64,000 nt of DNA, from positions 274,236 to 338,235 of the forward strand of contig NZ_JALGCL010000003.1 in assembly GCF_022808325.1 (NCBI RefSeq), read 5' to 3'. The DNA comes from Cognatiluteimonas sedimenti (GTDB taxonomy: Bacteria; Pseudomonadota; Gammaproteobacteria; Xanthomonadales; Xanthomonadaceae). Shown here in pieces: positions 1 through 64,000 of this stretch. Every line of letters starts with the position of its first letter. The stretch's first letter is position 1. The notes beneath the pieces are model-generated. The model was not told the origin of the DNA. It ran no database searches and was given only the letters and a program-made list of their open reading frames with translations. Both the position numbers and the translations under genes were made by a program.

Positions 1-380
1 GCCCCGCCCCGGAGTTCTGCGAGCAGCGCCATGTTTGGAGTGCCATCCTGTAGCGATTGCCAGGCAGCCAGCAACTGTTCTTTGTTCGCGGTGATCCACG
101 CCAGCACAATTGCCTCCTCGCGTAGTCCCAGCCGGCCCTCAAGCCGCTTAGGTGGATCCAGCGAAAAACTTGCCGAGTGGTGCTCCTTGCCGTGGTCGAC
201 GTGCAAGTGCGGGAGCGGGTGACCCTTCTCTTGGTACATCTTCAGCTTCAGGCGCTGGACCCTGCGAAGTAGATACGCATTGAAGCCTCTGCCCGGCCTC
301 GGGTCGCCAGTTGGAGGTTTAACGACCCCAAGCGAGCTTTGAAGCCGTTTAGCAAGCTCCGAAAACGATTCACTCGCCAT
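1..380 (-). CDS. DUF4160-like cassette protein (3' truncated by window edge)
   Basis: Starts at ATG 380-378, only 10 nt after the cassette recombination point, with no Shine-Dalgarno sequence, which is common for cassette genes. About 126 residues are visible. The segment around residues 48-65 (KMYQEKGHPLPHLHVDHG) and the later WITANKEQLLAAWQSL stretch resemble the DUF4160 family: a short His-rich strand, then a terminal helix with a W-x(n)-W pattern. DUF4160 proteins are small, of unknown function, and often sit in accessory DNA beside DUF2442 genes in toxin-antitoxin-like pairs. No partner can be seen because the window ends. The family call rests on remembered sequence patterns. The function is unknown. 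Confidence 0.7.
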   Translation of the reverse strand, partial: MASESFSELAKRLQSSLGVVKPPTGDPRPGRGFNAYLLRRVQRLKLKMYQEKGHPLPHLHVDHGKEHHSASFSLDPPKRLEGRLGLREEAIVLAWITANKEQLLAAWQSLQDGTPNMALLAELRGG

Positions 381-390
381 AGGGGCCTAA
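1..390 (-). mobile_element. Integron gene cassette 2 (partial, cut by window edge)
   Basis: This is the second cassette of the array. It starts at the recombination point inside the GTTAGGC core (minus strand, 391-385) and runs off the left edge, so its own attC is not visible. It carries a DUF4160-type gene on the minus strand, reading away from intI as cassette genes usually do. Confidence 0.85.
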
Positions 391-501
391 CGCTTGAATT
401 AAGCCGACCCGTAACGCGTGGATCGGAAGCTAAGAAAAACGACGCTGCCATACATTTGAACGGAGCGCCGATACGGGTTCGGCTTGAATGAATTGTTAGG
501 C
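385..501 (-). repeat. attC recombination site (59-be) of cassette 1
   Basis: On the minus strand the site opens with GCCTAAC (501-495, R'') and closes with GTTAGGC (391-385, R'). The arms are imperfectly complementary over about 27 nt: GCCTAACAATTCATTCAAGC at one end pairs with GCTTAATTCAAGCGTTAGGC at the other. The length of 117 bp lies within the known attC range. The unpaired bases in the arms are the kind that fix strand choice for IntI. The arms closely resemble attC sites of mobile class 1 integron cassettes as I remember them. Confidence 0.93.
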
Positions 502-836
502 CGCAATGCCCATTGCTGCCCGGAATACAAACACCCAATAGAACGAGACCCAGAATGTAGCGCAACAGGCCAAAGCAACCCAGAAAATCCACCGGACTGC
601 CTTGGCCCGGGACTTTGCAACCAAGAATAAGTACCACGCCACAAAAAAACTCGCGCAGACAACGAGCGGCGCAAGCACGAACAATCCGATAAAGAGAGGC
701 GAGACGTCCAGGCGGCTGACCTGCCGCAACCACAAAAGCTGCGCTGCGAATACGACTGAAGCAATGACGAGCAGAACAACTGCAATGCTTTTAAGGCGAA
801 GTGCTTGCATCAGCGAATGCTCTGGTTGCGGCCTAA
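391..836 (-). mobile_element. Integron gene cassette 1 (complete, 446 bp)
   Basis: The cassette is bounded by two GTTAGGC cores on the minus strand, at 837-831 (attI junction) and 391-385 (attC end), with cleavage expected between G and TTAGGC. It holds one membrane-protein gene followed directly by its attC. It is the attI-proximal cassette and therefore probably the most recently inserted and the best expressed. Confidence 0.92.
496..810 (-). CDS. Small integral membrane protein of cassette 1, unknown function
   Basis: The gene encodes 104 aa, starting at ATG 810-808. No family is recognised. Three hydrophobic segments are visible at about residues 8-28, 37-65 and 73-96. Short charged loops (SRLDVS and AKSRAKAVR) separate them, so it is probably a three-helix inner-membrane protein. 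The stop codon TAA (498-496) lies inside the attC core GCCTAAC, so gene and recombination site are fused to the base. There is no clear Shine-Dalgarno sequence. Codon use is less GC-biased than in the chromosomal genes to the right. Its role cannot be inferred from the sequence. Confidence 0.85.
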   Translation of the reverse strand: MQALRLKSIAVVLLVIASVVFAAQLLWLRQVSRLDVSPLFIGLFVLAPLVVCASFFVAWYLFLVAKSRAKAVRWIFWVALACCATFWVSFYWVFVFRAAMGIAA

Positions 837-998
837 CACCTAGTAGACCCCAAAAGCGGGGATATGGACCGGATATTCATGTTCGGCGGCAGGTGCGTCA
901 AGCAGGAAACCCCTACATACAATCATGGCCTTGGCTGATGTTGCCGCGCCTGACGGATGGCCACGCTGTTGCCGGACAACCGGCACGGACGCGGGCAT
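837..998. promoter_or_regulatory. Integron attI region with candidate cassette promoter
   Basis: This 162-bp region lies between the first cassette junction (GTTAGGC core, minus strand 837-831) and the intI start. It must contain attI. Two GGATAT-type direct repeats at about 859-876 resemble the repeated integrase-binding motifs of attI sites. On the minus strand TTGACG (902-897) could be the -35 of the cassette promoter, followed 16-18 nt later by the AT-rich TGAATATC. On the plus strand TACAAT (918-923) is a possible -10 for intI. Neither promoter has two good boxes, so both are tentative. Confidence 0.55.
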
Positions 999-2033
999 AT
1001 GTCTTATCAGGGACGAAGTGAGGCGGTATCGGGGGCGGGTGCGGAAGCGATCAACGCGCACAAACCGCGCCTGCTCGACGACGTTCGCCGCCGTCTGCGG
1101 GTCAGGCACTACAGCGTGCGCACCGAGCGGGCCTACGTGGGCTGGATACGCCGGTTCATCCTGGCCAACGGCAAGCGCCACCCGCGCGAGATGGGCGCGC
1201 AGGAGGTCGAGGCGTTCCTGACGGTGCTGGCCACGCGCGGCAAGGTCGCGGCCAGCACCCAGAACCAGGCGCTGTCGGCGCTGCTGTTCCTGTATCGGGA
1301 GGTGCTGCGGCTGGACCTGCCGTGGATGGAGGACGTGATCCGGGCCAAGCGGCCGCAGCGCCTGCCGGTGGTGTTGTCGGTGCTGGAGGTGCAGTCGCTG
1401 CTGGCGCGGATGGAGGGGCGGCCGTGGCTGATCGCCAGTGTGCTGTACGGCACCGGCCTGCGCCTGATGGAATGCCTGCGGCTGCGGGTCAAGGACGTGG
1501 ACTTCGCGCGCAACGAGATCATGGTGCGCAACGGCAAGGGCGGCAAGGACCGGCGCACGGTGTTGCCGCGGACCTTGATCGAGCCACTGCAGCGCGAGGT
1601 CGAGCGGGCGCGGACGGTGCACCGCGAGGATCTCGCCGCAGGCTTCGGCGAGGTCTGGCTGCCGCATGCGCTGGGCCGCAAGTACCCCAATGCGGGGCGC
1701 GAGTTCGGCTGGCAGTACGTGTTCGCGGCGCGTTCGCGCTCGCGCGACCCGCGCGACGGCAGCGAGCGTCGTCATCATTTCGACGATGGCGTGCTGTCGC
1801 GCGCGCTCAAGCGCGCCTGCGTGCGCGCCGGCATCGCCAAGCCGGTCAGCGCGCACACGCTGCGGCATTCGTTCGCCACCCACCTGCTCGAGGCCGGTTA
1901 CGACATCCGCACCATCCAGGAACTGCTCGGGCACAAGGACCTGGCCACGACCCAGGTCTATACGCATGTCCTCAACCGCGGCGGTGGCGGCGTGCTGAGC
2001 CCGCTGGACAGCGCAGGGACGGGACGCGCTTGA
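999..2033 (+). CDS. intI: Integron integrase (tyrosine recombinase IntI)
   Basis: Catalyses attI x attC and attC x attC recombination, capturing and excising gene cassettes. The 344-aa form starting at ATG 999 matches the usual IntI length; an in-frame ATG at 957 would add 14 residues. The N-terminal SAM-like core-binding domain spans about residues 22-108. The catalytic domain carries Arg155 (GTGLRLME), His286 and Arg289 (HTLRHSFA), His312 (LLGHKD) and the nucleophile Tyr321 (TTQVYTHV). The segment at about 221-244 (LPHALGRKYPNAGREFGW) is the extra helix that separates IntI from XerC/D and grips flipped-out attC bases. All catalytic residues are present, so the enzyme looks functional. It diverges from the cassettes, the standard integron arrangement. 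Confidence 0.96.
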   Translation: MSYQGRSEAVSGAGAEAINAHKPRLLDDVRRRLRVRHYSVRTERAYVGWIRRFILANGKRHPREMGAQEVEAFLTVLATRGKVAASTQNQALSALLFLYREVLRLDLPWMEDVIRAKRPQRLPVVLSVLEVQSLLARMEGRPWLIASVLYGTGLRLMECLRLRVKDVDFARNEIMVRNGKGGKDRRTVLPRTLIEPLQREVERARTVHREDLAAGFGEVWLPHALGRKYPNAGREFGWQYVFAARSRSRDPRDGSERRHHFDDGVLSRALKRACVRAGIAKPVSAHTLRHSFATHLLEAGYDIRTIQELLGHKDLATTQVYTHVLNRGGGGVLSPLDSAGTGRA

Positions 2034-2041
2034 ATCGAAAT

Positions 2042-2065
2042 CACGACGCGCCGCCGCGCGCTGCG
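2042..2065. repeat. Copy of the GC-rich dispersed linker motif
   Basis: These 24 bases are identical to 18668-18691 in the linker of the tandem repeats beside the metallopeptidase gene. A related copy sits at 21938-21960. It falls just after the intI stop codon, in the 154-bp gap between intI and tamB. Confidence 0.6.
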
Positions 2066-2187
2066 TCACACGCTTGACTGCAGCCATCGCGTCGCGCGCC
2101 ATCCGCCAGTCCGGTACCAGCAGGCGACATCCGGATCGACAAGGGTGGCGCAACGACAAAACGTCGAACGCCTGCGCCGGCAGCGCC

Positions 2188-5100
2188 TCAACGCTCCTTG
2201 CGCCAGTTGACCGAGGCGCGGTTCTCGACCGTGCTGGATTCGATCTCGATGTCGAAGCCCTTGCGCAGCAGGTACTTCAGCGTCAGCACCTGGCCGGTGC
2301 CGAGCAGCGACACGCCGTAGCCCACGTAGAGTTTCGGCGACAGGTACTTGCCCACGCCCAGCACGCTGCCGCCGAGCGCGCGCGACTCCATCACCCCGGC
2401 GTCGTCGAGGCCGATCCGCGCGCCCAGCTGCGAGGCCAGCAGGCTGCCGCCGGCGGACAACGCGGCCGAGGCGGCATCGAGCTGGCGGCTTTCGTCGCCG
2501 CTGGCGCTGGCCAGCGGCCGCCCGAGCGCGAGCCACGCCAGCGCCTCGGACTGGTCGGTCGGCGGGTCGGTCCAAACTTCCGCCTGCGGCCGTGACGCGC
2601 GGCCGCTGACATCGATGCCGGCGGTGACGTCGCCGACCTCGCGCTGCGCGCGGATGTCGAGCAGCGGATCGGCGATCGGGCTGCCGGTCCACACCAGCCG
2701 CCCGCGCGTGATCTCGAGCTTCTGGCCGTAGGCGCGGTAGCGGCCGCCGACTTCGAGCGTGCCGCTGGCTAGCATCTCGCTGCCCGGGCGCGTGCGCACG
2801 CGCAGGCTGCCGCCGAGGGTGCCGTCCAGGCCGAAGCCGTCCAGGCGCACGTCGTCGCCCAGTGCCAGGGTGAGGTCCAGCTGCAGCGGCGTGGCGACGC
2901 CGCGCTCGGGGTCGACCGGATCCAGCACCACCACGTCGGGCGAGGTCGACACGCCCTGGTCGAGGCGTTCCAGGTCGATCCGCGCGCTGGGCACGCCGAC
3001 GGTGCCGCTGACGGCGAGCGGCTGGCCGGCGGCGTAGCGCACCACCACGTCGGGATCGATCACCGCGTGCAGGTCGCGGGTGTCGGACGCCAGCACGTTG
3101 CGTCCGCGTACGTTGAGCACTAGCGGCTTGGCCTGCCCTGAGCTTGTCGAAGGGTCGTTGCTGCGCCAGCCCAGCGTGCCGTCGAGGTCGAGGGTGCCGT
3201 CGCCGGAGCGCAGCGAGCCGTGGATGCGCGCCGTACCGTCGGCCTGCGCGTCCATGCGCACGTCGCCATCGTCCAGCGTGATCGCCAGTGCCGGCAGCTC
3301 GGTGTGGAACGCGGAGAGGTGCGCGCTGCCGCCCAGCGATGGTTGCGCGCGGCTGCCGCCCAGGGTGACGCGGCCTGCGAGCCTGCCGGTCGGCTCGACG
3401 ATGTCCGGCGACAGCAGTTCCATCCAGGTCAGCTCGTCGGTATCCAGCGCGATCTCGCCGGACAGCGGCGCATGCGCATCCCAGCCGCTGGCGACATGCG
3501 CGTCGATGCGGCCGTCGCCGTTGAGCGCGGCGCGCAGGGTGGCGTCGAAGCGTTGCGGATCGAAGCGCGCATCGAGCGCCAGCTGCCGGTAGGCCACGAG
3601 ATCGTTGCGCGCGCGCGCGCTGTTCTTCAGCCCGCCCTGCGCGGACGTGAGCCTGGCGTTGCCGCGCCAGCCGCTGCCGGCCGCGCGCACGTTGGCGTCC
3701 AGCGCGATCTCGCCGTGCAGCAGCCACGGCAGGCCATCGCTGCGCGCGGGCAGCCACGGCGTCGCCAGCGCCAGGGGCAGGCCGCGGCCGTGGACGTCCA
3801 GGCCGCGGCGTGGCCAGTCGCCGCTCGCGCACAGTTCGCCGCCATCGCTGGCGGCCAGGCAGCTGCGGTCCAGCGTCCAGCCCCCGCCCGCCTGCGCGTA
3901 GCGCGCCGGTGCCTGCAATCGCCACGCATCGCCGCGCGCGGGCTGCAGCTGCAGCGTCGCCAGCGTGCCTTGCCAGCGGCCGTTGCGGCGCGCGGCGCTG
4001 CCGCCCAGTGCGAGCTGGCCGAGCGGGCCGTCGGCATTGGCGTCGAGCTGCAGCTGCTCGACCGCGCCGCGGGCGTCGACGTGCAGGCGGTCGACGGCGA
4101 TGCCCGCCTCCACGCCGCTGGCGTCGACCACCAGCGCGCCGCCGCTGCCGCGCCACGGCAGCCGGCCGCGCGCGTGCAGGCGGTCGGCGCGGTAGTTGCC
4201 GTAGCGCAGGCGGCTGCCGTCGAGGTTGGCGTCGAGGTCCGGCGCGTTGCGCGCGCCGCGTAGCGCCAGCGTGCCGCGCAGGGTGCCGGCGCCGGTCGGC
4301 AGCAGGTCGCGCAGTTGCAGCGGCGCGAAGCGCGCGTCGATGGCCAGGGTGTCGGCGACGGTGCCGCGCGCCTCGAGGCGGCTGCCGCCGAGGCTGAGCG
4401 CGAGTTCGCCTTCGTAACGCGTCGGCGTGGCGGCCTTGCCCGCGGTGCGCAGCGCCAGGCGGCCGTGGCCGGCGAGCGTGCGGCCGCGCAGGCGGCCGCC
4501 GAAGTTCCCGGCGTCGAACGTGGCATCCAGCCCGCCATCGGCGCGCGCGGCGCCGTGGCTGCTGAGGCGGCCATCGATGGCGCCGTCCCAGTCGGGCAGG
4601 AAGTAGCCGGGGTCGAAGCCGGCCAGCGTTGCGTCCAGGTCCCACGCCAGCGCCGGCGACCAGCGCGCGTGGCCGCGCGCGTCGAGCGTGCCCGTGGGCA
4701 TGGTCGCGTGCAGCTGCCGGATCGCGGCGTGCGCGCGGTCGCCGCGGGCGTCGAAGCGCAGGCGCGCGCGCTGGCGGTCGCGCAGCAGCGTGGTCGTGCC
4801 GATCGCGGCCCAGGCGTCGGGCTGGCCGGCGATGCCGAGGGCGGCGTCGGCCGTGACCGCGGGCGCGCCATCGGCGCCGCCCCAGCGCAGGCCGCGCGCG
4901 TTGATCGCAAGCTCGATCGCGGGCTTGCCGTGGCTCGCGGCCGACGCGGCGCGGTCGCGCAGGTCGGCGTGGCCACGCGCGCTGACGCGGCCGCCGAGCA
5001 CATCCACCACCAGCGGCTGCAGCCTCAGCACCTGCTCGGCCAGTTGTACGCGCGAGGGCTGGATCGTGGCGGCCACGCCATTGCGCTCGATCCGGCCGCG

Positions 5101-6168
5101 CAGGCGCGCATCGCCGCCGTCGCCGTTGGCGTGCAGCGCGAACTTGAGCGGCGTGCCCGGCTCCCCGCTGCCGGCCAGCAACCCCGGATCCAGCGCATCG
5201 GACCGTGCGCGCAGCGACCAGCGCGGCGCGGCGCCGGCGCGGGGATCGTGCAGCACCAGCGTCGCCTGCAACGGCGCCGGTGCATTGCCGGCGAGCGCCA
5301 CCTGCATCCGTGCCAGGTCGCCGCGCGCCACCAGCCCCAGCCGCGGCGCTGCGCGGCCTGCCGGCGCCGGCAGCACCGCGGTCGCGACCAGGTCGCTGCG
5401 GTAGTGGTCGCGCGGCGCGTAGTCGCCGTGCGCGCTGAAGCGGCCGCGGTCGCTGTCGACGGCCAGGTGCTCGACGTGCAGGCGGCCGTCGGACGCATCC
5501 AGCCCGCCGCGCGCGCTGCGGATCGTCACCAGCGGTTGCGTGTCGCGCGTGACCACCAGTTGGTCGATCCGGATCGTGTCGGCCTGCAGCGCCAGCGGCG
5601 GCGCGATCTGCGGCAGCGATTCCGGCCAGCGCGGCAGCTTGAACGGGGTAGCGCTGCGCGGCAGGTCGAGGCTGGCGTCGCGCACATCCAGCGCATCCAG
5701 ACGCAGGCGCTTGCCCAGCAGCGGCCGGATCGCGGGGTCGATGACGATGGTGCGCGCACGGAAGGTGATCCGGCCCGTCGCGCAGCGTGCCGTGGCGGTC
5801 GCCACGCAATCGGCGTCGAGCTGGCGCGGCATCGAGAAGCGCACGCCGTGCAGCGTCATCGGCCCGGACGCCGGGCCTTCGGCGCGCTCCCACGACAGCG
5901 TGGTCCCGGCCGGCAGCCGCGCCACGATCTGCCGCAGCAGCAGGTCGCGGCCGCCGATGCTGGTGAGCAGCCACCACAGCAGCACCGCCGCGGCCAGCAC
6001 CAGCGCCACGGTGCCGATGCCGCCGCGGATCGCGATCCTGCGTTGCCGCTTGCGCCGCAGCGTGCGCAGCTCGGCGATCCGCGCCTCGCGCGCCTGCGCG
6101 TCGGCGTCCGCCGGCAACGGCTCCAGGCCGTAGCGGCGGTAACGGCGGTAGCGTTCGCGCCAGTTCAC
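2188..6168 (-). CDS. tamB: Translocation and assembly module protein TamB
   Basis: TamB is a very large inner-membrane-anchored periplasmic protein. It works with TamA in outer-membrane protein assembly and is implicated in phospholipid transport to the outer membrane. The 1326 aa match the family length. Residues 44-70 form the single N-terminal membrane anchor, preceded by a very basic stretch (LRTLRRKRQRR). The long middle part is repetitive beta structure (AsmA/TamB type). The C-terminal TamB domain (DUF490, about residues 980-1326) ends in the family-like GVSLLGTGQVLTLKY and KGFDIEIESSTVENRASVNW. The start is GTG 6168, overlapping the tamA stop as GTGA, so the two are translationally coupled. 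An in-frame short repeat insertion lies at 3132-3156. Confidence 0.95.
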   Translation of the reverse strand: MNWRERYRRYRRYGLEPLPADADAQAREARIAELRTLRRKRQRRIAIRGGIGTVALVLAAAVLLWWLLTSIGGRDLLLRQIVARLPAGTTLSWERAEGPASGPMTLHGVRFSMPRQLDADCVATATARCATGRITFRARTIVIDPAIRPLLGKRLRLDALDVRDASLDLPRSATPFKLPRWPESLPQIAPPLALQADTIRIDQLVVTRDTQPLVTIRSARGGLDASDGRLHVEHLAVDSDRGRFSAHGDYAPRDHYRSDLVATAVLPAPAGRAAPRLGLVARGDLARMQVALAGNAPAPLQATLVLHDPRAGAAPRWSLRARSDALDPGLLAGSGEPGTPLKFALHANGDGGDARLRGRIERNGVAATIQPSRVQLAEQVLRLQPLVVDVLGGRVSARGHADLRDRAASAASHGKPAIELAINARGLRWGGADGAPAVTADAALGIAGQPDAWAAIGTTTLLRDRQRARLRFDARGDRAHAAIRQLHATMPTGTLDARGHARWSPALAWDLDATLAGFDPGYFLPDWDGAIDGRLSSHGAARADGGLDATFDAGNFGGRLRGRTLAGHGRLALRTAGKAATPTRYEGELALSLGGSRLEARGTVADTLAIDARFAPLQLRDLLPTGAGTLRGTLALRGARNAPDLDANLDGSRLRYGNYRADRLHARGRLPWRGSGGALVVDASGVEAGIAVDRLHVDARGAVEQLQLDANADGPLGQLALGGSAARRNGRWQGTLATLQLQPARGDAWRLQAPARYAQAGGGWTLDRSCLAASDGGELCASGDWPRRGLDVHGRGLPLALATPWLPARSDGLPWLLHGEIALDANVRAAGSGWRGNARLTSAQGGLKNSARARNDLVAYRQLALDARFDPQRFDATLRAALNGDGRIDAHVASGWDAHAPLSGEIALDTDELTWMELLSPDIVEPTGRLAGRVTLGGSRAQPSLGGSAHLSAFHTELPALAITLDDGDVRMDAQADGTARIHGSLRSGDGTLDLDGTLGWRSNDPSTSSGQAKPLVLNVRGRNVLASDTRDLHAVIDPDVVVRYAAGQPLAVSGTVGVPSARIDLERLDQGVSTSPDVVVLDPVDPERGVATPLQLDLTLALGDDVRLDGFGLDGTLGGSLRVRTRPGSEMLASGTLEVGGRYRAYGQKLEITRGRLVWTGSPIADPLLDIRAQREVGDVTAGIDVSGRASRPQAEVWTDPPTDQSEALAWLALGRPLASASGDESRQLDAASAALSAGGSLLASQLGARIGLDDAGVMESRALGGSVLGVGKYLSPKLYVGYGVSLLGTGQVLTLKYLLRKGFDIEIESSTVENRASVNWRKER
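3132..3156. repeat. Short dispersed repeat inserted in frame in tamB
   Basis: The sequence contains GCCCTGAGCTTGTCGAAGG, whose reverse strand (CCTTCGACAAGCTCAGGGC) I recognise as a widespread proteobacterial dispersed repeat. In TamB it is translated as DPSTSSGQA, a stretch out of keeping with the surrounding beta-repeat sequence. The frame is preserved. Confidence 0.75.
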
Positions 6169-7922
6169 AGGTCGGCGCCGATGTTCAGGTGCACGGTGAA
6201 CGGCGAATCGGGGTGGTCGAGCCCGTGCCCGATGTCGATCCGCACCGGCCCCACCGGCGAGCGCCAGCGCAGGCCGACGCCGACGCCGGTGCGCCAGTCG
6301 GGCGTGCGTCCGTCGAAGGCGCTGCCGCTGTCGACGAACGCGGCCATGCCCCAGCTGTCGTTGAAGTAGTGTTCGTACTCGCCGCTGGCGGTGATCACAT
6401 TCTTGGCGCCGAGCCCGAAGTCGCCGAGCCGCGGCCCGACCTCGCGGTAGTTGTAGCCGCGGATGCTGCGGTCGCCACCGGCGTAGAAGCGCAGCGACGG
6501 CGGCATCTCCACCAGCGCGTTGGTGAAGGTGTGGCCGAGTTCGCCGCGCACGATCACGCGGTCGCGCGCGCCCAGGCCTTGGAACCAGCTGGCGCGTACA
6601 TGCAGCTGCAGGAAGCTGGCCTCCGAGCCCAGCCCGGCGCCGGCGCCGCGCAGTTCCAGCGAGCCACCGAGGGCGTCGCGCGGGTACAGGCGGTCGTCGG
6701 CGTCGATGTATTCGGCGCGCAGCGAGGGGAAGGTGAAGCTGGCGTAGCGGTAGCCGGGATGGTCGATGTCGCCCGTGTAGGCCCAGCGCTCGCGCAGCAC
6801 GTGCAGCGACGCGATCGCGGTGAGGTGGCTGTTGACCTCGCCGCTGCGGCTGGCCACGAACTCGACCCGGCGCGTGTCGATGTAGTCGGTCTGTTCGTCG
6901 GCTGCCTGCAGGCTGGCGGTGTACCAGCCGTCGAGCCAGGCGAACGCCGGGATCCGGTACTGCAGCGTCAGCGTCTTCCTGCGTTCGGCGTAATCCACCT
7001 GCGCCAGCGCCTTGTGCCCGCGCGCGTTGAGGTAGCGGCGCTCGACCCCGAGCCGCACGCCGCCGCCGCTGTCGCTGCCGTAGCTGAGGCCGGCGGTGTA
7101 GATGCTGCGCTTGGCCGGCGTCAGCGTGACGCTGACCGGTACGCGCTTGTCGGCGCTCGCCTGCTCCGGCTGCGGCTCGATCTCGATGCGGCTGAAGTAG
7201 TCCAGCGCCACCAGCGACTTGCGCAGGCGGTCGAGCTTGCCCTGGTGGTAGTAGCTGCCCTCGTCCCAGTACACCAGCTTGTCGAACAGGCCGGGGCGGA
7301 TGATCTGTTCCGGCGCCTGCACGAAACTGATCGGGCCCATGTCATGGCGCTCGCCGCTGTTCCATTGCAGGTCGATGTCGGCGGCGTTGTCGGCGCGGGT
7401 GACCTCGACCCGGCGGCTGAGGAAGTCGGCATCGAAGTAACCGCGCTCGGCCAGCCGCCGGGTGATCCGCGCCTTGCTGGCTTCGTAGATCTCGTGGTCG
7501 AACACGGCGCCCGGCGCGGGCGTGAACGCGGCGATTTCCTGCTTCAGGTAGCGGTCGCGCGCGCCTTCGCCCGCGATCGCGACGTGGCTGTCGCGCACCC
7601 GCACCGGGGTGCCCGGGGTGACCGTGATGGTGACGGTGCCGGCGTCGCGGTCGCGCACCACGCCGATCCGCGGCGAGTAGTAGCCGAAGGGTTCCAGCGC
7701 CTCGCGGGTTTCGGCCTCGGCCTCGCGCACCAGGTAGGCCATGCGCCGGGCGGAGACGTCGCGGCCGATCGCGTCGACCAGCGACAGCGAACCGCGCACG
7801 TTGCGGGTCATCGCCTCGTCGAGCCCGACGACGTCCACGCGCTGCACCACCGCGGCCTGCGCGGCGCCGATGGCAAGCAGGCACGAAGCCGCGACGGCGA
7901 ACAGGCGGGGGACCGGGCGCAT
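6165..7922 (-). CDS. tamA: Outer-membrane assembly factor TamA (BamA/Omp85 family)
   Basis: TamA is the outer-membrane barrel partner of TamB. The 585 aa start at ATG 7922, chosen because a clean signal peptide follows (PRLFAVAASCLLAIGAAQA). Three POTRA domains occupy about residues 25-270, followed by a 16-strand Omp85 barrel. Omp85-type motifs visible are the GGDRSIRGYNYREVGPR segment (the VRGF/Y-type lid-lock motif) and a C-terminus ending VHLNIGADL, with VRIDIGHGL just before it. It overlaps tamB by 4 nt, making a tamA-tamB operon. The upstream gap of 155 bp to glyS holds only a repeat. Confidence 0.95.
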   Translation of the reverse strand: MRPVPRLFAVAASCLLAIGAAQAAVVQRVDVVGLDEAMTRNVRGSLSLVDAIGRDVSARRMAYLVREAEAETREALEPFGYYSPRIGVVRDRDAGTVTITVTPGTPVRVRDSHVAIAGEGARDRYLKQEIAAFTPAPGAVFDHEIYEASKARITRRLAERGYFDADFLSRRVEVTRADNAADIDLQWNSGERHDMGPISFVQAPEQIIRPGLFDKLVYWDEGSYYHQGKLDRLRKSLVALDYFSRIEIEPQPEQASADKRVPVSVTLTPAKRSIYTAGLSYGSDSGGGVRLGVERRYLNARGHKALAQVDYAERRKTLTLQYRIPAFAWLDGWYTASLQAADEQTDYIDTRRVEFVASRSGEVNSHLTAIASLHVLRERWAYTGDIDHPGYRYASFTFPSLRAEYIDADDRLYPRDALGGSLELRGAGAGLGSEASFLQLHVRASWFQGLGARDRVIVRGELGHTFTNALVEMPPSLRFYAGGDRSIRGYNYREVGPRLGDFGLGAKNVITASGEYEHYFNDSWGMAAFVDSGSAFDGRTPDWRTGVGVGLRWRSPVGPVRIDIGHGLDHPDSPFTVHLNIGADL

Positions 7923-8012
7923 GCCGCGAGCATAACCGGCGCGCGTCAACGCCGATTGACGCACGGCGCGACCTCGCGCACGCGGCAACCGCATCGCGCC
8001 TGGGCGCGCCGG

Positions 8013-8060
8013 CCCCTCATCCGCCCTTCGGGCACCTTCTCCCCGCTGGCGGGGAGAAGG
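8013..8060. repeat. Dispersed hairpin repeat downstream of glyS
   Basis: CCCCTCATCCGCCCTTCGGG is followed by a perfect 11-bp hairpin, CCTTCTCCCCG (8035-8045) pairing with CGGGGAGAAGG (8050-8060) around a CTGG loop. This is a commonly dispersed repeat in high-GC proteobacteria. It lies 17 bp past the glyS stop and may act as a transcription or mRNA boundary, although no U-tract follows. Confidence 0.7.
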
Positions 8061-8077
8061 GACAGCATGGCGCCGCG

Positions 8078-10264
8078 TCAGCCCGAGAGGTGCTCGATCG
8101 CGGCCACGCTGCCCAGGCGCGCGGCGAGCCGCTGCAGCAGGGCGAGGCGATTGCCGCGCAGCGCCGCGTCGTCGACGTTGACCATCACCTGGTCGAAGAA
8201 CGCATCGACCTGCGGCCGCAACCGCGCCAGCCGCCCGAGCACGGCGACGTAGTCGCGTTGCGCCAGCGCCGGTCCGGTGTCGCCCTGGGCGGCCTCGACC
8301 GCCTCGGCCAGCGCGCGCTCCGCCGGTGCCTGCAGCAAGGCCGGGTCGACCGCGGCCGGGATCCCGGCTTCGGCCTTCTTCAGGATGTTGCGGATGCGCT
8401 TGTTGGCGGCGGCCAGCGCGTCGGCTTCCGGCAGCGCGGCGAAACTGCCGATGGCGTCGATGCGGCGGTCGAAGTCGTACAGCGACGGCAGCCGCAACTC
8501 GGCGACCGCGTTGAAGTGCTGCACCGGCACGCCGCGATCGGCGTAGTAGCCGCGCAGGCGCTCGAGGATGAAGTCGTGGACTTCGCCGGCCAGCGCCTCC
8601 GCATCCGGCGCGGCGTGGGCGCGCGCCGGCTTGCCAGCGGGCGACGCCGCCTGGGTGCCGGCATCGCCCGCCGCGTCGCGCGGCTGCGCCGCCGGCGCCA
8701 GCGCCGCGGTCGCCTGCGTGCTGGCGGTGCGCAGCAGCTGCGGAACATCCAGGTCCAGGCCCGATTCGATGATCGTCCGTGCCAACCCCAGCGCATTGCG
8801 CCGCAGCGCGAACGGATCCTTGTTGCCGGTGGGCTTCAACCCGGCCGCGAAGCCTCCCGCCAGCGTGTCCAGCCGCTCGGCGATCGCCAGCACCTTGCCC
8901 AGCGGCGACAACGCGATGTCGTCGCTGGCGTGGCGCGGCTGCCAGGCTTCGTCGATGGCGTTGGCCACGGCAACGCGCTGTTCGTGCGACAGGTCGGCCA
9001 ATGCGCCGTCCTGCATCGCGTAATGGCGGCCGGCGATGCCCTGCAGTTCCGGGAACTCGCCCACCAGCCGCGATTGCAGGTCGGCCTTGGACAGTTCCGC
9101 GGCGCGCCGCGCCAGCGCGGCATCGACGCCGGTGTCGCGCGCGACCGCCTCGGCCAGCGCGGCGACGCGGTCGACCTTGTCGGCGACGCTGCCGAGCCTG
9201 GCCTGGTAGGTGACCTGTGCCAGGCCGGCGTTCATCGCCGCCAGCCCCTGCTTCATGTCCTCGACGAAGAAGAACCGGGCGTCGGCGAAGCGCGGCCGGA
9301 TCACGCGTTCGTAGCCCTTGCGGATCTCGGCCGGGTCCTTCGACTCGATGTTGGCGATGCCGACGAAATGCGCGCCCAGCCGGCCGTCGCCATCCAGCAC
9401 CGGGAAGAACTTCTGGTTCGCCTCCATGGTCGCGACCAGCGCCTCGGCCGGCACCGCGAGGAAGCCCTCGTCGAAGCTGCACGACACCGCCGCCGGCCAT
9501 TCGACCAGGCAGTTGACCTGATCGAGGTTTCCCGGCTCGATCCGGGCGACGCCGCCGGCGGCCTGCGCCGCGTGTTCGACCTCGCGCACGATGCGCTCGC
9601 GGCGCTCGTCCGGATCCACCAGCACCCTGGCCCCGCGCAGCGCGTCGACGTAGTCGCCGGCGCTGTCGATCCACACCGGCTTGTCGTGCATGAAGCGGTG
9701 GCCGCGGCTGTTGCGCCCGGAAGCGACCCCCAGCACTTCGCCGTCGACCACGTCCTTGCCGTGCAGCAGCACCAGCCAGTGCAGCGGGCGCGCGAAGGCG
9801 TGCTCGTGGTCGCCCCAGCGCATCGGCCGCGGGATCGGCATCGCCGCCACCGCCTCGCGCAGGATCTCCGGCAGCAGCGCCGCGGTGCGCGCGCCGGGCG
9901 TGCTGGCGCGGTGCACGAAGCGCTCGCCCTTGTTGTCGCTGGTGCGCGCCAGTTGCGTCCAGTCGACGCCGGCCTTCTGCGCGAATCCCTGCAGCGCTCG
10001 CGTCGGCTGGCCGTCGGCGTCCAGCGCGATGTTGAGGTAGGGGCCGGGGATTTCGGAATGCTGCTCCGGCTGTTCGTCGGCCACGCCCGGCAGCAGCACC
10101 GCCAGCCGCCGCGGGCTGTACAGCGGCTTGGCGTCGCCGCGCTCGACCGCGACGCCGCGCCGGACCAGGCCGTCGACGACGCCGTCCAGCAGCGCCTGCG
10201 CCAGGCCCGGCAGCGCGACCACCGGCAGCTCTTCGGTGCCCAGTTCGACCAACAACGGTTTCAT
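8078..10264 (-). CDS. glyS: Glycine--tRNA ligase beta subunit
   Basis: Beta chain of the bacterial alpha2beta2 glycyl-tRNA synthetase, needed for tRNA-Gly binding. The 728 aa start at ATG 10264; the conserved [14 protein letters not shown] is the family's N-terminus. B3/B4-like and HD-like domains fill the middle. The C-terminal part (about 560-728) is the DALR-like anticodon-binding region, ending [19 protein letters not shown]. An Ala-rich low-complexity insert at about residues 510-545 (for example [17 protein letters not shown]) is probably a flexible loop. A cupin gene separates it from glyQ, 19 bp upstream. Confidence 0.96.
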
Positions 10265-10283
10265 CGCTTGCACGGGGAGCCCC

Positions 10284-10615
10284 TCATCCTGGTTCGCCGC
10301 CATCCGGGCCGTAGAACAGGACCCAGGTGCAGAAGTCGTCGCTGAAATTCTCGAAGTGGTGCTCGACACCGGCCGCCGCGAACAACAGCTCGCCGGGGAC
10401 GACATCGTGGCGCCTGCCCGGGCTCACGAACTCGCCGTGGCCGGCGATCACCACGTAGACCTCGTCGCGCGCATGCGCGACCTGCAGGTCGCGGCTGACC
10501 GGCTTGTAGATCTCGACCTGCAGGCTGCCGTGCTGGAACAGCTGCCGGAAGCGCATGCCCAGCGGCTCGCTGGCCAGCGCCTGCAATGCGGCTGCGGGGG
10601 TGAGGCGTTGCGGGA

Positions 10616-10619
<4 letters not shown>
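10284..10619 (-). CDS. Small cupin-domain protein between glyQ and glyS
   Basis: The 111-aa single-domain cupin has its ATG (10619-10617) overlapping the glyQ stop as ATGA, so translation is coupled. The first cupin motif is visible around residues 48-68 ([20 protein letters not shown]). The second is at about 75-95 ([19 protein letters not shown]), with His and Glu residues in metal-binding positions. Single-domain cupins have many activities, so substrate and role are unknown. Its place inside the glycyl-tRNA synthetase operon is the only functional hint. Confidence 0.9.
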
Positions 10620-11518
<899 letters not shown>

Positions 11519-11556
11519 CGTGCGGCGGTCCGTTTCTGGGCGTCGGAAAGCGGGCT

Positions 11557-11562
11557 AGTATA
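11557..11562 (-). promoter_or_regulatory. Candidate -10 box for the glyQ operon
   Basis: TATACT on the minus strand differs from TATAAT by one base. It is placed so that transcription would start about 30 nt before the glyQ ATG. No convincing -35 box is visible 16-18 nt upstream. Confidence 0.45.
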
Positions 11563-11678
11563 GCGACGGCCCTTGGCCATGCCGCGCCCGCGGCGGCGAC
11601 CGGCGCGCGGCGCCGAACCTGTTCGCAAGGGGCGCAACACAGCCGCTCCCGCGCGGCGTCCGCGACAACGAGAGAATC

Positions 11679-12410
11679 TTGGCAACCGCTGAAGTGACCT
11701 TGCCCTTCCTGATCCTGGAGACCGGCCAACCGGTCGCCTCGATGCGCCGCCACCGCGGTTTCCCGCACTGGATCCGCGTCGCCGCCGGGCTTGCGGCCGA
11801 CGCGGCGCACGTGGTCGATGTCGAACACGGCGCAGCCTTGCCGCAGGGCGGGCGTTTCGCCGGCGCCATCGTCACCGGTTCGGCGGCGATGGTCACCGAT
11901 CGCCACGACTGGAGCGAACGCTCGGCGCAGTGGCTGCGCGACGCCGCGCATGCCGGCCTGCCGTTGCTGGGCATCTGCTACGGCCACCAGTTGCTGGCGC
12001 ATGCGCTCGGCGGCGAGGTCGGCGACAACCCGGGCGGGCGCGAGATGGGCACGGTCGAACTGCAATTGCAGCCGCAGGCGGCCGACGATCCGCTGTTCGC
12101 CGGCCTGCCGCAGCGGTTCCCGGCGCAGGCCACGCACCTGCAGTCGGTGCTGCGCGCGCCGGCGGGCGCGACCGTGCTGGCAAGCTCGGCGCACGATGCC
12201 TGCCACGCCTTCCGCTGGGGCGCGTCGGCCTGGGGCGTGCAGTTCCACCCCGAGTTCGGCACCACCCACATGCATGGCTACGTCCGCGCCCGCCGCGACG
12301 CGCTCGCGCGCGAGGGCCGCAGCGCGCGGCAGGTGGCCGCCGGCATCACCGCCACGCCGCACGCGCGCCGCGTGCTGCGGCGCTTCGTGCGCCACGCCCG
12401 TACACTTTGA
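11679..12410 (+). CDS. Class I glutamine amidotransferase (GMP synthase-like)
   Basis: The 243 aa form a stand-alone GATase1 domain that would hydrolyse glutamine to supply ammonia. The catalytic Cys100 is in PLLGICYGHQLLAHALGG and the His is in WGVQFHPEFGTTHMHGY. The oxyanion-type TGSAAMVTDRHDWSE segment precedes them. The start is TTG 11679, supported by the GAGAGA upstream and the absence of an ATG before the conserved fold begins. Such proteins are usually named GMP synthase-like, but no synthetase domain is attached. The acceptor substrate is unknown. The next gene starts 22 bp later on the same strand. Confidence 0.88.
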   Translation: MATAEVTLPFLILETGQPVASMRRHRGFPHWIRVAAGLAADAAHVVDVEHGAALPQGGRFAGAIVTGSAAMVTDRHDWSERSAQWLRDAAHAGLPLLGICYGHQLLAHALGGEVGDNPGGREMGTVELQLQPQAADDPLFAGLPQRFPAQATHLQSVLRAPAGATVLASSAHDACHAFRWGASAWGVQFHPEFGTTHMHGYVRARRDALAREGRSARQVAAGITATPHARRVLRRFVRHARTL

Positions 12411-12432
12411 CCACGACACCATCGGGGATGCC

Positions 12433-13299
12433 ATGAACGACGTACGCAAGGTGCCGGCTTCCGCCGGCGCGGAATGGTTGCTGGGCGGGTTCGGGCTGCT
12501 GCGCAAGGCGCCGCTGGGCCTGGGCCTGCTGGGCTCGTTGTATGGCGTGCTGGCGCTGCTGATGGGGATGAGCGCGCAACGCGACATGGGCGTGTTCATG
12601 CTGCTGGAGCTGGCGCTGGTGCTGGCCGGGCCGCTGCTGCTGGGCGGCTTCGTGTACGCCGCGCGCAGCGTCGACGCTGGCGGCCGGGCCGAGCCGGGAC
12701 AGTTGCTGCAGGGCGTGCGCAGCGGTCGCACCACGCGCTTGCTGGCGACGCTGTTGCCGCAGATGCTGGCGCTGCTGCTGTGTGCGTTGCTGCTGGTGCT
12801 GCTGGTCGGTCCGGCGGCGCTGGCGCAGATCGCGCAGGCCATGGAGCAGGCCGGCGCGCAGGCCAAGCCGGACCCGGCGTTGTTCGCGTCGCTGCCGCTG
12901 GGGCGGTTGATGCTGTGGTTCCTGCTGGTGCTGGTGGTCGGCGTCGTCGCCAGCTTCTTCACCTTCGTCGCCACGCCGGAGATCATGTTCACCGACAGCA
13001 GCGCGCTGGCGGCGATGCAGCGCAGCTTCCGCGCCTGCGTGCGCAACCTGCCGGCGCTGGTGGTGTTCCTGGTGCTGCTGGTGATCGCGGTGATCGCGAT
13101 CTACATCGCGATCATGCTCGTGGGCCTGGTCGCCAGGCTGGCGCTGGGGGAGATGGCGATGCAGGTGGTGGTGCAGGTGCTGGCGATGGCGGTGTTCATG
13201 CCGGTGGTGACCGGCGCCATGTATTTCGCCTGGAAGCAGATGCTGTCCGCGGGCGACACGGCCGCCGTGGCGGCGCCGGCGACCGGGTTCGAGGCCTAG
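12433..13299 (+). CDS. BPSS1780-like family membrane protein
   Basis: The 288-aa polytopic inner-membrane protein starts at ATG 12433. The N-terminal part (VPASAGAEWLLGGFGLLRKA) and the later SFFTFVATPEIMFTDSSALAAM segment resemble the BPSS1780 family of uncharacterised membrane proteins. About six hydrophobic helices are visible: about 35-50, 55-75, 105-130, 155-180, 198-230 and 240-270. It follows the amidotransferase gene by 22 bp. Its last 4 bp overlap the convergent RDD gene. Function unknown. Confidence 0.8.
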   Translation: MNDVRKVPASAGAEWLLGGFGLLRKAPLGLGLLGSLYGVLALLMGMSAQRDMGVFMLLELALVLAGPLLLGGFVYAARSVDAGGRAEPGQLLQGVRSGRTTRLLATLLPQMLALLLCALLLVLLVGPAALAQIAQAMEQAGAQAKPDPALFASLPLGRLMLWFLLVLVVGVVASFFTFVATPEIMFTDSSALAAMQRSFRACVRNLPALVVFLVLLVIAVIAIYIAIMLVGLVARLALGEMAMQVVVQVLAMAVFMPVVTGAMYFAWKQMLSAGDTAAVAAPATGFEA

Positions 13300-13994
13300 C
13301 CGGCGAGCGTCGCGGCCTGCAACGCCGCGACGTAGCGCAGCAAGCCCCACGCCAGCAGCGCGACGCCGGCCGCGACCTGCAATGCGATCCATGCCGAGGC
13401 CCAGCCCGGCATCCGCGGGTCGCCATCGGCGCACGCGATGCGCGTGCCGGCGAGGTAATCGTGCAGCGCGCGCTTCTGCGGCGGCACCGCCGCCATCGCA
13501 TGGCCGAGGTTGAGCGTGAGCCACGACGCCAGCCCGGCGAAGTGCCGCGACGCCGCCCGCGCCGGCGCCAGCGGCTGTCCGGCCAGGTCGGTCGCGACCA
13601 GCCGCAGGGCGCGCTTGCCCGGCGAACCCTGCCAGCGCGACAGTTCGCCGCCGATGTGCCAGGCCGCGGCCAGCAGCGCGTAGGCCAGCAGCCACGGCCA
13701 CAGCATCCGCCACAGGCCGGCCTGGACCGCGGCCGCCGCGGCATGCAGGCCGGGATCGTGCAACAGCGATTGCGCGAGCACCGGTGGCGGCGCGCCGGAC
13801 ATCAGCGCGTCGGCCAGCGCCTGGCCGGCGCGCGCGGACAGTTGCGCCGCACCGCTGGTGACCGCGCGCCAGCCGGCCTGCCAGGGCGACCAGGCCAGTA
13901 CCAGTGCGAGCGCGGCGAGCACGGCGAAGTCCAGCGACCACGCCGCGTAGCGACGCCAGAAGCCGGCCGGCGGCAGCACGACGGCGTCGTTCAT
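13296..13994 (-). CDS. RDD family membrane protein
   Basis: The 232 aa start at ATG 13994. The opening GFWRRYAAWSLDFAVLAALA is the RDD signature (here R-x6-D). A second typical piece is WQGSPGKRALRLVATD followed by ASRHFAGLASWLTLNLGHAM and QKRALHDYLAGTRI. About four membrane helices are predicted. RDD proteins are poorly characterised; some are linked to transport or Na+/H+ exchange. It sits 37 bp downstream of tatC on the same strand, and its function cannot be stated. Confidence 0.85.
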   Translation of the reverse strand: MNDAVVLPPAGFWRRYAAWSLDFAVLAALALVLAWSPWQAGWRAVTSGAAQLSARAGQALADALMSGAPPPVLAQSLLHDPGLHAAAAAVQAGLWRMLWPWLLAYALLAAAWHIGGELSRWQGSPGKRALRLVATDLAGQPLAPARAASRHFAGLASWLTLNLGHAMAAVPPQKRALHDYLAGTRIACADGDPRMPGWASAWIALQVAAGVALLAWGLLRYVAALQAATLAG

Positions 13995-14031
13995 GGTCGC
14001 CGTGTCGCGACGTCGCGCATCGCCAAAGCGT

Positions 14032-14793
14032 TCATCGCGGCGCCGCATCGTCGCGCCGCGAGGCCTGCGGCCGCGCCACCGCGCGCGCGGCGAGGATCCC
14101 CACTTCGTACAGCGCCACCATCGGCAGTGCCAGCAGCAGTTGCGAGACCACGTCCGGCGGCGTGATCACCGCCGCGACCACGAAGATGCCGACGATCGCG
14201 TAGCCGCGCCATTCGCGCAGCTGCGCCGGCGTCACCCAGCCCAGCAGCACCAGGATCACCAGCGCCACCGGCAGTTCGAAGCTGGCGCCGAAGGCCAGGA
14301 AGATCACCAGCACGAAGTCTAGGTACGCGTTGATGTCGGTCATCATCGCCACGCCCGCCGGCGTCACCTTCTGCAGGAACGCGAACACCGCCGGCAGCAC
14401 GATGAAGTAGGCGAACGCGCAACCGGCGTAGAACAGCGCCAGCGCCGACGCCAGCAGCGGCAGCGCCAGCCGCTTCTCGCGCTTGTACAGGCCCGGCGCG
14501 ACGAATGCCCACGCCTGGTACAGCAGCCACGGCATCGCCACCACCACCGCGACGAAGAACGCGAGCTTGAGCGGCGCGAAGAACGGCGAGGCCACCTCCA
14601 CCGCGATCAGCTGGCCACCGGCGGGCAGCTTGTCCAGCAGCGGCTGCGCCAGCCAGGCGTACAACCGGTTGGCGAACGGCAGCAGCGCCACGAACAGCAG
14701 CAGCAGCCCGGCGACCGCGCGCAGCAGGCGCGCGCGCAACTCGACCAGGTGGTCGAGCAGGGTCGCGCTGGCGTTGTCGCTGTCAGCCGCCAC
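14032..14793 (-). CDS. tatC: Sec-independent protein translocase TatC
   Basis: Core multi-spanning component of the twin-arginine translocase. With TatB it recognises the RR signal peptide of folded proteins. The 253 aa contain six membrane helices. Typical features are LLDHLVELRARLLRAV near the N-terminus, the conserved SPFFAPLKLAFFVAV loop and helix, FVAPGLYKREKR, and the ITPPDVVSQLLLALPM end of the last loop. The start is GTG 14793, inside the 3' end of tatB (11-nt overlap). Order tatA-tatB-tatC on the minus strand. Confidence 0.96.
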   Translation of the reverse strand: MAADSDNASATLLDHLVELRARLLRAVAGLLLLFVALLPFANRLYAWLAQPLLDKLPAGGQLIAVEVASPFFAPLKLAFFVAVVVAMPWLLYQAWAFVAPGLYKREKRLALPLLASALALFYAGCAFAYFIVLPAVFAFLQKVTPAGVAMMTDINAYLDFVLVIFLAFGASFELPVALVILVLLGWVTPAQLREWRGYAIVGIFVVAAVITPPDVVSQLLLALPMVALYEVGILAARAVARPQASRRDDAAPR

Positions 14794-15139
14794 GGGCGTC
14801 GTCGTCGGGGCGTGTGGGCCCGCTGTCCGGCGCGGCGGGGGGCGGCGAGCTGCCGCGCATCAGCGGCTGGCTTTCGAGCGCGCGTTGCGCGTCGCCGCCG
14901 GCCTCGCGCAGCGCCGCCTGCGCCTCGCGCATCGCCGCGCCGGTGTCCTGCAGGCTGCGCCTGAGGTCCTCGGCGGCGAGGTCGTGTTCCAGTTCGGCCT
15001 TGACCGAATGCCATTGCGCGCGCGCGCGCCGCACCCACAACCCGGCGAAGCGCGCGGCCTTGGGCAGGCGTTCCGGGCCGAGCACCAGCAGCGCGACCAC
15101 CGCGATCACCAGCAGTTCGGAAAAACCGACGTCGAACAT
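14783..15139 (-). CDS. tatB: Sec-independent protein translocase TatB
   Basis: The 118-aa single-span protein forms the TatBC receptor complex. The N-terminal helix MFDVGFSELLVIAVVALLVL is followed by the conserved GPERLPKAARFAG hinge, an amphipathic helix, and a polar Pro/Ser/Asp-rich tail. It lies 25 bp downstream of tatA and overlaps tatC by 11 nt, so the three genes form one operon. Confidence 0.95.
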   Translation of the reverse strand: MFDVGFSELLVIAVVALLVLGPERLPKAARFAGLWVRRARAQWHSVKAELEHDLAAEDLRRSLQDTGAAMREAQAALREAGGDAQRALESQPLMRGSSPPPAAPDSGPTRPDDDARGG

Positions 15140-15164
15140 CTACGGCGACCCGCGTGCGGCGGCC

Positions 15165-15422
15165 TCAGCGCGCGACCGGCGGATTGCGGTCGTCGTCGGA
15201 GTTGCCGGCGCTCGGGGTGGCGGCCGCGTCCTGCGGCGTCGATGGCGGCGGCAGCGGCTGGCTGGCCGCGGACGGATTGTCGTCCTCGTCCTGCATGCCC
15301 TTCTTGAAGCCCTTGACCGCCTCGCCCAGGTCCTGGCCGACGTTCTTCAGGCGCTTGGTGCCGAACACCAGCACCACGATCACCAGCACGATCAGCCAGT
15401 GCCAGAGACTCAGACCGCCCAT
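15165..15422 (-). CDS. tatA: Sec-independent protein translocase TatA
   Basis: The 85-aa pore-forming Tat component oligomerises around the TatBC-substrate complex. It has a short N-terminal membrane helix ([17 protein letters not shown]), then the TatA hinge and amphipathic helix [20 protein letters not shown], then an acidic, Pro-rich tail. The FG hinge and the FKKGM end of the amphipathic helix are typical TatA marks and separate it from TatB. It is the first gene of tatABC, and the SYLF gene stops 81 bp upstream. Confidence 0.96.
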
Positions 15423-15503
15423 GTGCGTTCGCCTGTTGCGGGGAAGGGCGACAGGATAACGCAGCGCCCGGCGCGCCGCGTTTCCCGCGCCGGCCAGGCC
15501 GGG

Positions 15504-16436
15504 TTACGGGGTGGCCGGCAGCGGTTCGGTGGTGGCCGGGTTGTCGCCGACCGGCTCGAAGGCGCCCGGTTGCGGCGCCTCCGGCTGCGGCGCGGTGACG
15601 GTGGTCGCCGGCAGGCTCGGTTCGGCCGGCGTGGCCGGCGTGGCCGGCGTGGCCGGCGTGGCGGCGGTATCGACGGCTGCCGCTGGCGCGGGCACTGCCG
15701 GCGGCCGCGGGGCGTCGTCGTCGCGGCGCGCGGCGCGCGCGGCGGCGGTGGCTTCCTCGAGTTCGTCGCGGAACGCGACCACCGCGGTGGACGGCCGCTG
15801 CCCGGCGCGATCCTCGAAGATCATCCGCGGCGTGGTATCGCGACCGTACACGGCCTCGTTGGCGGCATCGTCGATCGACAGCACCGCGCCGTCCAGGGCG
15901 ACGCCGGCGAACAGGCCACGGGCGCGCGACCACGACCAGATCTCGGCCTTCATCTCGCCGTCGGTCGAAGCCGAGGCGTTGCGGCCGACCGGGCCGGCGG
16001 CGACGCCGGCATCGGCGCCGAGGGTGAACTTGCCGTTGACGATCGATTCCAGGCCGCGGTCGTTGCGGAACACCAGCACGATGTCGGCCGACTGCACGCC
16101 GGCCTGGAAGCCGATGCTGCCGCCGGTCAGGGTGACGAAGCTGGGATTGGACCAGGTGCCGTCGGCGCGCTTGACCGCGAGCAGGCCGTGGCCGCGGCGG
16201 CCGCCGATCACCAGCCCGGCCTTGATGCTGTCGGGCACCACCACGATCGCGTGCGCCTCGTCGAGCAGCTTGTCCGGGATCGCCGATTCCGGGATCGCCT
16301 GGATGTCGGTCAGCACGCGCACCGCGTTCTGGGCGCGGGCGTCCTCGTCGGCGCCGGCGAAGGCGGCGCCGGAGGCGGCGAGCAGCAGCAGCGCGGTCAG
16401 GCGCAGCAGGCGGGGGGCAGGACGCGGGACGGACAT
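15504..16436 (-). CDS. Exported SYLF-domain (Ysc84/DUF500) protein
   Basis: The 310 aa have a signal peptide (LLRLTALLLLAASGAAFA). The SYLF domain covers about residues 35-220; visible blocks are AHAIVVVPDSIKAGLVIGG, GGSIGFQAGVQSADIVLVF and WSWSRARGLFAGVALDGAVL. SYLF domains bind phospholipids. Bacterial members are periplasmic and poorly understood. The C-terminal 90 residues are low complexity, with a TPA tandem repeat encoded by 9-bp units at 15622-15665. The tatA start lies 82 bp downstream of its stop on the same strand. Confidence 0.9.
   Translation of the reverse strand: MSVPRPAPRLLRLTALLLLAASGAAFAGADEDARAQNAVRVLTDIQAIPESAIPDKLLDEAHAIVVVPDSIKAGLVIGGRRGHGLLAVKRADGTWSNPSFVTLTGGSIGFQAGVQSADIVLVFRNDRGLESIVNGKFTLGADAGVAAGPVGRNASASTDGEMKAEIWSWSRARGLFAGVALDGAVLSIDDAANEAVYGRDTTPRMIFEDRAGQRPSTAVVAFRDELEEATAAARAARRDDDAPRPPAVPAPAAAVDTAATPATPATPATPAEPSLPATTVTAPQPEAPQPGAFEPVGDNPATTEPLPATP
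15622..15665. repeat. 9-bp tandem repeat in the SYLF gene
   Basis: About four and a half copies of GGCGTGGCC encode the TPATPATPA stretch in the C-terminal tail. Copy-number change in steps of 9 bp would keep the frame. Confidence 0.8.
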
Positions 16437-16640
16437 GGCGGGCTCCGGCGGATCGGTGGGCGGGGCGCGATCGCCGCGGCGCGGGATCGATGGCGCGACA
16501 ATGCACGACAGTCGCGGTTCAGGCTAGTCGCGCCGGCATGAATCGCGAATGAGTTGCGCCGGTGCAGGCGACGCAACGCGAATGCTGCCGCGGGATTGCC
16601 GCAGGCCCGCCGGCGCATCGGCCGCGGGCTCGCTTACCCT

Positions 16641-17639
16641 ATGCCGATGACGACCGAACCCGAACCCGTTTCCGGCGCCGCGGCCGGCGATGCCGCGGCG
16701 ACCGCGCTGCTGCTGGTCAACCTCGGCACCCCCGACGCACCGACGCCGCCCGCGGTGCGACGTTACCTGGCCCAGTTCCTGCACGACTACCGCGTGGTCC
16801 AGCTCACGCGCTGGCTGTGGTGCCCGCTGCTGCACTTCCTGATCCTGCCGTTGCGTGGCCGCAAGGTCGCGCGCAAGTACGCCGCGGTCTGGCTGCCGGG
16901 CGGGTCGCCGCTGGCGGTGCACACGCGCGACCTCGCCACCGCCGTGCAGCAGCGGCTGCCGGGCCTGCAGGTGATGCACGCGATGCGCTACGGCGAGCCG
17001 TCGCTGGAGGGCGCGTTCGTCGCGCTGCGGCAACAGCGGGTCGGGCGGGTGCTGGTGCTGCCGCTGTACCCGCAGTACTCGACCACCACCACCGAATCGG
17101 TCGCCGACATCGTCAAGAGCGCCCGAAGCATGCCGACCCGGATGTTGCCCGAGTACCACGACGATCCGGCATGGATCGCGGCCGTCGCCGACTCGATCCG
17201 GGCGTACTGGCACGCGCACGGCCCCGGCGAGCACCTGCTGCTGTCCTTCCACGGCCTGCCGCAGCGCCTGGTCGATGGCGGCGACCCCTATGCGGCCCAA
17301 TGCCAGGCCAGCGGGCAGGCGATCGCGGCCGCGCTCGGGCTGCGCGACGATGCCTGGAGCCTGGCCTACCAGTCGCGTTTCGGCAGCGAACGCTGGCTGC
17401 AGCCGGCCACCAGCGACACCCTCGATGCGCTGGCCGCGCGCGGGGTGGGCAGCGTCGACGTCGTCTGTCCCGGCTTCGCCGTCGATTGCCTGGAGACGCT
17501 GGAAGAGATCGCCATGATGCTGGCCGAGCGCTTTGCGGCGCGCGGCGGCGCCCTGCGCTACATCCCCTGCCTGAACGCCTCGCCCGCGCACGCCGACCTG
17601 CTCGCGGCGCGGGTGCAGCGCGCGCTGGACGCGGCATGA
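16641..17639 (+). CDS. hemH: Ferrochelatase
   Basis: Inserts Fe2+ into protoporphyrin IX, the last step of protoheme synthesis. The 332 aa start at ATG 16641; a second in-frame ATG lies 6 nt later. Family marks are ALLLVNLGTPDAPTPPAVRR at the N-terminus, LPLYPQYSTTTTESVAD, the catalytic His in LLLSFHGLPQRLVDGGDPY, WSLAYQSRFGSERWLQP, and the metal-site Glu region CPGFAVDCLETLEEI. It overlaps the next gene by 4 nt (ATGA). hemB lies elsewhere in the window (57.9 kb), so heme genes are not clustered. Confidence 0.96.
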   Translation: MPMTTEPEPVSGAAAGDAAATALLLVNLGTPDAPTPPAVRRYLAQFLHDYRVVQLTRWLWCPLLHFLILPLRGRKVARKYAAVWLPGGSPLAVHTRDLATAVQQRLPGLQVMHAMRYGEPSLEGAFVALRQQRVGRVLVLPLYPQYSTTTTESVADIVKSARSMPTRMLPEYHDDPAWIAAVADSIRAYWHAHGPGEHLLLSFHGLPQRLVDGGDPYAAQCQASGQAIAAALGLRDDAWSLAYQSRFGSERWLQPATSDTLDALAARGVGSVDVVCPGFAVDCLETLEEIAMMLAERFAARGGALRYIPCLNASPAHADLLAARVQRALDAA

Positions 17640-18535
17640 CGGCACCCGCGCCGGCGATGCGGGAGTTCGTGCTCGATACGCCGCTGGGCCGCATCGCCGG
17701 GCTGCGCGCCCGCGCGGCCGACGCGCCGAAGGTGCTGGCGCTGCACGGCTGGCTCGACAACGCCGCCAGCTTCGTGCCGCTGGCGGCGGAGTTCGACCGC
17801 ATCGGCGCGGACATCGACCTGGTCGCGCCGGACCTGCCCGGCCATGGCCGCAGCGCGCACCTGGCGCCGGGCGCCGACTATTCCTTCGCCGGCGCGGTCA
17901 ACGCGGCGCTCGACATCGCCGATGCGCTGGGTTGGGAACGCTTCGCCCTGCTCGGGCATTCGATGGGCGCCGGCATCGGCAGCCTGCTCGCGGCCGCGTG
18001 CCCGCAACGCGTGTCGCGCTTCGTCGCGATCGAGGCGCTGGGGGCGTTGTCGGAAGTGCCAGAACGCACCAGCCAACGCCTGCGCGAGGCGATCGCCGCA
18101 ACCCGCGCGTTGCCGGCCAAGCGCCTGCGCGTGTTCCCCGACATCGCCAGCGCGGCGCGCGCGCGGATGCAGGCCAACGACCTGAGCGAACCGGTGGCGC
18201 GGCTGCTGGTGGAGCGCGGCCTGGTGCCGGTGCAGGCCGACGGCCAGCACCCTGCCGGTTACGCCTGGAGCAGCGATCCGCGCCTGACCCTGCCGACGAT
18301 GGTGCGCATGACCGAACCGCAGGTCCGCGACCTGGTGCGTGCGATTGCCTGCCCCACGCGGGTGATCCACGCCGATCCGGCGCAGCCCTACCTGCCCGAG
18401 GCCCTGCGCCGCGAACGCGCGGCACTGCTGCCGCGCGGCGACCTGGTCGTGTTGCCGGGGGGCCACCACCTGCACATGGAGCAGCCGCGCGAGGTCGCCG
18501 CGGCGATCGGCGACTTCTTCGTCGCCGGGGAGTAG
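17636..18535 (+). CDS. Alpha/beta hydrolase
   Basis: The 299-aa alpha/beta-fold hydrolase is translationally coupled to hemH by an ATGA overlap. Visible are the oxyanion motif LALHGWLDNAASFVPL, the strand ending in DLPGHGRSAHL, the nucleophile elbow GHSMGAG (Ser), and the C-terminal catalytic His in VVLPGGHHLHMEQP. It resembles serum-esterase-like hydrolases, but the substrate cannot be predicted. The coupling to hemH suggests co-expression rather than a known shared pathway. Confidence 0.9.
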   Translation: MTAPAPAMREFVLDTPLGRIAGLRARAADAPKVLALHGWLDNAASFVPLAAEFDRIGADIDLVAPDLPGHGRSAHLAPGADYSFAGAVNAALDIADALGWERFALLGHSMGAGIGSLLAAACPQRVSRFVAIEALGALSEVPERTSQRLREAIAATRALPAKRLRVFPDIASAARARMQANDLSEPVARLLVERGLVPVQADGQHPAGYAWSSDPRLTLPTMVRMTEPQVRDLVRAIACPTRVIHADPAQPYLPEALRRERAALLPRGDLVVLPGGHHLHMEQPREVAAAIGDFFVAGE

Positions 18536-18563
18536 TCGGCGCGGGCCGCGGTTTCCGGTCGCC

Positions 18564-18886
18564 CAGCCCGGCAGCGCGCGCAGCGTTGGCTTCGGACGCA
18601 GGCCTTCGCCGTGGAAGCAGTCGCGCTCGTCGCGCCGCGCAAGCTGGCCACCCGGAAACCGGGCATCCACGACGCGCCGCCGCGCGCTGCGACATCCACG
18701 TGCCGACGTCCGCCTGCCGGGCAAATCACCCCAGCAGCGCGCGCAACGTCGCCTTCAGCCGCCGGCCTTCGGCGTGGAAATAGTCGCGCTCGTCGCGCCG
18801 CGCAAGGTCGGCATCCGCAAACGGGGGTCCACAACGCGCCGCCGCGCGCGATGGCATCCACATGCCGGACATCCGGCAGCCGGCGG
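18564..18886. repeat. Tandem 163-bp repeats copied from the metallopeptidase 3' end
   Basis: Two extra copies of the last 76 bases of the adjacent metallopeptidase gene lie downstream of its stop codon. The near copy at 18724-18799 matches the in-gene segment (18887-18962) at 75 of 76 positions. The far copy at about 18564-18636 is diverged but keeps the coding-like frame (ERDCFHGEGLRPKPTLRAL). Each copy is followed by an 86-87 bp GC-rich linker (18637-18723 and 18800-18886); the linkers share a CGCGCCGCCGCGCGC core. The unit period is about 163 bp. This fills the otherwise gene-free 18536-18888 gap. Confidence 0.9.
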
Positions 18887-18888
18887 AA

Positions 18889-19665
18889 TCAGCCCAGCAG
18901 CGCGCGCAACGTCGCCTTCAGCCGCCGGCCTTCGGCGTGGAAATAGTCGCGCTCGTCGCGCCACGCCGGGAAGCGTGCTTCCACTTCCCGCCAGAACGCG
19001 CGCGAATGGTCGGCGCGCACCAGGTGGCACAGCTCGTGCACCAGCACGTACTCGAACGCCGATGGCCGCGCCAGCACCAGCGACAGGTCCAGCGCGACGC
19101 TGCCGTCGGGCGCCAGCGAGCCCCACTGCGACGACATCACCTTGAACTGCACGCGCCGCGGTGGGCGCGGCAGCGACGGCAGCTGCCGCGGCAGCCAGCG
19201 GCCGAGGTCGATGCGCGCCTGGCTGGCATAGAAGTCGCGCAGTGCGCGCTGCAGCGCGGCATCGCTGGCGCCCGCCGGCGCCGCGAATGCCAGCGTGCCG
19301 CCATCGCACTGCAGCCGCGCATAGCGGCCGGCTTCCCAGCGCAGCGGCAGGCAGGCGCCGCGCAGCGGCAAGGTCGCGGTCTCGCCGCGCCGCAACGGCT
19401 GCTGCGCATCGCTTGCGCAATGGGCGAGTTGCGCCGCCAGCCAGTCGCGGTGCTCGGCGAGGAAGCGTTCGCCCGCGGCCAGGCTGGCGCGCACCGGCAA
19501 GGTCAACCGTGCCCCGCGTTCGTCGACGCTGAGCTTGAGCCGGCGCGCGCGCGGGTCGCGCACGCGCGCGACCTGCACGCAACGGCCATCGGCCAGCGCG
19601 AGTTCGACCGCGTCGCGCTGGATCGTGCGCGGCCGTGGCGCCAGCAGGCGGAAGGGACTGGGCAT
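18889..19665 (-). CDS. YgjP/SprT-like zinc metallopeptidase (M48-type, DUF45)
   Basis: The 258-aa protein has the zinc-peptidase motif HELCHLVRADHSRAFW near residues 210-225, preceded by the conserved QWGSLAPDGSVALDLSLVLA. This is the layout of the YgjP-like DUF45 family, often annotated M48. The N-terminal part (ARRLKLSVDERGARLTLP) is the typical family beta domain. No signal peptide is seen, so it is probably cytoplasmic. The C-terminus ERDYFHAEGRRLKATLRALL is encoded by the segment that is tandemly duplicated downstream of the stop. Substrates are unknown. Confidence 0.9.
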   Translation of the reverse strand: MPSPFRLLAPRPRTIQRDAVELALADGRCVQVARVRDPRARRLKLSVDERGARLTLPVRASLAAGERFLAEHRDWLAAQLAHCASDAQQPLRRGETATLPLRGACLPLRWEAGRYARLQCDGGTLAFAAPAGASDAALQRALRDFYASQARIDLGRWLPRQLPSLPRPPRRVQFKVMSSQWGSLAPDGSVALDLSLVLARPSAFEYVLVHELCHLVRADHSRAFWREVEARFPAWRDERDYFHAEGRRLKATLRALLG

Positions 19666-19673
19666 GGGGCCTA

Positions 19674-19750
19674 TTGTAGGAGCGGGCTCGCAGGAACGGC
19701 CCTCCTGGAAGCGGCTCTTGCAGGAGCGGCTTCAGCCGCGAGCTCTTCCC
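19674..19750. repeat. REP-type repeats between metallopeptidase and rdgC
   Basis: The sequence contains GCAGGAGCGGCTTCAGCCGC followed by GAGCTCTT, matching the arms of the REPIN elements at 50248 and 56813. Partial, degenerate copies (TGTAGGAGCGGGCTCGCAGG and TGGAAGCGGCTCT) lie just upstream. This is a cluster of decayed units in the 175-bp gap between the two genes. Confidence 0.75.
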
Positions 19751-19840
19751 CGATCGCGACGATCACCATCCGCTCGCGGCCGAAGCCTGCACCCGCGCGT
19801 AGTCGAATCCGGAGGCGAAGGCCCGCGCCAACAACCGCGT

Positions 19841-20770
19841 TCACGCGTCCGCGCTGCTGAGCTTCAGCGCCGGTGCCAGCACGCTGAACAGGCGCTTGAG
19901 TTCGCCGGCCATCAGCGCGAAGCGCGCGTCCAGTTCCGCGCGCAGGTCGTCGCGTTCGCTCGACTCGAGGCCGTCGACGGCACCCTCGAGCAGCTTGAAC
20001 TTGCGCAGCACCAGGTCCTCGCCGAGCACGAAGGAGGCGTGGTCGTCGAGCGTGAGCGCCAGCCGCGTCACCTGCTTGCCGGATTCCAGGTGCTTGGCGA
20101 TCTCCTCGCCGGTGAGTTCCTGGCGCTGGCACTTGACCACCGCGCCCTTGTCGGCGGCGTCCTTGAGTTCGCATTCGTCGCCGAGCGCCAGGCCCTCGGG
20201 CAGCGGCTCGCCGGCGATCCAGCCGGTCAGCACCGCGCGTGGCGCGACTTCCGCATTCAACGGCAGCGCCGGGAAGCTGCCCAGCGCGCGGCGGATCTCC
20301 GAGACGACGTTCTCGGCCTGCTTGCGCGAGGAACTGTCGACCACGCAGAGCCCGTGTTCCAGGTCGAGGATGGCGTCGGTGCGGCCGGGGCGCACGAACG
20401 CGCGCGGCAGCAGTTCGTGCACCAGGTCTTCCTTCAGCCGCTTGCGCGCGCGGCCGCCGGGGCGACGGCCTTCCTTCTGCTCCATCTCGGCGAGCTTCTT
20501 CTGCAGCAGGTCGTTGACCACCGCGCCGGGCAGCAGCCGGTCCTCGCTGCCGACGCTGAGCCAGATCGCGTCGGCGATGCGGTGCGACAGCGCTTCGGAC
20601 TGCCGATCGTCCTGAGCCTGTCGGAGGGAGCCGAACGGTGGAATGAATCCGCGCGACGACAGCTCCAGCGCGCCGACCGGCTTGAGCGCGCATTGCGCGA
20701 GGTGGGTGTCGAGCCCGGAGAGGTCGAGCGAAGTGGGGAAGCGGAACAGGGTCAAATTGCGAAAGAACAT
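19841..20770 (-). CDS. rdgC: Recombination-associated protein RdgC
   Basis: DNA-binding ring-shaped protein that modulates RecA filaments. The 309 aa are close to the usual RdgC length of about 300. It opens with MFFRNLTLFRFP. It contains family-like SEALSHRIADAIWLSVGSED and the AEMEQKEGRRPGGRARKRLK segment, with the C-terminal ARFALMAGELKRLFSVL. An in-frame insertion of about 11 residues near residue 46-56 (FGSLRQAQDDR) comes from a dispersed repeat (20605-20638). The protein appears otherwise intact. Confidence 0.93.
   Translation of the reverse strand: MFFRNLTLFRFPTSLDLSGLDTHLAQCALKPVGALELSSRGFIPPFGSLRQAQDDRQSEALSHRIADAIWLSVGSEDRLLPGAVVNDLLQKKLAEMEQKEGRRPGGRARKRLKEDLVHELLPRAFVRPGRTDAILDLEHGLCVVDSSSRKQAENVVSEIRRALGSFPALPLNAEVAPRAVLTGWIAGEPLPEGLALGDECELKDAADKGAVVKCQRQELTGEEIAKHLESGKQVTRLALTLDDHASFVLGEDLVLRKFKLLEGAVDGLESSERDDLRAELDARFALMAGELKRLFSVLAPALKLSSADA
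20605..20638. repeat. Short dispersed repeat inserted in frame in rdgC
   Basis: TCGTCCTGAGCCTGTCGGAG with a following CGAACGG is a known type of dispersed proteobacterial repeat. On the coding strand it is read as PPFGSLRQAQDD, a typical translation of this repeat. The reading frame of rdgC is kept. Confidence 0.75.
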
Positions 20771-20845
20771 CGATGATCCAGTTGAAAGAGTGGGCTTGTT
20801 GCTTGTGCTGAACGAAGTCGGGAATTATCGAGCCGCGACGGGCGT

Positions 20846-20948
20846 GGCGCTGTGGCCGGGCTGGGTTGAGCGCGCCATGGATGGCGCGCGCCGGCGCGTG
20901 GCAGCTGGACGCGGACTTCGCGCCGCAGCGCAGCCCGGCCACAGCGCC
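20846..20948. repeat. Long-range inverted repeat between rdgC and ttcA
   Basis: GGCGCTGTGGCCGGGCTG (20846-20863) and CAGCCCGGCCACAGCGCC (20931-20948) are perfectly complementary. The 67-nt interval holds an inner palindrome, GCGCGCCATGGATGGCGCGC (20871-20890). The RNA would form a branched hairpin on either strand. It lies in the 202-bp gap upstream of rdgC and downstream of ttcA, both on the minus strand. Confidence 0.8.
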
Positions 20949-20972
20949 GTGCCCCTGCCCGAAGTCACGAAC

Positions 20973-21854
20973 TCACGTTGCGCGGTCGTGCGTTTCCCCG
21001 CCCAGCCACGCATGCGCATCCGGCAGCGCACCGTCGCGCGCGCCGAGCGCGAGGAAATCGAACAGCTTCGGGTCGCTTAGCTGCGAGGGGCGGATGTCGC
21101 CTAGGGCGCGGGCGATGGTCTCGACGCGGCCGGGCGATTCGCGTTCCCAGGCGTCCAGCATCTTCATCACCTGCTTGCGCTGCAGGTTTTCCTGCGAGCC
21201 GCACAGGTTGCAGGGGATGATCGGGAAGGCCCTCGCCTCGGCATGGGCGGCGATGTCGTCCTCGCGCACGTAGGCCAGCGGCCGGATCACCACGTGCCTG
21301 CCGTCGTCGCTGAGCAGCTTGGGCGGCATGCCCGAAAGCTTGGCGTGGAAGAACAGGTTGAGGAAGAAGGTGGCGACCAGGTCGTCGCGATGGTGGCCGA
21401 GCGCGATCTTGGTGAACCCGTGCTGCGCGGCGTAGGTGTACAGCGCGCCGCGGCGCAGGCGCGAGCACAGCGAGCACATGGTCTTGCCTTCCGGGATCAC
21501 CCGCGACACCACCGAATAGGTGTCCTGCTCGATGACGTGGAAGTCCACGCCCAGCGAGCGCAGGTAGTCGGGCAGCACGTGCGCGGGGAAGCCTGGCTGT
21601 TTCTGGTCGAGGTTGACCGCGGTGATCGAGAACGCCACCGGCGCCTTCTTCTGCAGCTGCAGCAGGATGTCGAGCAGGGTGTAGCTATCCTTGCCGCCGG
21701 ACAGGCACACCATCACCTTGTCGCCGTCCTCGATCATGCCGAAGTCGGCGATCGCGCGGCCGACCTGGTGGCGCAGGCGCTTGCCGAGCTTGTGCTGCTC
21801 GCGCCGGCGCTGGTCGGCGCGCGGCGGGGGTTCGGCCAGGGGCAGGACGTTCAT
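20973..21854 (-). CDS. ttcA: tRNA 2-thiocytidine biosynthesis protein TtcA
   Basis: Adenylates and thiolates cytidine 32 of certain tRNAs using an Fe-S cluster. The 293 aa show the PP-loop [14 protein letters not shown] and the two Cys pairs of the cluster site, [13 protein letters not shown] and [13 protein letters not shown]. The [18 protein letters not shown] motif is also present. The length fits the family. It is separated from the genes on both sides by about 200-bp gaps rich in repeats. Confidence 0.97.
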
Positions 21855-21900
21855 GCGGGGGAAGGCGGGATCGGGCCGGCCATTCTAGCGTCGCCGTTGC

Positions 21901-21978
21901 GTCGCGCCGCGCAGGACGCAACCTGGATCCGGTGGAATTCCAGCGCGCCGCCGCGCGCTACGGGACTCGCGTGCCTGC
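21901..21978. repeat. Dispersed copy of the metallopeptidase-repeat linker
   Basis: GTCGCGCCGCGCAGG, then the AACCTGGATCCGGTG...ATTCCAGC stretch, then CGCGCCGCCGCGCGCTACG match the linker at 18637-18723 base for base over most of their length. On the minus strand both read ARGGA...VAS. It lies in the 197-bp gap between the divergently transcribed ttcA and YdcH-like genes. Confidence 0.65.
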
Positions 21979-22051
21979 TGTTGCCCGGCCATCGCGGAGC
22001 CCGCCGCATCCTGCCCATGCACCGCGCCAGCTCCGGGTTTAAGCTCGACGC

Positions 22052-22270
22052 GTGAACCAGCCGACCGATCCCGCCGAGCTTGCGCGCATCGCCCAGCGCG
22101 TGGCCCTGCTGAAGCAGGAACATCGCGACCTCGACATCGCGATCGCGCGCCTGCAGGTCGACATCGACGCCGACGAGCTGGCGGTCAAGCGCCTGAAGAA
22201 GCGCAAGCTGCACCTCAAGGACTGCATCGCGCGGCTGGAAAGCGCGCTGATCCCGGACGAGCCGGCCTAG
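22052..22270 (+). CDS. YdcH-like (DUF465) small coiled-coil protein
   Basis: The 72 aa start at GTG 22052. The sequence is almost wholly helical and charged: RIAQRVALLKQEHRDLDIAI and later ELAVKRLKKRKLHLKDCIAR. The LKQEHRDLD...RLKKRKLHLKD pattern matches DUF465/YdcH proteins. This is a short antiparallel coiled coil of unknown function. Its stop lies 8 bp from the convergent plsB stop. Confidence 0.85.
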   Translation: MNQPTDPAELARIAQRVALLKQEHRDLDIAIARLQVDIDADELAVKRLKKRKLHLKDCIARLESALIPDEPA

Positions 22271-22278
22271 GCCGGTGT

Positions 22279-25041
22279 TCAGCCGGCGGCCGCCGGCGCG
22301 GCCGCTGCCGGCTTGGCGGCTTCGGGGCTCACCTTCTCGATCGTGTGCCGCAGTTCGCGGCCCAGGATCACCTTGGCGTCCCGCGCCCACGCCGACAGCC
22401 GCTCGTCGAACACCAGCTTGCTGTTCTCGTCCGGCCACACCAGCCGCAATTCGCGCAGCTTCTGGATGAAACCGCGGAACAGCGCCTTGTCGAAGAATTC
22501 CGGCGCCGCGGGCGCGTACAGCAGCGACAGCCGTTGCGCGGCGAGCTGGCACAGGCTTTCCAGCTCGCCGGCGCCCAGCGTGCCGGGGCCGTTCTTGGCC
22601 AGCACCGAGATCGCGATGTAATAGCGCTCGAACGCCTGCTGCAACGGATGCCCGATCGCGCGCAGCCGGAACACCTCGTCGCTCTGGCCGGCGTTGCGGG
22701 CGAGCACGCCGCCGTCGCCATCGTCGCCGCCCGCGCCGTTGTCGAGGATCTCCAGCAGGCCTTCGCGCACGAACACGTCGATGGTGCGGTCCAGCCGCCG
22801 CCCGAACTCGTCGTCGTCCCAGGGCAGGAACAGCTCGGCCTTGAGGAACGGGTACATGGTCCGGCCCAGCTGCAGCACCGCCTGCCGCGGCATCCGCCGG
22901 TTGTGCTGGAAGCAGCAGGCGATCCAGCTCGAGGCGGTGAACAGGTGCAGCACGTTGTTGCGGAAGTAGCTCAGCAGCACCGCGGTGTCGCCGTCGACGC
23001 CGAGCACGTCGCCCAGCGGATGCGCGGTGCGCGACAGCATCGCGATCTCCTCGCCGTGGGCGACGATCTGCTCGGGCGTGTGCGGCGTCACCGTGACGCG
23101 CTCGCCGTAGGGCACTTCGGCCAGCAGCGTCTTCGACAGCGCGATCTGCGCCAGCAGGTCGGCTTCGCCCATCGCGTGCTTGGGCGTGGACAGAAGCGCC
23201 AGCGCCAGCAGGTTGACCGGGTTGACGTCGGCGGCGCGGTTGATCTCGACCTGGATCTTCTGCGCGGTGGCGTCGACCGTGGCCGACAGCCAGTCCGGGC
23301 GGTCGTCGTCGTCGAGCGCGGTGCCGTCCCATTGCGGCGCGTGCGCGGCCAGCATGTCGGCCAGCGGCACCGGCGTGCCGAAGTTGACCACGACCTGGCC
23401 GTAGTTCTTGCGCAGCACCTTGGGAATGCCCCACAGCAGCGCCCAGATCGATTCGCCTTCCTTGGGCTTGCCGCTGAGCTCGTCGAGGTAGCTGCCGCCT
23501 TCCATCAACTTCTCGTAGCCGATGTAGACCGGCTGGAACAGCACCGGGCGCGTGGGCTGGCGCAGGAACGCGCGGATCGTCATCGACAGCATCCCGCCCT
23601 TGGGCTGCAGCAGCCGCCCGGTGCGCGAGCGCCCGCCTTCGATGAAGTACTCCAGCGAGTAGCCGCCGGCCACCAGCTGCGCGACGTATTCGCCCAGCAC
23701 CGCCGAATACAGCGCGCTGCCGCGGATGCTGCGGCGGATGAAGAAGGCGCCGCCCTTGCGCAGCAGGGTGCCGATCACCGGCAGGTTGAGGTTGATGCCG
23801 GCGACGATGTGCGGCGGCACGATGCCGCGGGTGTACAGCAGGTAGCTCAGCAGCAGGTAGTCCATGTGGCTGCGGTGGCAGGGCACGTAGACGACTTCAT
23901 GGCCGGGCGCGGCCTGCTTGAGCGCGTCCAGGTGGTGCACCAGCACGCCGCGGTAGATCCGGTTCCAGACCGAGGTCAGCAGGAACGAGGCCGAGCGCAC
24001 CACCGGTGGCGAGTAGTCGGCCGCGATCTCGTAGGCGTAGCCGTGCGCCTTCTTCCACGCGTCCTCGCCGCCCTTGTTGCTGCGGCCGTCGCGGCGCGCC
24101 TGGTCGGCGATCGCGTCCTTGACCGTCTCCGCGGCCAGCACCTTGTCGACCAGCAGGCGCCGGGTCGACAGGTCCGGGCCGATGATCGCCTCGCGGATGC
24201 GGTGGAAGTGCGTGCGCAGCACCCGCGACAGCTTGCGCACGGTGCGCTCGGGCGACAGGTCCTCGGCGACGATCGCGCGCAGGTCCACCGCCGGGGCGAA
24301 CTGCACCAGGGTGTCGCGGCCGTTGAGCAGGATCGCCAGCAGCCGGCGGAAGCGCCCGACCAGGGTCCAGTTTTCCGAGAACAGCACCGAGAACCAGCCG
24401 CTCTGCTTGTCCGGCGAGCGGCCGACGAAGATCGACACCGGCAGCAACTGCACGTCCAGCGCCGGGTCGGCGCGGTGCGCCTCCAGCAGGCGCGCCAGCG
24501 AACCCGAGTGGGTCTTCGGCGGGGGCATGGGCTTGCCGGTGGCCAACTGGGTGGCGCGGCTGACCGCGCTGCCGGCGTTGCGCCGCGACAGCGCGACGTA
24601 GGCGCGCTTGCGTCCGAGCGGATCGCCGGGCAACGGACGCAGCGGCGACGGCAGGCCGGCCTCGCGGCAGGCGCGATCCAGGATCAGGGCGTTGGACAGG
24701 CCGTAGTCTTCGAGCACGTAGCAGATCGGGCGGTCGTCGACCCGGGGGCCCGCGGCCGGCTCGACCTTCAGCCCGATCCAGGGTTCCAGCAGCTTGCCCA
24801 GCAATCGAGCCCACCAGGGTTGGCGGCTGCGCGCGGCGGGCCGCGGTGGCGGGCGGTCGCGGGGATCGGCGGCCATCGGCAGTTCGGCCTGGGCGGGAAC
24901 GTCGTCGCCGGGGTCCTGCCCCGGCGCCGGGGCCGACTCGAACGCGGGATCCCGGGCTGCCGTGGCGGGCGCCTGTGGCGTCGCCGGCGGGTCCAGGGCG
25001 TCGTGGAAGGGAAGGGTCGGTTGGGTCGGCATCGCCGGCAT
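22279..25041 (-). CDS. plsB: Glycerol-3-phosphate 1-O-acyltransferase PlsB
   Basis: Membrane-associated enzyme that acylates sn-glycerol-3-phosphate, the first step of phospholipid synthesis. The 920 aa are longer than E. coli PlsB; the extra length is mostly a Pro/Ala-rich N-terminus of about 90 residues. The HX4D motif is in PCHRSHMDYLLLSYLL. Further acyltransferase motifs are GGAFFIRRSIRGSALY, YFIEGGRSRTGRLLQPKGG and RPVLFQPVYIGYEKL. The ATG at 25041 overlaps the TAA of the upstream lipoprotein gene by one base (TAATG), so translation is probably coupled. Confidence 0.95.
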   Translation of the reverse strand: MPAMPTQPTLPFHDALDPPATPQAPATAARDPAFESAPAPGQDPGDDVPAQAELPMAADPRDRPPPRPAARSRQPWWARLLGKLLEPWIGLKVEPAAGPRVDDRPICYVLEDYGLSNALILDRACREAGLPSPLRPLPGDPLGRKRAYVALSRRNAGSAVSRATQLATGKPMPPPKTHSGSLARLLEAHRADPALDVQLLPVSIFVGRSPDKQSGWFSVLFSENWTLVGRFRRLLAILLNGRDTLVQFAPAVDLRAIVAEDLSPERTVRKLSRVLRTHFHRIREAIIGPDLSTRRLLVDKVLAAETVKDAIADQARRDGRSNKGGEDAWKKAHGYAYEIAADYSPPVVRSASFLLTSVWNRIYRGVLVHHLDALKQAAPGHEVVYVPCHRSHMDYLLLSYLLYTRGIVPPHIVAGINLNLPVIGTLLRKGGAFFIRRSIRGSALYSAVLGEYVAQLVAGGYSLEYFIEGGRSRTGRLLQPKGGMLSMTIRAFLRQPTRPVLFQPVYIGYEKLMEGGSYLDELSGKPKEGESIWALLWGIPKVLRKNYGQVVVNFGTPVPLADMLAAHAPQWDGTALDDDDRPDWLSATVDATAQKIQVEINRAADVNPVNLLALALLSTPKHAMGEADLLAQIALSKTLLAEVPYGERVTVTPHTPEQIVAHGEEIAMLSRTAHPLGDVLGVDGDTAVLLSYFRNNVLHLFTASSWIACCFQHNRRMPRQAVLQLGRTMYPFLKAELFLPWDDDEFGRRLDRTIDVFVREGLLEILDNGAGGDDGDGGVLARNAGQSDEVFRLRAIGHPLQQAFERYYIAISVLAKNGPGTLGAGELESLCQLAAQRLSLLYAPAAPEFFDKALFRGFIQKLRELRLVWPDENSKLVFDERLSAWARDAKVILGRELRHTIEKVSPEAAKPAAAAPAAAG

Positions 25042-25997
25042 TATCGCCGAGCGCGTGCCGCCGGGGCCGCGGCGGCCGCGGCGGCCCTGTCTGCCGGTGC
25101 AGCCCCGGCTGCCGTCGGCGCCGGCGGGCGCGCCAGCGCCGCTTCGGCGTTGCGCAGGTAATCGGCCAGGTACCAGCGCCCCTCGATCCGGCGCAGCGAG
25201 ACCACGGTATCGATGTCCTGGTCGCCGAGCCGGTAACGCATCCGCACGCGGGCGCGGTCGCCGGTCTGTTGTTGCAGACTGGCGTCCAGCGTGGCCAGGC
25301 CGGCATCCAGGTCCAGGCCATAGGCGGCCAGCGCCTGCTTGAAGGCGGCGGCGAAGGGGCCCATCCGCTGCAGGCTGGCCTCCATCCCGGCCTCGCGGAA
25401 GGCCGCTTCCGAGGTCAGGCCGGTGCGCCGCGCGGCCTGCGCCAAGCGGGCGATCGCCTGCCGCGCACGCTGGCGGTCGCCCAGCGGCGCCGAGGCGCCC
25501 CAGCGGCTGGCCGCGGCGATCAGTTGCGCGTAGTGCTGGCGTTCGTCGTCGCTGTAGTCGCCTTCATGCTCGAGGTACTGCGCGCCGAACAAGCCCAGCG
25601 AGCGGGCGGCACCGTGCAGTTCGCGGTCGGCGCCGGCGAACTGGCGGTCGAAGACCTGCTGCAGCCTTGCTTCCGAGCCTGACGCGGCCAGCGACTTCAG
25701 CAGCCCGGGCAGGCGCCGGCCGAACGGCAGCTCGTCCAGCGGCCAGCGCGTGCGGCCTTCGCGCCAGGCCGTTTCCAGCCGGGCGTGCAGGTCCGGCGGG
25801 ACGGCGTCGCGGGCGAAGGCCTGCAACTGGTTGTCGCGCAGCTGCGCGGTCAGGTGCCGCACGGCCTGCGCCGGTTTCGAGGTCGCGGGCGCCGCGTCCG
25901 GGGCGGCAGCGGGCGCCTGCTCCTGGCGGCAGCCTGGCATCAGCAGGCAGGCACACAGCAGCAGCAGGCTCGCGGGTCGCAGGGCGGTCATGGCCAT
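25041..25997 (-). CDS. Putative lipoprotein coupled to plsB, unknown function
   Basis: The 318 aa start at ATG 25997, favoured by GGAGG 11 nt upstream; ATG 25991 is possible. The N-terminus RPASLLLLCACLLMPGC ends in a lipobox (LMPGC), then an Ala/Pro-rich linker. The rest is predicted helical, and a C-terminal part (VRMRYRLGDQDIDTVVSLRR, then GRWYLADYLRN) looks like a small beta domain that senses or binds. I do not recognise the family. The stop overlaps the plsB start, suggesting an envelope role co-expressed with phospholipid synthesis. Confidence 0.75.
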   Translation of the reverse strand: MAMTALRPASLLLLCACLLMPGCRQEQAPAAAPDAAPATSKPAQAVRHLTAQLRDNQLQAFARDAVPPDLHARLETAWREGRTRWPLDELPFGRRLPGLLKSLAASGSEARLQQVFDRQFAGADRELHGAARSLGLFGAQYLEHEGDYSDDERQHYAQLIAAASRWGASAPLGDRQRARQAIARLAQAARRTGLTSEAAFREAGMEASLQRMGPFAAAFKQALAAYGLDLDAGLATLDASLQQQTGDRARVRMRYRLGDQDIDTVVSLRRIEGRWYLADYLRNAEAALARPPAPTAAGAAPADRAAAAAAAPAARARR

Positions 25998-26225
25998 TCG
26001 GGGGGCGCCCTCCCCGGCGCAGCCGCATCTTGGCCGCCATGCCCGGTGCGGGCAAGGATGCCGGTCGCGATTTCGCGCGGGATCGAGAGGCGATGACCCT
26101 GAAATGCACCCACGCGATTCCGGATCGTGGTCCTCGATCTCGGCAGCACGCGGGGAAAAGGGTTTTCGCCCAACTACCCGGGAGATTCGTGCCTGATTGC
26201 CTGCCTTCGCTGCGATCTGACAGCC

Positions 26226-26315
26226 CCGGCGTGACCGCCAGCCCTTCGGGACGAATGTCCCCCGGCCTGCGGCCTCCTCCTTGATTTCGCCCCGAAGGAC
26301 TACCGGCCACACCGG
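26226..26315. repeat. Palindromic repeat, variable-arm type, copy A
   Basis: Imperfect arms of about 30 nt (26226-26255 and 26286-26315) include CCTTCGGGACGAA and its near-complement TTCGCCCCGAAGG. The core between them, read on the minus strand (AATCAAGGAGGAGGCCGC, then AGGCCGGGGGACA), is shared with the element at 43718-43801. The arms of the two elements are unrelated in sequence. Confidence 0.75.
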
Positions 26316-26491
26316 GACGTCGGATTACGCGCTTGCCGAAAAGCCAAGCTTCGCTCTTGCTTGCTTGTACGGCTGCTGCGCAACCCGCAACGCCGGGTCC
26401 GTATCCGGCGCCCCGACGAATGTCGTCCTCAGCGCTCCGACGAACGCCTGCATCCTGCGCACGGATCAAGGCGTGGCGCCCATCGATCGGC

Positions 26492-26529
26492 AGGAAAAGC
26501 CAAAGAAAAGGAGGCCGGGTGGCCTCCTC
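26492..26529 (-). terminator. Rho-independent terminator of the acid phosphatase gene
   Basis: On the minus strand GGAGGCC-ACCC-GGCCTCC forms a 7-bp GC hairpin followed by TTTTCTTTGGCTTTT. It lies about 125 nt past the phosphatase stop codon. Confidence 0.75.
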
Positions 26530-26653
26530 AAGTCCGGCGATGCCGGAGGACAGTCAGTTGTGGCATGGCTCCGGCCGTGGCCGGATGCGGTCAGGCTAGC
26601 GCAGGCCCAAAGCTGATGCAATACCTGAATTGATAAGACACAAGTAGTTGATT

Positions 26654-27550
26654 TTATTTACGAGCATCGTCCAGCGCCGCTTCCTTGGCGGCCCGTCTCG
26701 CGGCGGCCGGCTGGCGCCAGTCGTTGTCGAACAGGGCCGGTTCCCACGAGCCGTAGACCGGGTTGGGCAGCGTCCACCAGCGCTCGCCGACCCAGTCCAG
26801 GTACGGCGCGATCGCGGCACGGCGGCCGTCGCGGGTATTGCTGGCGATGTCGACGAAATCGCCGACCTGGTCGCCGAACTGCATCAGCACCCGGTACTCG
26901 CGGCCGACCGATCGCCGGCGGCAGCCCTTGTCCGAACCCCTGGCCACGCAGCCGGCGACCACCGTCCCCTTGCCCAGGAACTGGCGGGTGCCGGCGATCG
27001 GAAAGCCCGCGTGGCGCAGGTTGTCGAACGTGGCTGCGGCCTGGCCGGCGTCGCGGTTGCTGATGTAGAACACGGTGACGCCCTGCGCCGCGGCGCGCTC
27101 CAGGAATTCGCGCGCTCCAGGCAGGGCCCTGGCGTCGCGCTGCTGCACCCACCGGTCCCAGTCCGCGTCGTTGAACTCTCCACCGCCGCGGATCTGCCGC
27201 ACCTGGTTGGGCGAGTTGTCGAGCACGGTTTCGTCGACATCGACGATGATCGCCGGCGGCAGCGCGCGCGGATCGTTGTCGCGGTCGTCCCTGGGCAGCG
27301 CGTCCCAGCCCTTGTCGGCGAGCGCCGTGGCCAGCTTCTCGCCGGCCGCGCGGTAGATCTCGCGGAACACCAGGTCGCGTTCGACCGAGGTCTGGAACCA
27401 CGCGGTGGCGTTGAGCGTGTCGTCGGGCGGCGGCACCTGCGCCTGCTGCGTGACCTGGACGACCGGCGCGGGCGGCGCGATCGAGAGGCTGGCGCAGCCG
27501 GCGAGCAGGACGACGGCGAGGACGGTGGTGGCGGGCAGCAAGGCGCGCAT
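26654..27550 (-). CDS. HAD-family acid phosphatase lipoprotein (class B/e(P4)-like)
   Basis: The 298-aa secreted phosphatase has a lipoprotein signal (VLAVVLLAGC). The HAD nucleophile motif is IIVDVDETVLDNSPNQ (Asp-x-Asp). Motif II is in VFYISNRDA and the acidic motif is in FGDQVGDFVD. The mature N-terminus NATAWFQTSVERDLVFREIY resembles the outer-membrane lipoprotein e(P4)/5'-nucleotidase family that dephosphorylates nucleotides at the cell surface. Its own terminator follows downstream. The exact substrate is inferred only from the family. Confidence 0.92.
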   Translation of the reverse strand: MRALLPATTVLAVVLLAGCASLSIAPPAPVVQVTQQAQVPPPDDTLNATAWFQTSVERDLVFREIYRAAGEKLATALADKGWDALPRDDRDNDPRALPPAIIVDVDETVLDNSPNQVRQIRGGGEFNDADWDRWVQQRDARALPGAREFLERAAAQGVTVFYISNRDAGQAAATFDNLRHAGFPIAGTRQFLGKGTVVAGCVARGSDKGCRRRSVGREYRVLMQFGDQVGDFVDIASNTRDGRRAAIAPYLDWVGERWWTLPNPVYGSWEPALFDNDWRQPAAARRAAKEAALDDARK

Positions 27551-27620
27551 GGCGATGTCCGGCGGGAAGGATGCCGCGGAGTGTAGCGAAGCACCGCTGC
27601 CGTTCCGCGCTGGCGCGCGC

Positions 27621-29600
27621 TCAGGCGTCGAGCAACGCCTTGATCGCCGCGAACCCGGCGCTGGCGCGCTCCTGCTTGCGCGCGGCGTCGGCCACCGGGT
27701 CGGCGCCGTCGCGTTGCAGCTCGGCCGCCGGCAGTTCGTCGAGGAAGCGGCTCGGCGACAACCGCAGCCGCTCGCCCCACCGCGACGCTTCGCGCGCGTG
27801 CGACAGCCACAGCGCTTCCTTGGCGCGGGTGATGCCGACGTAGAGCAGCCGTCGCTCCTCGTCCAGGCGGCCTTCCTCGATGCTGGCCTCGTGCGGCAGG
27901 TTGCCGTCCTCGACGCCGACGATGAACACGTAGCGGAATTCCAGGCCCTTGGCCGCGTGCAGGCTCATCAAACGCACCTGGTTGCCGGCGTCGCCCTTGT
28001 CGGCGTGCGACAGCAATGCCAGCGCCGCGGCGAGGTCGCCGGGGCCGGCGTTGCGGCCGCCGTCGAACCAGTCGGCCAGTTCGTCCAGGTTGCGCCGGCG
28101 CGCCTGGAACTGCGCCTCGTCCTTGCACTGCGCGCGCAGCATCGCCAGCAGGCCGCTGCGCTCGTTGAGCCTGCGCACCAGTTCGGCCGGCGCCAGTTTC
28201 GCCGCGTCGGTGCGCAGGCCGCGGATGATGCCGGCGAACTCCTGCAGGGCGTTGCCCGAGCGTGGCGGCAGCTGTTTCAGCAGCGCGATCGATTCGGCCG
28301 CGCGGGCCAGCGGCAGGTGCGCGTGCTGCGCCAGTTCGGCGAGCCTGGCCAGGGTGGTGCCGCCGACCCCGCGCGACGGCGACGCCACCGCGCGCAGGAA
28401 CGCCGCGTCGTCGTCGGGGTTGGCGACCAGCCGCAGCCACGCCATCGCGTCCTTGACCTCGCCGCGGTCCAGGAACGCGGTGCCGCCGCTGAGGTGGTAG
28501 GGCACGCGCAGCAGCTGCAGCGCCTTCTCCAGCGCGCGCGACTGGTGGTTGCCGCGGAACAGCACGCAAAAGTCGCTCCACGGCGCGCCGCGCAACTGGT
28601 TCAGGAACTGGATCTCGCTCGCGACCTTCTCGGCCTCGTGCGCGGCGTCCTTGCACTCCCACACGCGGATGCGTTCGCCGTCGGCCTGCTCGCTCCACAG
28701 GCTCTTGGGATGCTCGTGCGGGTTGTGCGCGATCAGCGCGTTGGCCGCGCGCAGCACCCGGTTGCTGCAGCGGTAGTTCTGTTCCAGCTTGACGATCCTG
28801 AGCTGCGGGTAATCGCTGCCGAGCTGCAGCAGGTTGTCGGGATTGGCGCCGCGCCAGGCGTAGATCGACTGGTCGTCGTCGCCGACGCAGGTGAAGTCGC
28901 CGCGCGGCCCGGCCAGCGCCTTCAGCAGCCGGTACTGGGCATCGTTGGTGTCCTGGCATTCGTCGACCAGCAGGTAGCCGATGCGCTCGCGCCAGGCGGC
29001 CACGCAATCGGGGTCGGCTTCCAGCAACTGCACCGGCAAGCGGATCAGGTCGTCGAAATCGACCGCGTTGAAGGTCGCCAGTCGTTGCTGGTAGCGCTTG
29101 TACAACGCCGCGGCCTCGCGCTCGCGCGCGCTGGTGGCCGCCTGTGCGGCCTGCTCCGGCGACAGGCAGGCGTTCTTGGCGCGCGATACCAGCTGCCGCG
29201 CCGCGTCGATGACGTCGGGCTTGCTGCCCGGCGGCAGCAGGTCCTTGAACTGCCCGGCGCTGTCCTCGGAATCGAAGATCGAAAAGCCGCGGCGCAGGCC
29301 GAGCTTCGCGTGTTCGACCTGCAGCAGCTTCAGCCCCAGCGCATGGAAGGTGCACAAGGTCAGGCCGTCGGCGGCATCGCCCTTGAGCCGGCGGGCGACC
29401 CGCTCGCGCATCTCGCGCGCGGACTTGTTGGTGAAGGTGATCGCCGCGATCCGCCGCGCCGGCATCCGGCCCGAGGCCACCAGGTGGGCGATCTTCTCGA
29501 CGATCACCCGGGTCTTGCCGCTGCCGGCGCCGGCCAGCACCAGCAGCGGGCCGTCGACGTGCAATACCGCGGCGCGCTGGGGGGGATTGAGACCGTGCAT
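27621..29600 (-). CDS. rep: ATP-dependent DNA helicase Rep
   Basis: SF1A 3'-5' helicase that clears proteins and restarts replication forks. The 659 aa fit Rep rather than UvrD (about 720). Motifs in order are Q-motif LNPPQRAAV, Walker [21 protein letters not shown], Ia [55 protein letters not shown]-type ([11 protein letters not shown]), [13 protein letters not shown] and [16 protein letters not shown]. No long UvrD-type C-terminal Tudor extension is seen. It is divergent from tdk. Confidence 0.96.
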
Positions 29601-29667
29601 GGGACGACCGGGAGGCGGAGCCGCATTCTACCCGGAGCCCGCGCCGCGCTCGGCTAGACTTCGCGCC

Positions 29668-30299
29668 ATGGCCAAGCTCTATTTCTATTATTCCGCGATG
29701 AACGCGGGCAAGACCACGACCCTGCTGCAGTCGGCGCACAACTATCGCGAGCGCGGCATGCGCGTGGCGATCCTGACGCCGGCCCTGGACCACCGCGACG
29801 GCAGCGGCATGGTCGCCTCGCGGATCGGGCTGCGCGCCGACGGCACCGCGTTCGGCCGCGACGACGATCTCGAGCGCATGGTCCGCGCCAGCGTCGACCA
29901 CCATGGGCCGCTGCATTGCGTGCTGGTGGACGAGGCCCAGTTCCTGACCCGCGCCCAGGCCTGGCAGCTGACCGAAGTCGTCGACCAGTTGCGCATCCCG
30001 GTGCTGTGCTACGGCTTGCGCACCGACTTCCGCGGCGAGCTGTTCGAGGGCAGCCAGTACCTGCTGGCCTGGGCCGACGCACTGCAGGAGATCAAGACCA
30101 TCTGCCACAGCGGCAGCAAGGCGACCATGACCGTGCGCGTGGACGACCGCGGGCGCGCACTGCAGGCCGGGCCGCAGGTGGAGATCGGCGGCAACGAACG
30201 CTACGTGTCGGTGTCGCGCGCCGAGTTCAAGAAGGTCATGCGCGGCGAGGGCGAGATCACGCCGCTGCAGGCGCCGTTGCCGCTGCCGCCGCGCCGCGG

Positions 30300-30303
<4 letters not shown>
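29668..30303 (+). CDS. tdk: Thymidine kinase (type II), zinc site altered
   Basis: Phosphorylates thymidine in the salvage pathway. The 211 aa start at ATG 29668. Walker A is [14 protein letters not shown] and the Walker B-like motif is [12 protein letters not shown]. The lasso and thymidine-binding part is [20 protein letters not shown] then [11 protein letters not shown]. In the E. coli enzyme the corresponding segments read CHCGRK and SVCRKH and bind zinc. Here Ser148 and Ser183 replace Cys, and the His after the Arg is also absent. The fold may therefore be stabilised without zinc. Its last 4 bp overlap the convergent kinase gene. Confidence 0.93.
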
Positions 30304-33104
<2,801 letters not shown>

Positions 33105-33276
33105 CTAGATGCCCGCGTCGCGCGCAACACGGCGATCGCGGCGGCGATCGACTTCGATCACGGGTGTCGCGGTGCGCGCGTGGCGGTCGGCCATGCGGCG
33201 CGCGCGCGCGCGCAGCACCGTCGGCGCCTTCGTCCCGCTTGCGCGCGGAAAGGGAAGCGGCGCACGCACGGACTGG

Positions 33277-33849
33277 CTACTGATCCGGCGCATCCTTCAA
33301 CGACGCCAGCAGGAACAGCCGCGCTTTCTGCCAGTCGCGGCGGATGCTGCGCTCCGAGCGCTTGAGCAGTGCCGCGATCTCCAGTTCCGAGAGCCCGGCG
33401 AAGTACCGCAGTTCCACCACCTGGGCCAGGCGCTCGTCGACCCCGGCCAGCTTGGTCAGCGCGGTGTCCAGGCCCAGCGTCTCCTCGTCCAGGCGCAGCG
33501 CGCCTTCGACTTCCTCGGGCAGCTCGGTGACGCGGTGCAGGTCGCCGCCGCGCTTCTGCGCCATGCGCTGGCGGGCGTAGTCGACCACCACGCTGCGCAT
33601 CGCCGAGGCGGCATAGGCGAAGAAGTGCGCGCGGTCGTCGAACTGGGCGGTGTTGCGGCCGATCAGCTTCAGGTAGGCCTCGTGCACCAGCGCGGTGGCA
33701 TCCAGCGTCTGCCCGTGCTGGCCGGCGAGCTGGCGCCGCGCCATCGAGTGCAGCTCCTGGTAGAGCGTGGCGAGCACGCGATCGAGCGCGCCGCGGTCGC
33801 CGTCGCGTGCGGCATCCAGCCACTGGGTGATCTCGGCGGTGTCGGCCAT
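33277..33849 (-). CDS. ECF-type RNA polymerase sigma factor
   Basis: The 190-aa group 4 sigma factor starts at ATG 33849 after GGGGGAGAAG. Region 2 (ATALVHEAYLKLIG, then HFFAYAASAMRSVVVDYARQ) binds the -10 element. Region 4 (VVELRYFAGLSELEIAALLK, then RSIRRDWQKARLFL) is the -35 helix-turn-helix. The LVHEAYLKL signature marks the ECF subgroup that occurs beside Ser/Thr kinases instead of an anti-sigma factor. The kinase gene directly downstream fits this, so the kinase probably controls the sigma factor. Confidence 0.94.
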   Translation of the reverse strand: MADTAEITQWLDAARDGDRGALDRVLATLYQELHSMARRQLAGQHGQTLDATALVHEAYLKLIGRNTAQFDDRAHFFAYAASAMRSVVVDYARQRMAQKRGGDLHRVTELPEEVEGALRLDEETLGLDTALTKLAGVDERLAQVVELRYFAGLSELEIAALLKRSERSIRRDWQKARLFLLASLKDAPDQ

Positions 33850-33913
33850 CTTCTCCCCCGAAGGCCGGCCAAATATAGCCTTTCGCCTGCCTGAAGTGTG
33901 ACCGCGGCCGCGA

Positions 33914-34780
33914 TCAGCGCTGGCAGTGACCGCACCAGACGCTCGCGCGCTGGCCGATCCAGGCCTGCTTCAGCGCGCGCCCGCAGTTCGGGCAGGGGGC
34001 GCCGCCGCGGCCGTAGGCCGACAGCTCCTGCTCGAAGTAGCCGGGGGTGCCGTCGGGACTGATGAAATCGCGCAGGGTGGTGCCACCGCGGTCGATCGCG
34101 TGCGACAGGATCGACCGGACCGCGTCGGCGAGCCGCTGGTAGCGTTCGCTCGACACCCGCCCGGCCGCGCGCAGCGGCGAGATCCCGGCGGCGAACAGCG
34201 CCTCGGCCGCATAGATGTTGCCGACCCCGACCACGATCCGCTGGTCCATCAGGAAGTTCTTGACCGGCGCCTTGCGGCCGCGGCTGCGGGCGAACAGGTA
34301 ATCCCCGTCGAAGGCCGGCCCGTCGAAGGCCGATCCGTCGGGCGCCGTGCAGGTCGATGCCAGCGGTTCCGGGCCGAGTCCGCGCAGCAAGGCGTGGGTG
34401 GTGCCCGGCGGCTGCCACAGCAGGCAGCCGAAGCGGCGCGGATCGGTGAAACGCAGGACTTGCCCGCGACCGCGGCCGGCAGCGTCGAGCGCGAGGTCGA
34501 CATGGTCGTGCGGCCCCACCGGGGTATCGGCCGGCAGCACGCGCAGGCTGCCGGACATGCCCAGGTGCAGCAGTGCACTGCCCGCGGCGGTGTCCAGCAG
34601 CAGGTACTTCGCGCGGCGGCGGATCGCCTCGATCCGCTGGCCCGGCAACAGCGCCGGGACTTCGGCCGGGATCGGCCAACGCAGGTTGGCGCGGCGCAGT
34701 GTCACCGCGGAAACGCGCCTGCCTTCCAGATGGGGGGCGAGGCCGCGGCGGGTGGTCTCGACTTCGGGCAGTTCGGGCAT
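33914..34780 (-). CDS. mutM: Formamidopyrimidine-DNA glycosylase
   Basis: Removes 8-oxoguanine and formamidopyrimidine from DNA. The 288 aa start at ATG 34780 with the invariant [14 protein letters not shown] (catalytic Pro2, Glu3). The [11 protein letters not shown] segment, the helix-two-turn-helix [19 protein letters not shown] and the C-terminal zinc finger CPNCGRAL...CGHCQR are all visible. The length is slightly above E. coli MutM (269). Confidence 0.96.
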
Positions 34781-34894
34781 GGCGGCAAGTATTGCAGGCG
34801 GCGGCTGGCCGATGCGGGTGGCCGCGGGTTTTGCGGGTGTCCGGTTTGGTGATCTGCGCGCGTTGAGTTGGACAGGGACATGCCAGGGGGCAAC

Positions 34895-35995
34895 ATGCGC
34901 CGCGTTCTGCCGTTTCTTCTTGCGTTGCTCGTCGCTCCGGTGTGGGCCGGGGAGCCCGGCGCCAGCGTCCGCCACCGGGGCTACGACTTCCGCCCGGTCA
35001 CGACCTTCGTCAACGGCTTCGTCGGCGCGTCCCAGGAGGACCTGCTTGATGGCGCCGTGCTGGTCGTGATGCAAAACGGCAGGCCGATCTACCAGCACCA
35101 TTTCGGCAGCTACGTGGGTACCGGTCCGAAAGTGCCAATCGCCTCGGCCAGCAAGCTGCTCTCGGCCTTGGTGATCGAGCGCCTGGTGGAAAACGGGACG
35201 ATGCACTGGGACGACACGGTGGCCGACTATTTCGGTACCGATTATCCGGACGCGGATCCGGAAACCGGGGCGATCACGCTCGGCCAGCTGTTCAGCCACA
35301 CGTCGGGGATGACGGTCGTCAACAACCCCTGCCTCACCTACGCCTACCGCAACATGTCGATGGACAAGTGTGCACTGTCGATCCTCGGTACTCCGCTGAG
35401 CTGGACCCCGGGAACGCTGTTCGCGTACGGCGAGAACTCGATGCAGGTCGCAGGTGCGATGGCGCAGCGGATCACCGGCAAGACCTGGGCGCAGCTGCTC
35501 GAGTCGGAACTGACCACGCCGCTCGGCCTGGCGCGCACCGACTACGGCCTCAACGACGACGGCACGCCGTTCAGCAACCCGATCATCGCCGGCGGCGCGC
35601 GTACCGTGCTGCCCGATTATGCGCGGGTCGTGCAGATGCTGCTGCAGCGCGGGATGCTCGACGGCGAGCGTTACCTGGCGTCCACCAGCATCGCCGAGAT
35701 GCAACTGGACCAGACCCACGGCGTGCCGGCGGATCCCGAGTCGGATCCTTATCCGGAAGCCTACGGTTACGGCTACGGCCAGTGGCGCAACGTCGTCGAC
35801 TGCGACGGCGTCGCGACCCGGATCTCGAGCACCGGGATCCTCGGTACCTCGCCGTGGGTCGACTACGACAACGGCATCGCGGCGGTGTTCCTGACCTACA
35901 AGCAGACCCTCAACCCGCAGCTGCGGGAAGACTTGCGGCAGTTGTGGGATGTCGTCGCCGACGTCATCGGCGCCCCCGTCGGGTGCACGCCCTGA
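34895..35995 (+). CDS. Secreted serine hydrolase (beta-lactamase class C fold)
   Basis: The 366 aa start at ATG 34895, with AGGGGG 5-10 nt upstream and a signal peptide ([17 protein letters not shown]). The nucleophile motif S-x-x-K is Ser84-Ala-Ser-Lys87 ([14 protein letters not shown]), the penicillin-binding/class C esterase active site. LFSHTSGM and [16 protein letters not shown] are typical family motifs. It could be an esterase or a peptidase, and a resistance role is not supported. It is followed 58 bp later by a secreted protein on the same strand. Both have lower GC than their neighbours. Confidence 0.88.
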
Positions 35996-36053
35996 AGCAA
36001 TCCGCGGGCGAAGCGACGGCGCCCCCACCCGACTGAGTTCCGGGAGCAGGACC

Positions 36054-37409
36054 ATGGACAACACGAGTCGATTGATCGCGGGGCAGGCCCGGGACAACCG
36101 CGGGCCGCCGCCGCGGATCGCAGGGCTCGCCCGCGCGCTGGTCCTGGGCGGATTGCTGGGGGTCCTGCCGCACGCGGCAGCGGCGCAGGCATTGCCGGAG
36201 GAAGTCCAGGTAGGCACCCACGAGATCAAGGATTACGAGTTTGAATGGGGCCGCGACGGCGTGGTTTGTCCGACCTGCAACTTTGGCGCCGGCAATGCAC
36301 GGCTGGCGTACATCGATTCAAGCCACAACCTCTGGGTCGGTTTCGTCGACCCCGCCAACGGCTACTTCTTCCCGCCCGATGGCAAAGGCGTGCTGGTGGA
36401 CACGAACACGACCACGGCCACGGAGATCGGCAATGGCCCGGAGTGGTTGAACTCGCAGCTCGGCTCGCAACTGGCCTACACCCGCTGGACCGACGGCAAG
36501 CCGCACACGGTCCCGAACCTGGTGCTCGGGTTTGCGCGCGCCGGCGGCGACTCCTGGGTGGCCGGCCCGGTTGCCGGCAGCGAAGGTCGCGTGCTTCCGA
36601 TCGGAACGGAAAACCTGAACGCACCGAACGCATTGCAGAGCTACCAGAGTTTCACCCTGCAATCGCGCACCACCAGCCTGTTCTGGCGCGGCGCGTATCC
36701 CGGCGCAGTCGAGCAGGCGGTCCCGGTCACCAGCAACAAGGCGGGCGCGACGCGGCGCTGGGTCCCAGGCACGCGCGACATCATCATCACCGTCTCGGCC
36801 GCGGCCGTCACGCCGAGCGCCAGCACCGTGCCCGCCCAGGAACCCAGCTGGCGGCAGGTGTTCCTGTACCACACGGCCACTGCCACCATGGAGCAGCTGA
36901 CGTTCGACAACGTCAACAAGTACTGGGCCTTCATGTGGACCGCGCCGGAATTCAACAACGAGAAGGTGTTCGTCGCGATGGTGGGCACCACTCGCCTGCA
37001 GATCTACCGCAAGCTGCCGACCGATGACGGCGGCATGGCATGGACGGTCGTGAAGACGATCACCATGCCGGCCGAGACGCCCTACGTCAGTTCACCGGAA
37101 CCGTTCGTGTACAAGGGCAGGTCCTGGGTCTTCTTCTCCCTGAGCTCGGATCCCAACGGCCGCAACTTCACCCAGCCCAGCCGGATCGCGATGACCGGAA
37201 TCATCCCGGAAGTCGACGACCTGCGGATGCTGACATCCGCCACCGAACCCATACGCGTCCGCCGCGACCCGGAGTATTTCATCACGGCGAACGGGCCTTA
37301 CCTCTACTACAACCGCTACCTGCTCGAGACCGACACCACGCCGCCGATCAGCGAGGGGGTTTTCCGGGTCGACACCGGGCTCTGGCAGCCGCCCGGGATC
37401 GACGAATAA
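36054..37409 (+). CDS. Secreted protein of unknown function, possibly beta-propeller
   Basis: The 451 aa start at ATG 36054 after GGGAGCAGG. An extended signal-like region ends [13 protein letters not shown]. The mature part is rich in short beta-type repeats with W and aromatic strands (for example [50 protein letters not shown]), as in beta-propellers. One Cys pair (CPTC) is near the N-terminus. I do not recognise the family. It is apparently co-transcribed with the serine hydrolase gene. Confidence 0.8.
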
Positions 37410-37667
37410 AGTGCAGGCGCGCGTGAAGGCGACGCCGCACCACGGCCGCGATCGCGCGGCGACCGCGCCAGCGCAGGCGGGTACATGCTGGCGGCGCCCC
37501 CGCGTCGATCCTGAAGGCCCGGGGCGGGGCCGCCGGGGCTGAACGCGGACTTCCGGGCACCCGCGCAAGGGGTGATCGGGCCCGCCCGAGCTGTCATCAT
37601 GGCCCGCGGGTCCGCTGCCGGGCCCGCGCTGCTCCGGGGCCGTCCCGGAGCCTTCCCGGAGCCCGTG

Positions 37668-38891
37668 ATGCCCGTTCTACCGCTCGACGCCTCACTGCTG
37701 GATTTCCTGTCCGGCGGCCTTCTGCAACCCGGCTGGGGCGAGCTTGCCCTGTACCTGCTGGCCGCTACCCAGCTCACCATCTTTTCGGTGACCCTGTACC
37801 TGCACCGCAGCCAGGCCCATCGCGGCGTCGACTTCCATCCGGCGATCGCGCACGTGTTCCGGTTCTGGTCGTGGCTGACCACCTCGATGATCACCCGCGA
37901 GTGGGTCGCCATCCACCGCAAGCACCACGCCAAGTGCGAGACCGAGGAAGACCCGCACAGCCCGATGAAGAAGGGCATCGGCACCGTGTTCTGGCGCGGC
38001 GTCGAACTCTACCGCGAGGCGCGCGGCATGCGCGCCGACATCGAGAAGTACGGCAAGGGCTGCCCCGACGACTGGATCGAGCGCCACCTCTATACCCCGC
38101 ACGCCACGATGGGACCGACCGCGCTGCTGTTCATCAGCTTCGCCCTGTTCGGCTTCGCCGGCGTCGCCGTCTGGGCGATCCAGATGTTGTGGATCCCGTT
38201 CTGGGCCGCCGGCGTGGTGAATGGCCTGGGCCACTGGTGGGGCTACCGCAACTTCGAGACCGACGACACCGCCACCAACCTCACCCCCTGGGGCCTGTGG
38301 ATCGGCGGCGAGGAGCTGCACAACAACCACCACGCCTTCCCGTCGTCGGCCAAGTTCGCGCTGCGCAAGTGGGAAGTGGACATCGGCTGGGGCGTGATCC
38401 GCGGGCTCGAACGCGTGGGCCTGGCCAAGGTGCTGCGCACCGCGCCGGCGCTCAACGTGCGCCCCAACATCAACGTGCCCGATGCCGACACCCTGAAGGC
38501 CTTGCTGGCGATCCGCTTCCAGGCCATGACCGACTACCAGCGCAACGTGCTCAAGCCGGCGCTGCGCGAGGAAGCGCGTGCGGCCGGGGCGAAGCTGCGT
38601 TCGCTGTTGCCCCGCAAGCTGCGTCGCGGCCTCGCCGACGACGGCCGCTGGCTCAAGCCGGATGCGCGCCAGCAGTTGCAGGCGTTCGTCGCCGAGCGCC
38701 CGCGGATCGGCACCTTGGTCGAGCATCGCCGCCGCCTGGCCGCGGTGCTGGAGTCGCGCAGCCAGGACGCCGCCGACCGGCTGCACGCGTTGCAGGCCTG
38801 GTGCCACGAGGCCGAAGCCAGCGGCATCCGCGCGTTGCAGGAGTTCTCGGCGCGGCTGAAGGGTTATTCGCTGCAGGGCGCGCACGCCTAG
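37668..38891 (+). CDS. Acyl-CoA/fatty-acid delta-9-type desaturase
   Basis: The 407-aa membrane-bound di-iron desaturase introduces a double bond into saturated acyl chains. ATG 37668 is chosen because the hydrophobic start follows. The three His boxes are HRSQAH (46-51), HRKHH (83-87) and HNNHH (in GGEELHNNHHAFPSSAKF). Four membrane helices are visible. The C-terminal 130 residues form a charged helical tail, common in the DesA/DesB type of Pseudomonas and relatives. The 258-bp upstream gap shows no clear element. Confidence 0.93.
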   Translation: MPVLPLDASLLDFLSGGLLQPGWGELALYLLAATQLTIFSVTLYLHRSQAHRGVDFHPAIAHVFRFWSWLTTSMITREWVAIHRKHHAKCETEEDPHSPMKKGIGTVFWRGVELYREARGMRADIEKYGKGCPDDWIERHLYTPHATMGPTALLFISFALFGFAGVAVWAIQMLWIPFWAAGVVNGLGHWWGYRNFETDDTATNLTPWGLWIGGEELHNNHHAFPSSAKFALRKWEVDIGWGVIRGLERVGLAKVLRTAPALNVRPNINVPDADTLKALLAIRFQAMTDYQRNVLKPALREEARAAGAKLRSLLPRKLRRGLADDGRWLKPDARQQLQAFVAERPRIGTLVEHRRRLAAVLESRSQDAADRLHALQAWCHEAEASGIRALQEFSARLKGYSLQGAHA

Positions 38892-38896
38892 GCGAC

Positions 38897-39262
38897 ATGC
38901 AAGGCACCGCAATGCCACGCCACACGCCCGGCCGCTGCTGGCCGGGCTTGCTGTTGCCGGTGCTGCTGCCATGGGCCGCGCAGGCGCAGCTGCAGCAAAG
39001 CACGGATTACCTGGCGCGCATGGACGGCGACCACGATGGCCGTGTTTCGCTGCCCGAATACCAAGCGTGGATGGCCTACGCCTTCGATGCCATGGATCGC
39101 GACCACGACGGCGTGCTGGCCGTGTCCGAACTGCCTGGCGGTCGCGGCCAGCCGGTCACGCGCAGCCAGCACCGCGAACGCCTCGCCGCCGCGTTCGGCC
39201 GCCAGGACCGCAACGGCGACGGCAGCCTCGATGCCCGCGAGCTCGCCGCGCCGCCGCGTTGA
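38897..39262 (+). CDS. Small exported EF-hand protein
   Basis: The 121 aa start at ATG 38897; an in-frame ATG at 38912 is also possible. A signal peptide (CWPGLLLPVLLPWAAQAQ) is followed by EF-hand-type calcium loops: DGDHDGRVSLPEY, DRDHDGVLAVSEL and DRNGDGSLDAREL. The DxDxDG spacing is right for Ca2+ binding. It starts 5 bp after the desaturase stop, so the two may be co-transcribed. Its role is unknown. Confidence 0.88.
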   Translation: MQGTAMPRHTPGRCWPGLLLPVLLPWAAQAQLQQSTDYLARMDGDHDGRVSLPEYQAWMAYAFDAMDRDHDGVLAVSELPGGRGQPVTRSQHRERLAAAFGRQDRNGDGSLDARELAAPPR

Positions 39263-39416
39263 GCCCAGCGCAGCGGACGGCCACGTCCATGCGGCTTGAC
39301 GCGCGAGGCGGGTCACCAGCGTCCCGCACGGAAACAGGCGTTCCTGCATGGACGCATCCACCAGGCGTCCCGGACAAGGGGCACCCCCTGCGTCCGGCAC
39401 TCCCAGGCAGGGCGAC

Positions 39417-39448
39417 AAAAAAAGCGACGGCCCGGTCCGGGCCGTCGC
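39417..39448 (-). terminator. Rho-independent terminator of the M13 peptidase gene
   Basis: A perfect 12-bp stem, GCGACGGCCCGG pairing with CCGGGCCGTCGC, is followed on the minus strand by TTTTTTTT. It lies about 30 nt past the peptidase stop codon. Confidence 0.9.
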
Positions 39449-39478
39449 TTCGTCGCGAACCGGTCGCCCGCGTCCGGC

Positions 39479-41575
39479 TTACCAGATGCGCACGCGTGAT
39501 TCCGGCGCCAGGTACAGCTTCTGTCCGTCCTTGGCGCCGAAGGCGTCGTACCAGGCGTCGATGTTGCGCACGGTCTGGGCGCGGAAGGCACCCGGTGAGT
39601 GGCCGTCGCCGATCACCTGCGCGCGCAGCGCGGCGTCGCGGGTCTTGCTGCGCCAGCTCTGGGCGAAGGCGAGGAAGAAGCGCTGGTCGCCGGTGAGGCC
39701 GTCGATCACGGGCGCCGGCTTGCCGCCAAGCGACTTGACGTAGGCCTCGTACGCGACCTCCAGGCCGGCGAGGTCGGCGATGTTCTCGCCCAGCGTCTGC
39801 TCGCCGTTGATATGCAGTCCCGGCAGCGGCTCGTAGGCGTCGTACTGCTCGACCAGCTTCTGGCTCGCGGCCTTGAAGTGCGCGGCGTCCTCCGGCGTCC
39901 ACCAGTTCTGCAGCTTGCCCTGCGCGTCGAACTCGGAGCCCAGGTTGTCGAAGCTGTGGCTGATCTCGTGGCCGATCACCGCGCCGATCGAACCATAGTT
40001 GGCGGCGGCGTCCGCCTTCGGGTCGAAGAACGGCGGTTCCAGGATGGCGGCCGGGAAGTTGAGCGCGTTCTGCAGCGGCAGGTTGACTGCGTTCACCGTC
40101 TGCGGCGTCATCCACCACTCGCCGTGGTCGGGCGCCTGGCCCAGTTTGGCCAACTGGTGGCGGTATTCGACCAGTTCGGCGCGCTCGGCGTTGCCCAGCG
40201 CGTCGTCGGGCTTGACCTCGAACGAGGCGTAATCGCGCCACGTGTCCGGATAGCCGACCCCGACCTTCATCGAGGCAACCTTGGCCTTGGCCTTGGCCTT
40301 GGTGGCGTCGTCCATCCATTCGAGCTTGTCGATCCGCTCCGGGAACACCGCCAGCAGGTTGGATACCAGCTGCTGCACCTGCTCGCGCGAGGACGCCGGG
40401 AAGTATTTCTGCACGTAGATCTTGCCGACCGCATCACCGAGCGCGTTGTTGACCGCGCCCAGTGCGCGCTTCCAGCGCTCGCGCTGCTGCGGGGTGCCGC
40501 TCAGGGTGGTGCCGTAGAAGCCGAACGAGAGGTCGGCGTAGGCCTTGGGCAGCAGCCCGGCATGGCGGTTGATGGCGTGGAATACCAGCCAGTCCTTCCA
40601 CGCCTGCAGTGGCTGGCTGGCGGTCAGCGCCGACAGCTTGCTGATCGCGTCGGGCTGCCAGGCGGTGATGGTCTGCTGGCCTTCGAGGCCGGCGGCCTTG
40701 AAGTACGCCGCCCAGTCCAGCCCCGGCGCCTTCCTGGCGAAGTCGTCCATGCTCCAGGCACGCGCGTTGTGCACGTTCTCGGTGTCGATGATCGAGGCCT
40801 GCGCCCTGGCGATCTTCTCTTCCAGCGCGTAGATCTCCCTGGCCTTGGCATCGGCATCGGCGACGCCGGCCTGGGTGAGGATCGCCGCGACGTAGGCCTT
40901 GTACTTGTCGCGGATCGCGGCCATTTCCTTGTCGCTGGACAGGTAGTAGTCGCGGTTGGGCATGCCCAGGCCGCCCTGCAGCAGGTAGGCGGTGTTGTGT
41001 GCCGGATCTTCCAGCCCCTGGGTCACGAACAGGCCGAACAGGCGGTCGGTGTAGTAGTTGGTGGCGTTGAGCGGATCGACGTCGGCCCGCAGGCCGGCAC
41101 CCAGCACCTGCGCCAGCGCGACCTTGTCGGCGATGGCGTTGGCCTCGTCGATCTGCGCCTGCACCGGCTTCAGCCCGGCCTGCTCGATCGCGGCCTCGTC
41201 CATGAACGCGGCGTAGTAATCGGCGATGCGGCGCTCGTCGCTGCCGGCGGCGGGATTGGACGCCGCGATTTCCTTCACCAGGTCGGCGTTGCGCTGCTCG
41301 GCCTTCTGGAACACCTGCAGGAAGATGCCGGTGCTGGAACGATCCTCCGGGATCACCGCCGTCTTCAGCCAGCCGCCATTGGCGTAGCCATTGAAGTCGT
41401 CGCCCGGCTGCACCGATTTGTCGATGCCGGCCAGGTCGATGCCGATGAGCGGCGCCGCCGGCGCGGCGGCGGCAGGAGGCGCGGCGGTGTCGTTGGCGGA
41501 GGGCGTGGGCGTGCGGTTGCACGCAACGCAGGCGCAGAGGGCCATCGCCAGCAGGGTCGGGCGCGATACGCGCAT
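39479..41575 (-). CDS. M13-family zinc metallopeptidase (neprilysin/PepO-like), lipoprotein
   Basis: The 698 aa start at ATG 41575; an in-frame GTG at 41584 would add three residues. The signal peptide RPTLLAMALCACVAC carries a lipobox. The catalytic motif is IGHEISHSFDNLGSEFDAQG and the third zinc ligand is in TLGENIADLAGLEVAYEAY. The substrate-binding NAVNLPLQNALNFPAAILEP and the C-terminal VRIW are typical of M13. It probably degrades periplasmic or imported peptides. A KAKAKAK run encoded by 6-bp repeats (40279-40303) lies in the helical domain. Confidence 0.94.
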   Translation of the reverse strand: MRVSRPTLLAMALCACVACNRTPTPSANDTAAPPAAAAPAAPLIGIDLAGIDKSVQPGDDFNGYANGGWLKTAVIPEDRSSTGIFLQVFQKAEQRNADLVKEIAASNPAAGSDERRIADYYAAFMDEAAIEQAGLKPVQAQIDEANAIADKVALAQVLGAGLRADVDPLNATNYYTDRLFGLFVTQGLEDPAHNTAYLLQGGLGMPNRDYYLSSDKEMAAIRDKYKAYVAAILTQAGVADADAKAREIYALEEKIARAQASIIDTENVHNARAWSMDDFARKAPGLDWAAYFKAAGLEGQQTITAWQPDAISKLSALTASQPLQAWKDWLVFHAINRHAGLLPKAYADLSFGFYGTTLSGTPQQRERWKRALGAVNNALGDAVGKIYVQKYFPASSREQVQQLVSNLLAVFPERIDKLEWMDDATKAKAKAKVASMKVGVGYPDTWRDYASFEVKPDDALGNAERAELVEYRHQLAKLGQAPDHGEWWMTPQTVNAVNLPLQNALNFPAAILEPPFFDPKADAAANYGSIGAVIGHEISHSFDNLGSEFDAQGKLQNWWTPEDAAHFKAASQKLVEQYDAYEPLPGLHINGEQTLGENIADLAGLEVAYEAYVKSLGGKPAPVIDGLTGDQRFFLAFAQSWRSKTRDAALRAQVIGDGHSPGAFRAQTVRNIDAWYDAFGAKDGQKLYLAPESRVRIW
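40279..40303. repeat. 6-bp tandem repeat in the M13 peptidase gene
   Basis: Four copies of CTTGGC encode the KAKAKAK run. Slippage would keep the frame and lengthen or shorten the basic stretch. Confidence 0.75.
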
Positions 41576-41727
41576 GGCAGTCACCGGATCGGGGAGGAGC
41601 CGCCATCATGAACCCGGCGGCGTGAGCCCGGCATAGGCAGGAAGTCACCACCGCGACGCCGCCGGACCCGGCTTGCGGCACACTGGGGCCGTCGGCCCTG
41701 CCTGGAGCCGCCCCCGAGGAGCCGCCC

Positions 41728-43632
<1,905 letters not shown>

Positions 43633-43717
43633 CGCGTCACCGCCGCTCCCGCCTCCCGCCAGATCGCCGGCAGGATCCTGCCAACGTTCGCGGCAGCACG
43701 AGACGGGAAAGCCGGAG

Positions 43718-43801
43718 GCGGGTGCCCCGGGGTGCGAAATCAAGGAGGAGGCGAAGGCCGCAGGCCGTAGCCGGGGGACATTCGCACCCCGGGGCACCCG
43801 C
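43718..43801. repeat. Palindromic repeat, variable-arm type, copy B
   Basis: Perfect 21-nt arms at 43718-43738 and 43781-43801 (GCGGGTGCCCCGGGGTGCGAA and its complement) flank a 42-nt core. The core contains ATCAAGGAGGAGGCG and GCCGGGGGACA, which also occur in the core at 26256-26285 in reverse. It lies 85 bp past the acs stop. Confidence 0.85.
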
Positions 43802-43881
43802 TTCCGGCCCCGCAAACTGGAGAGTTCGCGAGCCGCGAGTCGCGAGCCGCGGATCGCAAATCGCGGAACGACCAACAAAAA

Positions 43882-43904
43882 AAGGCCCGCCGAAGCGGGC
43901 CTTT
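43882..43904 (-). terminator. Rho-independent terminator of rpmBG
   Basis: AAGGCCCGC-CGAA-GCGGGCCTT forms a 9-bp stem with a tetraloop. On the minus strand it is followed by TTTTTTTGTT. It lies 18 nt past the rpmG stop and may also act weakly on acs transcripts from the other side. Confidence 0.92.
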
Positions 43905-43921
43905 CGATCAGGCGAGACCAG

Positions 43922-44086
43922 CTACTTGATCTTGCCTTCCTTGTAGATCACGTGCTTCCGGACGACGGGGTCGTACTTCTTGACCTCCATCTTGTTCGGC
44001 GTGTTCTTCTTGTTCTTGTCGGTGGTGTAGAAGTGGCCGGTGTTGGCCGAGGAGATCAGGCGGATCTTGTCGCGCTTGGTTGCCAT
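43922..44086 (-). CDS. rpmG: 50S ribosomal protein L33
   Basis: The 54 aa start at ATG 44086 after the strong ribosome site GAGGAGGA. The sequence ([20 protein letters not shown], then [20 protein letters not shown]) is L33. The N-terminal Cys pair of zinc-binding L33 forms is absent, so it is the C-minus type. It lies 10 nt downstream of rpmB. Confidence 0.97.
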
Positions 44087-44096
44087 GTCGTCCTCC

Positions 44097-44333
44097 TCAG
44101 ACCTTTTCGCCGCGGGCGCGCAGCTCGGCCAGAACGCCGTCGATGCCGTTCTTGTCGATGGTGCGCATGGCCTGCGCGGAAACCTTCAGCTTGACCCAGC
44201 GGTTCTCGCTGGCGACCCAGAAGCGGCGCTCGTGCAGGTTGGGCAGGAAGCGGCGACGGGTCTTGTTGTTGGCGTGCGAGACGTTGTTGCCGGTCTGCAC
44301 GCCCTTGCCGGTGACTTGGCATACGCGGGACAT
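44097..44333 (-). CDS. rpmB: 50S ribosomal protein L28
   Basis: The 78 aa contain [20 protein letters not shown] and the [20 protein letters not shown] region, characteristic of L28. It is the first gene of the rpmB-rpmG operon. A promoter candidate lies about 160 bp upstream. Confidence 0.97.
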
Positions 44334-44494
44334 AACGCACCTCGATGGTAATGGTCGGCTTCCGTGGCCCGGAAGTCATCGGCCCCGGCGGCAGCGGCCG
44401 CCATGCGATTCGGGAAGGGAAACTCGTCGTGCGGGCGGGCGGAATCGCATTCCGGCCCGGCCCGGGCCAGGGGCCTGGACACAGCGAGCCGCGC

Positions 44495-44524
44495 ATTATG
44501 CCGCGCCAAGGGGATCCGTGCCAG
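44495..44524 (-). promoter_or_regulatory. Candidate sigma-70 promoter for rpmBG
   Basis: CTGGCA (44524-44519) and CATAAT (44500-44495) are spaced by 18 nt on the minus strand, with 4/6 and 5/6 matches to the consensus. The rest of the 260-bp gap (44334-44593) shows no other feature. Confidence 0.5.
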
Positions 44525-44593
44525 CCCGGCGCGGGGCAACGCACCGCCGCGCGCGGCGAACCTGAACGCGCCTGCGGCCGCCGGCCGGGAGCG

Positions 44594-44968
44594 CTAGTGC
44601 CCGGCGCGATCGCGGTGCCAGCCGCGGTGGCGGATGTCCAGGTACAGGCTGTAGGCGGCGGTGAAGGCCGGGAACAGGTTCTGCACCACGCCGACCGAGT
44701 CCTGCTTCTGCGAAAACACGAAGTAGCTCAGGGTCATCACGCTGCCGACCAGGCTCATGTACCAGAACAGTCGCGGGATCACCGGCTTGCCCTGCTTGCG
44801 CGAGGCCAGGAACTGCACCAGCCAGCGGCCGCCGAACATCAGCGCCCCGACCAGGCCGATCAGCTTCCATGGCGACAGGTACAGCCCGGTCCATTCCAGC
44901 CAGGCGATCGACTCGTTCATGAAGTCGGCCGCGGGGGCCGCGGCCGCGGCCTGCAGCAGCAGGCTCAT
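44594..44968 (-). CDS. LAB_N (lipid-A-disaccharide synthase N-terminal domain-like) membrane protein
   Basis: The 124-aa membrane protein has four hydrophobic stretches. Segments such as SPWKLIGLVGALMFGGRWLV and FWYMSLVGSVMTLSYFVFSQ match the LAB_N domain. Free-standing LAB_N proteins commonly lie next to GT2 glycosyltransferases in lipid-modification loci. Its ATG overlaps the stop of the GT2 gene (ATGA), so they are coupled. It is probably a membrane subunit for transfer or flipping of a lipid-linked sugar. Confidence 0.88.
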   Translation of the reverse strand: MSLLLQAAAAAPAADFMNESIAWLEWTGLYLSPWKLIGLVGALMFGGRWLVQFLASRKQGKPVIPRLFWYMSLVGSVMTLSYFVFSQKQDSVGVVQNLFPAFTAAYSLYLDIRHRGWHRDRAGH

Positions 44969-45708
44969 GGCAGTTCCTCCACTGCGGTGACCTTGCCGCG
45001 CCGGATCAGCCAGGCCACCCCGCGCAGGTCGGCGATGCCGACCAGGGCGCGATTGAGATTGTTGTACTTGGACACGCCCGCGGTGCGATGGCGGTGGTTG
45101 ACCGGCACGCTGACCGTCGCGAATCCCGCGCGCTGCATCAGCGCGGGCAGGTAGCGGTGCATGTGGTTGAAGTGCGGCAACTCCAGGAACGCGGCGCGCT
45201 CGAACAGCTTGATGCCGCAGCCGGTGTCGGGGGTGTCGTCGCGCAGCATCCGCGAACGGATCGCGTTGGCCCACTTGCTGGCCCAGCGCTTGCTGCCCGA
45301 ATCCTGGCGGTTGACGCGCCAGCCGGCGAACAGCTTGACGGTGGCATCGGCCTGGGCGCGTTGCGCGAGCAGTTTCGGGATGTCGGCCGGATCGTTCTGG
45401 CCGTCGCCGTCGAGGGTCGCGATCCAGGCGCCGCGGGCGGCCTTGACGCCATTGCGGATCGCGGTGCTCTGGCCGCTCTGCTCGACGTGGTGGATCACGC
45501 GCAGTTCCGGCACCTGCGCCTTGAGCCCCTGCAGCGTCGCCAGGGTCGCGTCGCGCGAATGGTCGTCGACGTACACGATCTCGAATCCGTCGGCGCCGAG
45601 CAGCGGGTTGCCGCGCAGGGCCGCGACGACCTCGCCGACCAGCGGCGCGACGTTGTCCTGCTCGTTGAACACCGGGACGACGACGGACAGGGCGGGCGTG
45701 GCCGTCAT
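44965..45708 (-). CDS. Glycosyltransferase family 2 (polyprenyl-phosphate sugar type)
   Basis: The 247 aa start at ATG 45708. The GT-A fold is seen in LSVVVPVFNEQDNVAPLVGE, the DDH-type VYVDDHSRDATLATLQ, and the metal-binding ATLDGDGQNDPADIPKLL. The family-like region TPDTGCGIKLFERAAF follows. It resembles dolichol/undecaprenyl-phosphate sugar transferases (ArnC/GtrB-like). It overlaps both neighbours by 4 nt and is likely to make a lipid-linked sugar for envelope modification. Confidence 0.92.
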   Translation of the reverse strand: MTATPALSVVVPVFNEQDNVAPLVGEVVAALRGNPLLGADGFEIVYVDDHSRDATLATLQGLKAQVPELRVIHHVEQSGQSTAIRNGVKAARGAWIATLDGDGQNDPADIPKLLAQRAQADATVKLFAGWRVNRQDSGSKRWASKWANAIRSRMLRDDTPDTGCGIKLFERAAFLELPHFNHMHRYLPALMQRAGFATVSVPVNHRHRTAGVSKYNNLNRALVGIADLRGVAWLIRRGKVTAVEELP

Positions 45709-46670
45709 GCATTGGCTCCGAAATAGGCGCGGCACCATTGCACCACTTCCGGCATCCCGGCTTCAATCGTGGTTGCCGGTTCGAAGCCGAACGCGGCGCG
45801 CGCGCGCGCGGTATCGGCCATGGTCTCGACCATGTCGCCGGGCTGCAGCGGCTGGTAGACCTTCTCGGCCTTCCTGCCGGCGGCCTGCTCGATCACCGCG
45901 ATGAACCGCTCCAGTTCCACCGGCGCGTGGTTGCCGAGGTTGAAGACCCGATGTGGCGGTTCGTCCGGCGACGGTTGGTCCAGCGCGCCGAGCACGCCGG
46001 CCACGATGTCGTCGACGTGGGTGAAGTCGCGGCGCATCGCGCCGTGGTTGAACACCCGGATCGGACGCCCGGCAAGCACCGCACGCGAGAACAGCAGCGG
46101 GGCCATGTCCGGCCGCCCCCACGGCCCGTACACGGTGAAGAAGCGCAACCCCGTTGCATGCAGGCCGTACAGGTGGGCGTAGGTGTGCGCCATCAGTTCG
46201 TTGGCGGCCTTGGTCGCCGCGTACAGCGAGCGTGGCCGGTCGATGCGCTGGTCCTCGGAAAACGGCGGCACCGCCGAATCGCCGTACACGGAGGACGAAC
46301 TGGCATAGACGAAATGCGCCACCCCGCGATGCCGGCACAGTTCCAGCAGGTTGACGAAGCCCACCAGGTTGCTGTCGACGTAGGCGTACGGGTTTTCCAG
46401 CGAATAGCGCACGCCGGCCTGCGCGGCGAGGTGGATCACGCGTTGCGGCCGGACCTCCTCGAACAACGCCGAAAGGCCATCCCGGTCGACGAGGTCCAGT
46501 ACACGGATGTCGACGTCCGGGCACAGCGCGGCGACGCGATCACGCTTGAGTTGCGGGTCGTAATAGGCGTTGTAGCTGTCGAGGCCAACCACCGGCTCGC
46601 CGCGCGCCTGCAGCGCGCGACAGGCGTAGGTGCCGATGAACCCGGCCGCGCCGGTGACGAGGATCGTCAT
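45705..46670 (-). CDS. NAD-dependent epimerase/dehydratase (UDP-glucuronate 4-epimerase-like)
   Basis: The 321-aa extended SDR protein has the Rossmann motif TGAAGFIGTYACRAL, the Ser in YASSSSVYGD and the catalytic Tyr-x3-Lys in SLYAATKAANELMA. The RRDFTHVDDIVAGV and PGDMVETMADT segments are typical of CapI-type UDP-glucuronate or UDP-glucose epimerases. It overlaps the GT2 gene by 4 nt and may supply its nucleotide sugar. Confidence 0.92.
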   Translation of the reverse strand: MTILVTGAAGFIGTYACRALQARGEPVVGLDSYNAYYDPQLKRDRVAALCPDVDIRVLDLVDRDGLSALFEEVRPQRVIHLAAQAGVRYSLENPYAYVDSNLVGFVNLLELCRHRGVAHFVYASSSSVYGDSAVPPFSEDQRIDRPRSLYAATKAANELMAHTYAHLYGLHATGLRFFTVYGPWGRPDMAPLLFSRAVLAGRPIRVFNHGAMRRDFTHVDDIVAGVLGALDQPSPDEPPHRVFNLGNHAPVELERFIAVIEQAAGRKAEKVYQPLQPGDMVETMADTARARAAFGFEPATTIEAGMPEVVQWCRAYFGANA

Positions 46671-46699
46671 GGAGTCCGGTCAGAGGGGGAAGCGAAGGA

Positions 46700-47662
46700 T
46701 TATTGCACCGGTGCCGCGGCGGCGGCCGTGCGCGGCCCGGCGACCGCCGTGATCGGCAACGAGCAGGCGCTGTCCGGGACGATGCCCCACTGCGGCAGCG
46801 GCTGGTCGTGGACCTGGATGTCGCGGAACCCGGCGGCGGCAAGCTGCCGGAGCAGGTCGGGCAGGGCGAAGATCCGCATCTCCAGGGTCGCGCCGTCGCC
46901 GCCGTGGAAGCACAGGTTGTCGAATGCCTGCAGGCGGCCGTCGCGGGTCGTGTTCAGCAGGCGGCGGCCGCGGCCTTCGCCCTCGATGCGGAATGCATGC
47001 AGTTCCGGGAAGTATTCGCGGGTTTCGCCTTCCGCCGCATAGGGCACGGTGAACGCCAGCACGCCACCGGGCTTGAGCAGCCCGTGCAGGTTGCCGAACG
47101 CGGTCGCCACCGGCGGCGCCACGTGCTCGAGCACGTCGGAGCTGATGACGAAGTCGTGGCGGCCGAGGAAATCGCGGTCGGGGTCCTGGATGTCCAGCCG
47201 TGGCGCCTGGTGGAAGAAGGTGTTGGTGTAGCCGAGCCTGCGCTGCAGCCACTGCGCGTACACGTGCACGTCGCTCATGCCCAGGCCGGTGCGGCGCCGG
47301 TCCCGTCGCAGCGTGCGCAGCGGCCTGACCTCGCCCCACAGCCGCCGCTGCAGCGCCGCGACCAAGGCGCGATGACGCAGGCTGGAGCCGCAGACGCGGC
47401 AGGTGGCGGCTTCGCGATCGCCCAGGCGCTCCGGCGCGGCGCTGCCATGGGCGCCGCACAGGTTGCACTGGAACGGCTGCTCCCCGGTCCGCACCAGCGG
47501 ACGCCACGCGGTGCGTGCCGCGCGCCACGCGAGCCGCTGGTGGTCGATCGCCATCCGTCCCTGCTGGGCGGCCGTACGGGCCCGGCGCAGCAGCCGGCGC
47601 ACGCCCATGGGCAGCAGGTCGCGGACCGCATTGCGCATGCGGATGTGCGCGGACGACGGCAT
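46700..47662 (-). CDS. Class I SAM-dependent methyltransferase with N-terminal zinc ribbon
   Basis: The 320 aa include a Cys4 zinc ribbon near residues 65-95 (CNLCGAHGS...CRVCGSSLRHR). A methyltransferase domain follows in the C-terminal half; HDFVISSDVLEHVAPP and [15 protein letters not shown] are the late Rossmann motifs. A clear GxGxG is not obvious, so the SAM pocket is atypical. It starts 2 nt after the parB stop is reached in the operon and lies 29 nt from the epimerase. It probably methylates a sugar or glycolipid. Confidence 0.83.
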   Translation of the reverse strand: MPSSAHIRMRNAVRDLLPMGVRRLLRRARTAAQQGRMAIDHQRLAWRAARTAWRPLVRTGEQPFQCNLCGAHGSAAPERLGDREAATCRVCGSSLRHRALVAALQRRLWGEVRPLRTLRRDRRRTGLGMSDVHVYAQWLQRRLGYTNTFFHQAPRLDIQDPDRDFLGRHDFVISSDVLEHVAPPVATAFGNLHGLLKPGGVLAFTVPYAAEGETREYFPELHAFRIEGEGRGRRLLNTTRDGRLQAFDNLCFHGGDGATLEMRIFALPDLLRQLAAAGFRDIQVHDQPLPQWGIVPDSACSLPITAVAGPRTAAAAAPVQ

Positions 47663-47664
47663 GG

Positions 47665-48597
47665 CTAGCGCGCGCCCGGGCGCAGCTTCTCGAGCACGCC
47701 TTCGAGCGTGTCCAGGTCCGAATAATGGATCACCAGCCGGCCCTTGCCGGCGCGGCCGTGCAGCACCGCGACCCGGGTGCCGAGGGATTCGGACAATTCG
47801 CGCTCCAGCGTGGCGATGTCGGCCTGCGGCTTGGTCTTCGGCGCCTTGGCCTTGCCGTTGCCGGCCGGCAGCTTGCCCGCCGACAACTGCTGCACGCGGT
47901 GTTCGACCTCGCGCACCGACCAGCCGTGCTCGGCAGCCTGGCGCGCCAGCGCGATCGCCGCCACCGGTGCCAGCGTCAACAGCGCGCGGGCGTGGCCCAT
48001 CTCCAGCGCACGGGTCTCCACCAGGGTGCGGATGTCGGCCGGCAGTTCCAGCAGGCGCAGCAGGTTGGAGACCGCCGCGCGCGAGCGGCCGACCGCTTCG
48101 GCGGCCTGGGCATGGGTGAGGTCGAACTCGTCGATCAGCCGTTGCAGCGCGGTGGCTTCTTCCAGCGGGTTGAGGTCCTCGCGCTGGATGTTCTCGATCA
48201 ACGCCATCGCCACCACGGTGCGGTCGTCGACTTCGCGCACCACCGCCGGGATCTCGGCCAGCCCGGCCAGCCGGGTCGCGCGCCAGCGGCGCTCGCCGGC
48301 GATGATCTCGTAACGCGGGCCGCCGCCCTTCGACGGCCGGCCCAGGTCGCGGACCACGATCGGCTGGATCACGCCCTGGGCGCGGATCGACTCGGCCAGT
48401 TCGGCGAGCTTGGCGTCGTCCATCGTCTTGCGCGGCTGGTACCGGCCCGGCGCCAGCGCGTCCACCGGCAGCGTGCGCAGCGCGTCGCCGGGCGTCGCTT
48501 CCAGCACCGGCGCCTGCGCGGCGGCCTTGGGCCCGAGCAGGGCTTCCAGGCCGCGGCCGAGGCCGCGCTTCTTGGCGGCGTTCTTGGCGGTGCTCAT
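47665..48597 (-). CDS. parB: Chromosome-partitioning protein ParB
   Basis: Binds parS sites near the origin and spreads as a CTP-dependent clamp. The 310 aa start at ATG 48597, inside the parA stop (ATGA overlap). GLGRGLEALLG is the usual N-terminal motif. ALIENIQREDLNPLEEATAL is the ParB C-motif, the helix-turn-helix is LTHAQAAEAVGRSRAAVSNL, and a C-terminal dimerisation domain follows a Lys/Ala-rich linker. A parS sequence was not seen in the window. Confidence 0.97.
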   Translation of the reverse strand: MSTAKNAAKKRGLGRGLEALLGPKAAAQAPVLEATPGDALRTLPVDALAPGRYQPRKTMDDAKLAELAESIRAQGVIQPIVVRDLGRPSKGGGPRYEIIAGERRWRATRLAGLAEIPAVVREVDDRTVVAMALIENIQREDLNPLEEATALQRLIDEFDLTHAQAAEAVGRSRAAVSNLLRLLELPADIRTLVETRALEMGHARALLTLAPVAAIALARQAAEHGWSVREVEHRVQQLSAGKLPAGNGKAKAPKTKPQADIATLERELSESLGTRVAVLHGRAGKGRLVIHYSDLDTLEGVLEKLRPGAR

Positions 48598-49415
48598 GCC
48601 GGGGTCCCGGCGGGATCGTTCATGGGTTTGCGTTCCTTCCTGTCCTGTTCGCGTTCGCGCTGGCGTCGCAGCACCTCGCCGGCCAGGCCGAGGTAGGCCA
48701 CCGCGCCGCGGCTGCCGCGGTCGTATCCGACGATGCTCTGGCCGTGGCTCGGCGCCTCGGCCAGGCGCACGTTGCGCGGCACGATGGTGCGGAACACCTT
48801 GTCGCCGAAATGATGGGTCAACTCGGCTGAGACCGCGTTGGCGAGGTTGTTGCGCACGTCGAACATGGTCCGCAGCACGCCTTCGATCTCCAGCTGCGGG
48901 TTCAATTTCGCCTTCAGCGCGTCGATCGTGCGCAGCAGCGACGTCAGGCCTTCCAGCGCGTAGTACTCGCACTGCATCGGCACCAGCACGCTGTCGGCGG
49001 CGGTCAGCGCGTTGAGCGTGAGCAGCGACAGCGCCGGCGGGCAGTCGACGATGATGAAGTCGTACTTCGCGCGCAGCGGGTCGAGCGCGCGCTTGAGCCG
49101 CTGCTCGCGGCCCTCCTCGTCCATCAGTTCGATCTCGGCCGCGGTCAGGTCGGTGTTGCCCGGCAGCAGGTCGAAGCCTTCCGGCGTGGCCACGATCGCG
49201 GCGTCGGCGTGTTGTTCTTCCAGCAACACGTCGCAGCTGGAGGCAGCGAGGTCGTGCTTGTCGATGCCGCTGCCCATGGTGGCGTTGCCCTGGGCGTCGA
49301 GGTCGACCAGCAGCACGCGCTTGGGCGTGCGCGCCAGCGCCGCGGCCAGGTTGACCGCGGTGGTGGTCTTGCCGACCCCGCCCTTCTGGTTGGCGACAGC
49401 GATGATGCGGGCCAT
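48594..49415 (-). CDS. parA: Chromosome-partitioning ATPase ParA
   Basis: The 273-aa deviant-Walker ATPase starts at ATG 49415. The Walker A motif is ANQKGGVGKTTTAVNLAAAL, Walker A' is LLVDLDAQGNAT and Walker B is DFIIVDCPPALSLLTLNAL. ParA drives movement of ParB-parS complexes. The order rsmG-parA-parB is the usual one in gammaproteobacteria. A CATAAT -10 box lies upstream. Confidence 0.97.
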   Translation of the reverse strand: MARIIAVANQKGGVGKTTTAVNLAAALARTPKRVLLVDLDAQGNATMGSGIDKHDLAASSCDVLLEEQHADAAIVATPEGFDLLPGNTDLTAAEIELMDEEGREQRLKRALDPLRAKYDFIIVDCPPALSLLTLNALTAADSVLVPMQCEYYALEGLTSLLRTIDALKAKLNPQLEIEGVLRTMFDVRNNLANAVSAELTHHFGDKVFRTIVPRNVRLAEAPSHGQSIVGYDRGSRGAVAYLGLAGEVLRRQREREQDRKERKPMNDPAGTPA

Positions 49416-49479
49416 GCGGCTCGGCGTGCCTCGTTGGGAGTGGTCCCCGCAGCGCGCGGGCGCGCCGGGGCGGACAGGG

Positions 49480-49485
49480 ATTATG
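49480..49485 (-). promoter_or_regulatory. Candidate -10 box for parA
   Basis: CATAAT on the minus strand lies 65 bp upstream of the parA start. It is preceded by CTTGCGCGG, almost the same context as the CTTGGCGCGG of the rpmB promoter. The -35 is not clear. Confidence 0.4.
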
Positions 49486-49573
49486 CCGCGCAAGGGAAAG
49501 GCGCGCTTGCGGTCGGTCTGCAACGCGCCGCCGCTCGCCGTGCCCGTGCCCCGGGAAAACCTACCTGGCGGTG

Positions 49574-50224
49574 CTATTCCCGGCCCACCACCACCAGGTG
49601 CCGCTCGGCCGCCAGCCCGGGAACCGTGAGCGGGCGCACGTCCTGCAGCCGCCAGCCGGCGGGCAGCGCGGCGATCTCCTGCGACGGCAGCGCGCCCTTC
49701 ATCGCCAGCAGCACGCCGCCGGGCTTGAGCAGGTGGCCGCCGAGTTCGAGGATCAACGGCAGCGTCGCCAGCGCGCGCGCGGTGATGGCATCGAAGGCCG
49801 CGGGCGCGTCCAGGGCTTCGATCCGGGACTCGACCACCCTCGCGTTGGCCAGCGGCAGCGTGCGCACCACTTCGCGCAGGAAGCGCGCCTTCTTGCCGTT
49901 GGCTTCGACCAGCGTCACCTGCAGGCCCGGCTTGACGATCGCCAGCGGGATCCCGGGCAGGCCGGCGCCGGTGCCGAGGTCGGCAAGGCTGCCGCCGGCC
50001 GCGGCGATTGCATCGACGCTGGCATGCATCGCCAGCGAATCGAGCAGGTGCTTGCCGACCATCTCCCGCGGATCGCGAATCGCGGTCAGGTTGTAGGCGC
50101 GGTTCCAGCGCAGCAACAGCCCCAGGTAGGCCAGCAGCGGCACGGCGTGGTCGCGCGCCAGCCCGAGCGCGTCCAGACCCGCGTCGAGTTGGGCATGCAC
50201 GGCATCGGGCAGGGCGTCGGTCAT
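49574..50224 (-). CDS. rsmG: 16S rRNA (guanine527-N7)-methyltransferase RsmG
   Basis: Methylates G527 of 16S rRNA. The 216 aa start at ATG 50224. The conserved [20 protein letters not shown] precedes [17 protein letters not shown], the SAM-binding motif. [15 protein letters not shown] and the [15 protein letters not shown] motif are also present. The length fits. It lies 158 bp upstream of parA on the same strand. Confidence 0.96.
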
Positions 50225-50247
50225 GGCGGCAATTGTAGGAAGAACCT

Positions 50248-50328
50248 TGTGGGAGCGGCTTCAGCCGCGAGCTCTTGCTCCTGCTGGCCTGCCGCGGAGG
50301 GAAGCTCGCGGCTGAAGCCGCTCCCACA
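50248..50328. repeat. REPIN-like inverted dimer, copy 1
   Basis: Perfect 26-nt arms (50248-50273 and 50303-50328) begin TGTGGGAGCGGCTTCAGCCG. They flank a 29-nt loop. Each arm contains its own small palindrome (GCGGCTTCAGCCGC). It fills the gap between rsmG and the PPTase gene. Confidence 0.92.
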
Positions 50329-50337
50329 GGACCGCGG

Positions 50338-50946
50338 CTACTGGCGATCGGCTGCTGGCCGCGGCCACAGCGGGCGCCAGGCCAGGGCCGCGCGGTAGCC
50401 CGGGTGCGGCACGAATTCGCGCAGTTGCCATTGGCTGGCGGCGCCGAGCGCGGGGTCGCCGTGGACGAGTCGCAGCACGCCGTCGCGCTCGGCGAACACC
50501 AGCCGGTGCAGGCCGAACGCCAGGCCGCGGCCATGCGCCTTCAGCACCGCTTCCTTGGCGCACCACAGGCGCACGAAGGCCGCCGCGCGGGTGCCTTCGT
50601 CGACCTGTGCTTCCAGCCATTGCGCCTCGCTGAGGTCGAAGAAGCGCCGCGCCAGGTCGAGGGCCCGTGGTCGCGGGCGCTCGCGTTCCAGGTCGACGCC
50701 GACCGTCATCCCGCGGCCGAACGCCAGCAGCAGGCCTTCGCCGCTGTGGCTCCAGCCGACGTCGGCATCCGGCGACAGCGCCAGCCGCGGTCGTCCGTGC
50801 AGGTCGCGCAGCAGCGGGATCGCCTGCGGCGCGCATTGCAATTGCGGCGCGAGCCAGCGCCGCGCCGCTTCCTCGGCCGGCGCACCGGGTTGCCACGGCA
50901 ACCAGTGCCACTGCGGCGCGGCGGGGACGGGGGCGGACAGGGACAT
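50338..50946 (-). CDS. 4'-phosphopantetheinyl transferase (Sfp type)
   Basis: Activates acyl carrier proteins by attaching phosphopantetheine. The 202 aa start at ATG 50946. The Mg-binding core is VGVDLERERPRP and the second motif is FVRLWCAKEAVLKAHGRGL, the W-x(2)-KEA signature. LSPDADVGWSHSGEGLLLA matches the substrate region. It diverges from an AMP-ligase gene over 86 bp. Together they resemble the PPTase and ligase of xanthomonadin/aryl-polyene synthesis. Confidence 0.92.
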   Translation of the reverse strand: MSLSAPVPAAPQWHWLPWQPGAPAEEAARRWLAPQLQCAPQAIPLLRDLHGRPRLALSPDADVGWSHSGEGLLLAFGRGMTVGVDLERERPRPRALDLARRFFDLSEAQWLEAQVDEGTRAAAFVRLWCAKEAVLKAHGRGLAFGLHRLVFAERDGVLRLVHGDPALGAASQWQLREFVPHPGYRAALAWRPLWPRPAADRQ

Positions 50947-51032
50947 GAAGGCGGGGTTTGGCCTGGCGCGAGGTGGCCAGCGTAAAGTAACCGCTGGGGG
51001 CGCTGCGGTCGCCACACAACGACAGGGACGCC

Positions 51033-52412
51033 ATGTCGGCAGTCATCGAAGACGGTGCGGGCACGATCGACGCGACGGCGCTGGCCGGGGGCACGGCGGC
51101 GCGCACGATTGCGTTCGGCCCCGCCGGCCCGATCGGCCTGCACACCTTCCTGCGCCAGGTGCGCGCGCTCGCAGCCTGGCTGCCCGAGGGCCGCCACGCG
51201 ATCAACCTGTGCGAGGACCGCTACCGGTTCCTGGTGGCGTTCTGCGCGGTCGCGGTGCGCGGCCAGGTGACGTTGCTGCCGCCCTCGCGCGCGCCGGCGG
51301 TGATCGTCGACGAACTGCAGCGCCACGCCGACAGCTATTGTCTGGGCGACGAGGCGCTGGAGCCGCAACCGCCGCGCTACCGACGGTTGCCGGAGTCGTT
51401 GCCCGAAAGCGACGGCGCCGCGTTGCAGGTCGATGCGGCGGCACTGGCCGCGATCGGTTTCACCTCCGGCAGCACCGGCGAGCCCGTGCCGAACCCCAAG
51501 GCCTGGGCCGGCTTGCGCGCCAGCACCGCGCAGAACCTGGCCGCCTTGCGCGACCTGTGGCCCGCGGACGCAAGCGTGCACCTGGTGGCCACGGTCCCGC
51601 CGCAGCACATGTACGGGATGGAACTGTCTGTGTTGCTGCCGCTGCTGGCCGATGTCGCCGTGCACGCGGCGCGGCCGTTCTTCCCGCACGACATCGTCCG
51701 CGCCCTGCACGACGCGCCGGCGCCGCGACTGCTGGTGAGCACGCCAGTGCACCTGCGCGCGCTTGTCGAAGCCTGCGCGGCGGATCCGGGCATCGCCTTG
51801 CCGCCACTGGCCGGGATCGTGTCGGCGACCGCGCCATTGCCGTCCGAACTCGCCGCCGCCGCGGAAGCGCGCTTCGGCTGCGAGGTACGCGAGCTGTTCG
51901 GCTCCACCGAGACCTGCGTGATCGCGCGCCGGCGCAGCGCGCGCGAGCAGGCGTGGACGCCGCTGCCGGGGGTACGCGTGCAGCCGCAACCCGATGGCAG
52001 CCTGGTGCACGCGCCGCACCTTCCGGCGCCGGTGGCGCTGGCGGACCTGGTGGAGATCGTCGACGCGCAGGGCCGCTTCGTCCTGCGTGGCCGCAACGCC
52101 GACCTGCTCGAGATCGCCGGCAAGCGCGCCTCGCTCGGGGACCTCACCCGCAAGCTGCAGGCGGTGCCGGGGGTGCTCGACGGCGCGGTGTTCCAACTCG
52201 AGCCCGGCGCCGGCAACGGGATTGGACGGATCGCCGCGCTGGCGGTCGCGCCGCAGCTGGACGCGCCGGCGATCCTGCAGGCACTGCGCTGCAGCATCGA
52301 CCCGGTATTCCTGCCGCGCCCGCTCAAGTGCGTGCCGGCGTTGCCGCGCAACGCCACCGGCAAGCTGCCGCGGGCGGCGCTGCTCGCCCTGCTGAACGGC
52401 GCAAACGACTGA
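51033..52412 (+). CDS. AMP-dependent acyl/aryl-acid ligase (xanthomonadin/aryl-polyene type)
   Basis: The 459-aa ANL-type adenylating enzyme has the signature AIGFTSGSTGEPVPNPKAWA, then ATVPPQHMYGMELSVLLPLL, VRELFGSTETCVIARRR, and the hinge RNADLLEIAGKRASLGD. The last Lys region is PRNATGKLPRAALLAL. The family is the short AMP-ligase of the APE/xan clusters that loads a hydroxybenzoyl starter. The role is inferred from similarity and the neighbouring PPTase. The substrate is not proven by sequence. Confidence 0.87.
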   Translation: MSAVIEDGAGTIDATALAGGTAARTIAFGPAGPIGLHTFLRQVRALAAWLPEGRHAINLCEDRYRFLVAFCAVAVRGQVTLLPPSRAPAVIVDELQRHADSYCLGDEALEPQPPRYRRLPESLPESDGAALQVDAAALAAIGFTSGSTGEPVPNPKAWAGLRASTAQNLAALRDLWPADASVHLVATVPPQHMYGMELSVLLPLLADVAVHAARPFFPHDIVRALHDAPAPRLLVSTPVHLRALVEACAADPGIALPPLAGIVSATAPLPSELAAAAEARFGCEVRELFGSTETCVIARRRSAREQAWTPLPGVRVQPQPDGSLVHAPHLPAPVALADLVEIVDAQGRFVLRGRNADLLEIAGKRASLGDLTRKLQAVPGVLDGAVFQLEPGAGNGIGRIAALAVAPQLDAPAILQALRCSIDPVFLPRPLKCVPALPRNATGKLPRAALLALLNGAND

Positions 52413-52539
52413 TTCTTCTTGGAAATGCGGCCATCGAACCGCATTCATCCCTGACGCCGCCATCACGCCGGTCTGGACAGACTGGCGCTGCCCCACGAGG
52501 GGAGCGGGTCCAGGCATTCACAGTCCAAGGAGAAACAAC

Positions 52540-52809
52540 ATGATGGGTCTCATCATTTGGCTGATCGTAGGCGGCATCATCGGTTGGCTGGCCAGCATGA
52601 TCATGAAAACCGATGGCCAGCAGGGCATCATCCTGAACGTCGTGGTCGGCATCATCGGCGCGCTGATCGGTGGCTGGCTGATCGCACCGCTGATCGGCGG
52701 TTCCACCGGCACCGGTGGTTTCGACATCATGGGCTTCATCGCCGCCCTGATCGGCGCGATCATCCTGCTGGCGATCATCAATCTGTTCCGGCGCGGCCGC
52801 GTGCGCTGA
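52540..52809 (+). CDS. GlsB/YeaQ/YmgE-type small stress membrane protein
   Basis: The 89 aa start at ATG 52540 after AAGGAG. Three membrane helices carry glycine patterns (IVGGIIGWLASMIMKTDGQQ, then IGALIGGWLIAPLIGG). This is the transglycosylase-associated family, often induced by stress and of unknown function. The AMP-ligase ends 127 bp upstream; the gap shows only a weak hairpin. Confidence 0.92.
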   Translation: MMGLIIWLIVGGIIGWLASMIMKTDGQQGIILNVVVGIIGALIGGWLIAPLIGGSTGTGGFDIMGFIAALIGAIILLAIINLFRRGRVR

Positions 52810-52838
52810 CGCGCACGCCGCGGTAGTCCGCGGCAACG

Positions 52839-52872
52839 ATGAAGGCCCGGTATCGCCGGGCCTTCATTGTTT
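52839..52872 (+). terminator. Terminator after the GlsB-like gene
   Basis: ATGAAGGCCCGG-TATCG-CCGGGCCTTCAT is a 12-bp stem followed by TGTTT. It may also act on the convergent xthA. Confidence 0.85.
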
Positions 52873-52905
52873 GCCTTGCGCGTGGCGCCTTCCCGCGCGT
52901 TTCCT

Positions 52906-53679
52906 TCAGTCGCCGACCTGCACCCACGCCGGGGCGTGGTCGCTGGCGCGCTCCCAGGTGCGCGGGGTGCGGTCGATCCCGGCCGCGGCCGTCGCGCCGC
53001 GCAGCGCGTCCGACACCAGGGTCAGGTCGATGCGCAGGCCCAGGTTGCGCCGGAACGCCGCCTGCCGGTAGTCCCACCAGCTGAACACCCCGGCATCGGC
53101 GTGGTGCAGGCGATAGCCATCGTGCAGGCCGAGGGCGTACAGGCGCTGCAGCGCGGCGCGTTCGTCGCTCGAGGTCAGGATATGGCCGTCGTTCCAGACC
53201 GCCGGATCGTGCACGTCGCGGTCGTCGGGGGCGATGTTGAAGTCGCCCAGCACCACCAGCCGCGGGTGCGCGCGCAGTTCCTCCGCCAGCCAGCCGCGCA
53301 CCGCCTCCAGCCAGCGCAGCTTGTAGGCGTACTTCTCGGTGCCCACGTCCTGGCCGTTGACCACGTACAGGTTGACGATGCGCACGCCGTCCACGGTCGC
53401 GGCGATCACGCGCTTCTGCTCGTCGTCGAACCCGGGGATGCCGGCCTGCACCTCCGCGATCGCGCGGTCGCGGGCGAGCAGGGCGACGCCGTTGTAGGTC
53501 TTCTGCCCGGCGAACACGCTGCGGTAGCCAAGCCCGGCGAGGACGTCGTCCGGGAACTTGTGGTCCTCCAGCTTGGTTTCCTGCAACCCGACCACGTCCG
53601 GGCCGAAGTCGCGCAGCCACTGCGTGAGGTGCGGCAGGCGGACGTTGAGGGAGTTGACGTTCCAGCTGGCGATCTTCAT
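52906..53679 (-). CDS. xthA: Exodeoxyribonuclease III
   Basis: AP endonuclease and 3'-5' exonuclease in base-excision repair. The 257 aa start at ATG 53679 with MKIASWNVNSLNVRLPHL. Catalytic motifs visible are LQETKLEDHKFP (Glu), YVVNGQDVGTEKY, LGDFNIAPDDRDVHDP (Asp-Asn), LRIDLTLVSD and ASDHAPAWV (final His). All active-site residues are present. Confidence 0.96.
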   Translation of the reverse strand: MKIASWNVNSLNVRLPHLTQWLRDFGPDVVGLQETKLEDHKFPDDVLAGLGYRSVFAGQKTYNGVALLARDRAIAEVQAGIPGFDDEQKRVIAATVDGVRIVNLYVVNGQDVGTEKYAYKLRWLEAVRGWLAEELRAHPRLVVLGDFNIAPDDRDVHDPAVWNDGHILTSSDERAALQRLYALGLHDGYRLHHADAGVFSWWDYRQAAFRRNLGLRIDLTLVSDALRGATAAAGIDRTPRTWERASDHAPAWVQVGD

Positions 53680-53763
53680 CGGTGATCCCGTGTCGGCGGG
53701 CCTTCCCGGGCGGGCCCGGCGTGCCGCGAGTGTAATGCCGTCCACTCGCATTACCATGCACCG

Positions 53764-54780
<1,017 letters not shown>

Positions 54781-54786
54781 ATCGGG

Positions 54787-56208
54787 CTAGCGCGCCAGCG
54801 ACCGCACCAGCCGGTCGACCCAGCCGCGGTAGGGCGGCTTGATCCAGTCGCTGGCGGCCAGCCGCGACTGCCGGAAGACCGGCAACTGCTTGCTGAAGGC
54901 ATCGAAGCCGGCCTTGCCGTGGATCGCGCCCATGCCGCTGGGGCCGATGCCGCCGAAGGGCAGGTCGTGGACGCCGAAATGCACCAGGGTGTCGTTGACG
55001 GTGACGCCGCCGGACGAGGTCTGCGCAAGGATGCGCTCGACCGTGGCGCGGTCGCGCGAGAACGGATACAGCGCCAGCGGCCGTGGCTGCGCATTGACCA
55101 GCGCCAGCGCCTGGTCGAGCGTGCGGTAGCCCCGGATCGGCAGGATCGGCCCGAAGATCTCCTCGCGCATCAGTGCCGAATCGTCCGGCGGGTCCAGTAC
55201 CAGGGTCGGAGGCAGCAGGCGTTCGCGCTGCGCGCGCTGCGGATCGATGGTGGCCAGCTCGAGCACGTCGCAACCGCGGGCGCGGGCCTCGTCGAGGTAG
55301 CCGTGCAGGCGCGCGAACTGCGCGTCGTTGATGATCCGGGTGTAATCGTCGGCGACGGCGAAATCGCCGTAGCGCGCCGCGACCTGGGCCCGCAGCGCGG
55401 CGACGAAGGCATCGCGGCGCGGTGCGTCGATGAGGGCGTAGTCGACGCCGATGCAGGTCTGGCCAGCGTTGAACCACTTGCCGCTGGCGATGCGCGCGGC
55501 GGCGCTGTCCAGCGGGAAATCCGGACACACGATCGCCGGCGCCTTGCCCCCCAGTTCCAGCGTCACCGGTGTCAGGTTGGGCGCGGCCGCAGCCATCACC
55601 TTGCGGCCGACCGCGGTGGAGCCAGTGAACAGCAGGTGGTCGAACGGCAGCGCGGCGAACGCGGCGCCGACCTCGGGCCCGCCGAGCGCGGTCGCGACGC
55701 GATCGCCGGGGAAGACGTCGGCCAGCAGCTCGCGCAACCACAGCGCGGTGCGCGGGGCATGTTCGGACGGCTTGACGTAGGCGTGGTTGCCGGCGGCGAT
55801 CGCCGAGACCAGCGGTACCAGCGCCAGGTTCACCGGATAGTTCCACGGCGCGATGATGCCGACCACGCCGACCGGCTGCGGCCGCACCTGCGCCCGCGCC
55901 GGCCAGAAGCGCCAGCCGACGCCCACCCGCCGCGGCCGTGCCCAGCGGCGCAGGTGGCGCAGCGCGTGGTCGAGCTCGGCGAGCACGATCATCGCCTCGG
56001 AAACGAGGTTCTCGTGGGTGGAGCGATGGCCGAAGTCGGCGCGGATCGCGGCGTCCATCGAATCGATCCGCGCGGCGAAGGCGGCCCGCAACCGTTGCAG
56101 GTCGCCGCGGCGCTGCTCCAGCCCGGGCCGGCGCGACTGCCAGGCCTCGCGCAGCTGCAGCAGGGTCGGCTGCAGTTCGTCCAGCGGCGTATCGGCGGCG
56201 GCATCCAT
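54787..56208 (-). CDS. Aldehyde dehydrogenase (coniferyl-aldehyde dehydrogenase-like)
   Basis: The 473-aa NAD(P)-dependent ALDH has the catalytic Glu in TLELGGKAPAIVCPD and the catalytic Cys in FNAGQTCIGVDYALI. The NAD-binding IIAPWNYPVNLALVP and LLFTGSTAVGRKVMA are present. The short form with GVDYAL and the C-terminal QSRLAASDWIKPPYRGWVDR matches the coniferyl-aldehyde dehydrogenase subfamily. The natural substrate cannot be fixed. It faces ltaE with 6 bp between the stops. Confidence 0.92.
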   Translation of the reverse strand: MDAAADTPLDELQPTLLQLREAWQSRRPGLEQRRGDLQRLRAAFAARIDSMDAAIRADFGHRSTHENLVSEAMIVLAELDHALRHLRRWARPRRVGVGWRFWPARAQVRPQPVGVVGIIAPWNYPVNLALVPLVSAIAAGNHAYVKPSEHAPRTALWLRELLADVFPGDRVATALGGPEVGAAFAALPFDHLLFTGSTAVGRKVMAAAAPNLTPVTLELGGKAPAIVCPDFPLDSAAARIASGKWFNAGQTCIGVDYALIDAPRRDAFVAALRAQVAARYGDFAVADDYTRIINDAQFARLHGYLDEARARGCDVLELATIDPQRAQRERLLPPTLVLDPPDDSALMREEIFGPILPIRGYRTLDQALALVNAQPRPLALYPFSRDRATVERILAQTSSGGVTVNDTLVHFGVHDLPFGGIGPSGMGAIHGKAGFDAFSKQLPVFRQSRLAASDWIKPPYRGWVDRLVRSLAR

Positions 56209-56257
56209 GCCGGCAGTGTAGTCCCGCCGATTGGAGCCCGGGCGCTAGAATCCGCGG

Positions 56258-56803
56258 ATGGATCCACGACCTTATCGCGGCGTATCGCCGACCCTGGGCA
56301 AGCGCGTCTACCTCGATCCGGCCGCCACCCTGGTCGGCGATGTCGTGCTCGGCGACGACGTTTCGCTGTGGCCCGGCGTGGTGGTCCGTGGCGACGTCAA
56401 CTTCATCCGCATCGGCGCGCGGACCAACGTCCAGGACGGCACCGTCATCCACGTCAGCCACGATGGCCCGCACGCGAAGCTCGGCGGCTTCGCCACCGTG
56501 ATCGGCGAGGACGTCACCATCGGCCACAAGGCGATCGTGCATGCGTGCCGGATCGCGGACGCCTGCCTGGTCGGGATGGGCGCGATCGTGCTGGACGGCG
56601 CGGTGGTGGAGAAGCACGGCTTCATCGGCGCCGGCGCGCTGGTGGCGCCGGGCAAGGTCGTGGGCAGCGGCGAGATGTGGCTCGGCAACCCGGCCAGGAA
56701 GGTGCGGATGCTCAGTGACGCCGAGATCGAGGCGCTGTACTACAGCGCCGGCCACTACGTGCGGCTGAAGGACGAGTACTTGGCGGCCGCGCCCGCATCG
56801 TAG
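56258..56803 (+). CDS. Gamma-carbonic-anhydrase-like hexapeptide protein (YrdA type)
   Basis: The 181-aa left-handed beta-helix is built from hexapeptide repeats (LVGDVVLGDDVSLWPGVVVR and later). Metal-ligand His residues are visible in TVIHVSHDGPHAKLGG and VTIGHKAIVHACRI. The C-terminal helix (DAEIEALYYSAGHYVRLKD) is typical. Whether it is an active carbonic anhydrase is unknown for this family branch. Confidence 0.93.
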   Translation: MDPRPYRGVSPTLGKRVYLDPAATLVGDVVLGDDVSLWPGVVVRGDVNFIRIGARTNVQDGTVIHVSHDGPHAKLGGFATVIGEDVTIGHKAIVHACRIADACLVGMGAIVLDGAVVEKHGFIGAGALVAPGKVVGSGEMWLGNPARKVRMLSDAEIEALYYSAGHYVRLKDEYLAAAPAS

Positions 56804-56812
56804 GAGCGGTTC

Positions 56813-56890
56813 TGTGGGAGCGGCTTCAGCCGCGAGCTTTTGCCCCCGGATCGCTGCTGGAAAGAGCTCGCGGCTGAAGCCGCTCCCACA
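56813..56890. repeat. REPIN-like inverted dimer, copy 2
   Basis: Perfect 26-nt arms at 56813-56838 and 56865-56890 are identical in sequence to the arms at 50248. The central 26 nt are unrelated. The element lies between the hexapeptide gene stop and the aroE stop. Confidence 0.92.
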
Positions 56891-56912
56891 GGAACCGTTG
56901 CCGCAAGGCGGC

Positions 56913-57743
56913 TCAGTCCGCCGACACCAGCGCGTCCTCGCGCGCGCGCAGCTCGGCATGGATCGCATCGGTGTCCGGGCGCACGCCGTGCCACAGCGCG
57001 AAGCTTTCCGCGGCCTGCTCGACCAGCATCCCGAGGCCGTCGACCATGTCGCGCGCGCCCGCCGCGCGCGCCCACGCCAGGAAGCCGACCGCCGCCTCGC
57101 CATAGCTGAGGTCGACCGCCGCGGTGCGCGGCCCGGCCAGCGACATCGGCAGGCCCGGGAAGCTTCCATTGCGGGTGGCCGAGGTGGCATTGACGATCAG
57201 GTCGAATTCACCCAGCCCCTTGAGGTCGTCCAAGTAGCGCGGATGCACGCGCATGGGTTCGCCCAGCGCGTCGGCCAGCGCATCGGCGCGCTCGGGCGTA
57301 CGGTTGACGACGAACAGGTCGCCGATGCCGGCATCGAGCAGCGCCGGTGCCACGCCGCGTGCGCCGCCGCCGGCGCCCAGCAGCAGGGTGCGGCGCTTGC
57401 GCAGGTCCAGGCGCTGGCGGCCGGTGAGGTCGCGCACCAGGCCGAGGCCATCGGTGTTGTCGCCATGCCAGCCGCCGTCGCCGCGGACCAGGGTGTTGAC
57501 CACGCCCGCGCGGCGCGCGCGATCGCCCAGGGTGCTGCAGGCCGCGGCGGCGCGCTGCTTGTGCGGCAGGGTGACGTTGGCGCCGGCGCCGTCGAACGCG
57601 GCCAGCGCGGCGTCGAAGTCCTCGGCGTCGATCGCGTCGTAGCGCATGTCGATCCCGGCCTGGCGCGCGAATGCCGCATGGATGCGCGGCGACAGCGAAT
57701 GCGCGACCGGATGGCCGATCAGGGCGTATCGGGAAGCGGTCAT
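56913..57743 (-). CDS. aroE: Shikimate dehydrogenase
   Basis: NADPH-dependent reduction of 3-dehydroshikimate. The 276 aa start at ATG 57743. The substrate motif is [20 protein letters not shown]. The catalytic Lys is in [12 protein letters not shown], with [11 protein letters not shown] further on. The nucleotide motif is [17 protein letters not shown] with [12 protein letters not shown]. The upstream hemB stop lies 165 bp away. Confidence 0.95.
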
Positions 57744-57907
57744 GTCGGGTCTCTGCGGAGGAGGGTGATGGTCCCGCGGATGCGCCGCCGGCGCGGCGCG
57801 CACGCGTGCTGGATCGAGTGTACTCGTCGCCCGTCAAGCGCAGGTGCCGGGGCGCCGCCTTGGCAGGCAGCGGCCGCCGCCGCCAGGGATACGCGGGTGC
57901 CCCGGGG

Positions 57908-58909
<1,002 letters not shown>

Positions 58910-58983
58910 CTACGCTCGCCGCCGCAAGCGCCGGGACGCGATCGCCGCGGCGCGGGCGTCGACCGGAGAAGGATCGCCGCCCC

Positions 58984-59012
58984 AAAAGGATCGGCGCCTT
59001 GCGGCGCCGATC
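58984..59012 (-). terminator. Terminator of the PA-domain metalloprotease operon
   Basis: GATCGGCGCC and GGCGCCGATC form a perfect 10-bp stem with loop TTGC. On the minus strand it is followed by CTTTTGG. It lies 28 nt past the protease stop. Confidence 0.88.
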
Positions 59013-59039
59013 TTCTTGCGTTTCCGCCAGTTGCCGCAG

Positions 59040-60638
59040 CTACTGCTTGCTCGGCTTCCCGACCTTGATGGCGCAGGACATCATCCTGAGCGCCTGACGG
59101 CCGGTCAGCAGGCCACTGGCGCGCATCCGGTTCTTGTAAGCAGCCATGCACGCCACATAGGCGCCGCGCCTGGGGGCCTTGCTCAGGCACAGCTTGCTGG
59201 TCGCCTCGACGTTGGCGCCGATGATGATGCCTGCGTCGTCGACGACATCGATGCCGGTGTCGCAACCTTCGATCGTGGCGTCGCCGCCGTTGAGCGTCCA
59301 GCCCGTGTCCTGCAGCAGGTTGGGCGTGATGTCCAGGTTGACCGCGGCGAACAGCGAGTCGTTGATGGCAGGCTCCATCAGCGCGTTGGGTGCCAGCGCG
59401 GTGTCGTAGTGTGAACCGGACGATCCGCCCTGGACCGGGTCGGGCATGTACAGCCGCGGCCGGCCGTCATCGTCGGCACCCTGCAACTCGCTGGGGTCGA
59501 TCACGAAGCCGACCGTCACGCCGGGCAACACCGCCTTCATCGAATTGCCCAATGCCTGGGTGATGCGGATCGCCGGGATGGTGATGGACGGATCGGTGCC
59601 GCCCAGGCCCGGCGGCGGGTTGCCCGGAACGTTGTCGGCGACCAGCAGGCCCGTGGCGCCGGCGTTCTGCGCGTTGAGCGCCTTGATGGTGAAGTTGCAG
59701 GTGCCGCGGTCGAGCAGGGCGATGTTGCCTGCGATCGCGGTGGCGTTGGTCAACGGCTCGCAACCGTCGTTGCTGGCGCCGACGTCGTCAGTGCCCAGCA
59801 CGACCGATCCGCCGAAATTGTCCGGGGAGATCACCGGACCGAAGCTGGCGGTGCCATAGGCGTAGTCGCCAGCGATCGATCCCGGAGCGGTCACGCGGAA
59901 ACTCGTGCGCGGATCAAGGATCAAGCCGGCGCCCGCGGTGGCGCTGGCGCCGGTGAACACGACGTTGCCATAGTTGAGCGCGGAGGCCTGGCGCTCGGGG
60001 ACCGTCATCTGCGGCCAGAACTTGCCCGCGGTATTGTCGTAGGTGTAGAGGGAGTAGATGTCCTGCAGCCCGCCGGCGAACTCGCCGGTTGCTTCATTTT
60101 CGGCATTGGCGAAGCCCAGGCCGTGGCCGAACTCGTGCATCACCACGTCGAGGAAGTTGATCTGCCCTGCCGGGGTGTTGTTGTCCAGGCCGTAGTAGAA
60201 GGTGAAGTCGGAGCTGAACTGCGAGTTGATGTCGACGTAGCCCGGCACCAGGTCTTCCCCGGACAGCGCGTCGCCCAGCGCGGAAAAATAGATCGTGTCC
60301 GGATACGCGGCGCCCGGGAAGTTGTAGACGTAATACGTCGTGCCGGCCGAGCCGAGCACGTCGGGGCCGAGCGGATTGAATTGCGCGCCCACGTAGATCG
60401 GCACGCTGCTGGTCAGCACCGAACCCCACAAGTCCGCGGCGAACTGCGCGACGATCATGCGCTGTTCGCCGAGCGTGGTGCCGGGATTGCCACCTACCGG
60501 CGCCACCGGCGTCGGGTCGTTGTAGCCTTCGCCCGGGTCGTCGAAGACGACTGGGACGACATCCGCCGCGCGGGCGACGGTGGCGCCGAACAACGCCATC
60601 GAAACGGCGACGGCCAAGGCAAGCATGGGCTTGTTCAT
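59040..60638 (-). CDS. Secreted PA-domain zinc metalloprotease
   Basis: The 532 aa start at ATG 60638. The signal peptide is LALAVAVSMALFGATVARA. The zinc motif HEFGHGLGFAN (168-178) resembles HExxHxxGxxH/N-type peptidases; the third ligand position is Asn rather than His or Asp, so activity needs testing. A protease-associated (PA) domain at about 265-385 contains CEPLTNATAIAGNIALLDRG and NAQNAGATGLLVADN. A Cys-containing C-terminal tail of 80 residues follows. It is coupled to the small protein gene upstream. GC and codon use are lower than around it. Confidence 0.88.
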   Translation of the reverse strand: MNKPMLALAVAVSMALFGATVARAADVVPVVFDDPGEGYNDPTPVAPVGGNPGTTLGEQRMIVAQFAADLWGSVLTSSVPIYVGAQFNPLGPDVLGSAGTTYYVYNFPGAAYPDTIYFSALGDALSGEDLVPGYVDINSQFSSDFTFYYGLDNNTPAGQINFLDVVMHEFGHGLGFANAENEATGEFAGGLQDIYSLYTYDNTAGKFWPQMTVPERQASALNYGNVVFTGASATAGAGLILDPRTSFRVTAPGSIAGDYAYGTASFGPVISPDNFGGSVVLGTDDVGASNDGCEPLTNATAIAGNIALLDRGTCNFTIKALNAQNAGATGLLVADNVPGNPPPGLGGTDPSITIPAIRITQALGNSMKAVLPGVTVGFVIDPSELQGADDDGRPRLYMPDPVQGGSSGSHYDTALAPNALMEPAINDSLFAAVNLDITPNLLQDTGWTLNGGDATIEGCDTGIDVVDDAGIIIGANVEATSKLCLSKAPRRGAYVACMAAYKNRMRASGLLTGRQALRMMSCAIKVGKPSKQ

Positions 60639-60979
60639 TTGGTCTGCTCCTCGCGAAGTGCGGAGGCCGGCGCATCGTTTGAGGTCTCGACCTGGTACGG
60701 GCTGCCCTGCGGGTCGCGCTGCACCGTCAGGTGGTTCCACAATTCGGTCGGGGCGCGCATCGCGCCGCCGCCGGCGGCCAGTCGCACCTTGGTCGCGTTC
60801 GCCTGCGCGATGGTCCTGGGCTGCGAGGCGCTGAACTGCTTGTGGTTGCGCTTGATGTTTTCCATTGCCGCCTTGCGTTGCTGGGGCGTCTGCGACGGCT
60901 TCGCCGCCTGCGCGACCGATGCGGCGCCGGCGACCGCGAGACCTGCGACCAGCCAGAGCGCTCTTGCCTTGTGATTCAT
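60635..60979 (-). CDS. Small secreted protein coupled to the metalloprotease
   Basis: The 114 aa start at ATG 60979 after GGAGGG. The signal peptide is ALWLVAGLAVAGAASVAQA. The mature part is basic and polar with no Cys, and no family is recognised (TPQQRKAAMENIKRNHKQFS is its most distinctive helix). Its stop overlaps the protease ATG (ATGA). A role as inhibitor, chaperone or propeptide for the protease is possible but only by position. Confidence 0.8.
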   Translation of the reverse strand: MNHKARALWLVAGLAVAGAASVAQAAKPSQTPQQRKAAMENIKRNHKQFSASQPRTIAQANATKVRLAAGGGAMRAPTELWNHLTVQRDPQGSPYQVETSNDAPASALREEQTK

Positions 60980-61213
60980 GGGGATTCCCTCCGAGGTGCG
61001 ACACGGGGTTGGCTGCCGTGCACCGGCAGCGCGCGTGGTTTCGTGAAGCGGACGCCGGTCGCAAGTACGGGGGAGCGACGGGCATCGCCAGTCTGCACAT
61101 GCGAATGGGCAAATCAATCGTGCGCTGCAGCAGGCTGCGGCTTCATCGTTTTCGGCCCGGCGCCGGTGGCCGGATTGCGCGCGGACCTGCGTTTTGCAGC
61201 GCGCTCGGCGGTC

Positions 61214-61462
61214 TCAGATCACGCCGCCGCCCAGGCTCAGGCGGGCGATGCCGACCAGGATCACGATGCCGTTGAGTACCAGCCCGGCCTTGGCGCGGCC
61301 GCGCTTGCCGCTGCCGGTGACGGCGATCCCGATCGCGGCGATCACCGCGCCGATCGCCGCGAACGGGATCAGGAACCAGTTGCCCCATCCCAGCAGCGGG
61401 ATCAGCGCAACCACCATCCACAGCATCGCGACGATGCCCCACAGCAGGCTGATCAGTCCCAT
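61214..61462 (-). CDS. Small three-helix membrane protein, unknown
   Basis: The 82 aa start at ATG 61462. Hydrophobic segments at about 3-24, 29-50 and 61-75 (LNGIVILVGIARLSLGG) leave a basic loop, GSGKRGRAKAG. It resembles small DUF4190-like membrane proteins, but the match is weak. It lies 74 bp downstream of the chorismatase gene on the same strand. Confidence 0.75.
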   Translation of the reverse strand: MGLISLLWGIVAMLWMVVALIPLLGWGNWFLIPFAAIGAVIAAIGIAVTGSGKRGRAKAGLVLNGIVILVGIARLSLGGGVI

Positions 61463-61536
61463 CTTCGTGCTCCGGCGATTGGCGTGGCGGTTGCCGCCAT
61501 GGTGGCGACGCCGGGGCGGCGCGGCAAGGGGCAGCG

Positions 61537-62550
61537 TCAGGCGCCGTGCACGCCGTCGATCTCCACGCACAGGTCGCGCCGGCAGATCGCGGCATGCAGC
61601 AGGAAGTGCGGCACGCGCCCGCCGAAGCGCGCCTGCAACGCCGCGGCCACCGTCGCCAGGTCGTCGCGGTCGCGCACGTACACCTTCAGCCGGGTGCCGG
61701 CGCCGAACTGCGGCGGCAACGCCGGCTGCCGCTGGCGCGCCGCGCCGAGCAGGGCATCGAAGTTGGCGAAGGTTTCCTCCAGCTGCGCCAGCAACGCGCC
61801 GGCGTGCTGGGTCGCATGGCCGACCACGCTGGCGGTGCCCGACAGCAGCAGCGGCATCGCATCGGCGGTCGGTGGCAGCATCGCGCGGGCGAAACTCGGC
61901 GGCTGCGGGCCGTAGGTGCGCGGATAGCGGTAGGCGCTGAGCTGGCGCGGATTCTCCACCGGGCGGCCGGGGGCGGCGGCCGACAGCCAGTAGATCTGCA
62001 GCACGCGGGCGTCGTCGCAGCGCCCGATCGCGGTTGCCGCCGGCAGCAGCGACGGATCGAACGTGCCCAGCCCGCGGGCGCGGCCGACGCAGAACTGGCG
62101 GTAGCGCTCGGCGTCGCCGTCGCCCAGGGTGATGGCGTCGAGGTAGTTCCAGATCCGCAGCAGGTGCGGGGTGGCGCTGTCGCGCAGGAATCCGGTCAGG
62201 CGCGCGTAGGCGTGCGCGGCGGCGCCGCTGATGCCGCCGTCGTCGGCATGGGCGCCTTCGTCGACCTCGATCACGCCGAACGACAGCGTACCGTCGCTGG
62301 CCCAGGCGATCTCGCCGTCGCGGCCGCTGGCGACCGGCCTGCCGGTGCGCCAGACCTCGTACGGTGCGATGCCGTCGTGCGGTTGCAGCGGCACGTGCAG
62401 GTAGCGCGGATCCTCGAGCCGCTGCGGCGCGGCGTCGCCGAAGCCGAACACGGCGAGCACGTCGGCGCCGGCGAGCAGCGGGCACGGCGTGTCGGCGGCG
62501 ACGTAGTCGACCGCCAGCCTCGGCGCCAGCGTCCCCGGCAGCGGTTGCAT
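61537..62550 (-). CDS. xanB2: XanB2-like chorismatase (hydroxybenzoate synthase)
   Basis: Hydrolyses chorismate to 3- and/or 4-hydroxybenzoate, the precursors of xanthomonadin and coenzyme Q in Xanthomonas. The 337 aa start at ATG 62550; a GTG at 62559 overlapping the upstream stop (GTGA) would add three residues. The segment RIWNYLDAITLGDGDAERYR followed by QFCVGRARGLG is the FkbO/Hyg5/XanB2 family core, and the C-terminal FLLHAAICRRDLCVEIDGVH is also conserved. It is coupled to the flavoprotein gene. Confidence 0.88.
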   Translation of the reverse strand: MQPLPGTLAPRLAVDYVAADTPCPLLAGADVLAVFGFGDAAPQRLEDPRYLHVPLQPHDGIAPYEVWRTGRPVASGRDGEIAWASDGTLSFGVIEVDEGAHADDGGISGAAAHAYARLTGFLRDSATPHLLRIWNYLDAITLGDGDAERYRQFCVGRARGLGTFDPSLLPAATAIGRCDDARVLQIYWLSAAAPGRPVENPRQLSAYRYPRTYGPQPPSFARAMLPPTADAMPLLLSGTASVVGHATQHAGALLAQLEETFANFDALLGAARQRQPALPPQFGAGTRLKVYVRDRDDLATVAAALQARFGGRVPHFLLHAAICRRDLCVEIDGVHGA

Positions 62551-62555
62551 CACGC

Positions 62556-63938
62556 TCACGGATTGCCCGCCTGCAGCGTATCGCCGGAAAACCCGGCAGC
62601 GGCCTGGCGCCGGCGCCGCCACCAGCCGCGCAACGCCGACGGCGCCAGCCCCAGCGCGGTCAGCGCATACACCAGGCGGAACAGGCGCAGCTTGCGCAGC
62701 ACCACGGCATTGTCGAACACGTCGCCGGCCAGCATGGAGATCACCGCCGATTCCAGTTGCCAGCGGTTGCTCGGGTGGGCGAACAGGTGCTCCATCACCG
62801 GCGTGTTGAAGCGGTGGATGAACCAGGAGAAGTGCTTCAGCCCGCGGCGCAGGCGCGCGTCCATCGCGCGCTGCAAGGCGGGTTCCCGCGCCGGCTCGCG
62901 CAGTGCGCCGTCGACCACGTCCGCCGCCTGTTCGGCGCTGTTCATGCCCAGGTACACGCCCGAGGAAAACACCGGGTCGATGAAGGCGAAGGCATCGCCG
63001 ACCATCACCCAGCCCGGGCCGTGCATGCGAGAGCAGGCGTAGGAGTAATTGCCGGTCACGTGCACCGGCGCCACCCGTTGCGCAGCCGCCATCCGCGCCC
63101 ACACCGACGGCGTGGCGCGCAGCGTCTGCATCAGGAAGCTTTCATTGTCGCCGCGGCGCTGCTTCAGGTAGTCCGGCCAGCACACGGCTCCGATGCTCAT
63201 GACGTCGCCCGGCAGCGGGATCAGCCAGATCCAGCCATGCTCGAAGCGCTCGACGGTGATGTTGCCGGCGTCGGCGCCCTCGCGCCGGGCGACGCCGCTG
63301 AAGTGGCTGAAGATCGCCGCCGACTGGTGCTGGCTGCTCTTGCGCTTGAGCCGGAGCCGGTTGCCGAGGAAGGTGTCGCGGCCGCTGGCATCGACCACGT
63401 AGCGCGGGCGGAACGCCAGCGCCGCGCCGTCGGCGGCGCGCGCGTGCACGGCCTGCGGGCGGCCGTCGTCGCCGAACTCGACCCGTTCCACCGCCACGCG
63501 TTGTCTTGCATCCACGCCGCAGGCCAGCGCGTGCTCGAACAGGAGCTGGTCGAAATCCTCGCGCCGCACCTGGTAGGCGTGGCCGAACTGCGGCTCGATC
63601 GCGCGCTCGAAGCGGAACACGTTGGTGCTGCCGGCATCGTCCTGCAGCGGGAAGTCGGCGCCGGGCTTGAACACGCCGATCGCGTGCACCTGTTCCAGCA
63701 CGCCCAGCCGCGCCAGGATCGGCAGGTTCATCGGCAACAGCGACTCGCCGATGTGGAAGCGCGGGTGCGCGGCCTTCTCCAGCAGCACCACGCTCCAGCC
63801 GCGGCGCGCCAGCAGCGTGGCCGCGGTGCTGCCGGCCGGGCCGCCGCCGATGACCAGCACGTCCACCGGCGTGGGGGCCGCGGCGACCGCATCCGTGGCG
63901 GCGGTGGCGTGGGTCGCGGCGGGGTCTGCGGTCATCAT
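62556..63938 (-). CDS. FAD-dependent oxidoreductase, tryptophan-halogenase family
   Basis: The 460 aa start at ATG 63938. The FAD motif is VLVIGGGPAGSTAATLLARR; the second glycine motif is GDAFAFIDPVFSSGVYLGM. RFHIGESLLPMNLPILARLG is the loop characteristic of the halogenase/geranylgeranyl-reductase family. A halogenase WxWxIP motif is only partly kept as WIWLIPL. In xanthomonadin clusters such genes accompany xanB2. Bromination is not shown by sequence. The start lies 62 bp from the window edge. Confidence 0.88.
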   Translation of the reverse strand: MMTADPAATHATAATDAVAAAPTPVDVLVIGGGPAGSTAATLLARRGWSVVLLEKAAHPRFHIGESLLPMNLPILARLGVLEQVHAIGVFKPGADFPLQDDAGSTNVFRFERAIEPQFGHAYQVRREDFDQLLFEHALACGVDARQRVAVERVEFGDDGRPQAVHARAADGAALAFRPRYVVDASGRDTFLGNRLRLKRKSSQHQSAAIFSHFSGVARREGADAGNITVERFEHGWIWLIPLPGDVMSIGAVCWPDYLKQRRGDNESFLMQTLRATPSVWARMAAAQRVAPVHVTGNYSYACSRMHGPGWVMVGDAFAFIDPVFSSGVYLGMNSAEQAADVVDGALREPAREPALQRAMDARLRRGLKHFSWFIHRFNTPVMEHLFAHPSNRWQLESAVISMLAGDVFDNAVVLRKLRLFRLVYALTALGLAPSALRGWWRRRRQAAAGFSGDTLQAGNP

Positions 63939-64000
63939 CCTGAATGTCGAGGCGGGCGGCGAGTGCGCATGATAGCGGGCGCCGATGATCGCGGCCGGAC

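Follow-up and report, generated by a model that had tools for sequence, protein, structure and literature searches.

A chromosomal integron of the Lysobacteraceae kind beside tamB: complete as far as assembled, ordinary by kind and informative for its address

Chromosomal integrons are termed sedentary. How, then, did the integron described here come to lie beside tamB? The window (the whole stretch of 64,000 nucleotides that was analysed, C3:274236-338235 of a 2.74 Mb genome that is 99.97% complete) opens with gene cassettes, an attI site and an integrase gene, followed by tamB. The first-pass annotation, made from the sequence alone, had given ilvD as the integron address of Xanthomonas, and PMC12444791 agrees. 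The site in the window is a different one, although ilvD adjoins intI in eight other genomes of the family. Our analyses show an integron that is complete as far as it is assembled, ordinary by kind and informative for its address. Based on sequence comparisons, we put the probability at roughly 85% that this is a complete chromosomal integron of the Lysobacteraceae kind; its proposed history is arrival at tamB by lateral gain or replacement, rather than descent from a family-wide tamB integron.

The integrase, attI and cassettes of the window

The features at the left end of the window are as follows.

1..390, minus strand: cassette 2, truncated at the left end of the window; its ORF (3-380) contains DUF4160 (PF13711, 49 bits, cut-off 23)
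385..501, minus strand: attC of cassette 1, 117 nt, long form; 68.7 bits, E 1.4e-16 with a covariance model that has this site among its 36 training sequences
392..836, minus strand: cassette 1, complete, bounded by GTTAGGC cores beginning at 837 and 391
496..810, minus strand: ORF of cassette 1, 104 aa, hydrophobic by eye, no family found
831..862, minus strand: attI, a CCCC-loop-GGGG hairpin, TCTACTAG, with the core GTTAGGC at 831-837
957..2033, plus strand: intI, integron integrase, intact ORF of 358 aa; probable start ATG 999 (344 aa)
2188..6168, minus strand: tamB, the right-hand neighbour, convergent with intI (PF04357, 200 bits)

The description of intI as encoding a complete integron integrase was upheld. 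In a profile search, its intact ORF scored 482 bits against NCBIfam TIGR02249 (cut-off 265), versus 149 bits against XerD and 146 bits against XerC, both below their cut-offs. The match to VchIntIA (PDB 2a3v) reached 312 bits with 312 residues aligned, corresponding to IntI residues 26-337 of the 344-aa form. In this alignment, the stretches GTGLR, GKGGKDR, HTLRHSF, LLGHKD and VYTH are each paired with a VchIntIA counterpart, as is KYPNAGREFGWQYVF, which lies between the active-site halves. We take the five stretches to carry the six catalytic residues and KYPNAGREFGWQYVF to be the integron-specific helix. Since the TIGR02249 match begins at residue 39 of 358 and the VchIntIA match at residue 26 of 344, ATG 999 appears to be a likelier start than the ORF start at 957. 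We predict that the enzyme is active in recombination.

The Phage_integrase domain (Pfam) present in IntI is common to XerC, XerD and phage-type recombinases, and the gene could in principle encode one of these next to unrelated repeats. However, the Xer scores are far below that for integron integrases, and the VchIntIA alignment is continuous across the stretch that separates the active-site halves. In addition, the two other matching genes of the host genome, taken as XerC and XerD, are sited elsewhere, and an attC array exists beside intI. In the tree described below, IntI groups with Luteimonas and not with XerC/XerD. By these comparisons, the Xer or phage-type identity is refuted, and we give it practically no chance.

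The attI site adjoins intI and appears to be conserved among the putative attI of relatives. Its best matches among the putative attI of the family were 50 of 57 in G008 and 48 of 57 in both G042 and G004. Read on the minus strand, the GTTAGGC core of attI starts at 837 and the one that forms R′ of attC at 391, with the R″ box GCCTAAC starting at 501. The first-pass annotation counted two cassettes with such cores. One is indeed complete, and the other runs off the window, so the count of two holds only if the cut one is included. A 23-base pattern, drawn from the family attC consensus with the 385-501 site included, matched twice in the 64 kb at up to three mismatches, both times at this attC, and in 0 of 100 shuffles. 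Fold prediction favours the minus strand of the site (z = -4.1) over its plus strand (z = -2.7). Separately, the ORF of cassette 2 resembles the toxin DhiT (NF048015, 40 bits, below the cut-off of 100).

IntI proteins bind double-stranded attI, whereas attC is bound in a folded single-stranded form, with exchange at G/TTAGGC, and new cassettes enter at attI, where they are best expressed. In the window's integron, circular cassettes would be integrated by IntI at attI (831-862), and their excision or shuffling would take place at attC sites folded as single strands. New cassettes would enter beside attI while older ones are pushed left, and transcription of the cassettes would come from the attI region. 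A sigma-70 promoter scan of 780-1100 gave no match (0.2 expected). TTGAC lies within 120 nt before the core in 39 of the 63 loci with a recognised core (63 of 101 loci), a weak hint that it may act as a cassette promoter. SOS control of the integron was considered and found to be unsupported: upstream of intI (831-1010) there is no exact match to three consensus forms of a LexA-type box, and one match with two mismatches, at 841.

The array to the left and the tamB junction

The first-pass annotation expected the array to run past the left edge with more attC sites, and it continues for about 9.5 kb beyond the window. We examined 80 kb (C3:196300-276299) with a covariance model built from 36 attC sites, which found 12 attC on the array strand of this locus (L006), from C3:265181 to 274736; 11 were found on C3 when the host's own genome was scanned. 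Three array attC belong to the training set and are the top scorers (76.1, 70.5 and 68.7 bits), all nearer attI. The remaining nine score 19.1 to 55.9 bits, and scores tend to drop, unevenly, away from attI. A strict attC regular expression recovered only 2 sites in the 80 kb, so the covariance model was required.

Six N-runs, each of 56-60 bases, interrupt the 5 kb or so of the array nearest attI, falling between ORFs at expected attC positions. These are all the N-runs of the 80 kb, and the 64 kb window has none. No attC half is visible at the edges of the six; in a second array of the host genome, on contig C1, one of four N-runs directly precedes an attC 3′ half. Based on their position, their size and the C1 case, we infer that the C3 gaps hide attC repeats that the assembler failed to resolve. 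Together, the 12 attC and the six gaps point to about 18 cassettes; several of the attC are divergent. A sedentary chromosomal integron has a long array of very similar attC, with a threshold of about 20.

The cassette ORFs lie on one strand. Among their products, an alpha/beta hydrolase with TPR, a protein with a glyoxalase fold, and a YCII and a DUF305 protein were recognised, and the rest of the scanned array ORFs match no family above cut-off. To the left of the window, a TIR-like cassette protein of the CAP12/PCTIR kind (L006:15933-16601, minus strand; Pfam 23.8 bits, cut-off 24.7) is possibly a phage-defence effector. A search for defence cassettes with PADLOC, covering nine proteins, yielded only weak TIR matches in a single protein (best E 5.5e-5), and this candidate role for the array was dropped. 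In the family, short attC sites (about 60 nt) and long ones (about 107-120 nt) have outer arms in common and are mixed in single arrays (e.g., L019 and L028).

On the right, tamB was correctly named as the integron's neighbour, and its end at 2188 lies 154 bp past the intI stop. Left of the last recognised attC, about 2.4 kb carry TspO, MAPEG and a second glyoxalase-like protein. The gene at the left junction is the following.

C3:261398-262819, convergent with tamB: left junction gene, weak BNR-repeat match (28.1 bits, below the cut-off of 31.4)

We took up to 8 kb beyond tamB from 17 family genomes that have no intI there. In 12 of them, the junction gene and the next gene are near tamB with their order kept. 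The distance from tamB to the junction gene is about 180 bp in G042 and up to about 4 kb in others. G039, which has intI at tamB, also keeps the junction gene and its neighbour past its array. As these genes are otherwise close together, the integron occupies a junction between near neighbours.

Could the integron have come on a transposon or other mobile element, as a mobile integron that later settled? A displaced, truncated intI amid transposases in X. oryzae pv. oryzicola, reported in section 10 of PMC12444791, lends this some credence. In the window's integron, however, 154 bp separate intI from tamB, and no transposase was found by Pfam among 19 ORFs of the array and left flank that were scanned. 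We consider a mobile-element origin improbable. Taken together, the sequence features are those of a chromosomal integron lodged between stable genes.

IntI lineages and integron addresses in the family

The nearest named IntI, at 85% identity, is that of Luteimonas weifangensis WF-2, now Cognatiluteimonas weifangensis (Lysobacteraceae), and the host is close to this species. A tree was built from the 80 best named matches and rooted on the two Xer-type proteins of the host genome; in it, the window's IntI pairs with that of L. weifangensis (support 98). Both fall within a set of 26 rows (support 96) comprising 10 Lysobacteraceae, 7 Rhodanobacteraceae and 9 rows that carry no family name. The phylogeny that the first-pass annotation proposed as a check therefore places this IntI with its relatives. 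Within the family, intI (E up to 1e-80) was found in 110 of 159 genomes and 41 of 49 genera, and in the window's genus in 8 of 9 genomes, the ninth being 76% complete. Five genomes (G053, G102, G131, G145 and G152) have second IntI copies that are 49-51% identical to the window's IntI, so some family genomes may harbour a further, distinct IntI lineage.

The 3′ flanks of intI were compared in 101 of the 110 genomes (the window and 100 others); G034, G038, G068, G069, G092, G131, G136, G138 and G155 were left out, and second intI copies were excluded from counts. Grouping was by single linkage on a common flanking gene (above 200 bits, 45% identity, within 6 kb), a procedure in which groups may be merged by paralogues or divided where flanks are short. 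It gave 41 groups, reduced to 40 when two tamB groups were merged by hand. By this measure, intI lies in about 40 neighbourhoods, 17 with at least two genomes and 23 with a single one. Direct matches to the gene that names a group were distributed as follows.

mfd: 17 of 18 group members (one of the 17 in reverse orientation)
ilvD: 8 of 8
MsbA-like transporter: 5 of 5
comEC: 5 of 5
hemE: 5 of 5
mgtE: 4 of 4
phhA: 4 of 4
GT41 gene: 1 of 5
CMAS: 2 of 3
tamB: four flanks, those of the window (G000), G008, G039 (genus g32) and G035 (genus g28), and no other of the 101

The GT41 and CMAS groups are held together by other genes, so the address groups are neighbourhoods more than exact sites. The sigma-54 regulator gave matches at two single addresses as well. 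In 63 of the 101 genomes, the gene called first on the 3′ side of intI is convergent; a preference for convergent neighbours was rejected when counted by address (22 versus 16, with 2 ties; p 0.42).

The eight intI of the window's genus are found at three addresses: tamB (G000, G008), the MsbA-like transporter (G001, G003, G004, G006) and mfd (G002, G007). In G001, G003 and G006, an aidB-like gene lies between intI and the transporter. One-clade tests were run on the genus rows and on four addresses, using trees of IntI alone, built with a single model (LG+G4, quick search), with genus codes standing in for a species tree. A single clade was rejected for the seven genus rows of IntI (AU p 1.9e-10) and for the four tamB rows (p 0.020), the MsbA-like transporter (p 0.0047) and ilvD (p 0.017); it was not rejected for comEC (p 0.25). 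The window's IntI does not join the eight ilvD rows. Mapped on the 101-row tree, the 17 shared addresses require 33 changes (minimum 16; mean of 56.5 after shuffling), and for genus labels the count is 54 (minimum 38, with 39 genera). The idea that IntI tracks address more than genus (33 versus 54 changes) was dropped, as the respective minima of 16 and 38 leave no such difference. These trees suggest that an address is kept over short distances yet recurs in separate IntI lineages.

The first-pass annotation concluded that either the location differs or the integron moved. The first part stands, as the address is tamB. The second needs refinement: because family members carry the integron at many addresses and a single address can host different IntI lineages, lateral gain or replacement would be at least as likely as movement inside a genome.

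Arrays apart from intI and comparison with known systems

At the tamB junction of G001, G003 and G006 (L178, L220 and L182), there are attC arrays with no intI, and the sole intI match of each genome (E up to 1e-60) is at the MsbA-like transporter. A tblastn search of the tamB regions in G001 and G006 turned up no intI remnant (best E 5.6 and 1.6). G001 and G003 keep the junction gene on the far side of the array. The tamB arrays of G001 and G006 each have an attI-like site at their head. Among 64 putative attI of the family, some of which may be attC ends, its best match is the attI of the genome's own distant intI (38 of 57 in G001 and 50 of 57 in G006, versus at most 32 in 20 shuffles each), not that of the window (26 and 32). 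For the G003 array, the best attI match is 33, at the edge of chance. The G001 and G006 matches indicate at least two attI types at the tamB junction in one genus. Either the platform was copied to a second address and intI was then lost there, or one integrase may keep two arrays.

These observations bear on whether the ancestral integron of the genus or family stood at tamB, with the window's integron inherited in place and the others moved or lost. In favour of such descent, intI or attC is present at tamB in five of the eight genomes examined in the window's genus (G000, G008, G001, G003 and G006), and intI also adjoins tamB in G039 and G035, which belong to other genera. However, 15 of the 17 tamB 3′ regions with no intI have no attC at E up to 1 (the exceptions being G001 and G006), and three of these 15 are from the same genus (G002, G004 and G007). 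The rejection of a single tamB clade of IntI and the mismatch between the window's attI and the attI-like sites of G001 and G006 also speak against it. We therefore regard inheritance from an ancestral tamB integron as rather unlikely, and favour arrival at tamB by lateral gain or replacement. A broader proposal is tentative, and we would not expect it to hold: that the Lysobacteraceae integron is not sedentary, its platforms occupying recurrent addresses and replacing one another, with some species running a divided integron. In G001 and G006, this would comprise one integrase, beside the aidB-like gene and the MsbA-like transporter, and two distant attI-headed arrays, the second at tamB.

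The integron of C. weifangensis (NZ_QVPD01000016.1, taken as G008) is alike in its IntI (85% identical), its tamB address and its attI (50 of 57). About 260 bp upstream of the intI match, its contig stops. Of the 83 attC matches in G008, those listed are on other contigs, so its array was probably split by assembly. The chromosomal integron of Vibrio cholerae has an integrase (VchIntIA, 2a3v) of like architecture over 312 residues; it differs in host and address, with about 18 cassettes seen or inferred for ours. The ilvD integron of Xanthomonas, as presented in PMC12444791 (citing Gillings 2005), has the same IntI family, an attI by intI, an attC array and intI-less arrays elsewhere. In contrast, the window's address is tamB, its IntI does not group with the eight ilvD rows, and its intI is intact, unlike the many Xanthomonas copies that are reported as broken.

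In principle, replacement of this sort at a fixed address has a precedent. According to section 10 of PMC12444791, strains of X. arboricola that are 97.1% identical in ilvD are 68.2% identical in intI, which that section reads as transfer from another family member. According to the same paper, the integron address is mostly fixed within Xanthomonas. This does not hold one level up, with about 40 neighbourhoods in 101 genomes, three of them in one genus, and IntI lineages crossing genera. In the openly available literature, searched by title and abstract, we found no report of the tamB address or of a family-wide address map. The window's genus has intI-bearing, array-only and empty states at the tamB junction, and so offers a compact natural series for platform gain, loss and replacement. 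The lateral history of the platform in the family is the part worth following, and chromosomal integrons are regarded as the reservoir that supplied resistance cassettes (abstract of PMC8352920).

The host genome itself has a second, intI-less cassette array at about 101.6-106.3 kb of contig C1 (C1:101651-106300, L230), the one with four N-runs mentioned above. Clusters apart from intI are described for about half of Xanthomonas genomes in PMC12444791. The C1 array contains one strong attC (C1:105293-105404, 48.6 bits), which is closely like the attC of the congeners' tamB arrays, and a further match of 17.9 bits. By eye, its ORFs include a KAP-type NTPase and a glyoxalase-fold protein, with a seeming transposase remnant near 104.4 kb.
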